NCBI RefSeq assembly: GCF_026241755.1
Contig: NZ_JAPJDA010000017.1
Location: 1-64,000 of the forward strand
DNA length: 64,000 nucleotides
Direction of reading: 5' to 3'
Source: Salinimicrobium profundisediminis
GTDB lineage: Bacteria; Bacteroidota; Bacteroidia; Flavobacteriales; Flavobacteriaceae
Under the pieces are notes generated by a model. It was not told where the DNA came from and searched no databases. It was given only the letters and a program-made list of their open reading frames with translations. The position numbers and the translations under genes are program-made. Shown here one piece after another: positions 1 to 64,000 of this stretch (the stretch's first letter is position 1; each line of letters starts with the position of its first letter).

Positions 1-163
1 CTCAGGTGAAAAAACCACTCCTTTAAATATCTACCAACAAAAAAGCCGCCTAAAAATTACTTTTCAGACAGCCTCTTATTTTTAACAATCCATAAAGATA
101 AACCTGCTCCAAAAAAGCATTTTTAACAATCCTTTTTCAGAATAAAAAAGATGGAGAGGTTAA

Positions 164-334
164 CTAGACGAATAATACTGTCTCAGGTTGAGACGAAACC
201 AATTCTGTCTTCTCTTTTTTGATCGTATCATCTTTTTTCTGAAGATCAGCAAGTTCGGCGACTGCAAACTGCCAGGCAATCAAAAGAGAAAACCCAACAA
301 AGCATGCAAAACCAAAAAACATTCTCTTTTTCAT
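164..334 (-). CDS. small single-pass membrane peptide, hypothetical
   Basis: A 56-codon frame opens with ATG at 334 and closes with TAG at 164-166. The translation starts MKKRMFFGFACFVGF, giving two or three basic residues followed by a hydrophobic stretch of about 17 residues, then a charged tail rich in Lys, Asp and Glu (roughly residues 28-46). This is the shape of a small inner-membrane peptide or an uncleaved signal anchor with a cytoplasmic or periplasmic tail. No family is recognised. It lies downstream of the EamA transporter on the same strand but 70 bases away, so linkage is uncertain. An ATG five bases upstream is followed at once by TGA and cannot be the start. Confidence 0.5.
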   Translation of the reverse strand: MKKRMFFGFACFVGFSLLIAWQFAVAELADLQKKDDTIKKEKTELVSSQPETVLFV

Positions 335-404
335 TTCATATAGGGATTAGAAATTCAATAGCAATGTAAAGTTAAGAAATAGTTAAAATACATCCAAATA
401 CATC

Positions 405-1289
405 CTAACTTATTTTTTTTCTGCTATTTACGATGAGAACTCCTATTATAATAACCACCCCCGACAAGATCTGAACAAAGCTAAATTCCTCCCCGTCAAG
501 TACGCCCCAACCCACAGCCACTATAGGTACGAGATATGTTACCGAGGTTGAGAAAACCGGATCTGAGATTTGAATAAGCTTGTTAAAAACTATTAAAGCA
601 GCACCTGTACCCACTACCCCCAGAATACCTATATATACTAAACTCATAGGCACATTTGGCGCAGAAAGGGTTTCTGCCGAAAAGAATCCTGTACTGGCGA
701 GAACAATGAGAGCGGGTATGGCAATAACCATAAAGTTACCCGTAGTAATGGCAAGGGCAGGTAGATTTTGAAGGTGTTTCTTAATGATGTTGGCATTGAA
801 TCCGTAGAACAATGACGCCAGAATCACCAACAGGGAATACCAGTAATTTTGATCGGGATTAACCGTGGCGCCACTCCAAATCAAAGCTGTGGTTCCTGCC
901 AGCCCAACCATTACGCCCAGAAACTTCTTTTTCACAAAAGCTGCTTCAAAGAGAATGATCCCAACCAGCATGGAAAGCAACGGAGTTGTGGAATTGAGAA
1001 TGGAAACAATGGCGCTGTCTATTTCAGTTTCAGCAAAAGAAAACAGATAAGCCGGAAAAAAAGTTCCAAAAAAGCCTGAAATACCAATCCACATCCACTG
1101 CTTTCCCTTTATGTGTTTTAGTGATCCAAGCCCGATAAGAGCAAGAAACAGTGCAGCAAAGACTGTTCGCAGGGAACCAACCTGTAAGGCAGTAAGACCC
1201 ACCAGCCCCTTTTTAATGAGAATAAAAGAGCTGCCCCAAACCAGGGCAAGCAGGCAAAGATAAATCCATTTAAGGCTACTCCTGGGCAT
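405..1289 (-). CDS. EamA/DMT-family transporter
   Basis: A 294-residue, almost wholly hydrophobic protein that fits the ten-helix drug/metabolite transporter superfamily: two EamA repeats of about 140 residues each. The first repeat carries the typical WGSSFILIKKGL start of helix 1, and the second begins near residue 150 (YWYSLLVILASLFYG). It ends with a short basic tail (NSRKK). Family members export amino acids, metabolites or toxic compounds, but substrate cannot be read from sequence. It is transcribed alone, away from gldD by a 43-base gap. Family assignment is firm; substrate is unknown. Confidence 0.9.
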   Translation of the reverse strand: MPRSSLKWIYLCLLALVWGSSFILIKKGLVGLTALQVGSLRTVFAALFLALIGLGSLKHIKGKQWMWIGISGFFGTFFPAYLFSFAETEIDSAIVSILNSTTPLLSMLVGIILFEAAFVKKKFLGVMVGLAGTTALIWSGATVNPDQNYWYSLLVILASLFYGFNANIIKKHLQNLPALAITTGNFMVIAIPALIVLASTGFFSAETLSAPNVPMSLVYIGILGVVGTGAALIVFNKLIQISDPVFSTSVTYLVPIVAVGWGVLDGEEFSFVQILSGVVIIIGVLIVNSRKKIS

Positions 1290-1332
1290 ATTAAATTTTA
1301 AGCTGCCAAAAGTAAGAAACTACAGCAAGAAA

Positions 1333-1908
1333 TTAGTCACTGATATTTGGTTGCCATTTCACAGTTTCCATAAGGTGCCTTATATCTTTCTTCAGGTAAG
1401 CTGCGGCGGGTAAGATAGAATCAAAGTTTGGCTGTGCCTCAAAATACACTGAACCTGTAAGGAAATGGCTGGTACTATCGGTGAGGTAGAACTGGGCCTG
1501 CGACGCTGCATCTCCCAAAACCTGATAGAACATACCGTAGGTGTTGTGATAATTGTTACTATATACCGACCCCTCGATAGCATCGGCTTTGATAGTGTGC
1601 CGCAAAGGTAATTTTTGGGCATCGGTAAGCAGGGAATCGAGATTGTTCTCTACCGACTGATATGTGATGAAGATAGTACCTTTTAAATGCGGATATTCCA
1701 GGTTTAACCAACACTCCTTCCCCACCCGTGAAGGCTGCACTACAGCTATAGAATTTTTCTCAAAACCGTAAGGACATCCGTCGTTTGAATAGAAAACATA
1801 CTCAGCCGCGGGATATTCTAAGGCCAGGTAGGCGTTAGGTTTTGGCTGCACTTCATTGCCACATGAGACCAAACCTGCCAAAAATGTCAAAAAAATTATC
1901 CTTTTCAT
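1333..1908 (-). CDS. gldD: gliding motility lipoprotein GldD
   Basis: A 191-residue protein with a lipoprotein signal peptide (MKRIIFLTFLAGLVSC; lipidated Cys at residue 16). Sequence such as YLALEYPAAEYVFY and CPYGFEKN, together with its position directly behind gldE, marks it as GldD. In Flavobacterium johnsoniae GldD is needed for gliding and for function of the type IX secretion/gliding machinery; its biochemical role is not known. The start ATG overlaps the gldE stop by four bases (ATGA), so the two are translationally coupled in one operon. Confidence 0.93.
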   Translation of the reverse strand: MKRIIFLTFLAGLVSCGNEVQPKPNAYLALEYPAAEYVFYSNDGCPYGFEKNSIAVVQPSRVGKECWLNLEYPHLKGTIFITYQSVENNLDSLLTDAQKLPLRHTIKADAIEGSVYSNNYHNTYGMFYQVLGDAASQAQFYLTDSTSHFLTGSVYFEAQPNFDSILPAAAYLKKDIRHLMETVKWQPNISD

Positions 1909-3224
1909 TCTCCGGTGATACTCACTTTAATTTGTTTTATCCGCTTCTTGTCTACGGCTTCAACCGTAAAACTATAACCGTCAAAAAGTATTATATCGTT
2001 CTTTCGGGGGAAACTTCCTGAAATTTCAAGCAGGAAGCCGGCAAGTGTTTCGGCCTCACCTTTATTCTCTTCAAATAATTCCGGATTATCTAGTTTTATG
2101 ACCCTATAAAAATCCTTCAGCGGAGTCTTTCCTTCAAAAACGTAGTTATTTTCATCTAATTTTGAAAAGATAAGATCTTCATCATCAAATTCATCACTTA
2201 TATCCCCTACAATTTCTTCAATAATATCTTCAAGAGAAATGAGTCCGCTGGTACCGCCATATTCATCTACCACAATGGCCAGGTGATTCTTTTTAATTTT
2301 GAAATCATTTAAAAGGTCGTCCAGCTTTTTATTTTCGGGCACAAAATAAGGTTCTCTTAGCAAGGAAGTCCATTCGTAATGCTCCTCTTCAAGAAAAGGC
2401 AGAAGATCCTTCACATATAGAATACCGGTAACGTTATCTATGTTCTCCTTATATACAGGAATACGGGAATATCCATTTTCTATGATCTCCGGAATAATCT
2501 CACTATAATCCTGAGTTTCGTTAAGTGCAAAAATATCCATTCGCGGCCGCATTACCTGTTTGGTATCGGTATTTCCGAAAGAGACAATTCCACGTAAGAT
2601 CTTTTGCTCCTCCTTGGTGGTATCATGCTGACTGGTTAGCTCCAGGGCCTGTGATAACTGATCAACGCTAAGCCCATGGCTCTTATTTCCCAGTCTTTGA
2701 TGTATGCCGATAGTAACCGCCCTCATAGGAATACTTAAGGGGGAGAATAATTTATCGAGCACGTTAAGAGGGTAAGCCATAAAGTGCGAAAAAGCTACTT
2801 TATTGCGGCTGGCGTAAACTTTGGGCAAAATTTCTCCAAAAAGCAGGATGAGGAAAGTTACTACCACAACTTCCAGGAGAAACTGAAGATCTACTCCCAT
2901 AAAGACCGTGTCAATATTTTCAAAGGCTGCATCGGTAAGGTTATCAAACAACAGGATAATAGCAATATTAATCATGTTGTTAGCAACCAGGATGGTGGCC
3001 AGCAATTTTTTCGGTTTATCGAGCAGGCTTATAACAATCTGTTCTTTTACGCTCCTCTTAGACTCTTCCACCTCAAAATCGGCCGGGGTAAGCGAGAACA
3101 TTGCTACCTCGGCACCCGAAATTAGGGCAGAGCAAACCAGCAAAAGCATTGCCGTAACAACACCTAATAGCTGCGGAAGGTTATCAACAAAAAGAGGTAT
3201 AAAACTGTCAGGATCGGGATCCAA
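1905..3224 (-). CDS. gldE: gliding motility-associated protein GldE (CNNM/CBS membrane protein)
   Basis: A 439-residue protein of the hemolysin C/CorC-like group. It has an N-terminal CNNM (DUF21) membrane domain with about four helices (residues 20-190), a pair of CBS domains (about 210-340) including the hallmark VVDEYGGTSGLISLEDIIEE, and a C-terminal CorC_HlyC domain (about 355-435). Relatives take part in Mg2+ or cobalt handling. In flavobacteria the gldE product is linked to GldD, since overexpression of gldE has been associated with partial suppression of gldD defects. The gene order gldE-gldD, preceded by ssb, is the usual flavobacterial arrangement and supports the name over a generic CorC call. 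Confidence 0.93.
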   Translation of the reverse strand: MDPDPDSFIPLFVDNLPQLLGVVTAMLLLVCSALISGAEVAMFSLTPADFEVEESKRSVKEQIVISLLDKPKKLLATILVANNMINIAIILLFDNLTDAAFENIDTVFMGVDLQFLLEVVVVTFLILLFGEILPKVYASRNKVAFSHFMAYPLNVLDKLFSPLSIPMRAVTIGIHQRLGNKSHGLSVDQLSQALELTSQHDTTKEEQKILRGIVSFGNTDTKQVMRPRMDIFALNETQDYSEIIPEIIENGYSRIPVYKENIDNVTGILYVKDLLPFLEEEHYEWTSLLREPYFVPENKKLDDLLNDFKIKKNHLAIVVDEYGGTSGLISLEDIIEEIVGDISDEFDDEDLIFSKLDENNYVFEGKTPLKDFYRVIKLDNPELFEENKGEAETLAGFLLEISGSFPRKNDIILFDGYSFTVEAVDKKRIKQIKVSITGE

Positions 3225-3245
3225 ATGTGTAACTTTTAATTAGAC

Positions 3246-3740
3246 TTAGAACGGAAGATCATCCTCGTCCTCCTGTGTAAAACTCTGTGACTGACTGGTT
3301 GAAGGTGTATCCTGTCGCGGCTGGTTGTACTGTTGCCCCTGCTGTTGCTGAGACTGCCCATAACCGTCACTTTGATTACCTCCACTGCCAGGCGCTGCAG
3401 CATCTTTGGGTGTTAAAAAGGTGAAATCTGTACACTGTATTTCGGTAGAATATCTTTCAATCCCTTTATCGTCCTGCCATTTTCTGGTCTTGATTCTTCC
3501 CTCAATATAGACCTTATCGCCTTTTTTAAGGTATTTCTCACAGATCTCGGCAGCTTTATTTCGCACCACAACATTGTGCCATTCGGTATTTTCAACCTTT
3601 TGACCTGTAGTTTTATTGGTATAGACCTCATTGGTCGCCAAAGGAAAACGCCCAATAGATCCACCTCCTTCAAAATAGTGCATTTTCACATCGTCTCCCG
3701 TGTGGCCAATAAGCATTACTTTATTTAAGGTTCCGGTCAT
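3246..3740 (-). CDS. ssb: single-stranded DNA-binding protein
   Basis: A 164-residue SSB. The OB fold occupies about residues 1-112 (GTLNKVMLIGHTGDD at the start; WHNVVVRNKAAEICEKYL in the middle). A flexible Gly/Gln/Ser-rich linker follows, and the acidic C-terminal tip ends in DDLPF, the motif that docks SSB partner proteins such as RecO, PriA and exonuclease I. Length and tip are canonical, so this is a functional replication/repair SSB. It lies 21 bases upstream of gldE and probably shares a transcript with it. Confidence 0.96.
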   Translation of the reverse strand: MTGTLNKVMLIGHTGDDVKMHYFEGGGSIGRFPLATNEVYTNKTTGQKVENTEWHNVVVRNKAAEICEKYLKKGDKVYIEGRIKTRKWQDDKGIERYSTEIQCTDFTFLTPKDAAAPGSGGNQSDGYGQSQQQQGQQYNQPRQDTPSTSQSQSFTQEDEDDLPF

Positions 3741-3795
3741 GGTTTGTTGTTTAAGTTACAATTTTAAAAATAGCAAATTACTCTTCAATCACCTT

Positions 3796-3818
3796 CCAAA
3801 AATGTCATTTTTGAGAAG
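3796..3818. repeat. recurrent AAAAATGnCATTTTT palindrome (intergenic copy)
   Basis: The dyad AAAAATG-T-CATTTTT at 3798-3812 is flanked by CC on the left and GAGAAG on the right. The same 23 bases occur at 30383-30405. It lies between the ssb start and the mutY stop. No gene explains it. Confidence 0.7.
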
Positions 3819-3834
3819 TTCTTTTTTAAAGAGC

Positions 3835-4872
3835 TTAAAAATCAAAGGTATCAATAAAATTTTCTATTAAAACCGGGACGGGTAATTTATTTACTTCGGC
3901 CAGAGAGAGCGCTTCTTTGGGCAGCTCATCACACTTTACTATCCAGAATTTGGTGTAAATATGTTGATGAGAGAGTTTGTGCACCACCGGCAGGTCGTTG
4001 TAGAGCACCGGCTCCTTATTTATTACTGAATATTCCGCAGGAACATCGGCCACGAGGTTTTCAAGTTGTGCTTCGGAAGCAGTTTCTACCAGCGGAAATT
4101 CGTAAAGTCCTTCCCAAATACCTTTTCCGCGACGTTGGTTCATAATAGTCTTCCCTTCTTCTGAAATATAGACGAGATAATTAAAATGCCTTTTTTTAAT
4201 CTTTTGCTTCTTTAGCTTTACGGGCAGTTCGCCTATACGATCCTGATTGAAAGCCACACATGTTGTAACAAAAGGGCAGGAACCACAAAGCGGCCTGCGC
4301 GGCTTACACTGTTCTGATCCAAATTCTATCAACGCCTGATTGAAATTTGCAGGCTCGTCCTTATTAATAACCTTTTGAGCCAGCTGCCGGAATTCTTTGA
4401 TCCCCTGGCTAGAATTTGTAGGAGTATCAATACCAAAAATACGGGCCAAAACCCTGTAAACATTACCGTCTACTGCTGCCTGTGGTTCTTCATAACAAAT
4501 TGAAGCTATTGCAGCCGCGGTATAATCACCCACTCCTTTTAACTTTACCAGTTCTTTATAGGAAGCAGGAAAGCTTCCGCCGAGATCAAAAGCTATATAT
4601 TTTGCAGTAAAATGTAAATTCCTGGCCCGGGAGTAATAGCCAAGCCCCTGCCAAAGTTTTAGCACTTCTTCTTCCGAAGCATTAGCTAAAGCCAAAACGT
4701 TGGGATAAGCTTTTAAGAACTTAAAATAGTAAGGTTTTCCCTGTTCAACCCGGGTTTGCTGAAGAATTATTTCACTAAGCCAGATTTGATAAGGGTCTTT
4801 AGTTCTGCGCCATGGCAGATCCCTTTTATTATCTAAATACCAGTTTATCAGCTCCTTATCGAAAGACATCAA
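3835..4872 (-). CDS. mutY: A/G-specific adenine DNA glycosylase MutY
   Basis: A 345-residue MutY that removes adenine mispaired with 8-oxoguanine. The HhH-GPD domain has catalytic Glu34 (in SEIILQQT), the helix-hairpin-helix LKGVGDYTAAAI near residues 111-122, and catalytic Asp135 (AAVDGNVYRVLAR), matching the E. coli residues closely. The 4Fe-4S site is intact as Cys189-x6-Cys196-x2-Cys199-x5-Cys205. A NUDIX-like C-terminal domain (about 225-340) for 8-oxoG recognition follows. It is divergent from the HU gene. MutY is one of the iron-sulfur clients of the suf operon found in the same window. Confidence 0.96.
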   Translation of the reverse strand: MMSFDKELINWYLDNKRDLPWRRTKDPYQIWLSEIILQQTRVEQGKPYYFKFLKAYPNVLALANASEEEVLKLWQGLGYYSRARNLHFTAKYIAFDLGGSFPASYKELVKLKGVGDYTAAAIASICYEEPQAAVDGNVYRVLARIFGIDTPTNSSQGIKEFRQLAQKVINKDEPANFNQALIEFGSEQCKPRRPLCGSCPFVTTCVAFNQDRIGELPVKLKKQKIKKRHFNYLVYISEEGKTIMNQRRGKGIWEGLYEFPLVETASEAQLENLVADVPAEYSVINKEPVLYNDLPVVHKLSHQHIYTKFWIVKCDELPKEALSLAEVNKLPVPVLIENFIDTFDF

Positions 4873-4954
4873 TCAAATTTCTTAAGTGCAATAATAATTC
4901 TTTATTCTCTTACTATTTAATGGGTTAGGATTAAAAAGTTGCGGATTTAATTCA

Positions 4955-4962
4955 TATATTTG
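4955..4962 (+). promoter_or_regulatory. candidate -7 box of the HU gene promoter
   Basis: TATATTTG matches the Bacteroidetes -7 consensus TAnnTTTG. Transcription would begin near 4968, which places the in-frame TTG at 4960 inside the promoter and leaves ATG 5005 as the first usable start. No good -33 TTTG is seen at 17-21 bases, only TTG at 4939. Confidence 0.5.
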
Positions 4963-5004
4963 CCCCTCGAAAATTTACAAACCCTATTAATAAATTATAC
5001 GAAA

Positions 5005-5295
5005 ATGACGAAAGCAGATATCGTGGCAAAAATCTCCGAGAAACTAGGAATGGAGAAAGGAGATGTTCAGGCTACTGTGGAAACCTTTATGGAGGAGGTG
5101 AAAACTTCACTAGAGGCTGGTGACAACGTTTACCTAAGAGGATTTGGAAGCTTTATCATCAAAACAAGAGCCGAAAAAACCGGAAGAAACATTTCCAAGA
5201 ATACCACTATAAAGATTCCTGCACATAATATTCCGGCTTTTAAACCTGCCAAAGTATTTGTTGAAGGCGTGAAATCTAACGTTGAGGTAAAGTAA
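5005..5295 (+). CDS. HU family DNA-binding protein
   Basis: A 96-residue bacterial HU/IHF-family histone-like protein. The start was moved to ATG 5005 (MTKADIVAKISEKLG) because it matches the family N-terminus; the 15 codons before it lie partly in the promoter. The helical dimerisation region (1-45), the beta arm (about 48-82, with GFGSFIIKTRAEKTGRN and the IPAHNIPAFKPAK strand) and the conserved GFG and Pro at the arm tip are present. It bends and compacts DNA. It is followed 54 bases later by a gene for a tiny basic protein, possibly cotranscribed. Confidence 0.95.
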   Translation: MTKADIVAKISEKLGMEKGDVQATVETFMEEVKTSLEAGDNVYLRGFGSFIIKTRAEKTGRNISKNTTIKIPAHNIPAFKPAKVFVEGVKSNVEVK

Positions 5296-5349
5296 TTCCC
5301 TGCCCGTAGGCAGAAACAAAATAAATTTAATTAATTAAAAAGTCACACT

Positions 5350-5442
5350 ATGCCAAGTGGTAAAAAGAGAAAAAGACATAAGGTAGCTACGCACAAGCGT
5401 AAAAAAAGAGCAAGAGCTAACCGCCACAAGAAAAAGAAGTAG
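5350..5442 (+). CDS. 30-residue very basic protein, candidate mini ribosomal protein (bS22/mS38-like)
   Basis: ATG at 5350 opens 30 codons ending in TAG at 5440-5442. About two thirds of the residues are Lys, Arg or His (MPSGKKRKRHK at the start, NRHKKKK at the end) and there are no acidic residues. The pattern KKRKRHK-x3-HKRKKR-x3-NRHKKK resembles the COX24/AURKAIP1-type C-terminal domain of mitochondrial mS38 and mycobacterial bS22, tiny proteins buried in the small ribosomal subunit; this is a resemblance by eye. A Bacteroidetes-specific ribosomal protein, bL38, has been described in F. johnsoniae and cannot be excluded as the identity. A stem-loop with a T tract overlaps its stop codon. 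Confidence 0.75.
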   Translation: MPSGKKRKRHKVATHKRKKRARANRHKKKK

Positions 5443-5461
5443 TTTTCATACTACTTTTTTT
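5437..5461 (+). terminator. candidate intrinsic terminator after the basic mini-protein gene
   Basis: AAGTAGT (5437-5443) pairs with ACTACTT (5450-5456) across a six-base loop and runs into a T tract. The stop codon is inside the left arm. The stem is short and AT-rich, so strength is moderate. Confidence 0.5.
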
Positions 5462-5483
5462 GTTTAAAACGTTCTTTGAAATC

Positions 5484-5575
5484 GAAATTCAAATTTAGGT
5501 TCTCTGAGCTTGAATTTCCTCAGGATTTTTAAAAACCCTGTGAATTTTATTGTTTAATCCATCCGCCACATGCGG
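5484..5575 (+). promoter_or_regulatory. structured leader upstream of RNase G
   Basis: Three small dyads lie between the terminator and the rng GTG: GAAATTCAA/TTGAATTTC (5484-5492 with 5510-5518), the near-palindrome CAGGATTTTT/AAAAACCCTG (5521-5540) and CCGC-CACAT-GCGG (5563-5575). RNase E in E. coli regulates its own mRNA through leader hairpins; a parallel here is only inference. Confidence 0.35.
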
Positions 5576-5592
5576 AATAAAATCAATTTAGA

Positions 5593-7134
5593 GTGAACAA
5601 AGAGTTAATTATTAGAACCGGTTCCTCTGCTGTAGATTTTGCCTTATTAAAAGATGGAAAACTAATAGAACTCAACAAGGAAGAAGACGACAGTAATTTT
5701 GCGGTGGGAGATATTTTTCTCGCAAAAGTGCGAAAAACTGTCCCCGGCTTAAACGCCGGCTTCGTAAATGTAGGCTATACAAAAGATGCATTCTTGCATT
5801 ATCATGACCTTGGCCCGCAGGTACTTTCTTTGCTGAAGTTCATAAAACGTGTAAGCACAGGTAAATTAAAGGATTATTCCCTTAAGGATTTTCCTTTAGA
5901 AAAAGATATTGATAAGGACGGAAGCATTGCAGATGTCTTAAAATCAAATCAATCGCTACTGGTACAGGTAGTAAAAGAGCCAATATCAACCAAAGGCCCA
6001 AGAATAAGTTCTGAACTTTCCCTTCCGGGCCGTTACATCGTACTGGTTCCTTTTTCCAATCGCGTTTCTGTTTCTCAAAAAATAGAAAGCAAAGAAGAAA
6101 AGGACCGCCTAAAACGACTTGTAAAAAGTATTAGACCTAAAGGCTTTGGAATTATTGTACGTACCGTAGCAGAAGGCAGAAAAGTAGCAGAACTGGACAA
6201 CGACCTTCAGAATTTAATGAGTCGTTGGACAGGAATGTGTAAAAAGCTGTATAAAGCACCTCATCCCTCAAAAGTATTGGGAGAATTGAACAGGGCATCT
6301 TCTATTCTTAGAGATGTCTTTAATGATTCATTTACCTCTATTTGTGTAGACGATGAAACCTTGTACACCCAAATTAAAGATTATGTGAGCGAAATTGCTC
6401 CAAAGAAAGAATCCATTGTAAAATTGTACGACTCAAATATTCCCATCTTCGAAAAATTTGGGATCGAAAGACAAATCAAAACTACTTTTGGCCGCACCGT
6501 TTCTATGAACAAAGGGGCATACCTGGTCATTGAGCACACCGAAGCCATGCACGTTATTGACGTGAATAGCGGAAACCGCTCCAACAAATCAAAAAACCAG
6601 GAAGACACCGCACTTGAGGTTAACCTTATTAGTGCTACCGAAATAGCCCGACAACTGCGCCTTCGCGACATGGGAGGGATCATTGTAGTTGACTTCATAG
6701 ACATGAACAAAGCTGAGAACAGGAAAGCTTTGTACGATCATCTTAAAGAGGAGATGAGTGACGACCGCGCAAAACATAAGATTTTGCCCCCCAGTAAGTT
6801 TGGACTTGTACAAATTACAAGACAACGGGTTAGACCCGAAATGAACATCAAAACCAGGGAGGAAAACCCCAATAAAAACGGGGAAGAAATTGAAGCTCCC
6901 ATCGTTTTGGTCAACAGGATCAACCAGGATTTGCAAAAGCTTCTAAAGAAAGACTATAAAAAGATCACTCTAAGTGCACATCCTTTTATAGCAGCCTTTT
7001 TAACCAAAGGTTTTCCATCACCCCGCTCCAAATGGTTCTTCGACCATAAAAAGTGGGTTAAAATAGTACCAAGAGATGCTTACACGTATCTTGAATACCA
7101 CTTTCACGACAATGCCGGGGAAGTGATTCAATAA
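5593..7134 (+). CDS. rng: ribonuclease E/G family endoribonuclease
   Basis: A 513-residue RNase E/G catalytic-domain protein starting at GTG 5593 (MNKELIIRTGSSAVDFALLKDGK), without the long disordered C-terminus of RNase E. An S1 domain is inserted at about residues 35-125 (VRKTVPGLNAGFVNVGYTKDAFL). The Mg2+-binding acidic residues lie in HVIDVNSG and GGIIVVDFIDM. After TRQRVRP, where E. coli RNase E/G carries the CPxC zinc-link that holds the dimer together, this protein has an Asn/Glu-rich stretch with no cysteine. It processes and degrades RNA. It has its own 3-prime terminator. Confidence 0.95.
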   Translation: MNKELIIRTGSSAVDFALLKDGKLIELNKEEDDSNFAVGDIFLAKVRKTVPGLNAGFVNVGYTKDAFLHYHDLGPQVLSLLKFIKRVSTGKLKDYSLKDFPLEKDIDKDGSIADVLKSNQSLLVQVVKEPISTKGPRISSELSLPGRYIVLVPFSNRVSVSQKIESKEEKDRLKRLVKSIRPKGFGIIVRTVAEGRKVAELDNDLQNLMSRWTGMCKKLYKAPHPSKVLGELNRASSILRDVFNDSFTSICVDDETLYTQIKDYVSEIAPKKESIVKLYDSNIPIFEKFGIERQIKTTFGRTVSMNKGAYLVIEHTEAMHVIDVNSGNRSNKSKNQEDTALEVNLISATEIARQLRLRDMGGIIVVDFIDMNKAENRKALYDHLKEEMSDDRAKHKILPPSKFGLVQITRQRVRPEMNIKTREENPNKNGEEIEAPIVLVNRINQDLQKLLKKDYKKITLSAHPFIAAFLTKGFPSPRSKWFFDHKKWVKIVPRDAYTYLEYHFHDNAGEVIQ

Positions 7135-7141
7135 CAAAAAG

Positions 7142-7176
7142 AAACGCCTTTCATTTATTTGGGAGGCGTTTTTTTT
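7142..7176 (+). terminator. intrinsic terminator of rng
   Basis: AAACGCCT (7142-7149) and AGGCGTTT (7164-7171) form a perfect 8-bp stem, followed by an uninterrupted run of T to 7176. It lies directly after the rng stop codon. Confidence 0.88.
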
Positions 7177-7199
7177 GTTCATAGTATTGAGATATTAAA

Positions 7200-7237
7200 T
7201 ATGAGAATTGAGATTTTTCTTCCTCTCAATTCTCATA
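7200..7237. repeat. perfect 14-bp inverted repeat in the rng-recX gap
   Basis: TATGAGAATTGAGA (7200-7213) is the exact reverse complement of TCTCAATTCTCATA (7224-7237), with a 10-base centre. It is surrounded by near-repeats of the words ATTGAGAT and CTCAATAC. It resembles the inverted repeats between atpD and atpC and between sdhA and sdhB in texture, though not in exact sequence. Confidence 0.75.
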
Positions 7238-7274
7238 TCTCAATACCAAATACTCAATACTAGATACTAAATTT

Positions 7275-7282
7275 TACCTTTG
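7275..7282 (+). promoter_or_regulatory. candidate -7 box for recX, near-leaderless
   Basis: TACCTTTG fits TAnnTTTG and ends five bases before the recX ATG (7288). If used, transcription would begin at or within a few bases of the start codon. Confidence 0.4.
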
Positions 7283-7287
7283 TTTGA

Positions 7288-7773
7288 ATGAAAGCAGACT
7301 CCTCTGGAAAATCATACACCGTAAAAGAAGCCACTCTTAAGCTGATGCAATACTGCGCTTATCGCGACAGGTCACAGAAAGAGGTTGAAGATAAGCTTCT
7401 TGAAATGCGGATGATCCCTGCTGCCCGTGAAGAGATCATCATAAAACTGATGCAGGAAGATTTTCTCAATGAAGAGCGTTTTGCCCGCAGTTTTGTACGG
7501 GGTAAATTCCGGATAAAAAAATGGGGGCGATATAAGATTCAGCAGGAGCTAAAAGCCAGGGACATCTCTTCTCCCATTATAAAACTGGCCATGACCGAGA
7601 TTGAGGAAAGTGTTTACAAAACCACACTCTATGAGCTTGCAGAGAAAAAACTCAATCTTCTTTCTGAAGAAGATAAGTTCAAACTAAAGAAAAAGCTGGG
7701 TGATTACCTCATCCGGAAAGGTTACGAAAGCTCCCTGGTCTATGAAGTTACAGAAGACCTTATACAGGCATAA
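7288..7773 (+). CDS. recX: regulatory protein RecX
   Basis: A 161-residue helical protein of the RecX family, which binds and modulates RecA filaments. The family signature is visible as CAYRDRSQKEVEDKLLEM near residues 23-40, FLNEERFARSFVRGKFRIKKWG near 59-80, and RKGYESSLVYEV near the C-terminus, i.e. the three three-helix repeats. Length is normal. It is a single gene, convergent with the JmjC-like gene, and not next to recA. Confidence 0.92.
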   Translation: MKADSSGKSYTVKEATLKLMQYCAYRDRSQKEVEDKLLEMRMIPAAREEIIIKLMQEDFLNEERFARSFVRGKFRIKKWGRYKIQQELKARDISSPIIKLAMTEIEESVYKTTLYELAEKKLNLLSEEDKFKLKKKLGDYLIRKGYESSLVYEVTEDLIQA

Positions 7774-7804
7774 GTTTCAAAAATGAGAGCCGGATTTGCC
7801 CTTT

Positions 7805-8683
7805 TTAAAAGGTTTCTGCCCGTTTGTTCGTTCTTTTAACAGCCTGTTCGTTCTTGTAATCTATCCATTTCTGGCCTTTCCACCTGCGCATCGCATTATC
7901 AAAATGTCGCATAAAAAACAGGTTATATAGTGCTTTACTCAGGTTTTCAATATTTCTTGGTGCTGCACGCAGGCTCATAGAAAAACCCGGGGTGAGATAA
8001 GTCATTTGATGCCAATAGCCTTCGGGCATGTAAAGTGTTTCTCCATGCCTAAGCTCGGTTACCATTCCTTTTGCTTTCCGAAGCGCAGGGAATTGATCAA
8101 AATCGGGGTTCATGAAGTCGATATCTTCGCGTGTAATAAGGGCATGAGGCACTTTATAAAGATATTTTGTTTCTGAAGGGGGAAAGAGAATACAGCGTTT
8201 CCTTCCATGAAAATGGAAATGCAGAATATTAGCATAGTCTATGTCGTAATGCATAAAGACTTTGGAATTCTCCCCTCCAAAGAACAGCATAGGGATCTGC
8301 TTTAGGATGCGTAGCCCTATTTTAGGAAAACTAAAATCCTTTTGAAGCCCAGGAACTTCGCGCAGCAAATGATAAAGAAAAATCCGATAGCTGGTGGGAC
8401 CTTTTTGGATAAGATCAATGTACTCGCTCATCTTCATATGAAGATGAGGCTCATTAAACTTATATTTTGAAGAAATAGTCTTTTTACCATCAAAAAGAGG
8501 CACGGTTTTATCTCCTGCCACCTCCCTGATGTATTCGAGATTCCATTTGGTATAAGCGGGCCAGTCTTCTATTAGCTGCTCTATAACCACCGGCTTTTGC
8601 GGTTTTACATACCTCTCTAAAAAGTCTTTTTTGGAGATCTTTTTTTCTCTTGGGATTTCAGCTAATTCAAGTCTCTCTTTCAT
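7805..8683 (-). CDS. cupin-like/JmjC-domain Fe(II)/2-oxoglutarate-type protein
   Basis: A 292-residue protein of the cupin_8/JmjC type. The N-terminus (FLERYVKPQKPVVIEQLIEDWPAY) is the standard entry of this fold. The metal-binding facial triad is visible: His145 and Asp147 in MHYDIDYANILHFHFHG, and His225 in GYWHQMTYL. FPPSETKYLY after the second strand is also typical. Family members hydroxylate protein side chains, including ribosomal proteins, or act on small molecules; the substrate here is unknown. A SET-domain gene lies about 260 bases upstream on the same strand, and a possible 25-codon gene lies directly upstream. Confidence 0.88.
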   Translation of the reverse strand: MKERLELAEIPREKKISKKDFLERYVKPQKPVVIEQLIEDWPAYTKWNLEYIREVAGDKTVPLFDGKKTISSKYKFNEPHLHMKMSEYIDLIQKGPTSYRIFLYHLLREVPGLQKDFSFPKIGLRILKQIPMLFFGGENSKVFMHYDIDYANILHFHFHGRKRCILFPPSETKYLYKVPHALITREDIDFMNPDFDQFPALRKAKGMVTELRHGETLYMPEGYWHQMTYLTPGFSMSLRAAPRNIENLSKALYNLFFMRHFDNAMRRWKGQKWIDYKNEQAVKRTNKRAETF

Positions 8684-8717
8684 CTTTCCCTATTTCCTGT
8701 TTAATGAAGGGCCTACA

Positions 8718-8795
8718 TTATTCGTCTTCTGCCGGGCAGCAATAATTATCCATTTCAAGGCTCTTCTCACCGCTCCGGTTAAATTTAGTTGCCAT
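8718..8795 (-). CDS. possible 25-residue acidic double-cysteine microprotein
   Basis: ATG at 8795 opens 25 codons and ends with TAA at 8718-8720. The peptide begins MATKFNRSGEKS and ends MDNYCCPAEDE: a basic first half and an acidic tail with adjacent cysteines. A TATTTTTG -7 box lies on the same strand 17-24 bases upstream. The JmjC-like gene starts 34 bases downstream in the same direction. Nothing recognisable from known families; the frame is short and could be chance. Conservation of the frame in related genomes would decide. Confidence 0.35.
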   Translation of the reverse strand: MATKFNRSGEKSLEMDNYCCPAEDE

Positions 8796-8811
8796 GAAAT
8801 AGTTACCTGAT

Positions 8812-8819
8812 CAAAAATA
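8812..8819 (-). promoter_or_regulatory. candidate -7 box for the microgene/JmjC-like unit
   Basis: On the minus strand the sequence reads TATTTTTG, a full match to TAnnTTTG. Expected start of transcription is about ten bases before the microgene ATG. A -33 TTTG at the usual spacing is not clear; the nearest candidates are 16 and 24 bases away. Confidence 0.4.
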
Positions 8820-8942
8820 ATCAAAAGCCCCTGTTTAAAAGGTCAAAATTGGGAACTTTCTCTCATTTCTAATAAAAGCTGTCCTTGTAATATTTGAGTT
8901 CAACGTTACTGGCCAAACCTAAATTACCGGAACCTCAGCAAC

Positions 8943-9536
8943 CTATTTTTCCCTGTAGTACAAGTTCAGAATAGAATCGAGAGGTTCATTTTGTGAAAGC
9001 TTCGTCTTGAGCTTTTCAAGCACATTAGAAGAAATTAATTGTTTCAGTGGCTGCTCAACCTGTTCAAAATTCTCAAAAGCATCCTGGAGCTGCCGGTCCC
9101 ATTCCTCGTGATACTTCAAAAGATCATCGGGATAAACAGTATCACGACCGGTACCTTCATCTACCGCTTTAAAGGGTTCAGAAATGTTCAGATATCCGTA
9201 ATCATCGGTCAATTGTTCTCCCGGCTGAATATCCCGAACAGCAACCTCAAAATCGTAAGCCGAAGAAAGGCAATTGGCGTTGAAGCTATGGTTCACGTAC
9301 TTGGCAAGATCCCAACAAAGCACATATTCCCCTTTATTATTCCGGAAGGAATATTTATCCACCTGCTCCTGTACGTGTGGGTGCATACGTTCTACCTCGC
9401 CGCCAGTAAGCACCCGATCTAACGGATCCTGCACCCAGGTAATGGTTCCTTTTGGAATAAATTTTTTAGCCACTACCCCATAGCCAATAATCTCATTAAT
9501 AAAACGCACTTCTGTATCTGGATGCATCATAAGCAA
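8943..9536 (-). CDS. SET domain-containing protein (putative lysine methyltransferase)
   Basis: A 197-residue protein in which the SET fold covers about residues 6-125. It shows the opening strand EIIGYGVVAKKFIPKGTI, the pseudoknot motif KYVNHSFNANC (NHS), and the second motif GEQLTDDYGYLN. Both are needed for S-adenosylmethionine binding and lysine methylation in this family. The C-terminal 70 residues look helical and carry no pre- or post-SET cysteine cluster. The target protein is unknown. It sits upstream of, and on the same strand as, the JmjC-like gene, separated by 259 bases. Confidence 0.85.
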   Translation of the reverse strand: MLMMHPDTEVRFINEIIGYGVVAKKFIPKGTITWVQDPLDRVLTGGEVERMHPHVQEQVDKYSFRNNKGEYVLCWDLAKYVNHSFNANCLSSAYDFEVAVRDIQPGEQLTDDYGYLNISEPFKAVDEGTGRDTVYPDDLLKYHEEWDRQLQDAFENFEQVEQPLKQLISSNVLEKLKTKLSQNEPLDSILNLYYREK

Positions 9537-9757
9537 CTGATTTTCTTTCTAAAGTACAAAAATTGGATTGGCAACGTAAAAAATTTTCAGCTTCAGGAAT
9601 ATTTTAAAAACCTCATGTTCTGTAGCTTTCTGCGGAAGGTTTCAACAATACTTCCGAAGAAAAAATGGTGGAAAGAAATTTTAAATCAGCAAATAATAGC
9701 TTGTTTTGTTTAAAGCTGAAAAAAAGAAATTATAAGTAATTCAATTAACTATCCAGG

Positions 9758-10171
9758 TCACTTCAGCTTAAATTCATGTTTACAATTTGTGCAGTGGTAA
9801 TTTCTTTTCATGTAGAGAGGCAGGGCAATTACCAGAAATGAGAGGCAAAAAAAGAAGAAGGATTTAACACTTTTTACACTGGTAAAGATTTCAACTTTTG
9901 AGCTGTTACAATACGGGCAGCTAATTTGCCTGCCCTCATCATCAACAGAGAATTTACTAACAGCTGAAAGCACCCGAAGAGCCTCTTCCCGGTCTTCTTT
10001 GCGAACCCTTAGCTTCACCCCGCCAATGGCGTTGCTCACCAGCGGATCTGTGTCTATGGTGTGGTTATCTATCATGAAAGTCTGGATCCCTTCAGCCTCT
10101 AACCGACCTTTAAGGATCTGGGCTTCCGCCGAATATTGAAAAACAGCAACGTTTGAAAATTCTTCTCTCAT
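9758..10171 (-). CDS. DUF2007-domain protein with zinc ribbon and membrane helix
   Basis: A 137-residue protein. Residues 5-75 match the DUF2007 ('putative signal transducing protein', GlnB-like fold) pattern: VAVFQYSAEAQILKGRLEAEGI followed by GGVKLRVRKEDREEALRVL. A zinc-ribbon half CPYCNSSK (about 85) and a second CTNCKHEF (near the C-terminus) bracket one hydrophobic helix (SFFFFCLSFLVIALPLY), so the ribbon may be assembled across or next to the membrane. Function is unknown. It diverges from the mgtC-like gene. Confidence 0.8.
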   Translation of the reverse strand: MREEFSNVAVFQYSAEAQILKGRLEAEGIQTFMIDNHTIDTDPLVSNAIGGVKLRVRKEDREEALRVLSAVSKFSVDDEGRQISCPYCNSSKVEIFTSVKSVKSFFFFCLSFLVIALPLYMKRNYHCTNCKHEFKLK

Positions 10172-10240
10172 AATACCATTTTTAGAACTTCTGTTAAGCC
10201 TGAATAATCCCCTTTTGAATTGAAACTGTGTATTTTTAAT

Positions 10241-10270
10241 GTTAACTTCGACATTAGAAGCTAAGTTAAC
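10241..10270. promoter_or_regulatory. inverted repeat upstream of the mgtC-like gene
   Basis: GTTAACTT (10241-10248) and AAGTTAAC (10263-10270) are perfect reverse complements separated by 14 bases, and end eight bases before the ATG at 10279. It could be an operator or a leader hairpin. Confidence 0.4.
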
Positions 10271-10278
10271 AATATAAA

Positions 10279-10728
10279 ATGGAGCTACTGGACTTCGGAT
10301 TAAGAATTGGTGCAGCCCTGCTCGCAGGATTGTTTATTGGAATAGAGCGGGAAATTCACAACAAGAACGCAGGTTTAAAAACCAATGCTTTGGTTTCCCT
10401 GGGAGCTGCAGTTTTTGTTCTTACTTCCCTTAGTTTTGCCGGGGATGATTATGTTGATACCACAAGGGTAATTGGGCAGGTGGTGACAGGTATTGGCTTT
10501 ATTGGTGCCGGGGTAATTTTGCACAAAGGCACAATTGTAAGGGGCCTCACCACAGCTGCAACTGTTTGGTGTAGCGCCGGGGCCGGATGCCTTGCTGCTA
10601 TTGGAAAGTTTAAAGAACTTTTTCTACTGGTTGCAGTAATTGTATTTGTCAATGTAGTTTTTAACCCGGTAGACCGTTTTATATCAAAGGTCTTTGGTCA
10701 TGAAGAGGAAGAGAAGATAGATGACTAA
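10279..10728 (+). CDS. MgtC/SapB family membrane protein
   Basis: A 149-residue protein with four predicted membrane helices, equal to the MgtC N-terminal membrane domain. The family-typical stretch is FIGIEREIHNKNAGLKTN, followed by GQVVTGIGFIGAGVIL and GLTTAATVWCSAGAGCLA. It lacks the extra C-terminal ACT-like domain of Salmonella MgtC, so it is the short SapB-type form. MgtC proteins are linked to low-Mg2+ adaptation. It ends three bases into the convergent mrpG gene (overlap of the two stop regions at 10725-10728). Confidence 0.9.
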   Translation: MELLDFGLRIGAALLAGLFIGIEREIHNKNAGLKTNALVSLGAAVFVLTSLSFAGDDYVDTTRVIGQVVTGIGFIGAGVILHKGTIVRGLTTAATVWCSAGAGCLAAIGKFKELFLLVAVIVFVNVVFNPVDRFISKVFGHEEEEKIDD

Positions 10729-11111
10729 TGTTTTTCTTTGTCATGATCCATGTTTCGGGGCAGGCTAATGTTTTTACCAGTTTTTCTGTATTTGCCTTCC
10801 AGATCATCCATAATGGTCTTTTCCCAGAGTTTATTCCCTTTAATGTAAGAAGCCTTGCCTATAAGATGTGCCCCAACAGGAGCTGTTAAAAGAATAAAAA
10901 TTATAACTGCCAAAACTCGGGTGGTTGTTGAGAGATCATTAAAGTAGACGGCTGCAGCCAGTAAGATTAATCCTATACCTAAAGTTGCTGCTTTGGTGGT
11001 CACTGCCATTCTAAGATAGGTATCGGGCATTCGCAAAATTCCAACACCGGCCAGCAGTACAAAAAGAGTTCCCAGGGTGGCTATAATTCCTATAATTGTA
11101 TCTACTATCAT
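10725..11111 (-). CDS. mrpG: Na+/H+ antiporter subunit MrpG
   Basis: A 128-residue MrpG/MnhG subunit with three membrane helices. It shows the typical GVGILRMPDTYLRM motif near residue 22 and TAPVGAHLIGKASYIKG near 80. It is the last gene of the seven-gene Mrp operon. Its ATG overlaps the mrpF stop by four bases. Its final codons overlap the convergent mgtC-like gene. Confidence 0.93.
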   Translation of the reverse strand: MIVDTIIGIIATLGTLFVLLAGVGILRMPDTYLRMAVTTKAATLGIGLILLAAAVYFNDLSTTTRVLAVIIFILLTAPVGAHLIGKASYIKGNKLWEKTIMDDLEGKYRKTGKNISLPRNMDHDKEKH

Positions 11112-11386
11112 TTGTCCCTGTCTTTACGTTTTTGAATATAAAAAGAGTACGCCACCGTAGCCAAAAATCCAATAAGGGCCAAGATTAGTGCAATATCTAA
11201 AAAAGTGGGTTGATGAGATAGGATGCTGTACACCGCTATAACACCAATTCCCATGGTTACCAGCAGGTCTACTGCCACTACCCTGTCGGAGATTGTGGGC
11301 CCTTTAAAGAACCTGAAGAAAACCAGCAAGATCGCAATAGATAGTGCCGGCAGGATTATATAATATAAATAATCGTCTAATGTCAT
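11108..11386 (-). CDS. mrpF: Na+/H+ antiporter subunit MrpF
   Basis: A 92-residue MrpF/MnhF with three membrane helices and the conserved FFRFFKGPTISDRVVAVDLL segment near residue 22-42. Length is standard. It overlaps mrpE and mrpG by four bases at each end, consistent with coupled translation of a hetero-oligomeric complex in the cytoplasmic membrane. Confidence 0.93.
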   Translation of the reverse strand: MTLDDYLYYIILPALSIAILLVFFRFFKGPTISDRVVAVDLLVTMGIGVIAVYSILSHQPTFLDIALILALIGFLATVAYSFYIQKRKDRDK

Positions 11387-11859
11387 GAAGAGATCTCTAA
11401 AATGCGTTTTTCAAATCCGTTCTTGATTTCCCTGATGAATTCTTCCCTGTTTGTGATATACATGGAATAAACGTACAGCACCTTTTTATCTTCAGAAACA
11501 TCAAGGCTAAGCGTTCCCGGAGTAAGCGTGATCATATTGGCCAATAAGGTGATTTGCGCATCAGACTGTACGTCAAGAGGCACTCCCACAATACCGGGCG
11601 TCATATGCAGCTTTGGTGTACCTACTTCCCATGCCACCTGTACATTTGCCTTTACCAGCTGGTAAAGAAAGTAAAAGAAAAAGCCAATAAGTTTTGGCAC
11701 CAGCTTAAAATACCTGGCACGGCCGCTGCCACGGGTGATGATAAAAAGCACAAAATAACTGAGGATAAATCCGAATAAAATATTGGCAATAGTAAAGCTT
11801 CCGGTAAGCGCAACCCAGATAAATGTGAGGAGTAAATTTGCTAAAAACCGGTTTTTCAT
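11383..11859 (-). CDS. mrpE: Na+/H+ antiporter subunit MrpE
   Basis: A 158-residue MrpE/MnhE. It has two N-terminal membrane helices (LLLTFIWVALTGSF and FGFILSYFVLFII) and a cytoplasmic C-terminal domain with the family motif ITLTPGTLSLDVSEDKKVLYVY around 110-135. It lies six bases after mrpD and overlaps mrpF by four bases. Confidence 0.93.
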   Translation of the reverse strand: MKNRFLANLLLTFIWVALTGSFTIANILFGFILSYFVLFIITRGSGRARYFKLVPKLIGFFFYFLYQLVKANVQVAWEVGTPKLHMTPGIVGVPLDVQSDAQITLLANMITLTPGTLSLDVSEDKKVLYVYSMYITNREEFIREIKNGFEKRILEISS

Positions 11860-11865
11860 CTTCTT

Positions 11866-13374
11866 TTATTTACTTAGTACCGTATTAATATATTCCTGAT
11901 TGTCCATAAGTTCAAATGCAATCCTTTCAGCCAGATTTTGAATATTCCCTGCCCCAAATCCAAGATAAAGACTTACAATAGAAAGGAGAATAATTGGCGC
12001 CAGCATTTGAGTCTTTTTAATATTAGTTAACTTATTAAAGTACGGAAAATTCCGCACTTCAGGCAATTTCTCTCCTGTCTTCCAAAACACTTCTCCCCAT
12101 AGCTTAATAATTACAACCAGGGTTATAAAGCTGGCAAAAATTATAGCTCCTATCACTATGAAATTCTCTGTGAACCATCCTTCAGAAATTAAAGAAAGCT
12201 TGGGCCAGAAACCTGATAAAGGCGGAATCCCCACCAGTGAAAACAGCGGTATTGCAAACAGCAGGCTTAACTTTGGATGATCGGCGTAAAAATCTCCCAG
12301 TTTCCTGATGTTGTGGTTTGCCTTGATCTTGTAGATCACCCCACTCATCATAAACAGGTTTGTTTTTACCATAATATCGTGAATAAGGTAAAAAATAGCT
12401 CCTGCTATGGCCATTTCGGTCATCATTCCCAGACCGGCTATCATATAACCTATATGGCAAATCACCAGGTAAGAAAATATCTTCCGGATGTTATTCTGAA
12501 CAATTGCACCTACAGCACCACTAAAGAGCGTAAGAACGGCTACAGCGAGCAGAACGTTCTGCAGGAATGGGTCTACTTCAAAAATGAGCGTAAACACCCT
12601 TATCAAAGCGTATACCCCTACTTTGGTAAGTAAGCCCCCAAAAATGGCAGAAACAGCCGATGGCGGGGTGTGATAAGAGGCCGGCAGCCAGAAGTAAAGC
12701 GGAAACAGCGCCGATTTAATTCCGAAGCCAACTAAGAACAATAATGCATTTACCTGCACAAGAGTACGATTCTCTACTGCTGCAACCTTTGATGCAAGAT
12801 CGGCCATGTTAAGGCTTCCTGTGAGTCCGTACAGAACTGCTATGGCAGTAAGAAATACAATTGAAGCCAAAATGTTAAGTGTGAAATATTTTACAGCCCC
12901 TTCAAGCTGTGCCTTCTCGCCCCCAATGGTGAGCAAGACAAAAGAGGTGATAATGATAATCTCAAACCACACATAGAGGTTAAAGATATCACCCGTAAGA
13001 AAAGCACCGTTTAACCCCAGCAACAGAAAATGAAAAATAGGGAAAAAACCGAATTTTAAACGGGCCGGGATGACAGATCCGGCCGAGAAGCTGGACACTG
13101 CAACACCTGCAATAGCAGTAAGCAAGACAAGGGTTGCTGCAAAAGTATCGGCTACAAAGGTTATACCGAATGGCGCCTCCCAGTTTCCTGCCTGTATAGA
13201 AAGTGTTCCCCCCTGCCACACCGTAACAAACAACCATATGGCCACTCCCAGGTTTATTAGGCTTCCAAATATGCTTACCACTCTTTGCCACCTAATTCGG
13301 CTCCAAAAGAACATGAGCACAATTGCCAGAAGCATTTGTGTTATAAGGGGATAAATAACTAACTGTTCGATCAT
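11866..13374 (-). CDS. mrpD: Na+/H+ antiporter subunit MrpD
   Basis: A 502-residue proton-pumping-type membrane subunit homologous to complex I NuoM/NuoN. Conserved features are the [20 protein letters not shown] segment, [20 protein letters not shown] with the essential lysine, and [10 protein letters not shown]. About 14 helices are expected. It overlaps mrpC by four bases. In the Mrp complex MrpA and MrpD carry out H+ and Na+ translocation. Confidence 0.94.
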
Positions 13375-13724
13375 GAGTATTCGTCTGTTGCGTTCATTTC
13401 ATCAAGATCATCGGTCTTCACCACTTTATGGGCTCTTTTTACAAGCACAATAGCAAATGACTGCAAACCAAAACTGATGACAATAGCTGTAAGTATAAGT
13501 GCCTGCGGAAGCGGATCGGAATAAGCTTCAAGAAAAACTTTTGAATCTCCGGGGATGATAGGTGGTGAGCCTTTGGCTATGCGACCAAGAAGGAAAATAA
13601 GCAGGTTTGCTCCATTTCCTAAAAGGATAATGCCAATAATAAGCTTCACTAAACTGCGCCTAAGAATCATATAGATGCCCGAAGCATACAGCGTACCCAC
13701 CATGATCGCTAAAAGTACTTCCAT
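13371..13724 (-). CDS. mrpC: Na+/H+ antiporter subunit MrpC
   Basis: A 117-residue homolog of complex I subunit NuoK, with three helices: [34 protein letters not shown] and [23 protein letters not shown]. The conserved [13 protein letters not shown] motif is intact. It has a short acidic tail. It starts four bases after mrpB and overlaps mrpD. Confidence 0.94.
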
Positions 13725-13727
13725 AGG

Positions 13728-14141
13728 TTATACAGATTCAGATATAGTGAATATAATAGTTAAGGTCACTCCCAGTACTACCAGGTAAACGCCAATATCA
13801 AAAAACAGGGCCGATCCTAAATTTCCCACTATTGGTAAATGATGAGGATACCATAAACCGGTCATAAGGGGTTTTCCTGCAAAGATGATGGGAGAAACAC
13901 CACTTAAAAAAGATACGGTCAACCCAGTAGGCATTAAAAAACCCGGATGAAATCTTATCAACTGCCGTGTATCTCCAAGTCCGTTTGCAAAAGCATGCAG
14001 TACAAAGGCAATAGAAGCAATCAAACCGCCCACAAAGCCTCCACCCGGCAGGTAATGACCTCTAAGCAGTATGAATACCGAGAACACAAGAAGCAACGGC
14101 AACATATAATTGGAAGCGGTACGTAGTATAATTGTCTTCAT
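13728..14141 (-). CDS. mrpB: Na+/H+ antiporter subunit MrpB
   Basis: A 137-residue MrpB/MnhB with four helices. It carries the hallmark LLRGHYLPGGGFVGGLIASIAFVLHAFANG at residues 25-54 and FFDIGVYLVVLGVTLTI near the C-terminus. It is a separate gene three bases after mrpA, not fused to it. Confidence 0.94.
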   Translation of the reverse strand: MKTIILRTASNYMLPLLLVFSVFILLRGHYLPGGGFVGGLIASIAFVLHAFANGLGDTRQLIRFHPGFLMPTGLTVSFLSGVSPIIFAGKPLMTGLWYPHHLPIVGNLGSALFFDIGVYLVVLGVTLTIIFTISESV

Positions 14142-14144
14142 GTT

Positions 14145-16463
14145 TTAATCTTTTAGTTCCCTGTCATCTCTTCTCAACCTAAGCTTAAGCAGGCTGAATA
14201 CTCCTATGGCTGCTATGGTAAGCACCGATATTTCCATTAACGTATCAACCCCTCTAAAGTCTACCAGGATAACGTTGACCACATTCTTCCCTTTTGCCAT
14301 GACATAGGCATTATCTGCATAGAAATTACTCACTTCTTTGTTCACCGGTTCCCCCAGGACTTCAAGAGCGATGAGTGTAATAAGTATACCAAAAGAAACA
14401 GAGAGCACCCCGTCTATGGCTTTCATCTTATAATCTGAAATTGAAAGATACTTCGGCAGGCTCGAAAGTACCAAAACAAATAATATTACCGTAAGGGTAT
14501 CAATAGAGAACTGCGTCATGGCAAGGTCGGGTGCGCTGTATATCACAAACATGAGGCATATAGCATAGCCCACAACCCCCATAGCTACCACGGCTGTTAA
14601 TCTCGATCTCGCCCCTACCACAAAAAGAATTGCCAGGAACATGATTCCCATGATGATCATTTCATAATAGGTCATTCTTGAGAACGAAGAAAAATCTATA
14701 GGTATCCCGTCATGGTCAGAAAAAAGAGAGTATCCTACCAGCACCACCAGGAAAAGTATGATTGTGGAAACGTAATTCCGAAGAAAACCATTTTGGAAGA
14801 TGCGCGTCCACCAGTTTGAAAAAGTCCTGAAACTATTTCCGAAGTTGTTTACCAGAGTAAGAGGCGCAATAAAGTCAAATCGTGCTACACCTTTTTCTTT
14901 GGCTTTAGATGGTTTTACAAGAAAGTACAGGAGAAAACCAACTCCCAGGGTAAGAGCACTTAATCCTAATACTGTGTTGAAACCGTGCCACAACTTGAGA
15001 TGTAGCTCAGAGTCATCTATTCCCACTGCATTTACTACGGGCTGAACCAGCGGCCCGTCTATGAGGCCGGGAAAAATACCCACAACCAATCCAAGCACAG
15101 CAAGGATCACCGGCGGAAGCCACATAAGAAAGCTTGGCAGGTGCACTTTTGAAAAACTTTCAGGAAGTTTACCCGTAAAAGGTTTTATTCCGGCAACAAA
15201 GCCTGCATAAAGCACCAGGATATTTGTCGCTATAGCTAAAACAGTAAGCACAATGGCCCAGGAGCCCATATGTAAAGTAGATTCGTAAACCAGGTCTTTT
15301 CCTATAAACCCAACAAAAGGCGGCATTCCCGCACTGGACAGTGCAGCCAGAAAACCTGCTATTGCAACAGGGAACATCACTTTACGTAATCCTGCAAGAC
15401 GAGTGACATCCCGGGTTCCCGTTTCGTGATCAATAATACCTGTTATCAGGAATAAAGTGGCTTTATAGAGTGCATGAACAATGATATAAACAGCCGCAGC
15501 CGTCAAAGCATATTCCGTTCCCAACCCAATAAGAAAGACAAGGAGCCCCAGAACCGCAATGGTAGAATAGGCCAAAACTCCTTTAAGATCGGTCCTGAAA
15601 AGAGTATGCACGGCAGCATAGAACATAGTAATTCCTCCCACGGTAATAAGCGTGGTATTCCAAATATCCTCTCCTCCCAATACAGGTGTAAATCTCAACA
15701 AAAGATAGATCCCTGCCTTGACCATGGTAGCCGAATGCAGGTAAGTAGATACCGGAGTTGGCGCTTTCATTGCTCCCGGAAGCCAAAAATGGAATGGAAA
15801 CTGCGCCGATTTTGTAAAAGCTGCCCCAAAAATGAGAAGGACAATCCAGAGGTAAGATTCGCTTTGAACAATGCTGTCGCTAAGCCCCACCATCTCACTA
15901 ATACTGTAAGTTCCTGCCACGCCTCCCAGCAATAGCGCCCCGGCAAGTAAAAGAAACCCTCCAGATCCTGTTATGGCAAGAGCAAGCACAGCCGACTTTC
16001 GGGAGGCTTCACTTGTATTATTAAACCCAATAAGAAAAAAGGAACTTATACTTGTCAACTCCCAAAAGATAAACATTGAGAGTAGGTTGTCGCTCAAAAC
16101 AAGGCCCAGCATGGCACCCATAAACATACCAAGATAGCCGTAAAACCTGTCCAGGTAATCATGCCCCTTTAAGTAGGCCGCGGTATAGGCAAAAACCAGG
16201 AAACCAATTCCTGTAATTAAAAGTGAAAACAGCAGGGAAAGCCCATCGAGAGCAAAGTCGAGATTGAGCCCCAAACTTGGCACCCACTCGTAATTGGCCC
16301 TTATCACCTCGCCATTGGCTACCTGTGGGATAAAAGAAAGAAAGTACAGGAACAACACCAGCGGAACGAGTGATGAAAGTACAGCAAGTTTACCTTTGAA
16401 ATATTTTCCGGCAAAGACCAGAAAAATGGAAAAGATAAAACCTAAAAGTATAGCTGAAAGCAT
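14145..16463 (-). CDS. mrpA: Na+/H+ antiporter subunit MrpA
   Basis: A 772-residue MrpA, the largest subunit and first gene of the operon. The N-terminal two thirds resemble complex I NuoL, with FAYTAAYLKGHDYLDRFYGYLGMF, the ion-path segment AAFTKSAQFPFHFWLPGAMKAPTPVSTYLHSATMVKAG, and ALYKATLFLITG. The C-terminal 170 residues contain the DUF4040/MbhD and MbhE-like regions (SAPDLAMTQFSIDTLTVILFVLVLSSLP and DFRGVDTLMEISVLTIAAIGVF). Length is standard for full MrpA. With B to G it forms a complete seven-subunit Na+/H+ antiporter for sodium and alkali tolerance. Confidence 0.95.
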   Translation of the reverse strand: MLSAILLGFIFSIFLVFAGKYFKGKLAVLSSLVPLVLFLYFLSFIPQVANGEVIRANYEWVPSLGLNLDFALDGLSLLFSLLITGIGFLVFAYTAAYLKGHDYLDRFYGYLGMFMGAMLGLVLSDNLLSMFIFWELTSISSFFLIGFNNTSEASRKSAVLALAITGSGGFLLLAGALLLGGVAGTYSISEMVGLSDSIVQSESYLWIVLLIFGAAFTKSAQFPFHFWLPGAMKAPTPVSTYLHSATMVKAGIYLLLRFTPVLGGEDIWNTTLITVGGITMFYAAVHTLFRTDLKGVLAYSTIAVLGLLVFLIGLGTEYALTAAAVYIIVHALYKATLFLITGIIDHETGTRDVTRLAGLRKVMFPVAIAGFLAALSSAGMPPFVGFIGKDLVYESTLHMGSWAIVLTVLAIATNILVLYAGFVAGIKPFTGKLPESFSKVHLPSFLMWLPPVILAVLGLVVGIFPGLIDGPLVQPVVNAVGIDDSELHLKLWHGFNTVLGLSALTLGVGFLLYFLVKPSKAKEKGVARFDFIAPLTLVNNFGNSFRTFSNWWTRIFQNGFLRNYVSTIILFLVVLVGYSLFSDHDGIPIDFSSFSRMTYYEMIIMGIMFLAILFVVGARSRLTAVVAMGVVGYAICLMFVIYSAPDLAMTQFSIDTLTVILFVLVLSSLPKYLSISDYKMKAIDGVLSVSFGILITLIALEVLGEPVNKEVSNFYADNAYVMAKGKNVVNVILVDFRGVDTLMEISVLTIAAIGVFSLLKLRLRRDDRELKD

Positions 16464-16489
16464 AGGGAACGTTCAAATAACTGGAAAGA

Positions 16490-16497
16490 CAAATATA
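16490..16497 (-). promoter_or_regulatory. candidate -7 box of the mrp operon
   Basis: The minus strand reads TATATTTG (TAnnTTTG). Transcription would begin about 20 bases before the mrpA ATG at 16463. The -33 position at 19 bases spacing reads TTTA rather than TTTG. Confidence 0.5.
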
Positions 16498-16681
16498 GCA
16501 GGAAAAACTGAGGATTTAAACCCATTGACGCTTTTTACGAGTACCGAATTTCAAAAAATTGTGAGATTTATGCACAAAAAATGTCGACGAAGTTGTCTTT
16601 TATTTAATTCCGGGAACTAAAACAGCTTCTGCAGCAGAATTTTTCATTCTGAAACTCAGGTACTTTCAAACTACAAAAGAT

Positions 16682-16724
16682 CTGCTGCTCTTCAAGCTAC
16701 AGATAATTCCTTCAGGAGCAGCAG
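16682..16724. repeat. imperfect inverted repeat upstream of the M61 peptidase gene
   Basis: CTGCTGCTCTTCAAG (16682-16696) and CTTCAGGAGCAGCAG (16710-16724) are reverse complements at 13 of 15 positions; the outer nine pairs are perfect. It may form a leader hairpin about 40 bases before the ATG. Confidence 0.45.
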
Positions 16725-16763
16725 TCTCCCCAAATTTTTCTATTTTCAGACAAAATTTTTTCT

Positions 16764-18536
16764 ATGCGTATCCTTATCCTTTTTCTCCTTGCAACTTCCG
16801 TTTGTTTTGCTCAGAAAAACACCTACCGTATTTCATTTGAAAATGCAGAACACCACGAAGCCAACGTCAAAATTTCATTTCCCGATCTTGAGCAGGATAA
16901 CCTTACCGTGCGAATGAGCCGCACCTCTCCCGGCCGTTATGCCCTGCACGAATTCGCAAAAAATGTCTACGAGGTAAAGGCAACAAACTCTAAAGGGGAA
17001 CAACTGGAGATTTTAAGACCCGATCCCTACTCCTGGATTATTACAGGTCACGACGGACTTGTAAATCTTGAATATATTCTCTTCGGAAACCGCGCCGATG
17101 GAACTTATACCCAAATTGACCAAACCCACGCGCACCTTAATATTCCCGCCACTTTTATGTATTCAGAATCCCTGAAGCAAAGGCCTGTAGAAGTCATTTT
17201 TGACACCCAACAATTTCCTGATTGGAAGATCGCAACCCAGCTGAAGCAAATTGACAGCAACACATATTATGCTCCAGATCTTTATTACTTCATGGATAGC
17301 CCTACCGAAATCAGCAATTTTGACAGCAGGGAATTTGAAATTAACGGGCAGGTGATAAAATTCACCCTGCACCACCCGGGAACGCCGCAGGAGTTTAATG
17401 AATACTGGGAAAAGACCAAAGAAATAGTAAGACAGCAAAAAGCCATTTTTGGAGAGTTACCAGAATTTGACTTTAAAAAATATACTTTCCTGGCCTGTTA
17501 TATGCCACAGGTATCTGGCGACGGCATGGAACACAGGAACAGCACCGTCTTAACCAGTACATCAAGCCTGGCCGAAGGCGGTATGGATAGCAATATTGGC
17601 ACCGTAGCACATGAGTTCTTTCACGCCTGGAATGTGGAAAGGATACGGCCCCAATCTCTTGAACCTTTCGATTTTACTGAAGCCAACATGAGCGGCCTCC
17701 TATGGTTTGCCGAAGGATTCACCAGTTATTACACTGGGCTCACCCTTACCCGCGCAGGAATAATCACTCCTGAAGCTTATGCCAAAGGCCTCAACGGCAC
17801 CTTCAATTACGTTTGGAATTCTCCTGCAAGAGCATATTTTAACCCGGTAGAAATGAGCTATCAGGCGCCGTTTGTAGATGCAGCGGCTTCCATTGATCCC
17901 GTAAATCGTGAAAATACTTTTATCTCCTACTATTCCTACGGAAGCATGCTCGGCCTGGCTCTCGATTTACAGCTGCGTCAAAAAGGGCAAAATCTTGATG
18001 CTTTTATGCAACTGGTTTGGGAAAAATACGGCGAACCCGAAATTCCGTATGAGCTGGAAGACCTTCAGAATCTGCTTGCCGCATACGCAGGAAGTGATTT
18101 TGCTGAAGATTACTTCGGAAAGTACATCTACAACAGCGAAATGCCAAATTATGAACAACTACTTGCTGAAGTTGGACTCCTTCTAAAAAGGGATTCCAAA
18201 AATGCCTTTTTTGGAGCCTCAGTTCAAAAGGATGATGAAGGTTTTTACATAAACAGCAATCCGAAGAAAAATGCTCCCGCCTACAAGGCCGGACTCGATA
18301 TTGGCGACAGGATTTTATCTGTAAACGGCACCACTCCCAAAGCAGATAGCTCCCGGGAAGATGAATTCGGGCAGTATAAACCGGGAGAGCAGCTAAAACT
18401 TGAAATTGAACGCTTCGGAAAAAAGATGCTCAAAAATGTCATTTTAGAAGCTGATCCTACTTTTGAAATTTCCATAGATAAAGATGCATCTCCTGAAGCT
18501 GTAAAAGCCAGAAAGGCGTGGTTGTCAGCAAAATAA
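16764..18536 (+). CDS. secreted M61 family metallopeptidase with PDZ domain
   Basis: A 590-residue exported peptidase of the glycyl aminopeptidase family. It has a cleavable signal peptide (MRILILFLLATSVCFAQ), an N-terminal beta domain (about 20-190), a thermolysin-like catalytic domain with zinc motif HEFFH at residues 283-287 followed by AWNVERIRP, and the downstream glutamate in LLWFAEGFTSYYTG. A PDZ domain occupies about residues 480-570 (KNAPAYKAGLDIGDRILSVNGT). Relatives are periplasmic or outer-membrane-linked proteases. Two copies of the window's recurring CAAAAATG palindrome lie inside its 3-prime coding part (near 18195 and 18431). Confidence 0.92.
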   Translation: MRILILFLLATSVCFAQKNTYRISFENAEHHEANVKISFPDLEQDNLTVRMSRTSPGRYALHEFAKNVYEVKATNSKGEQLEILRPDPYSWIITGHDGLVNLEYILFGNRADGTYTQIDQTHAHLNIPATFMYSESLKQRPVEVIFDTQQFPDWKIATQLKQIDSNTYYAPDLYYFMDSPTEISNFDSREFEINGQVIKFTLHHPGTPQEFNEYWEKTKEIVRQQKAIFGELPEFDFKKYTFLACYMPQVSGDGMEHRNSTVLTSTSSLAEGGMDSNIGTVAHEFFHAWNVERIRPQSLEPFDFTEANMSGLLWFAEGFTSYYTGLTLTRAGIITPEAYAKGLNGTFNYVWNSPARAYFNPVEMSYQAPFVDAAASIDPVNRENTFISYYSYGSMLGLALDLQLRQKGQNLDAFMQLVWEKYGEPEIPYELEDLQNLLAAYAGSDFAEDYFGKYIYNSEMPNYEQLLAEVGLLLKRDSKNAFFGASVQKDDEGFYINSNPKKNAPAYKAGLDIGDRILSVNGTTPKADSSREDEFGQYKPGEQLKLEIERFGKKMLKNVILEADPTFEISIDKDASPEAVKARKAWLSAK

Positions 18537-18663
18537 AATTTTAAGCTGTTGACAATTAAATTTTGACCTATAGCTTGGTTCTACAGAAAAGTCTGGGCTA
18601 AAGACCTTACACCTCAATTTAATTTTGCCCCGGACTGAAGCCCGGGACAGTTTATTATGAGGA

Positions 18664-19077
18664 ATGTCGCTCCTCTGGAGCTCTTTTATTAGCGGATTGC
18701 TCTTCTAGAATAAATATGCCGCCTCTCGGAGGCTCAATTTCCAAACTTCTTCGGATTCGCCGCAGACTAATAAACATAGATATCCTCCGGCTGAAGCCGG
18801 AGGATAAAGAAAAATTCCTTAAAAAGGGCTTTAACCAAAGGATGCTCCTAAGCTCCGGAGGAGCGACATATTCATAGAAGAATCATCTTTTAAAAAAGGA
18901 ACTTCAGAGGAACGGCATACCATTATCCTAAGCTCCGGAGGAGCGGCACACCATCTGCAGCATATGAAAAATTTTCATCTCGGCTTTAGCCCAAAAATGC
19001 CTCAAAGCTCCGGAGGAGCGACATATTTTTAGCAAATCAAGGGCTCTTCGAAAATTGAGCTCCAGAGGAGCGGCATA
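18664..19077. repeat. cluster of AGCTCCGGAGGAGCGACATA-type repeats
   Basis: Plus-oriented units lie at 18851-18872, 18931-18950, 19006-19027 and 19058-19077, with a decayed one at 18901-18921; minus-oriented units lie at 18664-18682 and 18714-18735. The consensus is AGCTCCGGAGGAGCGRCATA. CTCCGGAG is itself palindromic, so each unit can fold. GC content is much above the surroundings. Dispersed repeats of this type are common in Bacteroidetes genomes and resemble REP elements. Confidence 0.8.
18781..18806. repeat. 26-base perfect palindrome
   Basis: TATCCTCCGGCT and AGCCGGAGGATA are reverse complements with only GA between them. It lies inside the repeat cluster but has a different core (CCGGCTGAAGCCGG). 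Confidence 0.75.
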
Positions 19078-19110
19078 CTCTAGCAGAGTTTTTATTTTTT
19101 TACAAACAAA

Positions 19111-19140
19111 AAAACCGTTGTTTTCACAACGGGTTTTTTA
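19111..19140 (-). terminator. terminator of atpDC, possibly bidirectional
   Basis: CCGTTGT (19115-19121) pairs with ACAACGG (19126-19132). A runs on the left give a T tract for minus-strand transcripts leaving atpC; a T run on the right could serve the plus strand. Confidence 0.75.
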
Positions 19141-19159
19141 AAATATATTTCTTTTCAGC

Positions 19160-19450
19160 TTAGTCAGCCAGAACGATGACCTTATTATCTTTCATCTCTA
19201 CCACTCCACCTTCTACAGGAAGAATTAGGATCTTACTGTCAGTTGCATCTCTTTTGAAGCTTTTGGCAAGATCTTCAGAATTTACAGGATGAGAATGGGT
19301 AAATACTTTGATCTCCCCTTTTGAAAGCACCGAAACTATGGGGGCGTGGTTGTTCAACATCTGGAACTGCCCTTCAACTCCCGGCACACTCACAGAATCA
19401 ACTTCTGCACTAAGCAAAACCGCTTCAGGAGTAACTATTTCTAAATACAT
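19160..19450 (-). CDS. atpC: F0F1 ATP synthase subunit epsilon (short form)
   Basis: A 96-residue epsilon subunit consisting only of the N-terminal beta sandwich (MYLEIVTPEAVLLSAEVDSVSVPGVEGQF at the start, EGGVVEMKDNKVIVLAD at the end). The C-terminal two-helix domain that inhibits ATP hydrolysis in E. coli and Bacillus (usual length 130-140) is absent, and the frame ends in clean family sequence, so this is the native short form known from Bacteroidetes. It follows atpD by 86 bases, a gap that contains an inverted repeat. Confidence 0.94.
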   Translation of the reverse strand: MYLEIVTPEAVLLSAEVDSVSVPGVEGQFQMLNNHAPIVSVLSKGEIKVFTHSHPVNSEDLAKSFKRDATDSKILILPVEGGVVEMKDNKVIVLAD

Positions 19451-19477
19451 AATTATCTAAATTACAAATTTCAAATC

Positions 19478-19511
19478 CCAAATTCCAAGAGCTTGTTCTT
19501 TTGGAATTTGG
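19478..19511. repeat. inverted repeat in the atpD-atpC gap
   Basis: CCAAATTCCAA (19478-19488) and TTGGAATTTGG (19501-19511) form a perfect 11-bp stem over a 12-base loop. The flanks are loose tandem repeats of CAAATTTCAAAT-like words. It separates two genes that should be cotranscribed. Confidence 0.75.
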
Positions 19512-19536
19512 AATTTGTGTATTGGGATTTCTCCGC

Positions 19537-21051
<1,515 letters not shown>

Positions 21052-21145
21052 CTATTCCTTTAATATTGAGTTTTTATAAATACCTAAAAAAGAACCAGTA
21101 GCAACTTTTAAATCTTCATAAAAAGCCGCTGTCTTTTTCAGGCTG

Positions 21146-21153
21146 CAAAGATA
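21146..21153 (-). promoter_or_regulatory. candidate -7 box of atpDC
   Basis: The minus strand reads TATCTTTG (TAnnTTTG). A start near 21140 would leave a leader of about 90 bases before atpD. No clear -33 TTTG at the expected spacing. Confidence 0.45.
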
Positions 21154-21248
21154 GTTTTTTTGTATAAAAGTCTCTAAGAGAAATAATAACTTTTTCACTA
21201 AAGCGCTATCTGGATCTTTCCGAAGTAAAAAACTTCAGCAATAAAATT

Positions 21249-23099
21249 TTATTCTACTGTAACCGATTTTGCAAGGTTTCTTGGCTGGTCTACGTTCTTA
21301 CCAAGCATTACTGCGATGTGATAAGAAAGTAACTGCAACGGAATCGTGGTAATGAGCGGTGTAAGCGACTCGATAGTATCGGGTACTTCGATCACGTAAT
21401 CGGCAAGATCACGCACACTGGTATCTCCTTCAGTAACTATCCCGATTATTTTACCCTGTCTGGATTTTATTTCCTGAATATTGCTTACCACCTTTTCATA
21501 ATGTCCTTTTCGGGTAGCGATCACCACTACAGGCATCTCTTCATCAATAAGGGCAATAGGGCCGTGTTTCATTTCGGCAGCAGGATAACCTTCAGCATGA
21601 ATATAGGAGATCTCCTTAAGTTTTAAAGCTCCTTCCAAAGCAACGGGGAAGTTAAACCCACGTCCAAGATACAGGCAGTTGCGCGCATCTTTGTACTTGA
21701 AAGCAACTTCTTTTATATGATCATTCCCCTGTAGCGCGATCTCTATTTTTTGAGGAATAGTTTCGAGCTCCTGCAGATGCATATGGAAATCGGTATTCGA
21801 CATACTTCCTTTTGCCTTAGCAAGCTTTAAAGCGATCAAGGTAAGTACGGTGATTTGTGTAGTAAAAGCCTTTGTTGAAGCCACACCAATTTCGGGACCT
21901 GCGTGAGTATAAGCACCCGCGTTGGTCTCTCTTGAAATGGAAGATCCAACCACGTTACAAACCCCAAACACAAAAGCTCCTTTTTCTTTGGCAAGCTTAA
22001 TAGCCGCCATAGTATCGGCTGTTTCCCCACTTTGGGAAATAGCGATCACAACATCATCTGAATTGATAATGGGATTACGGTATCTAAATTCTGAAGCATA
22101 TTCTACTTCAACAGGAATGCGCGCCAGATCTTCAAAAATGTACTCGGCTACCAGCCCGGCATGCCACGAGGTACCACAAGCCACAATAATAATTCGGCGT
22201 GCATTGAGAAAACGCTCAAGGTTATCATCTATCCCGGCCATGCGAATAATACCTTCTTCTGCATGCAACCTTCCGCGGTAGGTATCTTTTATTGCATTGG
22301 GTTGCTCATAGATCTCCTTGAGCATAAAGTGATCAAAATTGTTCTTTTCGATCTGCTCCAGGTTGAGCTGCAACTCCTGAATATAAGGATCGACCAGGGA
22401 ATCATCATGGATCTTTCTCACCTTTACTCCTTTGTCGCGTCTTACCACAGCCATTTCACCATCTTCAAGGTAAATTGCATTATTGGTAAATTCAATAAAC
22501 GGAGAGGCATCTGAAGCTATGAAATACTCATCTTTCCCAACGCCAATCGCAAGCGGACTTCCTAAACGAGCCACCACAATTTCATTGGGCTTTTTCTTGT
22601 CAAAAACAGCTATGGCATAAGCCCCCACAGTTTGGTTAAGTGCAATTTGCACAGCTTTACCAAGCTTGACCCCTTCTTTGGCAATAACATCTTCAATAAG
22701 ATTCACCAAAACCTCGGTATCGGTATCAGACTCAAATTTGTATCCGCGCTTGGTCAATTCTTTTTTAAGACTCTCATAATTTTCAATAATCCCGTTATGG
22801 ATGATCACAAGATCTCCGGAATTTGAAAGATGAGGATGGGAATTGACATCATTAGGTACACCGTGAGTTGCCCACCTGGTGTGACCAATGCCAAGTGTAC
22901 CCGAAGTACTATCGAGTTCACTCTCCATCTTCGCCTTAAGATCGGCTACCTTTCCCTTTGTCTTACTTACTTTTAAATTTTTGTCATCATACAGTGCTAT
23001 CCCCGCACTATCATACCCCCTGTACTCCAGTCTTTGAAGTCCTTTCAATACAATTGGATATGCTTCTCTGTGACCAATATATCCTACTATCCCACACAT
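21249..23099 (-). CDS. glmS: glutamine--fructose-6-phosphate aminotransferase (isomerizing)
   Basis: A 616-residue GlmS, which makes glucosamine-6-phosphate for peptidoglycan and lipopolysaccharide. The class II glutamine amidotransferase domain begins with the nucleophile Cys2 (MCGIVGYIGHREAYPIVLKGLQRLEYRGYDSAG). Two SIS sugar-isomerase domains follow (CGTSWHAG near 310; LYLGRGFNFPVALEGALKLKE near 480). The C-terminus ends NVDQPRNLAKSVTVE, the standard catalytic tail. Its ATG is three bases after the DUF4270 gene stop, so it is the third gene of the glgA-like/DUF4270/glmS operon. Confidence 0.97.
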   Translation of the reverse strand: MCGIVGYIGHREAYPIVLKGLQRLEYRGYDSAGIALYDDKNLKVSKTKGKVADLKAKMESELDSTSGTLGIGHTRWATHGVPNDVNSHPHLSNSGDLVIIHNGIIENYESLKKELTKRGYKFESDTDTEVLVNLIEDVIAKEGVKLGKAVQIALNQTVGAYAIAVFDKKKPNEIVVARLGSPLAIGVGKDEYFIASDASPFIEFTNNAIYLEDGEMAVVRRDKGVKVRKIHDDSLVDPYIQELQLNLEQIEKNNFDHFMLKEIYEQPNAIKDTYRGRLHAEEGIIRMAGIDDNLERFLNARRIIIVACGTSWHAGLVAEYIFEDLARIPVEVEYASEFRYRNPIINSDDVVIAISQSGETADTMAAIKLAKEKGAFVFGVCNVVGSSISRETNAGAYTHAGPEIGVASTKAFTTQITVLTLIALKLAKAKGSMSNTDFHMHLQELETIPQKIEIALQGNDHIKEVAFKYKDARNCLYLGRGFNFPVALEGALKLKEISYIHAEGYPAAEMKHGPIALIDEEMPVVVIATRKGHYEKVVSNIQEIKSRQGKIIGIVTEGDTSVRDLADYVIEVPDTIESLTPLITTIPLQLLSYHIAVMLGKNVDQPRNLAKSVTVE

Positions 23100-23102
23100 A
23101 TT

Positions 23103-24668
23103 CTAATTCTTTGGTTCTGTATAATAAATCTTCAGTTTGAGGCGCTTATCCTCATTCTGTGCATCCGGGCCATAAAGAACAGTAGCCTCTGGTGTTATTA
23201 AAGCACCCCCCGGAACTCTATCCACTTCAGGATTAGCCGAAGGCAATACTTTGTATGTCGAAATTAAATTTACATTTTGTGTTATTACCAGCCCCAGCTT
23301 AACATTTGTAGAATCCTGATTTAAAAGCTGATCTACATATCGGGTAATCCTGATCTTGTAACTTATTCCTTTCCCATCTTCATCTCTTTCTAATGGTTCG
23401 AGATGGCGACGGTTTGAAACTGAAGCCATGCCGTTTGGCTGCCCGTTTGCATCCAAAATATAATCGGCCAATATAGTATTATTCTTTAAATCATAAAGAT
23501 AGACCCTCTCGGCCTCATCTACATCGCTAATGTAATCTCTATTCACAAAGAAATCGAGATGTGCTTCATTTATGAGCCAGTTATTCTCCCTTAGCGCTTC
23601 AAGTTCATCTGAAACCCCATCGTTATTAGCATCGGGGCCAGAGAAAAGGTCTATGACCGCCATAGAACCTTCCCCACCTTTAAGGTAGAGATTCTGGTCG
23701 TCATACTGTGACGCTTCCTGCTGAAAAGTATTTACGCGCACTCCGCCAAAGTCTAAACTAAAAGCTCTTCTTCCTTCAATAAGTTCCTCCCTGTCTCCAT
23801 CATCGTCGGAATCATTCCCATCAACTATTTTTGTCTTGTAGTAAATAGTAATTCCGGCATCTGAATCAAGTAGATTAAGTAGCATCATCGTACCACCGGC
23901 GCCTACTTTATCAGCTTTTAAATAAAGCCCCCTAAAGTAGTTCCTGAAGTTATCCTGATTAAGCAAAACTGAACTACCTGCCTTGTCAAGAATCTTCTTC
24001 TGGAAGAAATCGTTTTTCAGCTTCAACCTTAAAGCCGGAGCCATAACCACAGTATCTGCAACCCCCATAGCATCAACACTATACTCCAAATAGCCTTTGG
24101 AAGAAGGAATAAAATTATCCCTCTCGTAAATTGGCTCCGGATTGATGTTGTTCATGATCTTTGGCTCCAGATTGGAATAATACTTCTGGGTTTGCTCAAA
24201 ATTTGTGTCGGGATCGTAATTATTCAGAAAGTAACCAGATTCGTAAACTGAGAGCCTGATGGGGGTGCTTCCGTAAACAGAATCGAGAACATATTCCACC
24301 TTGTCATTCTTAAGTACTTCATGAGAAAGATAAGGAATAGTAAGCACCACACTGTCAACCACAGGATCGGTCCCAAAAGAAGGATCCAATGAGCTAAGTT
24401 CGAGGTTAGACAGCACGCTTGCTTCCTGTGTTCCAAAAACATTATCGGTATAAACCCCAAGAAGGTTAAGAGGCAAACTGTTGGTTTGTACAGGAGGAAG
24501 ATCGTAAGAATGTGCAGAGATCAATGTTTCGTCATAGACACTGGCATCAAAACCGGGTTCTCCAATTACATCACTCCCAAGAGTTTGAAAATCATCTTCA
24601 CAAGCTCCAAACAAAACAACAACAGCCAAAACTGTTGTTGTTTTCAACATTATATTCTTTAAATTCAT
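23103..24668 (-). CDS. DUF4270 domain-containing lipoprotein
   Basis: A 521-residue surface or periplasmic lipoprotein: signal peptide with lipobox FGAC (Cys23, or Cys17 if the start is the second Met at residue 7). The rest matches the DUF4270 family of Bacteroidetes: Thr/Ser-rich beta strands, PLNLLGVYTDNVFGTQEAS near residue 65, and VDSVVLTIPY near 105. The function of the family is not established. It lies between a glycogen-synthase-like gene and glmS with gaps of 15 and 3 bases, so all three are one operon; a tie to cell-envelope sugar supply is inference. Confidence 0.87.
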   Translation of the reverse strand: MNLKNIMLKTTTVLAVVVLFGACEDDFQTLGSDVIGEPGFDASVYDETLISAHSYDLPPVQTNSLPLNLLGVYTDNVFGTQEASVLSNLELSSLDPSFGTDPVVDSVVLTIPYLSHEVLKNDKVEYVLDSVYGSTPIRLSVYESGYFLNNYDPDTNFEQTQKYYSNLEPKIMNNINPEPIYERDNFIPSSKGYLEYSVDAMGVADTVVMAPALRLKLKNDFFQKKILDKAGSSVLLNQDNFRNYFRGLYLKADKVGAGGTMMLLNLLDSDAGITIYYKTKIVDGNDSDDDGDREELIEGRRAFSLDFGGVRVNTFQQEASQYDDQNLYLKGGEGSMAVIDLFSGPDANNDGVSDELEALRENNWLINEAHLDFFVNRDYISDVDEAERVYLYDLKNNTILADYILDANGQPNGMASVSNRRHLEPLERDEDGKGISYKIRITRYVDQLLNQDSTNVKLGLVITQNVNLISTYKVLPSANPEVDRVPGGALITPEATVLYGPDAQNEDKRLKLKIYYTEPKN

Positions 24669-24683
24669 TGATTTTTTTTCTAA

Positions 24684-25493
24684 TTATGATAGCACCTTTG
24701 TGGTATAAAATTCCTGATAAGCCTGGGCAAATTCTTCGCGGTTCTTATAACCTAATACCGGCTTGTTAAGTTTACTCAAATATTTCTTTAACTCATCGGG
24801 AATATTATCTCCGGCGATAACAACAGCATCAGAATTATCTACGGCTGTTTTCATTATATTCACGTAAGAGGGTTTCTTAAGGTGTTTCACCTGTTCGTTT
24901 TCAAGACCATCAAATAATACTTTCTTATACATTTGATTATCTAACGTTCCATCAAAGTCCTGATTGTATACAGAGGTCACAATTTTTGCTTCATTGAACA
25001 AAGGCTCGTTGCCATAATAGTTGCGAAGATATAGTGGCAGCAAGGAAGACAACCATCCATTCACATGTATAACATCTGGTGACCAGTTGAGTTTTTTAAC
25101 AGTTTCAATCACTCCTTTCGCGAAGAAAATGGCTCTTTCATCATTATCGGGAAAAAGGTTCCCCTCTTCATCTGTAAGTGTAGCCTTTCTTTTAAAATAA
25201 TCTTCGTTGTCTATAAAGTACACCTGCATTCTCTCTTTGGGAATAGATGCTACTTTAATAATTAGTGGCATATCAAGGTCGTTGATAACCAGGTTCATTC
25301 CAGAAAGTCTAATGACCTCATGAAGCTGATGCCTTCTCTCATTGATGTTCCCAAACCGGGGCATAAATATGCGAATTTGACCTCCCTGGTTGTTAACCAT
25401 TCGGGGGGCTTCAAAAGACATAGATGAAATTTCGGTTTCGGGCAAGTAGGGAATAACTTCAGATGATACGTACAATATCCTCTTATCTTTCAT
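24684..25493 (-). CDS. glycogen/starch synthase-like N-terminal-domain protein
   Basis: A 269-residue protein that resembles only the N-terminal GT5 domain of bacterial glycogen synthase. KRILYVSSEVIPYLPETEISSMSFEAP aligns with the synthase start, and DNDERAIFFAKGVIETVKKLNWSPDVIHVNGWLSSLLP is the most conserved segment. The KxGGL ADP-glucose motif is replaced by SSMSFEAP, and the whole C-terminal Rossmann domain (another ~200 residues) is missing. The protein ends cleanly, so it is a stable short form rather than a fresh truncation. Glycogen synthesis is doubtful. It is the first gene of an operon with the DUF4270 gene and glmS. Confidence 0.8.
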   Translation of the reverse strand: MKDKRILYVSSEVIPYLPETEISSMSFEAPRMVNNQGGQIRIFMPRFGNINERRHQLHEVIRLSGMNLVINDLDMPLIIKVASIPKERMQVYFIDNEDYFKRKATLTDEEGNLFPDNDERAIFFAKGVIETVKKLNWSPDVIHVNGWLSSLLPLYLRNYYGNEPLFNEAKIVTSVYNQDFDGTLDNQMYKKVLFDGLENEQVKHLKKPSYVNIMKTAVDNSDAVVIAGDNIPDELKKYLSKLNKPVLGYKNREEFAQAYQEFYTTKVLS

Positions 25494-25529
25494 AGGATCA
25501 CTTTAATGCTGTTGTAAAATAAAAACACG

Positions 25530-25537
25530 CAAAAATA
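25530..25537 (-). promoter_or_regulatory. candidate -7 box for the glgA-like/DUF4270/glmS operon
   Basis: The minus strand reads TATTTTTG, 37-44 bases before the ATG at 25493. The -33 element is not clear. Confidence 0.45.
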
Positions 25538-25568
25538 CAAAATTTTATGCAGATTGCCAGTATTATAT

Positions 25569-25576
25569 TAAGTTTG
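25569..25576 (+). promoter_or_regulatory. candidate -7 box for the panC operon
   Basis: TAAGTTTG fits TAnnTTTG and ends 23 bases before the panC ATG. It is back to back with the minus-strand box at 25530. No clear -33 TTTG. Confidence 0.45.
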
Positions 25577-25599
25577 CAGGCCCTTAATTTTGGAATAAG

Positions 25600-26448
25600 A
25601 TGCAGATTTTAAAGGAGAAGGAAGCTCTCAGGAAGCTGGTTAGAGCCTTAAAAAATGACCGGCACAGTATAGGTTTTGTTCCCACCATGGGAGCATTACA
25701 CGAGGGTCACCTCTCTCTAATTGAACAGGCCCTTTCTACTTGTGATAAGGTAGTTGTAAGTATTTTTGTCAATCCCACGCAATTTAATAACCCCGAGGAT
25801 CTTCAAAAATATCCGCGCACACTCGAGAAGGATGTGGAGCTCATAAAACAGTTGAGCGATGATGTAATTGTCTTTTCCCCCACAGCATCCGAAATGTATG
25901 GCGACAGCATTTCTTCGGAAGAATTTTCCTTTGACGGGCTGGAATATCAAATGGAAGGAAAGTACAGGAGTGGCCATTTTAACGGGGTAGGAACCATCGT
26001 TAAAAGGTTATTTGAAATGGTAGAGCCCGATAAAGCCTTTTTTGGAGAAAAAGACTACCAGCAATTACAAATTATAAAGAAACTGGTAGAAAAACAGGGA
26101 TTGAATGTTGAAGTGATAGGCTGCCCTATCTACCGGGAAAAGAACGGATTGGCCCGAAGTTCCCGCAATGAAAGGTTAAGCGCCGGAGAACGACAAAAGG
26201 CTGCATTCATTTACGAGATTCTGCAAAAAGTGAAGGAGGATTTTGGCACAAAAAGTGCTAAAGAGATTACCACCTGGGTGTCTAACCAGTTCGAATCTCA
26301 ACCCGACCTGCTTCTGGAATATTTTGAAATAGCCAATGCAGACAACCTGTTGAGTGTACAGGAAGAAGATATGACAAAGAAGTATCGCGCCTTTATTGCC
26401 GCCTATTCTGGCGACATCAGGTTAATTGATAATATAGCTTTAAATTAG
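25600..26448 (+). CDS. panC: pantothenate synthetase
   Basis: A 282-residue enzyme joining pantoate and beta-alanine with ATP to give pantothenate, the coenzyme A precursor. The class I nucleotidyl-transferase signature is [19 protein letters not shown] (HxGH) at residues 24-42. Further conserved pieces are [26 protein letters not shown], and the KMSKS-like loop region [12 protein letters not shown]. Four bases separate it from panD, the gene for the beta-alanine supply enzyme. Confidence 0.97.
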
Positions 26449-26452
26449 CAGT

Positions 26453-26803
26453 ATGCAAATCCACGTTGTAAAATCAAAAATTCATCGCGTAAAAGTAACC
26501 GGTGCAGATCTTAACTACATTGGCAGTATTACTATTGATGAAGATCTTATGGACGCAGCCAATATCATTGAAGGTGAAAAAGTGCAAATCGTTAACAATA
26601 ACAACGGTGAAAGACTTGAAACCTATGCAATTCCGGGGCCCCGTAACAGTGGCGAGATCACCCTTAACGGTGCTGCGGCCCGCAAAGTAGCAAAAGGAGA
26701 TATCCTTATTCTTATCACCTATGCTATTATGGATATTGAAGAAGCTAAAAGTTTTAAGCCCTCTCTCGTATTCCCTAACGAAGAAACCAATCTCCTCAAT
26801 TAA
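26453..26803 (+). CDS. panD: aspartate 1-decarboxylase
   Basis: A 116-residue pyruvoyl-dependent enzyme producing beta-alanine from aspartate. The self-cleavage site Gly24-Ser25 is intact in NYIGSITID; Ser25 becomes the pyruvoyl group. The active-site segment [20 protein letters not shown] and the C-terminal [13 protein letters not shown] are conserved. It is directly behind panC, so the pantothenate branch is encoded as a pair. Confidence 0.97.
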
Positions 26804-26806
26804 CTC

Positions 26807-27772
26807 TTGAAGAAAAAAATTTTCAGGTTATCGAAAACTTTTCTTCCCCTGTTACTGGGTATCTTTTTGATATGGTATTCCCTTAGCAGCGCAACTCCCC
26901 TGGAGCGGCAGGAACTATGGAACAACATTCTCCTTGCCGACCTAAAATGGGTTTTTTTAAGTGTTTTCTGCGGAATACTATCTCACCTTTCCCGTGCCTA
27001 TCGCTGGAAGTATCTTCTGGAACCTTTAGGATACAAGCCCCGGCTGGCCAACAGTTTTATGGCTGTAATGGGAGGTTATCTCGCAAATCTGGGTGTACCA
27101 AGATCTGGTGAAGTATTGCGTGGGGCAACTATTTCTACCTATGAAAATGTTCCTTTTGATAAAGCTTTTGGAACCATAGTTTCAGAAAGAATAGCCGATT
27201 TGGCAATGGTGCTGCTCATCACCACCTTCGGCTTCCTCATTCAAACCGAAAACCTTATCAATTATTTCGAAAACAACAACATCAACCCTTTCCTCTCTAT
27301 GGGGATACTGCTTGTGCTTATCATTATTGGTGTCTTTTTTCTCAACCTGGTGCGGCGCTCTAATCACCCTTTAATGATCAAAATAAGAGATTTTGCACGG
27401 GGATTACTTGAAGGAATGCGCAGTATTGTTAGGATGAAAAAGAAAAAAAAATTCCTTCTTCACACCCTTTTTATCTGGACCATGTACCTGTTGATGTTCT
27501 ACGTCATCAAATATGCTATTCCAGAAACTAATTCGCTGTCTCTGGCAGGCTTCATGGCTGCCTTTATTGCCGGCTCCTTTGCTATTACCACAACTAATGG
27601 AGGAATAGGGGTTTATCCCATAGCAATGGGTGCTGTCCTGCTTCTTTTTGGGATCAATCAACAGGCCGGGGAAGCCTTTGGATGGATCATGTGGGGATCA
27701 CAAACCCTTATGGTAGTTATTCTCGGCGGACTTTCCTTCTTATTTCTTCCAATTTACAATCAGAAGAAATAA
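26807..27772 (+). CDS. lysylphosphatidylglycerol synthase-type transmembrane protein (UPF0104/YbhN-like)
   Basis: A 321-residue membrane protein with eight or so helices, of the LPG_synthase_TM/UPF0104 family (flippase-like domain). Conserved pieces are SHLSRAYRWKYLLEPLGYKP near 60, GGYLANLGVPRSGEVLRGATISTYENVPFDKAFGTIVSERIADL near 88-132, and TNGGIGVYPIAMGAVLLLFG near 262. The start is TTG at 26807, three bases after the panD stop; no ATG in the first 80 codons fits better. It has no C-terminal MprF synthase domain. Substrate unknown; probably cotranscribed with panCD. Confidence 0.87.
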   Translation: MKKKIFRLSKTFLPLLLGIFLIWYSLSSATPLERQELWNNILLADLKWVFLSVFCGILSHLSRAYRWKYLLEPLGYKPRLANSFMAVMGGYLANLGVPRSGEVLRGATISTYENVPFDKAFGTIVSERIADLAMVLLITTFGFLIQTENLINYFENNNINPFLSMGILLVLIIIGVFFLNLVRRSNHPLMIKIRDFARGLLEGMRSIVRMKKKKKFLLHTLFIWTMYLLMFYVIKYAIPETNSLSLAGFMAAFIAGSFAITTTNGGIGVYPIAMGAVLLLFGINQQAGEAFGWIMWGSQTLMVVILGGLSFLFLPIYNQKK

Positions 27773-27808
27773 AATTTTATATTGCCTTAGGAAACAAACC
27801 TACTGCAT

Positions 27809-28954
27809 ATGAAGAAATTATACATTTTAGCCTGCCTGTTTTTAATAGTCCAGTTAAGTTTTTCACAAACCATTTACAAGACCATTAATTCTTCAAAACT
27901 TGGAGAACAAAGGGAACTTAAAATTCAGTTACCCCGCAATTACGACCAGAATACCGATAAAATTTACCCGGTGATCATAGTTCTTGACGGAGACTATCTT
28001 TTCGAACCTATGGCAGGGAACGTCGATTACTATTCTTACTGGGATGAAATTCCCGAAACCATCGTAGTAGGCGTAAACCAGGTGCGCAGCAGGCATGATG
28101 ACTGCTCCTATGACCCCAAGAATTTTCTTCCCGAGAAAAAAGGCGCCCAGTTCTTTGAATTTTTGGGTATGGAACTGCTCCCTTTTATTGACAACAACTA
28201 CCGTACTTCGAGGTTTACGGCAATTGCAGGACACGACATTACTTCAAATTTCATCAACTACTACCTCTTCAAACCAAATCCACTCTTCAAGGCTTACATC
28301 AATTTAAGCCCTGATTTGGCTCCCGAAATGAGCAACAGGATCGCACAATCTCTTTCAAAAGCCGAAGCGCCTTGCTGGTACTACCTCGCAACAGGCTCCA
28401 ATGACGTCCCCGACCTCAAAAAACAGGTGACCGCCTTTGATCAACAACTGGCTGTGATAGAAAATAAGAATCTGCATTACGATTTTGAGAGTTTTGAAGC
28501 TGCCAATCATTACACATTAATTGCAAATGCGATACCACGGGCCCTGGAGCACATTTTTCAAACATATAAACCTATAAGCCTTGAAGACTACGATAAGGTG
28601 ATCGCCCTTGAAGGTTCAGCTTTCGAATATCTCCTTGAAAAATACAGCCTCATTGAAGGAAATTTTGGTATTCAAAAACCCGTAAGAATAAATGATTATC
28701 TCGCTATTGGTAAGGCTTTAGAGTACCGTGAGCAGTGGGATGAACTGGAAAAACTCGGTGAACTCGCCCAAAAACAATATCCTAACATGGCGCTGGCCAA
28801 TTATTACCTCGCCCGATCTTATGAGGCCAATGGGCGACCTAAAAAAGCTATGAAAACTTACCAAAGTGCTTATGGGAAAGAAGAAGTAGCCTTTATTACG
28901 GTTGATTTTATGCTGAAAAAAGCCGACCTAATTAAACAAGATTTCGGTTATTAG
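27809..28954 (+). CDS. secreted esterase-like alpha/beta hydrolase-fold protein with TPR tail
   Basis: A 381-residue exported protein (signal peptide MKKLYILACLFLIVQLSFSQ). Residues 25-260 follow the esterase D/IroE fold: LKIQLPRNYDQNTDKIYPVIIVLDGDYLF, then VVGVNQVRSRHDDCSYDP, then AIAGHDITSNFINYY. In active relatives this last segment is GHSxGG, so the nucleophilic serine is replaced by aspartate. The C-terminal histidine (AANHYTLIA) is present. Residues 300-365 form a TPR-like helical pair (LANYYLARSYEANGRPKKAMKTYQSA). It may be a non-hydrolytic or altered enzyme. It lies 25 bases before radA. Confidence 0.82.
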   Translation: MKKLYILACLFLIVQLSFSQTIYKTINSSKLGEQRELKIQLPRNYDQNTDKIYPVIIVLDGDYLFEPMAGNVDYYSYWDEIPETIVVGVNQVRSRHDDCSYDPKNFLPEKKGAQFFEFLGMELLPFIDNNYRTSRFTAIAGHDITSNFINYYLFKPNPLFKAYINLSPDLAPEMSNRIAQSLSKAEAPCWYYLATGSNDVPDLKKQVTAFDQQLAVIENKNLHYDFESFEAANHYTLIANAIPRALEHIFQTYKPISLEDYDKVIALEGSAFEYLLEKYSLIEGNFGIQKPVRINDYLAIGKALEYREQWDELEKLGELAQKQYPNMALANYYLARSYEANGRPKKAMKTYQSAYGKEEVAFITVDFMLKKADLIKQDFGY

Positions 28955-28978
28955 CAGCTCATTTGAAGCAACTCATCA

Positions 28979-30343
28979 ATGGCTAAATCGAAGACCCTGT
29001 ATTACTGCCAAAACTGTGGCGCACAACACAGCAAGTGGCAGGGCCAGTGCAATTCCTGTCGCGAGTGGAATACACTGGTTGAAGAAGTAGTACAAAAAAC
29101 CGAAAAAAAATCCTGGAGTAGTGAAGCTGCCCCGGGGGTTCGAAAAATAGCAAAACCGCTGCGGATTTCTGAAATTGAGGTATCTAAAGAAGAGCGGCTC
29201 AAAACCAATAATCAGGAACTGGACAGGGTGCTGGGCGGCGGCATAGTTCCCGGATCTCTTACCCTTTTGGGCGGGGAACCCGGAATAGGAAAAAGTACGC
29301 TGCTGCTTCAAATCTCCCTTAATTTATCTTACAAAACCCTGTACGTTTCTGGCGAAGAGAGTCAGCAGCAAATTAAGCTTCGGGCGCAACGTATCAACCC
29401 AGATTCCGACAACTGCTTCATTCTTACAGAAACAAAGACCCAAAACATTTTTCAGCAAATAGAAAAGCTGCAGCCCGAAATCGTCATCATTGATTCCATT
29501 CAAACCCTTCAAACCGATTACATTGAAAGCGGCCCCGGTAGCATTTCCCAAATTCGCGAATGCACTGCCGAGCTTATAAAATTTGCGAAAGAAACGGCTA
29601 CACCGGTTATTCTTATTGGCCATATCACCAAAGAAGGAAGCATTGCGGGGCCAAAAGTCCTTGAGCACATGGTTGACACGGTGCTACAGTTTGAAGGCGA
29701 TCGCAATCACGTTTACAGGATTTTAAGAGCGCATAAAAACCGTTTTGGCTCCACCAATGAACTGGGAATTTATGAAATGCAGGGGAATGGTCTTAGGGAA
29801 GTGAGTAATCCTTCTGAAATCCTTATTTCCAAAAATGAAGAAGACCTGAGCGGCACCGCTATTGCTGCCACTCTTGAAGGCATGCGGCCTTTGATGATAG
29901 AAGTGCAGGCGCTGGTGAGTTCGGCGGTTTATGGCACTCCGCAACGTTCAGCGACAGGCTACAATGCCAAGCGGCTCAATATGTTGCTGGCGGTTCTCGA
30001 GAAAAGGGCAGGTTTCAGGCTGGGTGCTAAAGACGTCTTCCTGAATATTACCGGCGGAATTTCAGTTGATGACCCTGCACTCGATCTAGCTGTAGTTGCC
30101 GCAATTCTCTCTTCAAACGAAGATATTGCCGTGCCCAAAGACATCAGTTTTGCAGCCGAAATTGGTCTGGCAGGCGAAGTTAGGCCGGTAACCAGGGTCG
30201 AGCAACGCATTCTTGAAGCCGAAAAACTGGGCTTCAGCAGTATCGTGGTTTCTTCCCAAAATAAATTTCCGAAGAATAACTTCGGAATAAAAATTCAAAA
30301 AGCTTCAAAAGTGGAAGATGTTGTGAGCTTTCTCTTCGGATAA
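28979..30343 (+). CDS. radA: DNA repair protein RadA
   Basis: A 454-residue RadA/Sms. It has the N-terminal C4 zinc finger (YYCQNCGAQHSKWQGQCNSC), Walker A GGEPGIGKSTL near residue 98, the RadA-specific KNRFG motif (AHKNRFGSTNELGIYEM) near 250, and the C-terminal Lon-like domain with GISVDDPALDLAVVAAILSS. It is a helicase promoting branch migration during recombination. All motifs are intact, in contrast to the two broken genes that follow. Confidence 0.96.
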   Translation: MAKSKTLYYCQNCGAQHSKWQGQCNSCREWNTLVEEVVQKTEKKSWSSEAAPGVRKIAKPLRISEIEVSKEERLKTNNQELDRVLGGGIVPGSLTLLGGEPGIGKSTLLLQISLNLSYKTLYVSGEESQQQIKLRAQRINPDSDNCFILTETKTQNIFQQIEKLQPEIVIIDSIQTLQTDYIESGPGSISQIRECTAELIKFAKETATPVILIGHITKEGSIAGPKVLEHMVDTVLQFEGDRNHVYRILRAHKNRFGSTNELGIYEMQGNGLREVSNPSEILISKNEEDLSGTAIAATLEGMRPLMIEVQALVSSAVYGTPQRSATGYNAKRLNMLLAVLEKRAGFRLGAKDVFLNITGGISVDDPALDLAVVAAILSSNEDIAVPKDISFAAEIGLAGEVRPVTRVEQRILEAEKLGFSSIVVSSQNKFPKNNFGIKIQKASKVEDVVSFLFG

Positions 30344-30375
30344 AAAAGTCTTATCTTTTGCTGAAAAACTTAACT

Positions 30376-30900
30376 ATGCCACCCAAAAATGTCATTTTTG
30401 AGAAGCTTTCTTCAGCACATCTTCAGGAGCTAAAAGCGTTAAGCCGAAGCACCTTTACCGATGCCTTTGGAGACCAGAACAATGCTGAAGATCTCCAGGC
30501 CTATCTCGATAGTGCTTTTAACGAAGAGCAGCTCAAAACCGAACTACACAACCCGCTTTCAGAGTTTTACTTTGTATAACTGGAGGGCGAAACCGCGGGT
30601 TACTTCAAGATCAATTTAGGTGACGCTCAAACCGAATTTAAAGACGAAGACGCTATGGAACTGGAGCGGATTTATATCAGGAAGGAGTTTCAGAATCAAA
30701 AAATAGGACAGAAGATCCTGGATAACGTGATAGAAATGGCCATTCAGCGAAAAATGAGGTATTTATGGCTGGGAGTTTGGGAGCATAACCATCGTGGCCT
30801 CAATTTCTACCTGAAAAATAAGTTTGAAGTTACCGGAAGTCATCCCTACATGGTGGGGAACGACCGGCAGACAAATAAGATCATGAAGCTTTTCTTCTGA
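30376..30900 (+). pseudogene. GNAT family N-acetyltransferase interrupted by an in-frame stop
   Basis: Two frames in the same register make one GNAT protein of about 174 codons. The first part (MPPKNVIFEKLSSAHLQ to SEFYFV) stops at TAA 30577-30579, codon 68; the same frame resumes at once with LEGETAGYFKINLGDA, then the acetyl-CoA-binding region ERIYIRKEFQNQKIGQKIL near 95-112. A Tyr codon turned into TAA by one base change would explain it. Translation from internal ATG 30655 would give only an 81-residue C-terminal half. It is either a real nonsense mutation or a base error. The 5-prime end contains a copy of the recurring palindrome (30383-30405). Confidence 0.82.
30383..30405. repeat. recurrent AAAAATGnCATTTTT palindrome (coding copy)
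   Basis: These 23 bases are identical to 3796-3818, yet here they encode residues near the start of the acetyltransferase. Identity of a coding and an intergenic segment suggests an inserted or selected DNA motif. Confidence 0.7.
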
Positions 30901-30908
30901 AAACCTAA

Positions 30909-30932
30909 GGTGTCAAAAATGGCATTTTCACC
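30909..30932. repeat. recurrent palindrome, intergenic copy
   Basis: AAAAATG-G-CATTTT is enclosed by GGTG and CACC, extending the dyad. It lies between the acetyltransferase pseudogene and the M23 pseudogene. Confidence 0.65.
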
Positions 30933-30952
30933 CCGGCTCTTTAGACTTTTGC

Positions 30953-32109
30953 ATGGCACAGTTTCTGCATTTTAAGGGCGTGAGGAACTTTGTAACACAT
31001 TTTACAGCGCTACTGGCTTTATTTTCCCTGGTAATCTCCTGTTCAAAAATGAACAAAGCCAGGGATTTATTTACCACACCAACAGCAAGAGAACAGTATG
31101 AGCGGGATTTTGACAGTGACCCGGCGGCCTATGGCCAGTGGAAAAAGACTTTCGAAAATGCCCTTTTTGACAGTATAACTGTTACGCCCCCTTATTTTGA
31201 AGCAGGCAAGTTTACAGCCCCGAAAAATCAAATCTACACCTACAATATTTCCCTGAATCCAGGAGAGCAGCTGCGCACACAGGTACAAACAGATTCCCTG
31301 AACCCACTTGTCTTTATAGATCTATACCGGCAGAAAACAGATTCGGTAGCGAGTTACGAGCACGTGAAATCGGCCGATTTTGGAGACACTGAAATTCAGT
31401 TTGAAACAGAACAACCCGGAATATATAAGATCCTGCTTCAGCCTGAAATCAATTCCACTTCAGCATTTTCAATAAAGATATTTACAGAGCCTGTTTATTC
31501 CTTTCCGGTAGCCAATAGAGGCAACACCGCAGTACAGAGTATGTGGGGCGCCACGAGAGACGGAGGCCGAAGAAGCCATGAAGGAATTGACATTTTTGCC
31601 CCCAGGGGTACGCCTGTGGTTGCAGCCACTTCGGGCAGAGTATCTTCAACCGGGAACAAAGGCCTGGGCGGAAAACAAGTCTGGCTGCGCGATACCAAGC
31701 GGGGAAATTCCCTGTATTATGCACATTTGGACAGCATTATTGCCCGTCCCGGAATGCGGGTAAAAGTGGGTGACACCCTGGGTCTAGTAGGTAATACGGC
31801 AATGCACGCACCACTCCGCCGCACCTGCATTTCGGCATTTATAAAGGCTATAGAGGCGCACAGGATCCATTACCCTACGTTTTTAAACCCTCGCCTCCCA
31901 ACGAATTTATTCCGAAGTTTAATAAGACATTCCTGCGGGCAACCGGTACGGCTAACCTGAGAAAAGGGCCTTCAACTAAAGCTGAAATTGGCAGCCGCGC
32001 CAACACAAATGACACACTACAGTTTCTTGGGGAAACGACCGACTGGTATCACACCAGGCTTAAAGATGAAAATTTCTTCATCCATAAAAGCCTGGCGTCA
32101 CCATTGTAA
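30953..32109 (+). pseudogene. M23 family metallopeptidase lipoprotein with SH3-like tail, frameshifted
   Basis: The frame from ATG 30953 encodes a signal peptide with lipobox VISC, a middle domain, and the start of a LytM/M23 domain (RRSHEGIDIFAPRGTPVVAATSG; zinc His and Asp present). After GLVGNT at 31795 the register is lost and the frame ends at 31960. Adding one G at 31798-31799 restores NARTTPPHLHFGIYKGY with the HxH zinc motif, then an SH3b-like tail (TANLRKGPSTKAEIGSRA) to TAA at 32107-32109, giving about 385 residues. Without the shift the peptidoglycan hydrolase would be complete. It is either a true one-base deletion or a homopolymer sequencing error. Confidence 0.85.
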
Positions 32110-32118
32110 AAAGTTTAA

Positions 32119-33090
32119 TTATTCGAATTCCGGCTCCTGGAGCAGCCTGTTAATTTCATCAAGCTTCGGAGTGAGGATCACCTCAATCCTGCGGTTCTTT
32201 GCACGGCCTTCGGCAGTGTCATTTGAAGCTACAGGCGCGTATTCTCCCCTTCCGGCAGCGGTAAGGTTTTCAGCATTGATCCCTGAATTCTCCAGTAAAA
32301 GCTCAACTATAGCCGTAGCACGTTTTGTAGAAAGGTCCCAGTTATTGGTAAGCTGGCCACTCCCTTTGTAAGGAACATTATCTGTGTGCCCTTCGATAAG
32401 AACAGCGATATCGGGATTTTCAGCCAGTACAGAAGCCAGTTGTTGTACCGCCTTTCTTCCCTCTGCTCCCACGGCCCAGCTACCGGAGTTGAACAGGAGT
32501 TTATTTTCCATAGAAACATATACTTTCCCATCTCTCTGCTCTACGGTAAGGCCTTTCCCTTCAAAATTCACAAGCGCCTTGGAAATGGCATTTTTGAGAG
32601 CATTCATTTTGGCGTCTTTTGCAGCGATCATACTCTCCAGTTCATCCACACGCTTAGAGCGGGCCGCAAGATCTTTCTGCAGTTTTTCTAACCTGTTCTT
32701 TTCCTGAAGCAAAGCTTCTTCTTTAGCATCAAGCTCGGCTAAAAGCTCACGATTTCTTCGGGAGTTTTCTGCGAGGGCCGAAGAGCTGTTTGCTTCAAGA
32801 GCATCATAAGAGGCTTTAAGTTTCTCATAGCTTGTTTTGGTACTATTGTACTCCTCCTGTAACCTGTCTCTTTCAGCTTTAGTTTGTTCATATTGTGCCT
32901 GTAAAGCTGCAAGATCATTTTCGTTTTGGCGGAACCGGGCTTCCAGATCATCAAATTCCCTGGAAAGTTCACTGTTATCTTCCTGTAATTGCGCATGCCT
33001 GTCTTCAAGGTCTTTGTACACTTTTGAAGAAACACAGGAAGAAAGTAAAACCGAGCTGCTCAAAAGAGCGAATAAGAGATTTTTTTTCAT
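32119..33090 (-). CDS. OmpA family lipoprotein with coiled coil
   Basis: A 323-residue outer-membrane lipoprotein. The signal peptide ends in lipobox LSSC (Cys19). Residues 25-165 form a long Glu/Lys/Leu-rich coiled coil. The C-terminal OmpA/MotB peptidoglycan-binding domain (about 190-310) shows LLFNSGSWAVGAEGRKAVQQLASVL, VLIEGHTDNVPY and STKRATAIVELLLENSGI followed by GRGEYAPVASNDTAEGRAKNRRIEV. It anchors the outer membrane to the cell wall. It converges with the M23 pseudogene, ten bases apart. Confidence 0.92.
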   Translation of the reverse strand: MKKNLLFALLSSSVLLSSCVSSKVYKDLEDRHAQLQEDNSELSREFDDLEARFRQNENDLAALQAQYEQTKAERDRLQEEYNSTKTSYEKLKASYDALEANSSSALAENSRRNRELLAELDAKEEALLQEKNRLEKLQKDLAARSKRVDELESMIAAKDAKMNALKNAISKALVNFEGKGLTVEQRDGKVYVSMENKLLFNSGSWAVGAEGRKAVQQLASVLAENPDIAVLIEGHTDNVPYKGSGQLTNNWDLSTKRATAIVELLLENSGINAENLTAAGRGEYAPVASNDTAEGRAKNRRIEVILTPKLDEINRLLQEPEFE

Positions 33091-33106
33091 AAAATAGGGG
33101 TTTGGT

Positions 33107-33868
33107 TTAATCTAATTCAAGAAGAACGGGACAGTGGTCGCTATGTTGTGCATCGGGTAAAATAACGGCTCGCTTCAACCTGTCTTTTAGCGGTTCGCTC
33201 ACCATGTTATAGTCAATTCTCCATCCTTTGTTGTTTCCACGGGCACCGGCACGGTAGCTCCACCACGAGTAATGCCCGGGTTCAGAATTAAAGTGCCTGA
33301 AGGAATCTACAAACCCACTCTTTATAAAATTGCCTATCCATTCCCTTTCTACCGGTAAAAATCCGGAGGTATTTTTAAGCCGTACAGGATCGTGAATATC
33401 TATTTCTTCATGACAAATATTGTAATCTCCACAAATCACGAGATTCGGAATTTCCTGCTTTAATTCATTAATATACTTCTGAAAATCGGCCATATACTGC
33501 AGTTTATGGTCGAGGCGAGCAATATTAGTTCCCGATGGCAAATACAGGCTCATTACCGAAACATCATCAAAATCTACCCTCACATTGCGACCTTCAAAAT
33601 CCATGTAATCTATCCCGGTGCCAAAAACCACATTTTTAGGCTCTTCCTTGCTCAAGATAGCAACACCGCTATAGCCTTTTTTTACAGCCGGATACCAGGA
33701 ATTGTACTTGTACCCCAAATTCTCAAAAGGTTCATGGTCAAACTGCTCTGGGGTAGCCTTTATTTCCTGCAGGCAAACCACATCGGCGTTAGTTGATTCC
33801 AGCCAGTCAATAAACCCTTTTTTAATGGCAGCTCTAATTCCGTTTACGTTGTAGGAAATTATTTTCAT
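33107..33868 (-). CDS. xth: exodeoxyribonuclease III (AP endonuclease)
   Basis: A 253-residue ExoIII/Xth. Catalytic motifs are complete: SYNVNGIRAA (Asn7), CLQEIKA (metal-binding Glu), SLYLPSGT, CGDYNICHEEIDIHDP (Asp/Asn pair) and HSDHCPV (catalytic His). It nicks abasic sites in base-excision repair, a pathway shared with MutY in this window. It lies 16 bases upstream of the OmpA gene on the same strand. Confidence 0.95.
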   Translation of the reverse strand: MKIISYNVNGIRAAIKKGFIDWLESTNADVVCLQEIKATPEQFDHEPFENLGYKYNSWYPAVKKGYSGVAILSKEEPKNVVFGTGIDYMDFEGRNVRVDFDDVSVMSLYLPSGTNIARLDHKLQYMADFQKYINELKQEIPNLVICGDYNICHEEIDIHDPVRLKNTSGFLPVEREWIGNFIKSGFVDSFRHFNSEPGHYSWWSYRAGARGNNKGWRIDYNMVSEPLKDRLKRAVILPDAQHSDHCPVLLELD

Positions 33869-33883
33869 TCTTTACATTTTATG

Positions 33884-33906
33884 CTGTCAAAAATAGCATT
33901 TTTAAA
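33884..33906. repeat. recurrent palindrome, diverged intergenic copy
   Basis: CTGTCAAAAATAGCATTTTTAAAG: the arms fit the AAAAATGnCATTTTT family with one change in the centre. It is upstream of the exonuclease III gene. Confidence 0.5.
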
Positions 33907-33941
33907 GGGCCTTTAGAAAGAATGAAGTCAGACTTTTTTAA

Positions 33942-36926
33942 CTACTGTACAATAATGCGTTTCACTTTACCCTCGTCTCGCGTTCCCATACGCACAAGAT
34001 AAACTCCCGATGCAGCGTAAGACATATCAAGAGAATAGCTGTAGGCTGTGGCACCTTTTTTCACCATGGCCTCCACCAGTTTTTGCCCCAACATATCGTG
34101 CACGGTTACCCACAGCGGGCGTTGGTATGGCGTGGTAAAATTGAGGCTGAACATATCTTCTTCGGAAGAAGTGATCACAAAATCTCCCTGCTGTATTTCA
34201 GATTCTTTGATCCCATCTACCAGCACCACCGTATAATCTTCGGTAGTACCATATTGCATCACATTACAGGGGTCATTAAGATTTCCATCGTAACCAGGGC
34301 TAACGTCTCCTGCTCTTGCCCTTAGAATATGCTCTCCCAAAGTGGCATTTTCGGGAAGTGAGAATTCAAATACTGTAGGAGCCGAAGAGGAAGTTATGTC
34401 ACCAGATCTCACCAGTTGCTCTTCAGGCTCAAAAACGGCGTTGTCATTAAAATCTATCCACATAGAAAATTCATTACTGCTATTAGACACCACTCCTACC
34501 TGGTGCACTTCCCGGGTGATGTCCAGTCTGGTAGAAATACCCAAAAAGTTGTTGTAACCGTCGTCACAATAGATATTTTCATTGACGATCTCTTCCAAAT
34601 AAAAGCTGTTAATACCATCTCCAAAGGCACAGGAAGAACCCTGGGGAATACAATCGAGTTGAGCAATGGTCTCCACAGTCGCATCGTTGGCAGTATCACT
34701 GTCGTTTTCGAGAAAAGTAGACGCTACTATAGTGTACCTTCCGTTTGCTGAAAAATCATACGGATTATTGAAAGAATATGTGAGCTGAGAATCTACTTCC
34801 AGCGTTTCGCTTACGATTTCGGTCACTGGAGTTCCGCCGTTTACCGTATAACCAACTTCAAAACCGGTTTGTGCTTCTCCTCCAAAATTCTCAATTACTA
34901 CAGTAATATTTTCAGTGGCAAGGTTGGAGCCGGTTTCGGGATGTACAATTTGTGTGACCCCAATATCATTGGGCGGCAGGTTAGTAATTTCAACTTTTAA
35001 AGAATCATTTTCGGGGTTCATATCCCCTTCCAGCGCTGTACTTACAAAAAGATCGTATGTTTCTCCGGAAGTGGAAAAGTCTATTTTTTCTGAAAAAGTA
35101 AATTCCGCCTGCTCTGTTGAAGGAATGGTACCACTGAAGGTTTCCGTTACCACCTCGTCATCGTTCACCTGGAAAATCACAGGGAAATTCGATTGGGCTT
35201 CAGTTCCAAAGTTCCTTATGGTAACAGTGAGGTCTTCGCTAGCGGTAAGGCTTGAAGAAACAGGAGACGTGATTGCAGTTATCCCAACATCTTTTGCAAA
35301 TTGAGGCGCCAGTTTAAACACGCCCACCCTGTTTAGACGCGAGCCTGGCTGAAAATATTCTGCATTGTACCAAAATGTTTCATTATCAACAGGGTCAATA
35401 CTGGTATGGGCATAATCTCCATATCTATTACTTTCACTAGCTGAAGTACTTTCCACAAGGGTCACCTCCTGTAGCGTCATTTTGTTGAGCGGATCGTTAA
35501 AATATCTTCCTGTAAATTTTAAAGTGGGTAGTATGGGCGATTCGGGACTGTCGTTCACTAAAGTAAATCCCATTCCAATATTTCCATGTTTATCGATATT
35601 CATGCTTCCACACCAGCGGTCGCTATCATCGGGCGCATAAGTTCCCTCCTGATATATTTCCCACGCCTGGTTTTCCCCATACTGCCTAAGTTCGTACCAC
35701 CTTATCCCTGCATGTTCTGCAATGCCGGGATCTACATCTACCACAAAGTTAAAGACTACAGAATTATGAGTGGCAAACCTTCGGAATGAAGTTGGATACA
35801 TCAGGGCGCCCTGTAAGGCATCAAGTTCGGGTTTATTAAAAGGTTGAGATAAATTGGAAAAGCCTCCCCCGTCAAAAGTGCTTTTAAAAGGAGTGAGGCC
35901 TTCCGAAGGTGTTATTTCCTGTGCTTCCCTTATGGTTGAATTTCCTATGTTATTCCAGTCTACATTGACCAGCCAGATTTTAAGATGATCTACATTAATT
36001 CCCATCCAGGAATCATCCTGAAAATAAATTACCGGCATATTTCCCGGTGGCGGCGGTTCACTACCGGTTGCATTAAAAGCTGCCGGACTGTAAAAGCCGT
36101 TGTTCCTCACGCCCGGAAGTGGAAAGCCCACATGTCTGGCTGCCTCTCCTCTTATCATTTTCTCCCTTTCCAGCACAAATACTACTTCACTAATTGCCGG
36201 GTCATCCAAATCCTGATTTGTAGTGACATAATAACCATCACTCCAAACAAAGAATTTTGGATAATCGGGAAAAGTACCTGTAGCAAACCTGTAAGTGTAC
36301 CATCCGTCATTAACAGGATCCGGGCCTCTCGAAATAGCCACGAGCAGTGCATTGGTGGGATCAACTTTATTCGGGCAACCCTGGGTAGGATTATAAGGGC
36401 AGCCGGCAAATTGCGTGATAATGAACCTATCGGCAAATTGATCATAAAGCACAATGGGATCTCCCAGCCTTTCTCCTGAAAATTCCCCTCCCAGGGAAGC
36501 TATATCGGTAGGCGGCAAAAGTACATTCCCCTGCTTGTCAAAAACTGAAAAACCTGAATTGTAAGCATTAACGTAGTGGTTTGGCCCGGCGGCTCCGGTA
36601 GGATCTGTAGGGGTATGAAAAAGATTGGCGGCATCAAAAGAAAGGATTGCCTGTTTCACTGGGATAGTTCCCTTCTTTTCCTGCAAAGCGGCGTCTGCTC
36701 CTTTAGGATATCCTTTTCCCGGCACCACCCTGTTAGCAGTGCGGTTCTTCGGGTTTACTTCCTTCCTTTCACTTATGGCCGGGATTAGTTCTTTGGCAGA
36801 AAGAGGCGCAGAAAAAGATGGTTTTGCCACTCCCTGTGAGATTGGGCCTAATAGTTCCTTCTCCTGGGCAGAAACATGGAACCCCAGGAACAGAACGAGA
36901 AAAAGAAAAAAATAATTTTTCAGCAT
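33942..36926 (-). CDS. type IX secreted surface protein with CARDB-like repeats, GEVED domain and type A sorting domain
   Basis: About 994 residues from ATG 36926 (MLKNYFFLFLVLFLGFHVSAQ, a clear signal peptide; an ATG six codons earlier is less likely). A large N-terminal region (about 90-540) with WYTYRFATGTFPDYPKFFVWSDGYY is followed by two similar CARDB-like domains beginning DVGITAITSP and DIGVTQIVHP (about 545-650 and 655-760), a GEVED domain (CIPQGSSCAFGDGINSFYLEEI to GTTEDYTVVLV, about 765-905), and a C-terminal type A sorting domain of about 85 residues ending VYLVRMGTRDEGKVKRIIVQ. It is exported by the type IX system to the cell surface; function unknown. Confidence 0.9.
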   Translation of the reverse strand: MLKNYFFLFLVLFLGFHVSAQEKELLGPISQGVAKPSFSAPLSAKELIPAISERKEVNPKNRTANRVVPGKGYPKGADAALQEKKGTIPVKQAILSFDAANLFHTPTDPTGAAGPNHYVNAYNSGFSVFDKQGNVLLPPTDIASLGGEFSGERLGDPIVLYDQFADRFIITQFAGCPYNPTQGCPNKVDPTNALLVAISRGPDPVNDGWYTYRFATGTFPDYPKFFVWSDGYYVTTNQDLDDPAISEVVFVLEREKMIRGEAARHVGFPLPGVRNNGFYSPAAFNATGSEPPPPGNMPVIYFQDDSWMGINVDHLKIWLVNVDWNNIGNSTIREAQEITPSEGLTPFKSTFDGGGFSNLSQPFNKPELDALQGALMYPTSFRRFATHNSVVFNFVVDVDPGIAEHAGIRWYELRQYGENQAWEIYQEGTYAPDDSDRWCGSMNIDKHGNIGMGFTLVNDSPESPILPTLKFTGRYFNDPLNKMTLQEVTLVESTSASESNRYGDYAHTSIDPVDNETFWYNAEYFQPGSRLNRVGVFKLAPQFAKDVGITAITSPVSSSLTASEDLTVTIRNFGTEAQSNFPVIFQVNDDEVVTETFSGTIPSTEQAEFTFSEKIDFSTSGETYDLFVSTALEGDMNPENDSLKVEITNLPPNDIGVTQIVHPETGSNLATENITVVIENFGGEAQTGFEVGYTVNGGTPVTEIVSETLEVDSQLTYSFNNPYDFSANGRYTIVASTFLENDSDTANDATVETIAQLDCIPQGSSCAFGDGINSFYLEEIVNENIYCDDGYNNFLGISTRLDITREVHQVGVVSNSSNEFSMWIDFNDNAVFEPEEQLVRSGDITSSSAPTVFEFSLPENATLGEHILRARAGDVSPGYDGNLNDPCNVMQYGTTEDYTVVLVDGIKESEIQQGDFVITSSEEDMFSLNFTTPYQRPLWVTVHDMLGQKLVEAMVKKGATAYSYSLDMSYAASGVYLVRMGTRDEGKVKRIIVQ

Positions 36927-36972
36927 AAAGCAAACTTTGACCAATAAATGTAATGATTTAGGATGAGCAGAA

Positions 36973-37013
36973 ACAAAAAAAAGAACAATTCGGAGAGAAT
37001 TGCTCTTTTTTTT
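36973..37013 (-). terminator. terminator of glyS
   Basis: AGAACAATTC (36982-36991) pairs with GAATTGCTCT (36997-37006), one mismatch, five-base loop. An A run on the left gives the minus-strand T tract; a T run on the right makes it potentially bidirectional. Confidence 0.75.
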
Positions 37014-37038
37014 AACTCATATTTAGATAGGAAAAAAG

Positions 37039-38577
37039 CTACTTTTTCATCCAGTGTTTAAAGTCGGTCTCTTCTGAGATCAATTTGGAGATCTCAGCAA
37101 TAGGAATCCTTTTTTGCTCCATGCTATCTCTGTACCTCACTGTCACCGTGCGATCTTCAAGAGAATCGTGATCTACGGTAATACACAGCGGTGTACCCGA
37201 AGCATCCTGCCGCCTGTACCTGCGCCCAATAGCATCTTTTTCATCATATTGTACATTGAAATCCCACTTCAGGTCTTCAATGATCTCCTGTGCCAGCTCG
37301 GGCAAGCCGTCTTTTTTCACCAGTGGCAACACAGCTGCCTTGACGGGGGCAAGTATTGCAGGTAGTTTAAGAACAGTACGTGAACTGCCATCTTTTAGCT
37401 CTTCTTCTTTTAGGGAGGCCGAAAGTACAGCCAGGAACATCCTGTCAAGCCCTATTGAAGTTTCTATCACATAAGGCACATAATTTTCCTTAAGTTCAGG
37501 ATCGTAAAAACGAAGCTTGCGCCCCGAGAATTCTTCATGTGCTTTCAGGTCAAAATCTGTACGGGAATGTATACCTTCAAGTTCCTTGAAACCAAATGGA
37601 AAACTAAATTCAATATCTGTTGCGGCGTTGGCGTAATGGGCAAGTTTATCATGATCGTGGAAGCGATAGTTCTCTTCCCCAAGACCCAGTGAAAAATGCC
37701 ATTTTTGACGCACCTCTTTCCAGTGCTCGTACCATTTAAGCTCTTCTCCCGGCCTTACAAAATACTGCATCTCCATTTGCTCGAATTCCCTCATCCTGAA
37801 AATGAACTGCCTTGCGACTATTTCATTTCTAAAGGCTTTTCCTGTTTGTGCAATTCCAAATGGAATTTTCATCCTTCCGGTTTTCTGAACATTAGAAAAG
37901 TTTACGAAAATTCCCTGAGCGGTTTCAGGTCTCAGGTAGAGGTTTGATGCCGTTTCAGAAGAAGCTCCCAGTTTGGTGCCAAACATAAGGTTGAATTGCC
38001 TAACATCGGTCCAGTTCCTGGATCCGGTTTCAGGATCGGCAATGTCCAGCTCTTCAATTAAAGCTTTTACATCCTTTAGATCTTCATTGGTAAGGGAGCG
38101 GCCAAGACGTTCCAGGATTTCCTTTCTTTCAGATAAATACCGCTGTACCCGATCATTCGTGTTAACAAATTGCTCTTCATCAAAAGCTTCCCCAAAGCGT
38201 TTGCGCGCTTTTTCGATCTCCTTTTGTGCCTTCTGAAGAATTTTTTCAGCATGATCTTCAACCAGGACATCGGCCCGGTATCGCTTCTTAGAATCTTTAT
38301 TGTCAATAAGAGGATCATTAAAAGCATCAACGTGGCCTGATGCCTTCCAGGTAGTAGGATGCATGAGAATAGCGGCATCAATGCCTACTATTTCCTGGTG
38401 CAGCTGCACCATGCTTTTCCACCAGTATTCCCTGATATTTTTTTTTAGTTCTGCTCCGTTTTGACCGTAGTCATAGACTGCGCTAAGGCCGTCATAAATC
38501 TCGGATGATGCAAAGATATACCCATACTCTTTGGCATGGGATATTACATTTTTAAAAAGGTCTTCTTGTTTTGCCAT
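37039..38577 (-). CDS. glyS: glycine--tRNA ligase (class II, eukaryote-like single-chain type)
   Basis: A 512-residue GlyRS of the homodimeric alpha2 type, not the split alpha/beta bacterial form. Class II features: motif 1 region RPETAQGIFVNFSNVQKTGRMKIPFGIAQTGKAFRNEI, motif 2 FRMREFEQMEMQYFV, motif 3 VIETSIGLDRMFLAVLSASLKEE, and a C-terminal anticodon-binding domain (LAPVKAAVLPLVKKDGLPELAQEIIEDL). It has its own promoter-like and terminator signals. One exact copy of the recurring palindrome lies in the coding region (37689-37713). Confidence 0.96.
   Translation of the reverse strand: MAKQEDLFKNVISHAKEYGYIFASSEIYDGLSAVYDYGQNGAELKKNIREYWWKSMVQLHQEIVGIDAAILMHPTTWKASGHVDAFNDPLIDNKDSKKRYRADVLVEDHAEKILQKAQKEIEKARKRFGEAFDEEQFVNTNDRVQRYLSERKEILERLGRSLTNEDLKDVKALIEELDIADPETGSRNWTDVRQFNLMFGTKLGASSETASNLYLRPETAQGIFVNFSNVQKTGRMKIPFGIAQTGKAFRNEIVARQFIFRMREFEQMEMQYFVRPGEELKWYEHWKEVRQKWHFSLGLGEENYRFHDHDKLAHYANAATDIEFSFPFGFKELEGIHSRTDFDLKAHEEFSGRKLRFYDPELKENYVPYVIETSIGLDRMFLAVLSASLKEEELKDGSSRTVLKLPAILAPVKAAVLPLVKKDGLPELAQEIIEDLKWDFNVQYDEKDAIGRRYRRQDASGTPLCITVDHDSLEDRTVTVRYRDSMEQKRIPIAEISKLISEETDFKHWMKK
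37689..37713. repeat. recurrent palindrome inside glyS
   Basis: GTG-AAAAATG-C-CATTTTT-GACGCAC: the 15-base core is exact and the GTG/CAC ends extend the dyad. It is inside conserved coding sequence. Confidence 0.65.
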
Positions 38578-38581
38578 AAAG

Positions 38582-38589
38582 CAAAAATA
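38582..38589 (-). promoter_or_regulatory. candidate -7 box of glyS, near-leaderless
   Basis: The minus strand reads TATTTTTG, with its last base five bases from the ATG at 38577. A TTG at 38609-38607 gives 17-base spacing but falls in the loop of the upstream terminator, so terminator and promoter would overlap. Confidence 0.4.
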
Positions 38590-38620
38590 AAAAAACCGCC
38601 CCGATTCAAGCCAGGGCGGT
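38590..38620 (-). terminator. terminator after the coiled-coil protein gene
   Basis: ACCGCCC (38595-38601) and GGGCGGT (38614-38620) form a perfect GC-rich stem with a 12-base loop, followed on the minus strand by a T run. It ends the gene at 38642-39523. Confidence 0.82.
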
Positions 38621-38641
38621 AGGATTAATTAATTTTTTGTT

Positions 38642-39523
38642 TTACCTGAGACTAAATCCTGTAGCGCCTATCAAATTAGCACCTTCATAAACCAGCACTT
38701 TATAAGCACCTTCAATTAGGCGATCTGGATTTGTATTGGCTAAAAGGCACACATCAAGTTCTTCATTTTCATAGTAGACTTTAGTGGCAGCACTATAGAC
38801 CATCACGCCGCCGTCATGCTGCACGGCAATTTGATCTCCTACCAGTTCGTTATTGGGATTGTACACCTGCACATAGATATTTTTATCTCCTGCCGCAGCC
38901 AGTGTGTTTGGCGTAATGGTGAAACAGGTCCTAATCTTATCTACTCTTCGGGTACGGTCATTCTCTACCAGCCTGCCGCTGTTTCTTTCAATAACACCTT
39001 CCCCTCTCAAGTTACTTAACTTCAGTTGAGCAGCCTTATCTATCTTTGAGGCCATAGTCTGAGTTTGAACCTGAAGCGAATCAGAAATTCTTGTTCTCTC
39101 CAGCAGCATGTTATTGGTACTGTCAATTTCAGTAATAAGCCGCTGGTTTTGATTGCTCAAACTGTCTACCACTCTAAACAATTGTTCCTTTTCGGCTTTA
39201 AGATTGCTCACTTCACGACGGTAGCGTGAGATAAGTGCCAGGTTGGCTTCCATAACCTGTACAGAATCGCGCAGGGCTAATATCCTGTTTCTCGCTGCAT
39301 TTAACTCAGAATCAAGACCTTCATTTTCAGCGATTGCCTCATCGTATTTCACAATTAAATCGTTAAGCTCTCCTTCTATCACAGCTTTTTCCTGCTGTAA
39401 CAATTCCCGGTTCTCTTTCTCGTCATTATAAAATTTAATGGTATAAATACCCAGTGCAACCAAAGCGACTGCCAAAACCCCGGTAAGGATCTTTAAGGCA
39501 TTATTACTCTTCTGGTCTGACAT
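38642..39523 (-). CDS. membrane-anchored coiled-coil protein, hypothetical
   Basis: A 293-residue protein with a short basic N-terminus, one membrane helix (LTGVLAVALVALGIYTIKF, about 13-31), a long Glu/Leu/Arg-rich coiled coil (about 33-165) and a compact C-terminal domain (about 175-293: IRTCFTITPNTLAAAGDKNIYVQVYNP, GAYKVLVYEGANLIGATGFSLR) that looks beta-rich. Similar flavobacterial proteins are often mislabelled as chromosome-partition proteins, but no ATPase motif is present. The layout suggests a periplasmic coiled coil tied to the inner membrane. Function unknown. Confidence 0.8.
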   Translation of the reverse strand: MSDQKSNNALKILTGVLAVALVALGIYTIKFYNDEKENRELLQQEKAVIEGELNDLIVKYDEAIAENEGLDSELNAARNRILALRDSVQVMEANLALISRYRREVSNLKAEKEQLFRVVDSLSNQNQRLITEIDSTNNMLLERTRISDSLQVQTQTMASKIDKAAQLKLSNLRGEGVIERNSGRLVENDRTRRVDKIRTCFTITPNTLAAAGDKNIYVQVYNPNNELVGDQIAVQHDGGVMVYSAATKVYYENEELDVCLLANTNPDRLIEGAYKVLVYEGANLIGATGFSLR

Positions 39524-39596
39524 AACAAATGATTTTTAACGGTTTAGTTTTGTAAATTTAGGAGTTTTAATCAGGCTAAGACCAATTTGTTAACAA

Positions 39597-40277
39597 ATGT
39601 TTCACGATTTCCTTAACCTTCTTTATCCCAAACTCTGTTATGGATGTGAATCTGGCCTGCGGGCTAATGAGTATATCCTCTGTACGTCCTGCCTTCACAG
39701 CTTACCGGTGACCAATCATCACCTGGAAAAAGACAATGTGGTTGAAAAGATTTTCTACGGAAGGATACCTGTTGAAAATGCCACTTCCCTCCTGTTATTT
39801 GAAAAGAAAGGTGTGGTGCAAAAGCTTATTCACAACCTGAAGTATCGCGGCCATGAAGAAATTGGCCCCTATTTGGGTGCATGGCTGGGGAATGAACTCA
39901 AGGAATTACCGCAATGGCAGCAAACTACCATGGTCATTCCTGTACCACTCCACCGCAAAAAACTTAAAATAAGAGGCTTTAACCAGGTAGAGGGTTTTGG
40001 CCGGGAAATTGCCAGATCACTTGAAATCCCTTATCGTGATGACCTGCTACTCAAGATCTCCTCCACAGAAACACAAACCATAAAAAAGAGGATTGCCCGC
40101 TGGGGCACAATAGATGAAACCCTGGTTGTACAAAACCCTTCTTCCCTTCAAAATGCCCACGTGCTGCTGGTAGATGACCTGGTTACCACCGGTGCCACTC
40201 TTGAGGCCTGTGCTCATAAACTGCTCCAGGTTCCCAATGTGAGAATTAGCATAGCCACCATGGCCGTTACGCATTAG
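39597..40277 (+). CDS. comF: ComF family phosphoribosyltransferase-like protein
   Basis: A 226-residue ComF homolog. The N-terminal zinc-finger-like region has paired cysteines (LCYGCESGLRANEYILCTSC). The phosphoribosyltransferase fold shows VIPVPLHRKKLKIRGFNQVEGFGREIA in the middle and the PRPP-binding loop VLLVDDLVTTGATLEAC near 190-206. In competent bacteria ComF acts in cytoplasmic handling of imported single-stranded DNA. It is 51 bases upstream of the Ig-like lipoprotein gene. Confidence 0.92.
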   Translation: MFHDFLNLLYPKLCYGCESGLRANEYILCTSCLHSLPVTNHHLEKDNVVEKIFYGRIPVENATSLLLFEKKGVVQKLIHNLKYRGHEEIGPYLGAWLGNELKELPQWQQTTMVIPVPLHRKKLKIRGFNQVEGFGREIARSLEIPYRDDLLLKISSTETQTIKKRIARWGTIDETLVVQNPSSLQNAHVLLVDDLVTTGATLEACAHKLLQVPNVRISIATMAVTH

Positions 40278-40328
40278 CGGCTTCAGGATTAAAAGAATAA
40301 ATTGTTTCTTTGTAACAAATTTCGTTTT

Positions 40329-41969
40329 ATGAAACGTGCCGGTGTAAACTTCCTGCTCATCCTTACCATTATTATCGCCTTTGCGGCCTGTGCAAAAAGA
40401 GGTACGCCCGATGGCGGCCCGCGTGATATGGAGCCTCCCAGATATGTGAGGGCAAAGCCGGAGAATTTTACCACCAGTTTTAATTCCGATGAAATAAGGA
40501 TACATTTTAATGAATACATTAAGCTGTCAAACCCGCAGCAACAAATAATTATTTCGCCGCCAATGGATCCGCGGCCCGAGATCACTCCTTTGGGAACGGC
40601 CAGCAAATCTATCCGCATAAAAATTAATGACACTTTAGAACCCCGCACTACCTATACTATTAACTTCGGAAGAAGCATTACAGACAACAATGAGTCTAAC
40701 CCGCTTAGTTTTTTCACCTACGCCTTTTCTACGGGGCCTTATATTGATTCCCTTTCCCTGCGAGGCAGCGTGAAGGATGCAATTCTTCGGGCGCCCGACC
40801 CATTTATCTCGGTGATGCTTTATGAAGTAGATTCTACTTATTCAGATTCTGTGATCTACACCCGGGTGCCCCGATATGTTACCAACACCCTTGACAGTGC
40901 AACCACTTTTCAGCTAAACAATCTTAAACAGGGCACTTATCAACTGGTGGCTATGCGCGATGTGAACAACAATTACACTTTTGAACCACGTACAGACAAG
41001 GTGGCATTTGCAGATGAATACATCACGATTCCCACAGATGAAGAATTCGACCTTACGCTGTTTTCCGAAATACTTGAAGGAAAATTTGAAAGGCCCCAGG
41101 TAAAGGCTCAACAGCACCTTATTTTTGGATATACAGGATTAGTAGTGGCCGACAGTATTTCAATTACACCATTTGATGTACCTACCAATTTTGAAGACAG
41201 GATCACTAAAGATCCTGTGACCGATACGCTGCATTACTGGTACAAACCTTTTGCAGAACGCGACACGTTAAAATTCCTTGTGGAAACCCCACGGGTGAGC
41301 GACACAGTTATTGCCCGGCTGCGAAAGGCAAAACGGGACACCTTGCTTTTTAGTGTAGAACCCCAGTCGACGCTCGGTTTTCAGGAGGATCTAAAAATAA
41401 TTCCTACAGTTCCCCTCGATGAGGTAAATGACTCCCTTATAAACCTTACCAGGAGCGACAGTATCGCGGTGCCCTTCACAGGAACTTATGACAGGTGGAA
41501 TAATGTCTACAGACTTTCTTTTGAAAAATCAGAAAAACAAAAATACCAACTCACGGCACTGCCGGGTGCTTTTACAGATTTCTTCGGAAGGCAGAGCGAC
41601 ACCATCACGGCACAGGCCTCAACGCCTGCCCTGGCCGATCGTGGAAATGTGATTGTTAACCTTACAGGAGTTGAATCTTTTCCGGTTATTGTGCAGGTCA
41701 CGACAGAAAAAGGGGAAGTCATCGCCGAAAAGTATTCTACCGGCAATAATGTAATCAACTTCAACAACCTTAAACCCGGGAATTACCTGTTAAGGCTCAT
41801 CTACGATCGCAATGAAAATAATATTTGGGATACAGGAAGTTTCTTAAAAAGGAAGCAGCCCGAAACTGTAGTGTATTACCCAGAGCCTATAAACGTGAGG
41901 GCGAACTGGGATGACAACTATACCTTTGATGCCAGCCCTGCAGCAATTATTCCTCCTCCAGATCTATAA
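40329..41969 (+). CDS. Ig-like domain lipoprotein
   Basis: About 546 residues from ATG 40329 (MKRAGVNFLLILTIIIAFAAC; lipobox FAAC). The upstream nine codons are not signal-like, so this start is preferred. The bacterial Ig-like (Big_5) domain directly after the lipobox shows GTPDGGPRDMEPPRYVRAKPENFTTSFNSDEIRIHFNEYIKL and TTYTINFGRSITDNNE (about 20-130). The remaining 400 residues are beta-rich with a final RLIYDRNENNIWDTGSFLKRKQPE segment. Common in Bacteroidetes and presumably anchored at the outer membrane. It ends 23 bases inside the convergent nitrilase gene. Confidence 0.87.
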   Translation: MKRAGVNFLLILTIIIAFAACAKRGTPDGGPRDMEPPRYVRAKPENFTTSFNSDEIRIHFNEYIKLSNPQQQIIISPPMDPRPEITPLGTASKSIRIKINDTLEPRTTYTINFGRSITDNNESNPLSFFTYAFSTGPYIDSLSLRGSVKDAILRAPDPFISVMLYEVDSTYSDSVIYTRVPRYVTNTLDSATTFQLNNLKQGTYQLVAMRDVNNNYTFEPRTDKVAFADEYITIPTDEEFDLTLFSEILEGKFERPQVKAQQHLIFGYTGLVVADSISITPFDVPTNFEDRITKDPVTDTLHYWYKPFAERDTLKFLVETPRVSDTVIARLRKAKRDTLLFSVEPQSTLGFQEDLKIIPTVPLDEVNDSLINLTRSDSIAVPFTGTYDRWNNVYRLSFEKSEKQKYQLTALPGAFTDFFGRQSDTITAQASTPALADRGNVIVNLTGVESFPVIVQVTTEKGEVIAEKYSTGNNVINFNNLKPGNYLLRLIYDRNENNIWDTGSFLKRKQPETVVYYPEPINVRANWDDNYTFDASPAAIIPPPDL

Positions 41970-42741
41970 TAGTAAACCGGTCGCGGTCCTGTAAGAACTT
42001 CAGCTGGGAACGGGTGTCTTTTAAATCCTGCTTATTGAGCTTTACGAGCTCGGTAAATTCAGTTTCCTGCAGGTTTGAAGAGATCTGTTTTCCGAGGCAA
42101 TCATAAACAGCCGAGTGCCCCACGTAATTGAGGTCGCTCCCATCCCGGCCTACGCGGTTAAGGCCAATGCAGTAGCTCATATTTTCAATGGCCCGGGCTT
42201 TTAAAAGAGCATCCCATGCTACAACCCGGGCTGCAGGCCAGTTAGCCACGTAAATAAGCAAGTCATAACCTTCGGTATTGCGGGCCCACACGGGAAAGCG
42301 AAGGTCGTAGCACACCAGCGGACAAATCTTCCAACCCTTGTATTCAACAATAAGCCTTTCACGCCCAGACGCATAGGTTTCGTCCTCTTTGGCCAGGGTG
42401 AAGGTATGCCGCTTATCATATTTTTGAGAAGAACCATCAGGATAAACAAAATACAGGCGGTTGTAGAAATTGCCTCCGTCAGAAATGATGAGGCTACCGG
42501 TAACAGCTGCATCTTTTTCTGAAGCCATTTTTTGCATCCACTTAAAGGTAGGGCCTTCGTGAGGTTCAGCAAGGTTTTCGGCATTCATAGAGAAGCCGGT
42601 AGAGAACATTTCGGGCAGGATAATAAGATCGGTTTCCTGCGGAAGCTCTTTTATTTTCCTTTCAAAAAGGGCTTTATTGTCTTCTATTTTCTCCCATTCC
42701 AGGTTCGCCTGAAGGAGTGCGGTGTTTAAAATTTCTGCCAT
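41947..42741 (-). CDS. nitrilase-superfamily omega-amidase (YafV type)
   Basis: About 264 residues from ATG 42741 (MAEILNTALLQANLEWE); the 19 codons upstream lack family character. The nitrilase Glu-Lys-Cys triad is visible: Glu in LIILPEMFSTGFSM, Lys in KYDKRHTFTLAKE, Cys in ICPLVCYDLRFPVWARN. The E. coli relative YafV deamidates 2-oxoglutaramate and 2-oxosuccinamate-type products of transamination. The methionine aminotransferase gene lies on the same strand 0.6 kb upstream, with a plus-strand gene between, which fits a methionine-salvage pairing. Confidence 0.9.
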   Translation of the reverse strand: MAEILNTALLQANLEWEKIEDNKALFERKIKELPQETDLIILPEMFSTGFSMNAENLAEPHEGPTFKWMQKMASEKDAAVTGSLIISDGGNFYNRLYFVYPDGSSQKYDKRHTFTLAKEDETYASGRERLIVEYKGWKICPLVCYDLRFPVWARNTEGYDLLIYVANWPAARVVAWDALLKARAIENMSYCIGLNRVGRDGSDLNYVGHSAVYDCLGKQISSNLQETEFTELVKLNKQDLKDTRSQLKFLQDRDRFTIIDLEEE

Positions 42742-42842
42742 ATGTAAAGGTATAAAAAATGCATTTTCCCCTGCTAAATGCATGTTAAATGGTTGCATTG
42801 ACGGGCGAAGTTGAATAGTTTTAAATTGAAAAAATTAAAGCT

Positions 42843-43358
42843 ATGAGTTTACAATCATTTTTTGAAAAAGATTCATTTCCATCGAACACCTCCCGCGGAA
42901 TCCTTGCCGGTTTCGTGGCCGGACTTGTAGGAACTGCTGTAAAAGCAGGCGTAGAACGCTTCCTGGAGGTACGAAAGATCGACCAGCGATCGGCCCAGAT
43001 CAAGGTGATGGATAAGTTCTCAACAAAACTGATAGGTTCTCCTATAAAGCTCGAAAATGAAGGTATTGTAGAACAACTGGTCAACCTGCCCCTGGGAGCC
43101 ACTGTAGGTGCCATTTATGGCTACGGAAAAAGGGACAAAGACCAGATGAACATGCTTGACGGTGCAATTTTAGGGGCTACCACCTGGGCGTCAACCCACG
43201 AAACAAGTCTGCCGCTCATGGGCCTTGACGAGAGCCCCGAAAAAGTGCCATTTAAGACACAGGCACATGAGCTAATTGCCCATGTTGTTTTTGGGGTAAC
43301 TACCGAAATTGTGCGGTCTTATATCAATGACAGCCTTAGAAAACACCAGGAAGAATAA
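42843..43358 (+). CDS. YagU/DUF1440-like inner-membrane-associated protein
   Basis: A 171-residue protein with Gly/Ala-rich helices: RGILAGFVAGLVGTAVKAGVERFL (about 18-41), VNLPLGATVGAIYGYG (about 82-97) and LDGAILGATTWASTHETSLPLMGLDESPEKVPFKTQAHELIAHVVFGVTTEIV (about 107-160). The pattern agrees with the YagU (DUF1440) family, linked in E. coli to acid tolerance and envelope. It is a single gene between two minus-strand genes of methionine salvage. The family call is moderate. Confidence 0.72.
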   Translation: MSLQSFFEKDSFPSNTSRGILAGFVAGLVGTAVKAGVERFLEVRKIDQRSAQIKVMDKFSTKLIGSPIKLENEGIVEQLVNLPLGATVGAIYGYGKRDKDQMNMLDGAILGATTWASTHETSLPLMGLDESPEKVPFKTQAHELIAHVVFGVTTEIVRSYINDSLRKHQEE

Positions 43359-43361
43359 TCC

Positions 43362-44531
43362 CTATTTGACCTTTTTAAGGATTTCTGCTGCCTTTTCCAG
43401 AGTGTCATCGGTCTTGGCAAAGCAGAACCTCAACTGCCGGTGATCTTCTTTCCCTTTATTAAAAACTGAAACCGGGATACTTGCCACACCAAACTCCTTA
43501 ATGAGCCTGCGGGAGAAATCCACGTCGTGCTCATTTGTTATTTCTGAATAATCCAGAAGCTGAAAGTAAGTCCCTTTTGAAGGAACAGCTTTAAAAGCCG
43601 TGTCTTTAATGAGGTGCAGGAATTTATCCCTTTTCTCCTGATAAAAATCCCTGAGCCCGAGGTAATGTTGAGGTGTTTTGAGGTACTCGGCGAATGCTCT
43701 CTGGGTGGGATGATGTACGCAGAAGACATTTACTTCCATTACCTTCCATATTTCGGCCATAAGTTCTTCAGGGGCTACGCAATAACCCATCTTCCAGCCG
43801 GTGTTGTGAAAAGTCTTTCCAAAAGAGGCACACACAATTGCCCTTTTTGAGAGGTTAGGAAAAGCCGAAGCGCTGTAATGTTTAGCTTCATCAAATATGA
43901 TATGCTCATAGACCTCATCGCTCAAAAGAATGATATCTGTACCCTCTAAAAGAGCTTCCAGCTGTTGCATTTCTTCTTTGCTGAAAACATTTCCGCTGGG
44001 ATTGTGTGGCGTGTTGATAATGAGCATCCGGGTCTTTGGACTGATCTTCTGTTTGATCTCTTCAACATTGAGCTTATACCCTTTTCCTTCGAGCTGTACC
44101 AGCACCGGAATACCACCATTCAGCTTAATAGCGGGTTCGTAAGAATCATAAGCCGGTTTAAGCACTATAACTTCATCGCCGTGGTTTACGAAGGCTGTAA
44201 TCGCAAGGAATAAAGCCTGGGTAGCACCATTTGTAACAGTGATCTCTGTATTTTTATCATATTTTTTGCCGTGCAGGCTCTCAATCTTATCGGCAATCTG
44301 TTCCCGGAGTGGCGTAATTCCTGCAAGCGGCGCATATTGGTTATACCCATCGAGCATAGCATTATAAACAAGCTCTTTGAGCTGCCTGTCGGTTTCAAAA
44401 TTGGGGTAACCCTGCGAGAGGTTGACAGCATCATGTTCAAATGCCATTTTTGACATCACAGAAAAAATACTGGTTTCGTGCTTCGGAAGTTTGGAAGATA
44501 TATTGCTGACTCCTGCCATTAGTTTTTTCAA
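43362..44531 (-). CDS. methionine aminotransferase (YbdL-type class I/II PLP enzyme)
   Basis: A 389-residue PLP aminotransferase. The N-terminus SKLPKHETSIFSVMSKMAFEHDAVNLSQGYPNFETD is typical of YbdL/kynurenine-aminotransferase-like enzymes; NTPHNPSGNVFSKEE and SDEVYEHIIFD give PLP contacts, and the Schiff-base lysine is in CASFGKTFHNTGWKMGYC. E. coli YbdL prefers methionine. Start is ATG 44531; ATG four codons later (44519) is equally plausible. With the omega-amidase it can recycle 4-methylthio-2-oxobutyrate using glutamine as donor; this is inferred from the known pair. Confidence 0.92.
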   Translation of the reverse strand: MKKLMAGVSNISSKLPKHETSIFSVMSKMAFEHDAVNLSQGYPNFETDRQLKELVYNAMLDGYNQYAPLAGITPLREQIADKIESLHGKKYDKNTEITVTNGATQALFLAITAFVNHGDEVIVLKPAYDSYEPAIKLNGGIPVLVQLEGKGYKLNVEEIKQKISPKTRMLIINTPHNPSGNVFSKEEMQQLEALLEGTDIILLSDEVYEHIIFDEAKHYSASAFPNLSKRAIVCASFGKTFHNTGWKMGYCVAPEELMAEIWKVMEVNVFCVHHPTQRAFAEYLKTPQHYLGLRDFYQEKRDKFLHLIKDTAFKAVPSKGTYFQLLDYSEITNEHDVDFSRRLIKEFGVASIPVSVFNKGKEDHRQLRFCFAKTDDTLEKAAEILKKVK

Positions 44532-44539
44532 TAAGTTCC

Positions 44540-44570
44540 AAAAAAAATCCCGAACTGCAAAGTCCGGGAT
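44540..44570 (-). terminator. terminator of sdhCAB
   Basis: ATCCCGAACT (44547-44556) pairs with AGTCCGGGAT (44561-44570) with one mismatch and loop GCAA; the adjacent A run gives a T tract on the minus strand. It lies after the sdhB stop. Confidence 0.82.
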
Positions 44571-44584
44571 CTTCAGAAATATAA

Positions 44585-44608
44585 GGTGTCAAAAATGTTA
44601 TTTTACGC
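44585..44608. repeat. recurrent palindrome at the sdhB 3-prime end
   Basis: GGTGTCAAAAATGTTATTTTACGC: same left half as the copy at 30909, right half one base diverged. It overlaps the last codons of sdhB. Confidence 0.45.
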
Positions 44609-45341
44609 TGGCTCTCAAATACTCCCTGTTCATACGGGCAATGTTCTCAAGAGAGATTCCTTTAGGGCATTCTATTTCACAAGCCCCGGTGTTGGTACAG
44701 TTACCAAAACCTTCTTTGTCCATTTGCTCTACCATGGCAAGCACACGACGGTCGGCCTCTACTTCTCCCTGAGGCAATAAAGCCATTTGGCTTACCTTGG
44801 CCGAAGTGAATAACATGGCACTCGCATTTTTACATGCTGCCACACAGGCCCCGCAACCAATACAGGTTGCCGCATAAAATGCTGCATCTGCTTTATCTTT
44901 TGCAATTGGAATAGAGTTCGCATCCTGGGTATTTCCTGAAGTATTTACAGAGACATATCCTCCTGCCTGCTGAATTCTTTCAAAAGAAGAACGGTCTACA
45001 ACCAAATCTTTGATCACAGGAAAGGCCTTTGCACGGAATGGTTCAATAGTGATGGTATCTCCATCTTTGAACATTCTCATGTGCAACTGGCAGGTAGTAA
45101 CACCCCTATCTGGGCCATGAGGCTCTCCATTGATTTGCAAGCTACAGGTTCCGCAGATCCCTTCACGGCAATCGTGATCAAAAACCACCGGCTCTTCTCC
45201 TTTGTCAATCAACTCCTGGTTTAGAACATCGAGCATCTCCAGAAAAGACATATCGGGTTCAACCCCTTCCAATTGGTAGGTTTGGATTGCCCCTTTTGAA
45301 GTGGCATCTTTTTGACGCCATATTTTTAGTGTAAGATTCAT
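44598..45341 (-). CDS. sdhB: succinate dehydrogenase/fumarate reductase iron-sulfur subunit
   Basis: A 247-residue SdhB. The [2Fe-2S] site is [15 protein letters not shown] with a further Cys in VTTCQLHM; the [4Fe-4S]/[3Fe-4S] region shows [17 protein letters not shown] and [17 protein letters not shown]. It passes electrons from the flavoprotein to the menaquinone site in the membrane subunit. It is the last gene of the sdhCAB operon, separated from sdhA by 72 bases containing an inverted repeat. Confidence 0.96.
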
Positions 45342-45347
45342 ATTTTT

Positions 45348-45415
45348 AATTTGAAGATTTGAAGATTTGATGATGAGTTAATTTTCAAATTCCCTCATTT
45401 TCAAATTTTCAAATT
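45348..45415. repeat. inverted repeat between sdhA and sdhB
   Basis: AATTTGAAGATTTGAAGAT (45348-45366) faces ATTTTCAAATTTTCAAATT (45397-45415); the arms pair over 19 bases with two G-T-type changes. Each arm is itself a tandem of AATTTGAAG-like words. It reaches the sdhA stop codon. Confidence 0.72.
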
Positions 45416-47417
45416 ATTTATAGCTTCTCGTTTTAACTTCAATATTTTCGTAGACCAGGTCTTCTTTATGTAAAACTGCATCTGCAGGCTCTCCCGTGTA
45501 TTCCCAGGCGGCTACATACATAAAGTTCTCATCGTCACGAAGGGCTTCCCCTTCTTCGGTCTGGAATTCTTCCCTAAAGTGACCTCCGCAAGATTCTTCC
45601 CTGTGAAGTGCATCTTTGGCAAAAAGCTCTCCCAGCTCAAGGAAATCGGCTACCCTTCCGGCTTTTTCGAGCTCGGGGTTCATACCGTCAACGATTCCCG
45701 GAACACGTACATCTTTCCAGAATTCTTCTCTCAAAGCTTTAATTTCTGAAATAGCCTCTTTCAATCCTGTTGCATTTCTAGACATACCAACTTTATCCCA
45801 CATGACCTTTCCAAGACGCTTGTGGAAATAGTCAACAGACTTTGTTCCTTTCGTATTCACGAAACGCTCAAGTTGCTCACGGATCTTTCTCTCGGCTTCA
45901 TCAAACTCGGGAGAATCGGTTGGGATTCTTCCGGTTCTAATGTCGTTGGCGAGATAATCCCCCATGGTGTATGGAAGCACAAAATACCCATCGGCAAGTC
46001 CCTGCATCAAAGCCGAAGCTCCAAGACGGTTAGCACCGTGATCGGAGAAGTTGGCTTCCCCAGCAGCATAAAGTCCGGGAACTGTAGTTTGTAAGTTATA
46101 ATCTACCCAAAGACCACCCATGGTATAGTGAACGGCAGGATAGATCTTCATTGGGGTTTCGTACGGATTCTCGTCTACGATCTTCTCGTACATTTGGAAA
46201 AGGTTTCCATATTTAGCTTCAACCACAGCTTTTCCAAGCTCCCGTATCTGCTCTTCGGAAGCATTCTCTATTTTTTGTGTAGAAACCGCCTCTCTTCCGT
46301 AGCGCATAAAAGCAGCACTAAAGTCAAGGTAAACAGCTTCTCCTGTTTTATTTACTCCAAACCCGGCATCACAACGCTCTTTTGCAGCTCTGGAAGCCAC
46401 ATCACGAGGTACCAGGTTACCAAACGCAGGGTAACGTCTTTCCAGGTAGTAATCGCGATCTTCTTCGGCCAGTTGGGTGGGCTTCAGCCTTCCTTCCCTA
46501 ATGGCCTTTGCATCTTCCAGTTTCTTCGGAACCCATATCCTACCATCATTCCGAAGGGATTCAGACATTAGGGTTAATTTAGACTGATGATCTCCGGAAA
46601 CCGGAATACAGGTTGGGTGGATTTGCGTGAAACAAGGGTTGGCAAAGAAAGCTCCTTTTTTGTGCACTTTCCAGGCGGCAGTAACGTTACTTCCCATCGC
46701 ATTGGTAGAGAGATAAAACACGTTACCATATCCTCCTGAAGCAATTACCACAGCATGTGCACTGTGTCTTTCAATTTCGCCGGTCACCAGGTCACGGGCA
46801 ATGATACCACGGGCTTTTCCATCTACAAGCACCACATCAAGCATTTCATGACGGGTGTAAGATTTAATTTTTCCGCGGTTAATTTGACGGTTCATGGCCG
46901 AATAACACCCTAAAAGTAACTGCTGCCCAGTTTGACCTTTTGCGTAAAAGGTACGGGAAACCAGTACCCCACCAAAAGAGCGGTTATCGAGCAATCCACC
47001 GTATTCACGTGCAAAGGGAACCCCCTGAGCTACACACTGGTCGATAATGTTACCGGAAACTTCAGCCAAACGATAAACGTTCGATTCCCGGGCACGGTAA
47101 TCTCCTCCTTTAACAGTATCGTAGAAAAGACGGTAATCTGAATCCCCATCTCCCTGATAGTTCTTTGCTGCGTTAATTCCTCCCTGTGCGGCAATAGAGT
47201 GCGCACGGCGTGGAGAATCCTGATAGCAAAATGTCTTTACGTTATATCCCAGCTCTGCTAAAGTAGCGGCTGCGCTACCCCCGGCAAGACCTGTACCAAC
47301 TACAATGATGTCAATATTCCGTTTGTTGGCGGGATTGACAAGATTGATTTTATTTTTATGATTGACCCACTTATCGGCCAACGGCCCCTGTGGTACTTTA
47401 GAATCTAATACTCCCAT
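45414..47417 (-). CDS. sdhA: succinate dehydrogenase/fumarate reductase flavoprotein subunit
   Basis: A 667-residue SdhA of the long type-B form. The FAD-binding Rossmann motif is [22 protein letters not shown] (about 37-58), followed by [13 protein letters not shown] with the His for covalent FAD. Substrate-site segments include [11 protein letters not shown]-like [27 protein letters not shown] and [36 protein letters not shown]. It oxidises succinate to fumarate. It starts three bases after sdhC. Confidence 0.97.
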
Positions 47418-47420
47418 AGC

Positions 47421-48134
47421 TTATATTTTTTCGAGTACAAAATAGATGTAAAACGGAATGATAGCGAACAACAGTGGCACTATAATAGAAAAGGCCACTC
47501 CGGTCTTCCGCACAAAATTGTTGTACTTGGGGTGATTTACTCCCAAAGACTGGAATCCGCTGCCAAACCCGTGATAAAGGTGGAAACCAATAGCAATCAT
47601 GGAAATAAGGTAAATAATAGCCCAGATAAGGCCCATTTCAGCATCCTGAAAGGTCCTGATCGTAAGCGTGTAAAGGTCTTTCACAGTCTCCCCATTGGCA
47701 GTTTGATAAACAGTGTCATCCAAACCTCCAAATTTCATTTCTCCCCAAAAGTTGATTAAGTGGATCACGATGAACGCAAGGATCACTGTTCCAAGAACTC
47801 CCATGTTTCTTGAAGACCATTTTGAGTTTGTAGCCGGTTTAAAGCTCGCGTAACCCTGAGGGCGTGCTTTGCGGTTATTTACTGTAAGAACGATCCCATC
47901 AATGACGTGAAAAAGTATACTCGCAAAAGTTACTATAGACAGCACCCTAACAATAGGATTGGTGGTCATAAAAAGCGCGTATTCATTGAATTGATCTCTC
48001 GCACCCTCTCCCGTAGCCAACAGCTGCAGGTTTCCCGCAAGGTGGCCCACCAGGAATAAACATAGAAACAGGCCTGTGAAAGCCATCCAGTACTTTTTAG
48101 CAAGCGATGACTTTAATAGCGCAGATTTTGCCAT
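47421..48134 (-). CDS. sdhC: succinate dehydrogenase cytochrome b subunit
   Basis: About 237 residues from ATG 48134 (MAKSALLKSSLAKKYWMAFTGLFLCLFLVGHLAGNLQ). A longer frame from 48200 would begin upstream of the mapped-like promoter box and is rejected. Five membrane helices with the haem-ligand histidines typical of the one-subunit type-B cytochrome b family are visible (VGHLAGNL, FHVIDGIVLTVNN, FIVIHLINFWGEMKFGG, GFHLYHGFGSGFQSLGVNHPKY). It anchors SdhAB and reduces menaquinone. Confidence 0.95.
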   Translation of the reverse strand: MAKSALLKSSLAKKYWMAFTGLFLCLFLVGHLAGNLQLLATGEGARDQFNEYALFMTTNPIVRVLSIVTFASILFHVIDGIVLTVNNRKARPQGYASFKPATNSKWSSRNMGVLGTVILAFIVIHLINFWGEMKFGGLDDTVYQTANGETVKDLYTLTIRTFQDAEMGLIWAIIYLISMIAIGFHLYHGFGSGFQSLGVNHPKYNNFVRKTGVAFSIIVPLLFAIIPFYIYFVLEKI

Positions 48135-48166
48135 AAAATTTGTGATTATTTTTAATAAAGTAAAAG

Positions 48167-48197
48167 CAAAAATACGCTCTTTCACTTCATTAGCAAA
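48167..48197 (-). promoter_or_regulatory. sdhCAB promoter
   Basis: The minus strand shows -33 TTTG (48197-48194), a 19-base spacer and -7 TATTTTTG (48174-48167), a full match to the Bacteroidetes consensus TTTG/TAnnTTTG. The expected start is near 48160, upstream of ATG 48134. Confidence 0.75.
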
Positions 48198-48401
48198 CAT
48201 TCACCTCCAATTACGCTTTATTTAGAACAAATATAAAGAAGCTGCAAAAGGCTGTTCTTTAAAGGAATGAATACCTAAAACCCTACTACAGCGACAGGAG
48301 CTCAAACGTTTTTTTAACACTATAAGCAATTTGGCCCTAAAATGAATTGATCAAATCAACGAGTCGGCCGTGTTTTCGACCGCTGCTCGGTTTAAATTTT
48401 T

Positions 48402-48409
48402 TAAATTTG
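48402..48409 (+). promoter_or_regulatory. candidate -7 box of pepP
   Basis: TAAATTTG fits TAnnTTTG and lies 22 bases before the pepP ATG. The -33 element is unclear. Confidence 0.45.
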
Positions 48410-48431
48410 TTGCACACACTAAATAATACCC

Positions 48432-49724
48432 ATGAAATATCACCAAATAGACCGCAAACTATTCATAAAAAACAGGAAGAATTTTGCTGAAAAGATGCAG
48501 CCTAAAAGCCTTGCTGTTTTAAACTCCAACGACATTTACCCAATTGGGGCAGACAGCACCATGCCCTTCCAGCAGGCCAGAGACCTTTTCTACCTTAGCG
48601 GGGTAGACCAGGACAAAAGCATACTTGTGATTTTTCCCGATGCGCCTTCAGAAAAGCACAGGGAAATGCTCTTCCTCACCGAAACCAATGATCACATTGC
48701 AGTGTGGGAAGGTGAGAAGCTTACCAAAGAAAAGGCTTTTGAAGTATCAGGTATCAAAAATGTCTTTTGGCTCAAAGATTTTGAAAAAGTGTTTTTTGAA
48801 GTAATGACCCAATGTGACACTGTGTATTTCAATACCAACGAACATTACCGGGCAAATGTGGAGACAGAAACCCGCGAAGCCAGGTTTATAAAATGGTGTA
48901 AACAGCAATTTCCTGCTCACCAGGTGGCAAAAAGTAACCCAATCCTGCAACGGCTGCGTTCGGTTAAAGATCCTATTGAGCTTGAACTGATGCAAACGGC
49001 CTGTGATATTACTGAAAAAGCCTTCCGCAGGGTGCTTAATTTCGTAAAACCGGGGGTTTGGGAATATGAGATTGAAGCCGAATACTGGCACGAGATGATT
49101 CGCAACCGCTCTAAAGGTTTCGCATACACCCCAATTATTGCCAGCGGAAATAACGCCAATGTGCTCCACTACATCGAGAACAACCAGCAGTGTAAAGAAG
49201 GGGAATTAATTCTTCTGGACACAGGTGCCGAATACGCGAATTATGCAAGCGACCTTACCAGGACCATTCCTGCATCAGGAAGATATACCAAAAGGCAAAA
49301 AGAAGTTTACAACGCCGTAAACCGCGTGAAGAACGATGCCACTAAAATGCTTGTTCCCGGCACCGATTGGGCCGAATACCACAAGGAAGTTGGCAAGCTC
49401 ATGACATCAGAATTACTGGGCCTCGGGTTACTCGACAAAGCCGATGTTCAAAATGAAGATCCTGAATGGCCGGCATACAAGAAATACTTCATGCACGGTA
49501 CTTCTCATAATATCGGACTTGACACGCATGACTACGGATTACTTTACGAGCCCATGCAGGCAAACATGGTCTTTACCGTAGAACCCGGAATTTATATCCC
49601 AGATGAAGGCTTCGGAATTCGTCTTGAAGACGATGTGGTGATCCAGGAAAAAGGAGAACCTTTCAACCTTATGCGCAACATCCCGATAGAAGCCGATGAG
49701 ATTGAAGAGATCATGAACTCTTAA
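48432..49724 (+). CDS. pepP: aminopeptidase P family protein (Xaa-Pro)
   Basis: A 430-residue M24B metallopeptidase that removes an N-terminal residue before proline. The N-terminal domain is FYLSGVDQDKSILVIFPDAP (about 55-75). The pita-bread catalytic domain has metal ligands in LILLDTGAEYANYASDLTRTIP (Asp pair), HGTSHNIGLDTHDYG (His), MVFTVEPGIYIP (Glu) and GFGIRLEDDVVI (Glu). Length matches E. coli PepP. Single gene with its own terminator. Confidence 0.95.
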   Translation: MKYHQIDRKLFIKNRKNFAEKMQPKSLAVLNSNDIYPIGADSTMPFQQARDLFYLSGVDQDKSILVIFPDAPSEKHREMLFLTETNDHIAVWEGEKLTKEKAFEVSGIKNVFWLKDFEKVFFEVMTQCDTVYFNTNEHYRANVETETREARFIKWCKQQFPAHQVAKSNPILQRLRSVKDPIELELMQTACDITEKAFRRVLNFVKPGVWEYEIEAEYWHEMIRNRSKGFAYTPIIASGNNANVLHYIENNQQCKEGELILLDTGAEYANYASDLTRTIPASGRYTKRQKEVYNAVNRVKNDATKMLVPGTDWAEYHKEVGKLMTSELLGLGLLDKADVQNEDPEWPAYKKYFMHGTSHNIGLDTHDYGLLYEPMQANMVFTVEPGIYIPDEGFGIRLEDDVVIQEKGEPFNLMRNIPIEADEIEEIMNS

Positions 49725-49749
49725 AATCCCACGTTGCAAATTATGATTC

Positions 49750-49792
49750 AAAGCCACGAATGCACAGATAACCAGTGAATTCGTGGCTTTTT
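49750..49792 (+). terminator. terminator of pepP
   Basis: AAAGCCACGAAT (49750-49761) and ATTCGTGGCTTT (49779-49790) form a perfect 12-bp stem with a 17-base loop, then TT. It lies 26 bases after the pepP stop. Confidence 0.85.
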
Positions 49793-49834
49793 AAATATAT
49801 AAATTAAACGCCAATAGCTATAAACTTCAATAAG

Positions 49835-50608
49835 ATGAAGATAAAATTTCAGGAAACGGAGATCCATTATTCAATAGTGGGAGAAGGTGAAACAACTGTA
49901 CTGCTGCACGGATTTTTAGAATCTTCGGAAATCTGGGAAGACTTCCTGCCCGGGTTCTCGAAATACGGCAGAATTATTTGCATTGACCTGCCGGGGCATG
50001 GAAAATCGGGCGTTATTTCTGAAGTTCACAGCATGGAATTGATGGCTGAAGCTGTCTATGCCGTACTGCAAGCCACAGGTGTCAAAAAGGGCAATATTAT
50101 AGGTCATTCTATGGGCGGTTATGTGGCCCTGGCATTCCTGGAGCAACATCCTGAAATGGTTCAGGATCTTATGCTACTCAATTCAACCCCGCAGGCCGAT
50201 AGCGAAGAGAAAAAAGAGATCAGGGACCGCTCTGTTGAACTGGTACAGCGAAATAAAAAGGCATACATCACAATGGCTATCAACAACCTGTTATCACCCC
50301 GCAATACAGCATCATTTTCCGAAGAGATTGACGAACTCAAAGATAAAGCTATGGGTTTTCCAACAGAAGGGATCACTGCAGCTCTAAAAGGCATGAAAAT
50401 ACGTTCAGAAAAAATTGAAGTTCTTAAAAATTACAGCGGACAAAAAATAATCGTAGCCGGCAGCGAAGATCCCCTGGTTAACATTTCTGAATTAAGAAAT
50501 CTTGCCGAAGGCTGTGGCTGCAAATTTTTCCAGTTTTCGGGAGGCCATCTTTCTTACATCGAGAATAGAGAACAATTCAGGAAATTGTGCATTTCATCGA
50601 AAAATTGA
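49835..50608 (+). CDS. alpha/beta hydrolase
   Basis: A 257-residue cytoplasmic alpha/beta hydrolase. It shows VLLHGFLESSEIWEDFLPGFSKYGRIICIDLPGHGKSG with the oxyanion HGF, the nucleophile elbow IIGHSMGGYVALAFLEQHPE (Ser at the centre), an acidic residue in VAGSEDPLVNI and the catalytic His in FSGGHLSYIEN. It resembles MenH/BioH-like small hydrolases, but the substrate is unknown. Single gene. Confidence 0.88.
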   Translation: MKIKFQETEIHYSIVGEGETTVLLHGFLESSEIWEDFLPGFSKYGRIICIDLPGHGKSGVISEVHSMELMAEAVYAVLQATGVKKGNIIGHSMGGYVALAFLEQHPEMVQDLMLLNSTPQADSEEKKEIRDRSVELVQRNKKAYITMAINNLLSPRNTASFSEEIDELKDKAMGFPTEGITAALKGMKIRSEKIEVLKNYSGQKIIVAGSEDPLVNISELRNLAEGCGCKFFQFSGGHLSYIENREQFRKLCISSKN

Positions 50609-50678
50609 GGTATTTAACTGATTTTTAGGAAAGTTTTATTACATTCCTACTTTGAAATTACCCTGAAAAACCCTATAA

Positions 50679-50948
50679 ATGGAAAATAAAATCCCTCGTT
50701 TGTTTTCTCCCAATGCCTGGATATGCGCAGTTTTTAGCCATAACTTTACGGTTTCACAAAGGATAACCGACCATATCAAGGAGTACAAATGCACCCGTTG
50801 CGGACAGGAAATGACCGATACCGCCCACGGCTTTATCGCTAAACTCACTCCTAAGTTCCGGGAAACCAATTCTTACATCGCAAAGATCCACAAGCGCAGG
50901 TGTTCGAGAAAAATTTTTACTGAAAAAGACCTTTCAAGAGCTTCTTAA
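50679..50948 (+). CDS. small cysteine protein, DUF1660-like
   Basis: An 89-residue protein with a Cys-His...Cys-x2-Cys layout (WICAVFSHNF, then YKCTRCGQEM at about 46-50), which resembles the DUF1660/prophage zinc-ribbon pattern CxxxxHxF...CxRCG. The C-terminus is basic (KIHKRRCSRKIF). The segment may bind zinc. It overlaps the thiL stop by four bases on the opposite strand. No function known. Confidence 0.7.
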   Translation: MENKIPRLFSPNAWICAVFSHNFTVSQRITDHIKEYKCTRCGQEMTDTAHGFIAKLTPKFRETNSYIAKIHKRRCSRKIFTEKDLSRAS

Positions 50949-51997
50949 TCCTTATTATCCATGGCATTCCAGCCCCGGGCAATCAACTCGATCTTCTGAT
51001 TGGCACGGGTAACCAGATGCATACCTTCACTTTGTTGGGTCATATGCCCAATCACCGTAAAATTAGGGTTCCCTTTGATTTTGTCATAGTCTTTTTGATC
51101 TATAGTAAACAGCAGCTCATAATCTTCTCCCCCACTTAAAGCAATAGTGGTACTGTCTAGCTGAAATTCTTCACACACAGAAATCACCGCCGGATCTAAC
51201 GGAATTTTCTCTTCAAATAAATTAACTCCTGTTCCGGAGTTTTTACACAAATGAATGGTTTCAGAAGAAAGACCATCGCTAATATCTATCATTGAAGTCG
51301 GCTGAAGGTCAAGCGCTTTAAACAAAGGCGGGATGTCCTGACGGGCTTCAGGTTTAAGCTGGCGTTCAATGAGGTAAGTATAAGGATCAAGATCGGGCTG
51401 TGAATTAGGGTTCACTTTAAAGACCTGCTTTTCCCTTTCGAGTACCTGCAAGCCCATATATGCGGCACCAAGATCTCCTGTAACCACCAAAAGATCATTT
51501 TCTTTGGCTCCACTCCTGTACACCACCTCTTCTTCCTTTGCAGCACCCAGCGCGGTAACGCTAATCACCATCCCCGAATTTGAAGAAGTAGTATCCCCTC
51601 CCACCACGTCTACTTTGTAGAGTTTTGCCGCGAGCTCAATGCCCGAATAAAGTTCTTCAAGAGCTTCTACAGGAAAACGATTAGAAACAGCAATAGAAAT
51701 GGTTATTTGACGGGCCTTTGCGTTCATCGCATACAAGTCGGACAAATTGACCATTACCGCCTTGTAGCCTAAATGCTTCAGCGGCATGTAAGCCAGGTCA
51801 AAATGCACACCTTCCACAAGAAAATCGGTAGTAACCACTACTTTCTCATCTTTAAAATCGAGCACTGCCGCATCATCCCCAATGCCTTTAATAGTGTTTT
51901 CGGGGGTGACCCCAAAGTTTCGGGTTAGGTGATCAATAAGTCCAAATTCACCATATTCTGAAAGGCTTGTTCTGCTTTCGTTACTGTTTTCAAACAT
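50945..51997 (-). CDS. thiL: thiamine-phosphate kinase
   Basis: A 350-residue ThiL that phosphorylates thiamine monophosphate to thiamine diphosphate. Family features are LIDHLTRNFGV at the start, GIGDDAAVLDF (about 41-51), TTDFLVEGVHFDLAYM, GYKAVMVNLSDLYAMNAKA, VVGGDTTSSNSGMVISVTALG, SMIDISDGLSSETIHLC and ALSGGEDYELLFTI. All match the PurM-like ATP-grasp-independent kinase family. Single gene divergent from the suf operon. Confidence 0.95.
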   Translation of the reverse strand: MFENSNESRTSLSEYGEFGLIDHLTRNFGVTPENTIKGIGDDAAVLDFKDEKVVVTTDFLVEGVHFDLAYMPLKHLGYKAVMVNLSDLYAMNAKARQITISIAVSNRFPVEALEELYSGIELAAKLYKVDVVGGDTTSSNSGMVISVTALGAAKEEEVVYRSGAKENDLLVVTGDLGAAYMGLQVLEREKQVFKVNPNSQPDLDPYTYLIERQLKPEARQDIPPLFKALDLQPTSMIDISDGLSSETIHLCKNSGTGVNLFEEKIPLDPAVISVCEEFQLDSTTIALSGGEDYELLFTIDQKDYDKIKGNPNFTVIGHMTQQSEGMHLVTRANQKIELIARGWNAMDNKD

Positions 51998-52019
51998 AAT
52001 CCTGTTACATGAGTTTTGG

Positions 52020-52027
52020 CAAAATTA
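52020..52027 (-). promoter_or_regulatory. candidate -7 box of thiL
   Basis: The minus strand reads TAATTTTG (TAnnTTTG), about 23 bases before the ATG. A TTTA sits 17 bases further upstream at the -33 position. Confidence 0.45.
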
Positions 52028-52058
52028 AGGCTTAAATGTTCATTTAAAGAAAGATGTC

Positions 52059-52082
52059 TTCAAAAAGCCATTTTTGGCAGGT
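52059..52082. repeat. recurrent palindrome, intergenic copy
   Basis: CTTCAAAAAGCCATTTTTGG: read on the minus strand it is CCAAAAATGGCTTTTTGAAG, close to the family form. It lies upstream of the thiL promoter. Confidence 0.55.
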
Positions 52083-52233
52083 GAAGAATTAAAAATTTTT
52101 TTCTTCAATTCTGAAAATGAAAAAGTTACACAAATAACCCGAAGAAATTAGAGAAGTTTGGCAAATAGCCGATGCCAATGCCCGAATTCTTTTTTCTGAT
52201 AGCATTTGCCATGGTAAAACCTATTGTTTGTAT

Positions 52234-52241
52234 TATATTTG
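52234..52241 (+). promoter_or_regulatory. candidate -7 box of the suf operon
   Basis: TATATTTG matches TAnnTTTG. TTTG also occurs at 52205-52208, 25 bases upstream, a longer spacing than usual. Transcription near 52247 would precede ATG 52271. Confidence 0.5.
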
Positions 52242-52270
52242 CATTTAATTTAGAATTAATCTTTATAGCG

Positions 52271-52600
52271 ATGATAAAGGTAAGTGAAAACGCCAAAAAG
52301 AGAATAACCGCCCTTATGCAGGAAGATGGTTTTGATGCCATGCAGGATTTTGTTCGGGTGGGCGTGAAGAGCGGTGGATGTTCGGGCCTGTCCTATGATC
52401 TTAAATTCGATCATTCAAAGGCAGAAGGTGACAAGCTTTTTGAAGACAACGATATTAAAATTGTTGTCGATAAAAAGAGCGTGTTGTACCTGGCAGGAAC
52501 TATCCTTGAATATTCGGGCGGCCTCAACGGTAAAGGATTCGTATTCAACAATCCCAATGCCCAGCGCACTTGCGGATGTGGAGAATCATTCTCGCTGTAG
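52271..52600 (+). CDS. HesB/IscA (SufA-like) iron-sulfur assembly protein
   Basis: 109 residues from ATG 52271 (MIKVSENAKKRITALMQEDG). The longer in-frame start at 52172 would add a hydrophobic stretch not found in the family and lies before the promoter box. The three cluster-binding cysteines are present: GGCSGLSYDL (about 41) and TCGCGESF at the C-terminus (Cys-x-Cys). It is an A-type carrier that receives clusters from the SufBCD scaffold. It is the first gene of the suf operon. Confidence 0.95.
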   Translation: MIKVSENAKKRITALMQEDGFDAMQDFVRVGVKSGGCSGLSYDLKFDHSKAEGDKLFEDNDIKIVVDKKSVLYLAGTILEYSGGLNGKGFVFNNPNAQRTCGCGESFSL

Positions 52601-52631
52601 GTTCATAGTTCAAGGTTTAAAGTTTAAGGTT
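52601..52631. repeat. left inverted repeat of the four-helix-bundle cassette
   Basis: 31 bases starting immediately after the HesB/IscA stop codon. The reverse complement of 53026-53056 matches at 26 of 31 positions (one further pair would be G-U in RNA). It contains internal near-repeats of GTTTAAGGTT. Confidence 0.85.
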
Positions 52632-52632
52632 G

Positions 52633-53025
52633 ATGGGCACAGTAAAGAATTTTGAAGATCTGGAGATTTGGAAAAGTGCACGCGGTATATGCAATGACAT
52701 CTTTAAGATTAGATAAAATTCCGACCTGAAATCTGATTATAAACTTTACGACCAAATGAACGGCCCTTCAGGATCTGTTATGGATAATATTGCTGAAGGA
52801 TTTGAAAGGAATGGTAATAGGGAATTTATTCAATTTCTGGCCATAGCGAAAGCTTCTTGTGGAGAAACACGATCTCAATTACATCGTGCTCTTGACAGAA
52901 ATTACCTTCCCAAAGAGGAATTCGACCTCCTCTACACTAAATTGATTTTATTGAGCAAGCAGATAAGCTCTTTTATTAACTATCTGCAAAAAAGCGAATT
53001 AAAAGGAACAAAGTTCAAAGGGTAG
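52633..53025 (+). pseudogene. four-helix-bundle protein (23S rRNA intervening-sequence protein family), interrupted
   Basis: ATG 52633 begins MGTVKNFEDLEIWKSARG, a near-perfect match to the S23/IVP four-helix-bundle family (usually about 120-130 residues). TAA at 52714-52716 (codon 28) interrupts it, and the same register continues as [32 protein letters not shown], the family's conserved DNIAEGFER motif, to TAG at 53023. A CAA or similar codon changed to TAA would suffice. ATG 52756 could yield an 89-residue C-terminal part. The gene is bracketed by inverted repeats and lies inside the suf operon. Homologs are encoded by rRNA intervening sequences and, more distantly, are related to Avd of diversity-generating retroelements. 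Confidence 0.88.
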
Positions 53026-53056
53026 AACCTTGAACTTCAAACCTTAAACCAGGAAC
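53026..53056. repeat. right inverted repeat of the four-helix-bundle cassette
   Basis: 31 bases starting immediately after the four-helix-bundle stop codon and ending eight bases before the sufB ATG. It pairs with 52601-52631. Confidence 0.85.
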
Positions 53057-53064
53057 TCAGAAAG

Positions 53065-54510
53065 ATGGCATATACAGAAGATGATTTAAAAAAGGAGCTC
53101 GACAATAAAGAGTATAAGTACGGATTCTACACCGACATTGAATCTGAAACTTTTCCTGTGGGACTCAATGAAGACATTGTGCGGGCAATCTCCCTCAAAA
53201 AAAATGAGCCGGAATGGATGACCAACTGGCGCCTTGAAGCTTTTAGGGCCTGGCAGGAAATGATCGAGCCAGAATGGGCTAATGTGCATTATAAAAAACC
53301 CAACTTTCAGGACATTTCTTATTATTCTGCGCCTTCAAAAAAGCCAAAATATGACAGTCTTGATGAAGTTGACCCCGAATTGCTGGATACCTTTAAAAGG
53401 CTTGGAATCTCTCTTGATGAGCAGAAAAAACTTGCAGGGGTAGCAGTAGATGTGGTAATGGATTCTGTTTCTGTAACCACAACCTTCAAAAAAACACTGG
53501 CCGAAAAAGGGATCATATTTTGTTCTATAAGTGAAGCCATTCAGGAGCATCCCGAATTAGTGAAAAAATACCTTGGTACTGTAGTGCCTCAAAAAGACAA
53601 TTTCTATGCTGCATTGAATTCCGCAGTATTTAGTGATGGTTCTTTCTGTTATATTCCAAAAGGAGTGCGGTGCCCTATGGAATTGTCTACCTACTTCAGA
53701 ATAAACCAGGCCGGAACAGGGCAGTTTGAAAGAACTCTTGTGGTTGCCGATGAAGGTAGTTATGTGAGTTACCTGGAAGGTTGTACTGCGCCATCAAGGG
53801 ATGAGAATCAATTGCACGCTGCAGTTGTGGAGCTTATCGCTTTAGATGATGCCGAAATCAAGTACTCAACCGTGCAGAACTGGTATCCAGGGGATAAAGA
53901 AGGAAAAGGTGGAGTTTATAACTTCGTGACCAAACGCGGAATTTGTGAAAAGAACGCCAAGATAAGCTGGACGCAAGTAGAAACCGGATCGGCTGTGACA
54001 TGGAAATACCCAAGTTGTATACTGAAGGGAGATAATTCGGTAGGAGAATTCTACTCTATCGCGGTTACCAATGATTTTCAGCAGGCCGATACAGGAACTA
54101 AAATGATCCATATTGGAAAGAATACCAGGAGTACAATTATTTCTAAAGGGATCTCGGCCGGAAGAAGCCAGAACAGCTACCGCGGACTCGTGCAGATAAA
54201 CAGTAAGGCTGAAAATGCCCGAAACTTCTCTCAGTGTGACTCTTTGCTAATGGGGAATAAATGTGGAGCCCACACCTTTCCATATATTGAAGCGAAGAAC
54301 AAGACAGCAAAAGTTGAACACGAGGCTACCACCAGTAAAATAGGGGAAGACCAGATTTTCTACTGTAACCAGAGAGGAATTGATACCGAAAAAGCGATAG
54401 CCCTTATTGTAAACGGATTTAGCAAAGAAGTACTAAACAAACTTCCAATGGAATTTGCGGTTGAAGCTCAAAAATTACTGGAGATCTCCCTGGAAGGATC
54501 TGTAGGATAA
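53065..54510 (+). CDS. sufB: Fe-S cluster assembly protein SufB
   Basis: A 481-residue SufB, the scaffold partner of SufC and SufD. Conserved features are [21 protein letters not shown] near the N-terminus, the beta-helix core with [57 protein letters not shown], and a C-terminal [25 protein letters not shown] segment containing the cluster-site Cys. Length is standard (E. coli 495). The start ATG follows the inverted repeat of the cassette by eight bases. Confidence 0.97.
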
Positions 54511-54515
54511 TAACT

Positions 54516-54926
54516 ATGAAAAAAATATATTTTGCATTACTGGCAGGGCTGTTCATGCTCAATAGCTGCGGGGAAGATTCTGAACCCACAGAGGTTGAGC
54601 CACAGGTTGTAGTAGCAAAAGACAGCATACCCACCATAAAAGGAGAATTTATCTTTCTTGCAGATGCTGCAGTGCTTAAGGGTAAAGATTTCATTTATGG
54701 AGTACAAATAGATTCATTGAGTCGCGAACTGGCCGACAGTGTTGCGAACTTCAAACAAGATGATTTTGACATGGTGCCGGTTACAGTTAAAGCCCGCATC
54801 ATTAAAAATCCACGACGCGAAGGTTGGGAAGAACTGGTAGAGATAAAAGAGATCCTTGAAATCTCGAGTAAAGAGACCGATACTTCAGCTGCGCCAAGAA
54901 TTAAAAAAGACATCGAAAAACCCTGA
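54516..54926 (+). CDS. small lipoprotein encoded between sufB and sufC
   Basis: A 136-residue lipoprotein with lipobox LNSC ([18 protein letters not shown]; Cys18) followed by an acidic linker ([11 protein letters not shown]) and a small beta-rich domain ([55 protein letters not shown]). No known family recognised. It lies five bases after sufB and 22 bases before sufC, so it is part of the suf transcript even though SufB and SufC must form a complex. The product should be in the periplasm or outer membrane. Confidence 0.82.
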
Positions 54927-54948
54927 GGATTCAGGAAATATTGAAATT

Positions 54949-55701
54949 ATGCTTAAAATAAAGAATTTACACGCCAAAGTAGAAGGCCTTAAAATATTAA
55001 AAGGCATAGACCTCACTATAAATGCAGGAGAGATCCATGCTATTATGGGGCCCAACGGTTCAGGAAAAAGTACGCTTTCTTCGGTGATTGCCGGAAAAGA
55101 AGAGTATGAAGTAACCCGCGGAGAGATCAATTTTGAAGGAGAAGAGCTCACAGAGTTTGATGCTGAAGAAAGGGCGCATAAAGGCGTATTTCTATCTTTC
55201 CAGTATCCGGTAGAAATTCCCGGGGTTACCGTGACCAATTTTATGCGAACAGTGATCAATGCAAACAGGCAGGCGAAAGGTCTTAAAGACATGCCAGCTA
55301 ATGAAATGCTGAAGATGATCCGCGATAAGTCTGAGCTGCTAGAAATAGACCGTAAATTCCTTTCCCGTTCCCTTAACGAAGGCTTTTCGGGAGGAGAAAA
55401 GAAGCGGAACGAAATTTTCCAGATGGCTATGCTCGAACCAAAACTGGCTATTCTCGATGAAACAGATTCAGGATTGGATATTGATGCCCTGCGTATCGTG
55501 GCTAACGGTGTTAACAAGCTGAGAAGACCAGATAATGCTACACTTGTGATCACTCACTACCAGAGGTTGCTCGATTATATCATCCCTGATTATGTACACG
55601 TGATGCTCGACGGAAAGATTGTAAAATCTGGAGGAAAAGAACTCGCTTACGAGCTGGAAGAAAAAGGATACGACTGGATCAAGGAAGAAGTAGGAGCGTA
55701 A
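54949..55701 (+). CDS. sufC: Fe-S cluster assembly ATPase SufC
   Basis: 250 residues from ATG 54949 ([22 protein letters not shown]); the 31 codons upstream belong to the tail of the preceding lipoprotein gene in another register. ABC-ATPase motifs are all present: Walker [11 protein letters not shown]-loop [12 protein letters not shown], signature [13 protein letters not shown] and Walker [15 protein letters not shown], with the H-switch ITHYQR. It drives remodelling of the SufBCD complex. Confidence 0.97.
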
Positions 55702-55755
55702 GGCGCCAGAAGGCCCTTTAATTTTCCCCTTTTTGGGGAGTAAGAAAAAAGAACA

Positions 55756-57069
55756 ATGGAGCTAAAAGATAAATTATTATCCTCATTTCTGGCTTTTGAA
55801 GAGAACGTGAACATGAATAGTGATATTCACGACATAAGAAGCCGGGCCATTAAGGATTTTGAAGAGATGGGCTTCCCCACAAAAAAACAGGAAGCCTGGA
55901 AATACACTTCCCTGAACAAGGTTTTGAAGCACGATTACACCGTATTTCCAAAAAAACATGACACCATTGATTACCGCGATGTTGAGCAGTATTTCATAGA
56001 TGACATTGACACTTATAAGATCGTGTTCATCGATGGGATCTATTCTTCACACCTTTCGGCTACAACACACGAAAAGATCGATGCCTGTTTGATGTCTTCG
56101 GCATTGAACAATTCCAAATACAAGCCAATTATTGATAACTACTTCAATACGGTGGCCCCAAAAGAAAGCCTTACCTCTTTAAACACTGCTTTTTCGAGAG
56201 AAGGTGCTTTCATCAATATTCCGAAGAATACCATGGCCGATAAGCCCATACAGGTGCTAAATTTCTCTACCGGAAATGAATCGGCATTGCTGGTGCAGCC
56301 AAGAAACCTTATTGTTGTTGGGGAGAATTCGCATGTGCAAATTATTGAAAGGCATCAAAGCCTTACAGATCAACCTGTATTAACCAACTCGGTTACCGAG
56401 ATCTTTGCCGATAAAAGAGCGATTGTTGACTATTACAAAATTCAGAACGACAATCACAATGCTTCTTTAATTGACAATACTTTTATTGAACAGCACAGGG
56501 AAAGCCAATGTTCTGTACATACTTTTTCTTTTGGCGGAAACCTTACCCGAAACAACCTTAATTACTACCAAAAAGGAGAGCGCATAGACTCTACTTTAAA
56601 AGGGATTACGGTAATTGGCGGCAAGCAACACGTAGACCATAACACCTTAGTACATCACACAGAACCAAACTGTGAGAGCCACCAGGATTACAAAGGCGTA
56701 TTTGCAGGGTCTTCTACAGGAGTCTTCAACGGAAAGATCGTGGTTAACAAAGAGGCTCAGAAAACGAATGCTTTTCAGTCGAATAATAACATATTACTGG
56801 ACGATAAAGCGACAATTAACTCAAAGCCACAGCTGGAGATATTTGCCGATGACGTAAAATGTAGCCACGGCTGTACTATTGGTCAGTTAGACGATGAAGC
56901 TTTATTTTACCTGCGCTCACGCGGAATTCCGCTAAAAGAAGCAAGAGCACTTTTAATGTACGCCTTTGCCAATAATGTACTTGAAAGTGTAAAAATTCCG
57001 GAGCTTAAAGCCAGGATCACCAATATCATTGCCCTTAAACTTGGGGTGAATGTGGGCTACAGCCTGTAA
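55756..57069 (+). CDS. sufD: Fe-S cluster assembly protein SufD
   Basis: A 437-residue SufD with the beta-helix core: TDQPVLTNSVTEIFADKRAIVDYYKIQNDNHNASLIDN, FGGNLTRNNLNYYQKGERIDSTLKGI and AKCSHGCTIGQLDDEALFYLRSRGI at 390-415 (the SufBD-shared VKCSHG motif with the conserved His and Cys). The N-terminus has the helical pre-domain (EMGFPTKKQEAWKYTSLNKVL). It pairs with SufB on SufC2. 54 bases separate it from sufC. Confidence 0.96.
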   Translation: MELKDKLLSSFLAFEENVNMNSDIHDIRSRAIKDFEEMGFPTKKQEAWKYTSLNKVLKHDYTVFPKKHDTIDYRDVEQYFIDDIDTYKIVFIDGIYSSHLSATTHEKIDACLMSSALNNSKYKPIIDNYFNTVAPKESLTSLNTAFSREGAFINIPKNTMADKPIQVLNFSTGNESALLVQPRNLIVVGENSHVQIIERHQSLTDQPVLTNSVTEIFADKRAIVDYYKIQNDNHNASLIDNTFIEQHRESQCSVHTFSFGGNLTRNNLNYYQKGERIDSTLKGITVIGGKQHVDHNTLVHHTEPNCESHQDYKGVFAGSSTGVFNGKIVVNKEAQKTNAFQSNNNILLDDKATINSKPQLEIFADDVKCSHGCTIGQLDDEALFYLRSRGIPLKEARALLMYAFANNVLESVKIPELKARITNIIALKLGVNVGYSL

Positions 57070-57090
57070 CCCAAAACAAAAAACTTACTC

Positions 57091-58329
57091 ATGAAAGTTG
57101 CCTCTACTAAAACCCACTTTGATGTGGAAACCATAAGAAAAGATTTTCCCATCCTCTCCCGGGAGGTGAATGGAAAACCGCTGGTTTATTTTGACAATGC
57201 GGCAACTTCCCAAACCCCGCAGCAGGTAATTGATGCTATTGTTGACTATTACACGCGATACAATGCGAACATTCACCGCGGAGTTCACACCCTGTCTCAG
57301 GAAGCCACTGATGCTTATGAGCAGGCACGGATAAAAATTCAGGAGCATTTTAATGCAGCTAAGGCCCACGAAATAATTCTTACATCGGGTACTACCCACG
57401 CCATAAACCTTGTGGCAAGTGGTTTTGCTTCCCTTCTGAAGAAGAACGATGAGGTCATCGTTTCAGCTTTAGAACATCACAGCAATATTGTACCCTGGCA
57501 AATGTTATGTGAGAAAACCGGTGCAAAGCTGAAGGTAATCCCTATGAATAATGAAGGGATGCTTAAAATGGAGGAATACGAAAAACTGCTTTCTGAAAAA
57601 ACGAAGCTGGTATTTGTCAATCATGTTTCTAATGCTTTGGGAACTGTGAACCCGGTTGAAGAGATCATCCAGAAGGCTCATGCTGTAGGTGCAGCAGTTC
57701 TTTTAGATGGCGCACAGGCGGCACCTCACATCAAAGCAGATGTACAAAAGCTGGATGTGGATTTTTACGCAGTTTCTGCTCATAAAATGTGCGGCCCCAC
57801 GGGAGTAGGTATGCTCTACGGAAAAGAGGAATGGCTTAAAAAACTTCCACCTTACCAGGGAGGAGGCGAAATGATTGCCACGGTGACCTTTGAAAAAACC
57901 ACCTATGCCGATTTGCCACACAAATTTGAAGCCGGAACGCCCGATATTTGCGGCGGTATAGCCTTTGGAGCGGCTCTTGACTATATGAACAATATAGGTT
58001 TTGAAAAGATTGCTGCCTATGAACATGAACTACTGGAATATGCCACCCAAAAGCTGCTGGAAATAGATGATTTGAAGATTTACGGAACTTCTTCAGACAA
58101 AACAGCGGTCATCTCTTTTAACATTGGAGAAATTCACCCTTACGACATTGGCACCATTATAGACAAATTGGGAATTGCCGTAAGAACAGGGCATCATTGC
58201 GCTCAACCGGTGATGGATTTCTTCAAAATACCCGGTACAGTAAGAGCTTCATTCTCTTTTTATAACACTAAAGAAGAAATAGATACATTTGTTGAAGCAG
58301 TAAAAAAAGCAAAACAAATGCTGTCTTAA
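57091..58329 (+). CDS. sufS: cysteine desulfurase SufS
   Basis: A 412-residue group II cysteine desulfurase. PLP-binding Lys232 is in VSAHKMCGPTG and the persulfide-forming Cys370 in RTGHHCAQPV, the short-loop type that needs SufE for sulfur transfer. Other family segments are YFDNAATSQTP, RGVHTLSQEATDAYE and SALEHHSNIVPW. It supplies sulfane sulfur to SufE, encoded 0.4 kb downstream. Confidence 0.97.
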   Translation: MKVASTKTHFDVETIRKDFPILSREVNGKPLVYFDNAATSQTPQQVIDAIVDYYTRYNANIHRGVHTLSQEATDAYEQARIKIQEHFNAAKAHEIILTSGTTHAINLVASGFASLLKKNDEVIVSALEHHSNIVPWQMLCEKTGAKLKVIPMNNEGMLKMEEYEKLLSEKTKLVFVNHVSNALGTVNPVEEIIQKAHAVGAAVLLDGAQAAPHIKADVQKLDVDFYAVSAHKMCGPTGVGMLYGKEEWLKKLPPYQGGGEMIATVTFEKTTYADLPHKFEAGTPDICGGIAFGAALDYMNNIGFEKIAAYEHELLEYATQKLLEIDDLKIYGTSSDKTAVISFNIGEIHPYDIGTIIDKLGIAVRTGHHCAQPVMDFFKIPGTVRASFSFYNTKEEIDTFVEAVKKAKQMLS

Positions 58330-58339
58330 ATTAAGGTAA

Positions 58340-58747
58340 ATGAGGAAAATACTGCTTTTAATACTTTCTGTAATTTCCCTTTCATGTGCTAATACCATAG
58401 ACACTGTTACAGAAGAAATTCTGGATGGCAATTACCGGGTGATCTCAATTCAGGGACACGAATCTCTGCCCCGCGATATTGTTTTCAATTTTAATCCTAT
58501 GGCAAGTAAACTTTCGGGAAATACGGGTTGTAATGATTTTTCAGCGCATTACAATCAACAGGGGAGCAATCTGGAATTTTCCACCCCTATGAATACAAGG
58601 AAGTACTGCAAGGGGAAAATGGAGGTAGAAAGACAAATTTTGTCTTCCTTCGAGAAGGTCTCAAAACTGGATCATACTGGCAATGAATTTGTTATTTATT
58701 CCAACAATGATGTACCTTTAATGACTTTAATTAAAATAGAACAGTAG
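58340..58747 (+). CDS. META domain-containing lipoprotein between sufS and sufE
   Basis: A 135-residue lipoprotein (MRKILLLILSVISLSCAN; Cys16) with a META/HslJ-like domain: LDGNYRVISIQGHESL, the conserved LSGNTGCNDFSAHYNQ, and STPMNTRKYCKGKMEVERQILSSF. E. coli HslJ, a relative, is a heat-inducible outer-membrane lipoprotein. The gene starts ten bases after sufS and its TAG shares its last base with the sufE GTG start, so it is embedded in the suf operon. Confidence 0.88.
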   Translation: MRKILLLILSVISLSCANTIDTVTEEILDGNYRVISIQGHESLPRDIVFNFNPMASKLSGNTGCNDFSAHYNQQGSNLEFSTPMNTRKYCKGKMEVERQILSSFEKVSKLDHTGNEFVIYSNNDVPLMTLIKIEQ

Positions 58748-59172
58748 TGAGCAACATAAAAGAAATACAGGACGAGATTGTAGATGAATTCGAGATGTTT
58801 GATGACTGGATGCAACGCTACGAACACATGATAGAGCTTGGAAAGTCTCTGCCGCTCATCGAAGAAAAGTACAAGACAGAAGACAACCTTATTAAGGGCT
58901 GCCAGAGTAAAGTATGGGTTCATGCCGAACTGGAAGGAGATAGGCTTGTTTTTACAGCCGATAGTGATGCTATTATTACCAAAGGCATTATTGCCATTCT
59001 TATTCGCGCCTATTCTAATCAGCATCCCAAAGATATTATAGAAGCTGATACTGCTTTTATCGATGAGATTGGCTTAAAAGAACATTTGTCCCCTACCCGG
59101 GCCAATGGTCTTGTAAGCATGATAAAGCAGTTAAAAATGTATGCAGTAGCATATCAAACCCAATTAAATTAA
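58747..59172 (+). CDS. sufE: sulfur acceptor protein SufE
   Basis: A 141-residue SufE starting at GTG 58747, which overlaps the previous stop by one base. Family features are IVDEFEMFDDWMQRYEHMIELGKSLP, the active Cys52 in LIKGCQSKVWV, and GIIAILIRAYSNQHPKDI. It accepts persulfide sulfur from SufS Cys370 and hands it to the SufBCD scaffold. All key residues are intact. Confidence 0.96.
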   Translation: MSNIKEIQDEIVDEFEMFDDWMQRYEHMIELGKSLPLIEEKYKTEDNLIKGCQSKVWVHAELEGDRLVFTADSDAIITKGIIAILIRAYSNQHPKDIIEADTAFIDEIGLKEHLSPTRANGLVSMIKQLKMYAVAYQTQLN

Positions 59173-59173
59173 G

Positions 59174-59497
59174 ATGGAACACGCACAAAATTCCGAAGTT
59201 TTAGGAGAAAAGATCGTAAGGGTTTTGAAAACCATTTACGATCCCGAAATTCCGGTAGATATATATGAACTGGGGTTGATCTATGACGTAATGGTCAATG
59301 AAGACAACGAGATCAAGATCCTTATGACCCTTACCACTCCCAACTGCCCTGTAGCCGAATCTCTTCCTATGGAAGTAGAAGAAAAAGTGAAATCTATGGA
59401 CGAGGTAAAAGACTGTGAAGTAGAGATCACTTTTGACCCGCCATGGAACCAGGATCTCATGAGCGAGGAAGCAAAGCTTGAACTGGGAATGCTTTAA
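59174..59497 (+). CDS. DUF59/MIP18 family protein (SufT-like)
   Basis: A 107-residue DUF59 protein: TIYDPEIPVDIYELGLIYDVMVNED then LMTLTTPNCPVAESLPMEVEEKVKSMDEVKDCEVEITFDPPWNQDLMSEEAKLELGML. The reactive Cys in PNCPVAE is conserved. Members of this family (SufT, PaaD, human CIA2) aid iron-sulfur cluster maturation. It lies one base after sufE, so it belongs to the suf operon. Confidence 0.92.
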   Translation: MEHAQNSEVLGEKIVRVLKTIYDPEIPVDIYELGLIYDVMVNEDNEIKILMTLTTPNCPVAESLPMEVEEKVKSMDEVKDCEVEITFDPPWNQDLMSEEAKLELGML

Positions 59498-59520
59498 TAA
59501 ACAGAACTATTTAAATTTTT

Positions 59521-60024
59521 ATGGCTGAAGAAATTATAAACCGCGTAGCAAACAGCAAACTTGTAACTGTTGACCTGGAGGAGCTTTATCCTGAAGGCGA
59601 GCGGGTAATCTTCGACATAAAAGACTGGCTTCTGGAAGGCTTTGTGCTTAGGGAAAAAGATTTTAGAGCTACTGCAATAGCACACAACTGGTCGCAGTAC
59701 AGCAATAAGTACGTGGCCCTTACCTGCTCCAGTGATGCCATTATTCCGGGCTGGGCTTATATGCTGCTCAGCACCTACCTTGCCCCCTATGCCAAAAAAG
59801 TGGTTACGGGAGACCTGTCAATGCTCGAAACAGTACTTTATACCGAAATCCTGCAAAACCTTGATGTTTCTAAATATGAGGGTCTGCCGGTAATTATAAA
59901 AGGCTGCTCGCGCCGCCCTGTCCCTCAAAATGCATATCTGCAACTTATTAATAAACTTCAGCCGGTAGCAAAGAGCATCATGTATGGCGAAGCCTGTTCA
60001 TCTGTACCGCTGTTTAAAAAGTAG
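59521..60024 (+). CDS. DUF2480 family protein
   Basis: A 167-residue protein of the Bacteroidetes-specific DUF2480 family: LVTVDLEELYPEGERVIFDIKDWLLEGFVLREKDFR at the start, CSSDAIIPGWAYMLLSTYLAPYAKKVVTGD in the middle, and VIIKGCSRRPVPQNAYLQLINKLQPVAKSIMYGEACSSVPLFKK at the end. Three conserved cysteines stand out (CSSD, KGCS, ACSS). It may have a link to iron-sulfur metabolism because of its place in the suf operon, but no function is established. Confidence 0.87.
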   Translation: MAEEIINRVANSKLVTVDLEELYPEGERVIFDIKDWLLEGFVLREKDFRATAIAHNWSQYSNKYVALTCSSDAIIPGWAYMLLSTYLAPYAKKVVTGDLSMLETVLYTEILQNLDVSKYEGLPVIIKGCSRRPVPQNAYLQLINKLQPVAKSIMYGEACSSVPLFKK

Positions 60025-60027
60025 TAC

Positions 60028-60930
60028 ATGAAGAAATTTTTACTTTATACTTTTATTTTATTCGGATTTGCGGCAAACGCCCAGGACGAAAATAGCGACG
60101 AAAATGACACTCCGCCTGATGGTTGGTCTTCCGAAGGAAAATTCCAGCTGCTCTTTAACCAGTCGGCTTTTAATGCGGAATGGACCGGCGGCGGAACTTC
60201 AAGTATGGCCGGAAACCTGGTGCTTGATTACAGCCTGAATTATAGAAAAGGGAATTTGACATGGGACAATAAATTCCTTGCCAATTACGGTCTCACAAAA
60301 CTGAAGGATGACGAGTTTACCCGTAAAACCAGCGACCGCCTCGAGATCAACAGTATTTTGGGGAAACAAATGGAAAACTCCAACTGGTATTACTCCTTTT
60401 TCACCAATTTTAGAACGCAGTTCAGCAAAGGTTATGTGTATTCCCAGGATCAGGAAACCGGACTGCCTGTCCGCCGTGAAACCACGCATTTCATTTCTCC
60501 CGCCTACCTTCAGTTTGGGCCGGGTATGATGTGGAAAAAAAGTGAGGATTTCTGGTTTAATCTGGCACCTGCCACAGCAAGGTTTATCTTTGTAGACCCA
60601 GATTTTACTTCAACTCCCGGATATGTTGACGGCTCCTATTACGGGGTTGATACCAACAAAAGTAGCCGCTTTGAACTGGGGGCTTCGGTAAGTTCATATT
60701 TCAAATATGAGGTGATGACCAATGTTACCATGGAGCATAATCTTAGCCTGTACTCCAATTATCTCGACCAGCCCGAAAATATTGATATTGATTACCTGCT
60801 CAACCTCGACATGGGAATCAACAAATATCTTTCGGCTAACTTGATCTTTCAGGCAATTTACGATGATAATATTGTAGGTGCATTTCAGGTAAGGGAAGTT
60901 TTTGGAGCGGGATTCACCTATACCTTCTAA
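60028..60930 (+). CDS. DUF3078 domain outer-membrane beta-barrel protein
   Basis: A 300-residue exported protein (signal peptide MKKFLLYTFILFGFAANAQ). It has many amphipathic beta strands ending in aromatic residues and a C-terminal Phe (GAGFTYTF), the usual outer-membrane barrel signature. DUF3078 features are LLFNQSAFNAEWTGGGTSSMAGNLVLDYSLNYRKGNLTWDN and SRFELGASVSSYFKYEV. It starts three bases after the DUF2480 gene and is probably the last gene of the transcript; its role is unknown. Confidence 0.88.
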   Translation: MKKFLLYTFILFGFAANAQDENSDENDTPPDGWSSEGKFQLLFNQSAFNAEWTGGGTSSMAGNLVLDYSLNYRKGNLTWDNKFLANYGLTKLKDDEFTRKTSDRLEINSILGKQMENSNWYYSFFTNFRTQFSKGYVYSQDQETGLPVRRETTHFISPAYLQFGPGMMWKKSEDFWFNLAPATARFIFVDPDFTSTPGYVDGSYYGVDTNKSSRFELGASVSSYFKYEVMTNVTMEHNLSLYSNYLDQPENIDIDYLLNLDMGINKYLSANLIFQAIYDDNIVGAFQVREVFGAGFTYTF

Positions 60931-60950
60931 AAAAGGCATTTTCAGAAGAA
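60924..60950. repeat. recurrent palindrome after the DUF3078 gene
   Basis: CTTCTAAAAAAGGCATTTTCAGAAG: the CTTCT/AGAAG ends extend the dyad. It overlaps the DUF3078 stop codon (60928-60930) and could also act as a weak terminator. Confidence 0.55.
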
Positions 60951-61026
60951 ACTTTTCAGCTTTAAATTTAGCTAATGTTTAAGAGCTCTCGCAGTTCGCG
61001 GCTTCGGCTTGTAAAAATCATTTGTG

Positions 61027-61034
61027 TAACTTTG
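61027..61034 (+). promoter_or_regulatory. candidate -7 box of hflX
   Basis: TAACTTTG fits TAnnTTTG and ends 19 bases before the hflX ATG at 61054. A TTG at 61009-61011 is the only -33 candidate, at a short 15-base spacing. Confidence 0.5.
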
Positions 61035-61053
61035 TTTCCATAGCTCAGCTTGT

Positions 61054-62277
61054 ATGTTAGAAAAAAACGATTTAGAATACGAAAAAGTTGTGCTCATTGG
61101 GATCGTCACCCGCGAGCAGAACGAAGAAAAACTCGAAGAATACCTTGACGAACTTGCATTCCTGACTTACACTGCGGGAGGCGAGGTCAAAAAGCGTTTT
61201 ACGCAGAAAATGGACATGCCCAACCCAAAAACCTTTATAGGTACGGGGAAGATGGAAGAAGTGCGTCTCTTTGTTTCCGAAAATGAGATAGGAACTGCCA
61301 TTTTTGACGATGAACTCTCTCCTGCGCAGCAAAAGAATATCGAAAAGATACTTAACTGCAAGGTGCTGGACAGAACGAACCTTATTCTTGACATTTTTGC
61401 CCAGAGAGCCACAACAAGCTACGCCCGCACACAGGTAGAGCTTGCGCAGTACCAATATCTTCTTCCAAGACTTGCCGGGATGTGGACTCACCTGGAACGC
61501 CAGCGTGGGGGTATTGGAATGAGAGGTCCCGGGGAAACCGAGATTGAAACTGACCGCCGAATTGTACGTGACAAGATCGCCCTTCTCAAGAAAAAGCTGG
61601 AGACGATTGACAAACAAATGGAAGTGCAGCGTGGAAATCGTGGCCAACTAGTGAGAGTGGCTTTGGTAGGTTACACCAACGTTGGAAAATCTACATTGAT
61701 GAATGTGATTAGCAAGAGTAAGGTCTTTGCTGAAAACAAGCTTTTTGCCACCCTTGATACTACGGTTCGAAAAGTGGTAATTCGTAATCTGCCTTTTTTA
61801 CTGACAGATACTGTTGGGTTCATTAGAAAATTACCGACACAGTTGGTAGAATCGTTCAAATCTACGCTTGATGAGGTGCGTGAAGCCGATCTTTTGCTGC
61901 ATGTGGTAGATATTTCCCATCCGCAGTTCGAGGATCATATTGCTTCGGTTAACCAGATTATGGCCGAGATCAAAAGTGGTGAAAAACCGACTTTGATGGT
62001 CTTTAATAAGATTGATGCTTATGAAGCCGAAAAGATCGAGGAAGATGACCTAATGACCGAAAAAACAAGCTCCCACTACACTTTGGCAGAATGGGAAAAC
62101 ACCTGGATGAACCGTCTTGGTGATAATGTGCTGTTCATTTCGGCCCTCAACAAGGAGAACATGGAAGAGTTCAGGAAAAAGGTTTATGAGGCAGTTAGAG
62201 AGATTCACATCACCCGTTTTCCTTATAACAATTTCCTTTATCCTGAATACGATACCTATACAGACGAAGAGGAATAA
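61054..62277 (+). CDS. hflX: ribosome-splitting GTPase HflX
   Basis: A 407-residue HflX. The N-terminal domain has PKTFIGTGKMEEV and the glycine-rich linker ERQRGGIGMRGPGETEIETDRR (about 150-170). The G domain shows G1 GYTNVGKST, G3 DTVGFIRKLP and G4 NKID. The family rescues stalled ribosomes and antibiotic-arrested ribosomes by subunit splitting. All GTPase motifs are intact. Single gene. Confidence 0.95.
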   Translation: MLEKNDLEYEKVVLIGIVTREQNEEKLEEYLDELAFLTYTAGGEVKKRFTQKMDMPNPKTFIGTGKMEEVRLFVSENEIGTAIFDDELSPAQQKNIEKILNCKVLDRTNLILDIFAQRATTSYARTQVELAQYQYLLPRLAGMWTHLERQRGGIGMRGPGETEIETDRRIVRDKIALLKKKLETIDKQMEVQRGNRGQLVRVALVGYTNVGKSTLMNVISKSKVFAENKLFATLDTTVRKVVIRNLPFLLTDTVGFIRKLPTQLVESFKSTLDEVREADLLLHVVDISHPQFEDHIASVNQIMAEIKSGEKPTLMVFNKIDAYEAEKIEEDDLMTEKTSSHYTLAEWENTWMNRLGDNVLFISALNKENMEEFRKKVYEAVREIHITRFPYNNFLYPEYDTYTDEEE

Positions 62278-62320
62278 TTTCTGAAAAATTCAGTATTTTA
62301 GAGAAGCTAATTCTCTGAAC

Positions 62321-63049
62321 ATGAAAAATTTACTATTCCTGCCCATGCTGATGTTTCTCAGTATGGCAACTGCCCAAAACCTGGAGGGTTCATGGCTTCT
62401 TGTAGAAGTAGATCATCAGCCTGTTAATGACCTGGAGACGGTAAGGATCTATATGGACAATTATTTTGCACAGGGCACCAAAGAAGCCGGTACAGATAAA
62501 TTCATTAGCGCCGCGGGCGGGGAATATACCTTAGACGAACTCTACACCGAAACTTACGATTTCAATACTGAAGATATCACGACTTTAGGAGAAACCCGAC
62601 AGTATGAACCGGTTGAAATTCAGAAGAACCTGCTCAACCTTACGGCCGAAGATGGCACTACCTACACCTGGAGAAAAATATCAGACGACACCAACGATCT
62701 CTCCGGAAACTGGGTGATCACAGGCCGGCAACGCGACGGAGAACTTAACCGCAGTACGCCCGGCGCCAGGAGAACCATAAAGATCCTTGGCGGCGACCGC
62801 TTTCAATGGGTGGCATTTAATTCCGAAACGGGAGATTTCCCCGGCACAGGAGGCGGTACGTACACAGCTGAAGACGGTAAGTACACAGAGAATATTGAAT
62901 TTTTCTCGAGAGATGACAGCCGTGTTGGCGCCAGGCTTGATTTTGATTACAAAGTGAAAGACGGGGAATGGCATCACAGCGGTAAAAGCTCTAAAGGCGA
63001 CCCTATCTATGAGATCTGGTCTCCTTATGCCGAAGCTTATAAAGAGTAG
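62321..63049 (+). CDS. secreted protein with two lipocalin-like domains, hypothetical
   Basis: A 242-residue exported protein (signal peptide MKNLLFLPMLMFLSMATAQ). It seems to contain two similar small beta domains: one starting NLEGSWLLVEVDHQPV (about 20-120) and one starting DLSGNWVITGRQRDGEL (about 126-235). Both open with an xxGSW/GNW lipocalin-like strand. Proteins like this occur in flavobacteria as membrane or secreted proteins of unknown function. The next gene also encodes a protein opening with DISGSWYW after the signal peptide. Confidence 0.75.
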   Translation: MKNLLFLPMLMFLSMATAQNLEGSWLLVEVDHQPVNDLETVRIYMDNYFAQGTKEAGTDKFISAAGGEYTLDELYTETYDFNTEDITTLGETRQYEPVEIQKNLLNLTAEDGTTYTWRKISDDTNDLSGNWVITGRQRDGELNRSTPGARRTIKILGGDRFQWVAFNSETGDFPGTGGGTYTAEDGKYTENIEFFSRDDSRVGARLDFDYKVKDGEWHHSGKSSKGDPIYEIWSPYAEAYKE

Positions 63050-63065
63050 TTTTTTATAATTTATA

Positions 63066-63098
63066 AGACCTCACAGGTTTTGAAAACCTGTGAGGTCT
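63066..63098. repeat. perfect 33-base palindromic repeat
   Basis: AGACCTCACAGGTTTT (63066-63081) and AAAACCTGTGAGGTCT (63083-63098) are exact reverse complements around one base. A dispersed palindrome of this kind (GACCTCACAGGTTTT type) is common in Bacteroidetes genomes. It may serve as terminator for the preceding gene. Confidence 0.82.
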
Positions 63099-63104
63099 GC
63101 TCCC

Positions 63105-63143
63105 ATATTACCTCTCAAAAATGCCATTTTTGAGAGGTAATAT
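63105..63143. repeat. perfect 39-base palindrome, best copy of the recurrent AAAAATGnCATTTTT motif
   Basis: Arms of 19 bases (63105-63123 and 63125-63143) are exact reverse complements around one central C; core AAAAATG-C-CATTTTT with outer ATATTACCTCTC. It lies six bases after the 63066 palindrome and 21 bases before the next gene. Confidence 0.85.
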
Positions 63144-63164
63144 TTTTTCTGTTATCTTTTCCCA

Positions 63165-64000
63165 ATGAAATACCTACTCCTTCTTATTCTCTTAATCCCT
63201 TTTAGCGGAATAGCTCAGGATATTTCGGGAAGCTGGTACTGGCAAACTGAAAATTACGGACCCCCGGATGGAAATCATTTTAAAAGCAGAAGGATCTGGA
63301 TTCACCGGTCATCATTGTGCAGTATTTGAAAATAGCGACAAGATTGATTGCGTTGACCAAAACGATACTGTATCTATTAAAATTAAAAGGACTGCTGAAA
63401 ATAAGTTTGAAGGAACAATTAGAAGTGGCTATAGTGGTAAAAAAGAGAAAGTAAAGCTACTTTTCGATCCTAAGAAAAAGACACTGCTTTTCGAAATTCG
63501 GGAGGCTCCCGGTAGTATTTATTACCTGCCAAAAAGGGCATTTTTTAAGTCCACTTTGGGCCGGGAATCGAAATCCGAAAGAATTATTTCACAATCTGAA
63601 ACCACTGATATATATAGTAAGGAACACCAAAATGAGCCTTCTCTTCAGAATTTAAAATCCTCTGAAAAAGTAAAGGATACTTTATTTTTTAATTTAAATG
63701 AAAGTAACTTTCAAAAAGGAAAATACAATGAGAACTTGCTTTATATTAAAGATGCTTTAAATGATGAAGGATCTTCAGAAACATTTCTGTTTAAAATAAT
63801 GGAAAGAAGAAGTGACATTGCAGCCCCGGAAAAAATTGGAAGTGTTCACCAGTATATTACAGGTTCCGAATTTTTTAAGGAGGAAAAAAAAGTAAATAAG
63901 CTACAAGATTACAGACTTGCTTCTCATCTTCAAAAATTCATAATATATCTGGTGGATTATAATTATGAACCTCCAATTTATATTCGAGTTTATCCATTGA
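63165..64000 (+). pseudogene. secreted protein of unknown function, apparently frameshifted and cut by the window end
   Basis: ATG 63165 gives a signal peptide (MKYLLLLILLIPFSGIAQ) and DISGSWYWQTENYGPP, then leaves coding register and stops at TGA 63327-63329. From 63268 another frame runs open to the window end (MEIILKAEGSGFTGHHCAVFEN, then about 220 residues to IYIRVYPL). Removing one G (or C) in the CCCCCGG run at 63261-63267 joins the two as one protein. The body is Lys/Glu/Ser-rich with beta-like strands; no family recognised. Either a true one-base insertion or a sequence error. The 3-prime end is outside the window. Confidence 0.72.

Follow-up and report, generated by a model that had tools for sequence, protein, structure and literature searches.

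The gene lying between hesB and sufB in the window, by which we mean the whole 64-kb stretch of DNA that was analysed, is best explained as a copy, now decayed, of a widespread type of intercistronic S23 cassette. These cassettes resemble intervening sequences (IVSs), appear to be exchangeable, and encode a protein that would, as a ring, read the arms of its own cassette; we put the probability of this reading at about 0.55. The observations that carry it are the anatomy of the cassettes, a period of 7 in their flanks, a tendency of the two arms of a copy to match each other, co-direction with the operon, low dN/dS values and differences between close species that span the whole cassette.

The upstream neighbour in the window is a HesB/IscA-type gene (Fe-S_biosyn in Pfam; 52271–52600 on the plus strand, with the ORF listed from an earlier ATG at 52172), and its stop codon TAG at 52598–52600 is followed directly by the left arm of 31 bases (52601–52631). 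The S23 gene occupies positions 52633–53025 on the same strand with its stop at 53023–53025, the right arm begins at the next base (53026–53056) and stops 8 nt short of sufB, a co-directional gene at 53065–54510 whose product is a SufBD protein according to Pfam. These junctions, the two neighbours, the gene family and the inverted match of the arms at 26 of 31 positions are all as the first-pass annotation had described them, and the arms constitute the only inverted pair of 31-mers with at least 26 matches at a spacing of about 300–600 nt in the 64-kb window. The part of the gene downstream of an internal stop matches the S23 family PF05635 with 73.9 bits over 89 residues (Pfam cut-off 33.8) and NCBIfam TIGR02436 with 76 bits (cut-off 24), so that the fragment is above both curated cut-offs and belongs to both families, and the whole gene, with one TAA included, matches the S23 profile with 102.7 bits. 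Read from the ATG at 52633 the frame meets this TAA at codon 28 (52714–52716) and the ORF is therefore not intact, leaving only a truncated or re-initiated S23 product possible. Each arm is a tandem array of 4–5 degenerate heptads with the unit GTTYAAR, inverted in the right arm, rather than a unique terminal repeat; the left arm reads GTTCATA GTTCAAG GTTTAAA GTTTAAG GTT, and Tandem Repeats Finder reports it as 52599–52631 with a 14-nt unit. Profile searches found S23 as the only domain between the arms, with no transposase gene and no other enzyme for movement. No Rfam family matched at the gathering score anywhere in the window, and a known RNA family was rejected for the cassette on this ground.

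The genome to which the window belongs contains 15 PF05635 (S23) matches, and the 12 genomes of the genus together contain 119, spread over 11 of them and with internal stops in 15. Other S23 genes with flanking repeats, for which the first-pass annotation had proposed a search, are present in the genome and in the genus; when the 15 copies of the window genome were printed, short-period arrays were seen to flank most of them, with a unit that varies from copy to copy. The best self-match of the flanks at a lag of 7 has a mean of 20.9/28 for 119 S23 copies (118 from the genus and one from G028, including four edge-truncated duplicates, L046, L047, L049 and L058, with almost no right flank) as compared with 14.9 for 308 control ORFs taken from the same stretches, and a score of at least 22/28 is reached by 43% of the copies and by 8.4% of the controls, the loci of the genus being mutually related. 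Lags 4–6 and 9–12 are at background in the same 119 copies and lag 8 is slightly raised, and the lag-7 counts miss octamer versions of the arrays such as those of L001, L011, L203, L213, L221 and L383. After removal of the four truncated duplicates, 96 of 115 copies have an array of at least 19/28 on one side or more, 48 of them on both, and 19 have none at this level on either side.

The two arms of a copy tend to be related. In the 48 copies with two arrays, the left heptad and the inverted right one agree at 5.31 of 7 positions, as against 3.69 ± 0.13 when the pairings are shuffled, and the similarity of heptads climbs with the identity of the S23 proteins, whether the loci are the same or different. 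Four or five heptads are present in 177 of the 276 scored arms, with a scoring threshold that excludes very short arrays. Among 94 two-armed copies the arms are inverted in 59 and direct in 11, and 24 are without a clear arm match. With respect to both neighbours, 251 copies are divided into 191 +S+, 11 -S-, 12 +S-, 6 -S+ and 31 unclassified, and the S23 gene is thus co-directional with its neighbours in 191 of the 202 cases where these agree. Where it can be measured, the genes are under purifying selection with a median dN/dS of 0.075 (56 pairs). Two further types of repeat were seen in the set: very long alternating heptads, AGTTGTG AGTTCTC, reiterated many times in the upstream flanks of L115, L114 and L008, of which part of the L008 flank is given as N, and a dispersed repeat of about 35 nt at L119:5041-5076, which has dozens of matches, mostly in G010 and G011, and is unlike the heptad arms.

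At the suf site 40 genomes were searched and 30 loci were taken, two of them without HesB on the contig. The first-pass annotation had suggested looking for an empty site in close relatives, and such sites are found outside the genus, where 17 of 18 genomes with a measured gap have no cassette (16 gaps of 8–99 nt and one of 156 nt in G014 without an S23 gene; only G028 has an S23 cassette), but not within it, where the cassette is found in nine of the ten genomes with a measured gap, the window's own included, and is therefore a long-standing occupant of the suf site in the genus. The tenth, G003, has a gap of 116 nt that ends in an arm-like remnant. S23 is also found at the suf site in G067, and in Riemerella an S23 gene follows an iron-sulphur assembly gene and is itself followed by a sufB-like stretch that matches the window. 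In a midpoint-rooted tree of 159 S23 proteins, each with 85 residues or more, the twelve proteins from the suf site all group within a single clade of 19 members (support 0.953), and the suf site therefore has an S23 lineage of its own; the suf-site copies in this clade come from four lineages, and their seven clade relatives are located at two other loci. The empty HesB-sufB gaps are too diverged for a target-site duplication to be read.

Between the close species G005 and G007 the dS at suf is 0.17 for hesB and 0.21 for sufB while the synonymous sites of S23 are saturated, and in bins of 120 nt and more the flanks are 0.92–0.99 identical but the cassette only 0.69–0.71. Six loci are common to these two genomes, and three of them (c0, suf and c4) have this sharp divergence of the cassette with matching flanks; c2 and c5 show about the same identity in cassette and flanks, and c17 has a left flank that is itself different. 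The reverse pattern is found at c19 in G000 and G009, where the cassette is 0.97–0.99 identical with flanks of 0.75–0.96, apparently the result of one cassette transfer between close species. Whole-cassette differences at fixed junctions in these alignments point to exchange, and the swaps could be plain homologous recombination. The patchy suf gaps and these signs of exchange agree with the patchy distribution and horizontal transfer expected of rRNA IVSs. The mobile or excisable element of the first-pass annotation is thus upheld in part, by the pattern of whole-cassette exchange, but the copy in the window has a broken gene and is an old resident.

Outside the genus, PF05635 matches were found in 61 of 80 sampled Bacteroidota genomes, with the window's own included. 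By manual count, 40 of 44 loci have a flank on one side that scores at least 18/28 at lag 7 or 8; of these 44, 29 are from Bacteroidota genomes and 15 from plasmids (13 cyanobacterial; 15 of 29 plasmid records). S23 is located between cas6 and cas4 (twice) and between cas10 and cmr3, and one S23 gene lies in opposite direction between two ribonucleotide reductase genes. In a scan of named genomes, for which 80 of 452 confirmed stretches were kept and 78 of the 80 loci analysed, 46 of the 78 copies reach at least 20/28 at lag 7 and seven at lag 8, and none at lags 5, 6 or 9–11. When the two flanks of each of these 78 loci are compared as inverted repeats, their match score has a mean of 18.6, as compared with 11.7 for mismatched flanks, but single loci are often indecisive, since 26 of 78 are above the 95% point of mismatched flank pairs and five above the 99% point. 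The pooled set from outside the genus consists of best-scoring matches without a random draw and includes the Salinimicrobium loci L307 and L308; 134 of its 138 copies have flanks, and 77 of the 134 score at least 20/28 at lag 7 as against five of 54 control ORFs, with an arm match of 0.639 in 75 copies and of 0.447 ± 0.010 with shuffled pairings. The sampled loci belong to Bacteroidota, Cyanobacteriota, Balneolota and Chloroflexota, together with isolated loci under the labels of several other phyla, often from metagenome bins and possibly contaminated. In seven Anaerolineae contigs (L345, L353, L357, L364, L373, L374 and L376) the S23 cassettes are upstream of what seems to be one oxidoreductase-type gene, and in several of these contigs opposed arrays are present within the left flank itself. 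One genome paper (PMC5524665) assigns to a phage region an S23 gene that lies between those for guanylate kinase and a nicotinate-nucleotide adenylyltransferase.

The window also contains three hairpins of the same kind of array without a gene, and for each of them at most one of 200 shuffles folds as well. One is an octamer array at the sdhA/sdhB junction (45345–45414, minus strand; fold z -4.35), another is a heptad array flanked by recX and a gene of the RNase E/G family (7183–7283; z -6.99 / -7.13 on the two strands), and the last, also of heptads, lies between the ATP synthase beta-type and epsilon-type genes (19452–19519; z -4.25 / -5.08), where the S23 cassette c6 of relatives (e.g. L009), apparently in front of a gene that we take to be atpG, may be compared. 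The sdhA/sdhB junction holds a full S23 cassette in G005 and G011, and another on a Bacteroidales contig (junction loci L087 / L060 / L336), and the hairpin of the window matches the arms of the S23 cassette L011 in its own genome (P 0.00). The hairpins at 7183–7283 and 19452–19519 show no closer match to the arms of their own genome than to foreign arms (P 0.29 for both), and as just 11 of 19 orphan arrays fit same-genome arms above foreign arms, three of them with P 0.00, a general derivation of orphan arrays from S23 cassettes was rejected. Thirteen intergenic heptad arrays were found in 400 kb of G009, one of them beside an S23 gene. Lag-7 arrays were absent from 4 x 100 kb of four S23-free genomes and also from four of nine S23-positive samples, and heptads were for this reason discarded as a marker of S23-bearing genomes, the association being suggestive at most. 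In one place, G009:C1:375515-375925 (in L201), multi-unit heptad arrays are located inside a 455-aa ORF adjoining an S23 gene.

Insertion sequences and MITEs share with the cassettes a gene with inverted ends and the occurrence of hairpins without a gene at comparable junctions, but the cassettes differ from them in having ends that vary between copies and no transposase between the arms; the same terminal repeats in all copies, as expected of an insertion sequence, are not found, the arm unit being variable. PF05635 resembles the Avd protein of diversity-generating retroelements, as described in PMC10053308, but such an element was rejected for the cassette in the absence of a reverse-transcriptase partner nearby: the single reverse-transcriptase match of the genome is on contig C44 and the window on C10, and this match is closest to a group II maturase model, just under the cut-off of that model.

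The closest known counterpart is the helix-45 IVS in the 23S rRNA of Coxiella burnetii (PMC4990558). In that IVS tandem GACAGAT heptads, varying in number between strains, are located just before the S23 ORF, and the RNase III site falls at the first heptad. Like the cassettes it is part of a host transcript, with its S23 ORF in sense direction and immediately preceded by heptads; its ends are complementary, its distribution is patchy, its ORF is decaying and it is thought to be horizontally acquired, and it is these heptads that tie the rRNA intervening sequences to the operon cassettes. The cassettes differ from it by lying between two protein genes and by having heptads on both sides with a unit that differs from copy to copy. 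The cassette of the window is outside the 16S and 23S rRNA, between hesB and sufB, and is an IVS-like variant that by location is no member of the rRNA IVS class. Heptamer direct repeats, TAACTGA, occur in Beggiatoaceae, Cyanobacteria and Bacteroidetes (PMC4679880), and to the extent covered by the accessible text they are intergenic and often adjoin start codons like the cassette arms, with phyla in common, but are not described as paired around a gene. The author suspected transfer of the heptamers and gave no mechanism in that text, and the terms S23, intervening and four helix are absent from its main text. In the open-licence literature searched no description of operon S23 cassettes with heptad arms was found, and among the papers examined PMC4990558 alone places heptads beside S23.

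The first-pass annotation had proposed that the arms fold into a stem with the gene as its loop, and in the predicted fold this is so, but the evidence does not support pairing as a selected feature. In the minimum free energy fold of the window transcript the arms close the whole cassette (z -1.82, 5 of 100 shuffles as good), so that complementary ends of the kind known from rRNA IVSs are present, matching at 26 of 31 positions and unique at that spacing in the window. In 110 copies drawn at random from the eligible ones there is a mean of 25.9 arm-arm pairs in the predicted fold, as compared with 14.2 when the right flank is swapped, and the duplex of a copy's own arms has an energy of -44.2 kcal/mol against -32.2 for swapped partners, with 76 of 242 beating all of about 20. 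Together with the co-direction in 191 of 202 cases, this would agree with an mRNA intervening sequence proper, in which the RNA stem is selected and cut by RNase III and the S23 loop is removed, rendering the insertion harmless. Such an explanation appears unlikely to us, because the covariation at the suf arms, which the first-pass annotation had named as a check, is within the range of shuffles (71 of 500 as high), the mismatches on the sense strand comprise 226 G.U and 270 A.C (158 of 251 copies; ratio 0.84, bootstrap 0.71–0.99) and thus no G.U excess, the arms are direct rather than inverted in 11 of the 70 copies where they match, and coding windows 1 kb away, not matched for G+C, have an equal duplex energy of -46.2. 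Selection for an RNA stem is accordingly not favoured. All the evidence on RNA pairing, for and against, has the heptad in common, and the proposal that we prefer is recognition of the arms by the ring with exchange at the DNA level.

Heptads might also be a product of polymerase slippage that is common in these genomes, with S23 genes merely preferring such gaps; orphan arrays do exist, and an over-representation of heptamers is found in many bacteria (PMC4692102 and PMC4679880). This we consider improbable, as it leaves unexplained both why the two arms of a copy match and mostly face opposite ways and the link of the heptad to protein identity, and no lag-7 array was found in the S23-free genomes, with the S23-positive samples that likewise have none weakening this last point. 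Little credence is also given to a domesticated regulatory module, in which S23 with its arms would be retained at particular junctions for tuning the expression of the downstream gene. The low dN/dS, the single clade of suf-site copies from four lineages, and the recurrence at the hesB/sufB and sdhA/sdhB junctions and before a recurrent downstream neighbour that is presumably a fadA-type gene would fit such a module, but the patchy presence, the stops in 15 of 119 genus matches and the loss in G003 with an arm-like remnant speak against it.

In the decayed-cassette reading that we prefer, each cassette is a small four-helix-bundle gene framed by arrays of mostly 4–5 heptads with a copy-specific unit, and would be a selfish element, or one useful under certain conditions, transcribed along with the host operon. 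The S23 ring is predicted to bind the arms of its own cassette with about one heptad per subunit, which would tie the protein to its arms. The closest relatives with solved structures, 2GSC and 2RLD, have five chains each, and a Xanthomonas S23 structure is described as a homopentamer in PMC4990558; five-chained relatives and arms of mostly 4–5 heptads favour own-arm recognition by the ring. The cassettes would spread to the same junction in other strains, by a homing-like process or by ordinary homologous exchange via the flanking genes. The arms may also pair in mRNA as in rRNA IVSs, where RNase III could trim the cassette out, and the copy in the window would be at the end of this life cycle with its protein broken and its arms kept. 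More tentatively, and with the odds in our view somewhat against it, all S23 cassettes might be one pan-bacterial class of element that includes the rRNA IVSs, whose ring reads the arrays, homes and leaves hairpins behind. Equally tentative is the picture that belongs to it, of a unit homing into operon junctions with a pentameric ring and two arms that are kept alike.

Annotations call S23 proteins four helix bundle protein or ribosomal S23 and assign them no function, and in the sampled loci the heptad arms now supply a testable partner sequence for each of them. The link between gene and arms also joins two separate puzzles, the rRNA intervening sequences and the intergenic heptamer arrays. 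The S23 cassette is a real, widespread and under-described element, and exchangeable elements of this class seem to have been overlooked in operons including suf, sdh, atp and cas.
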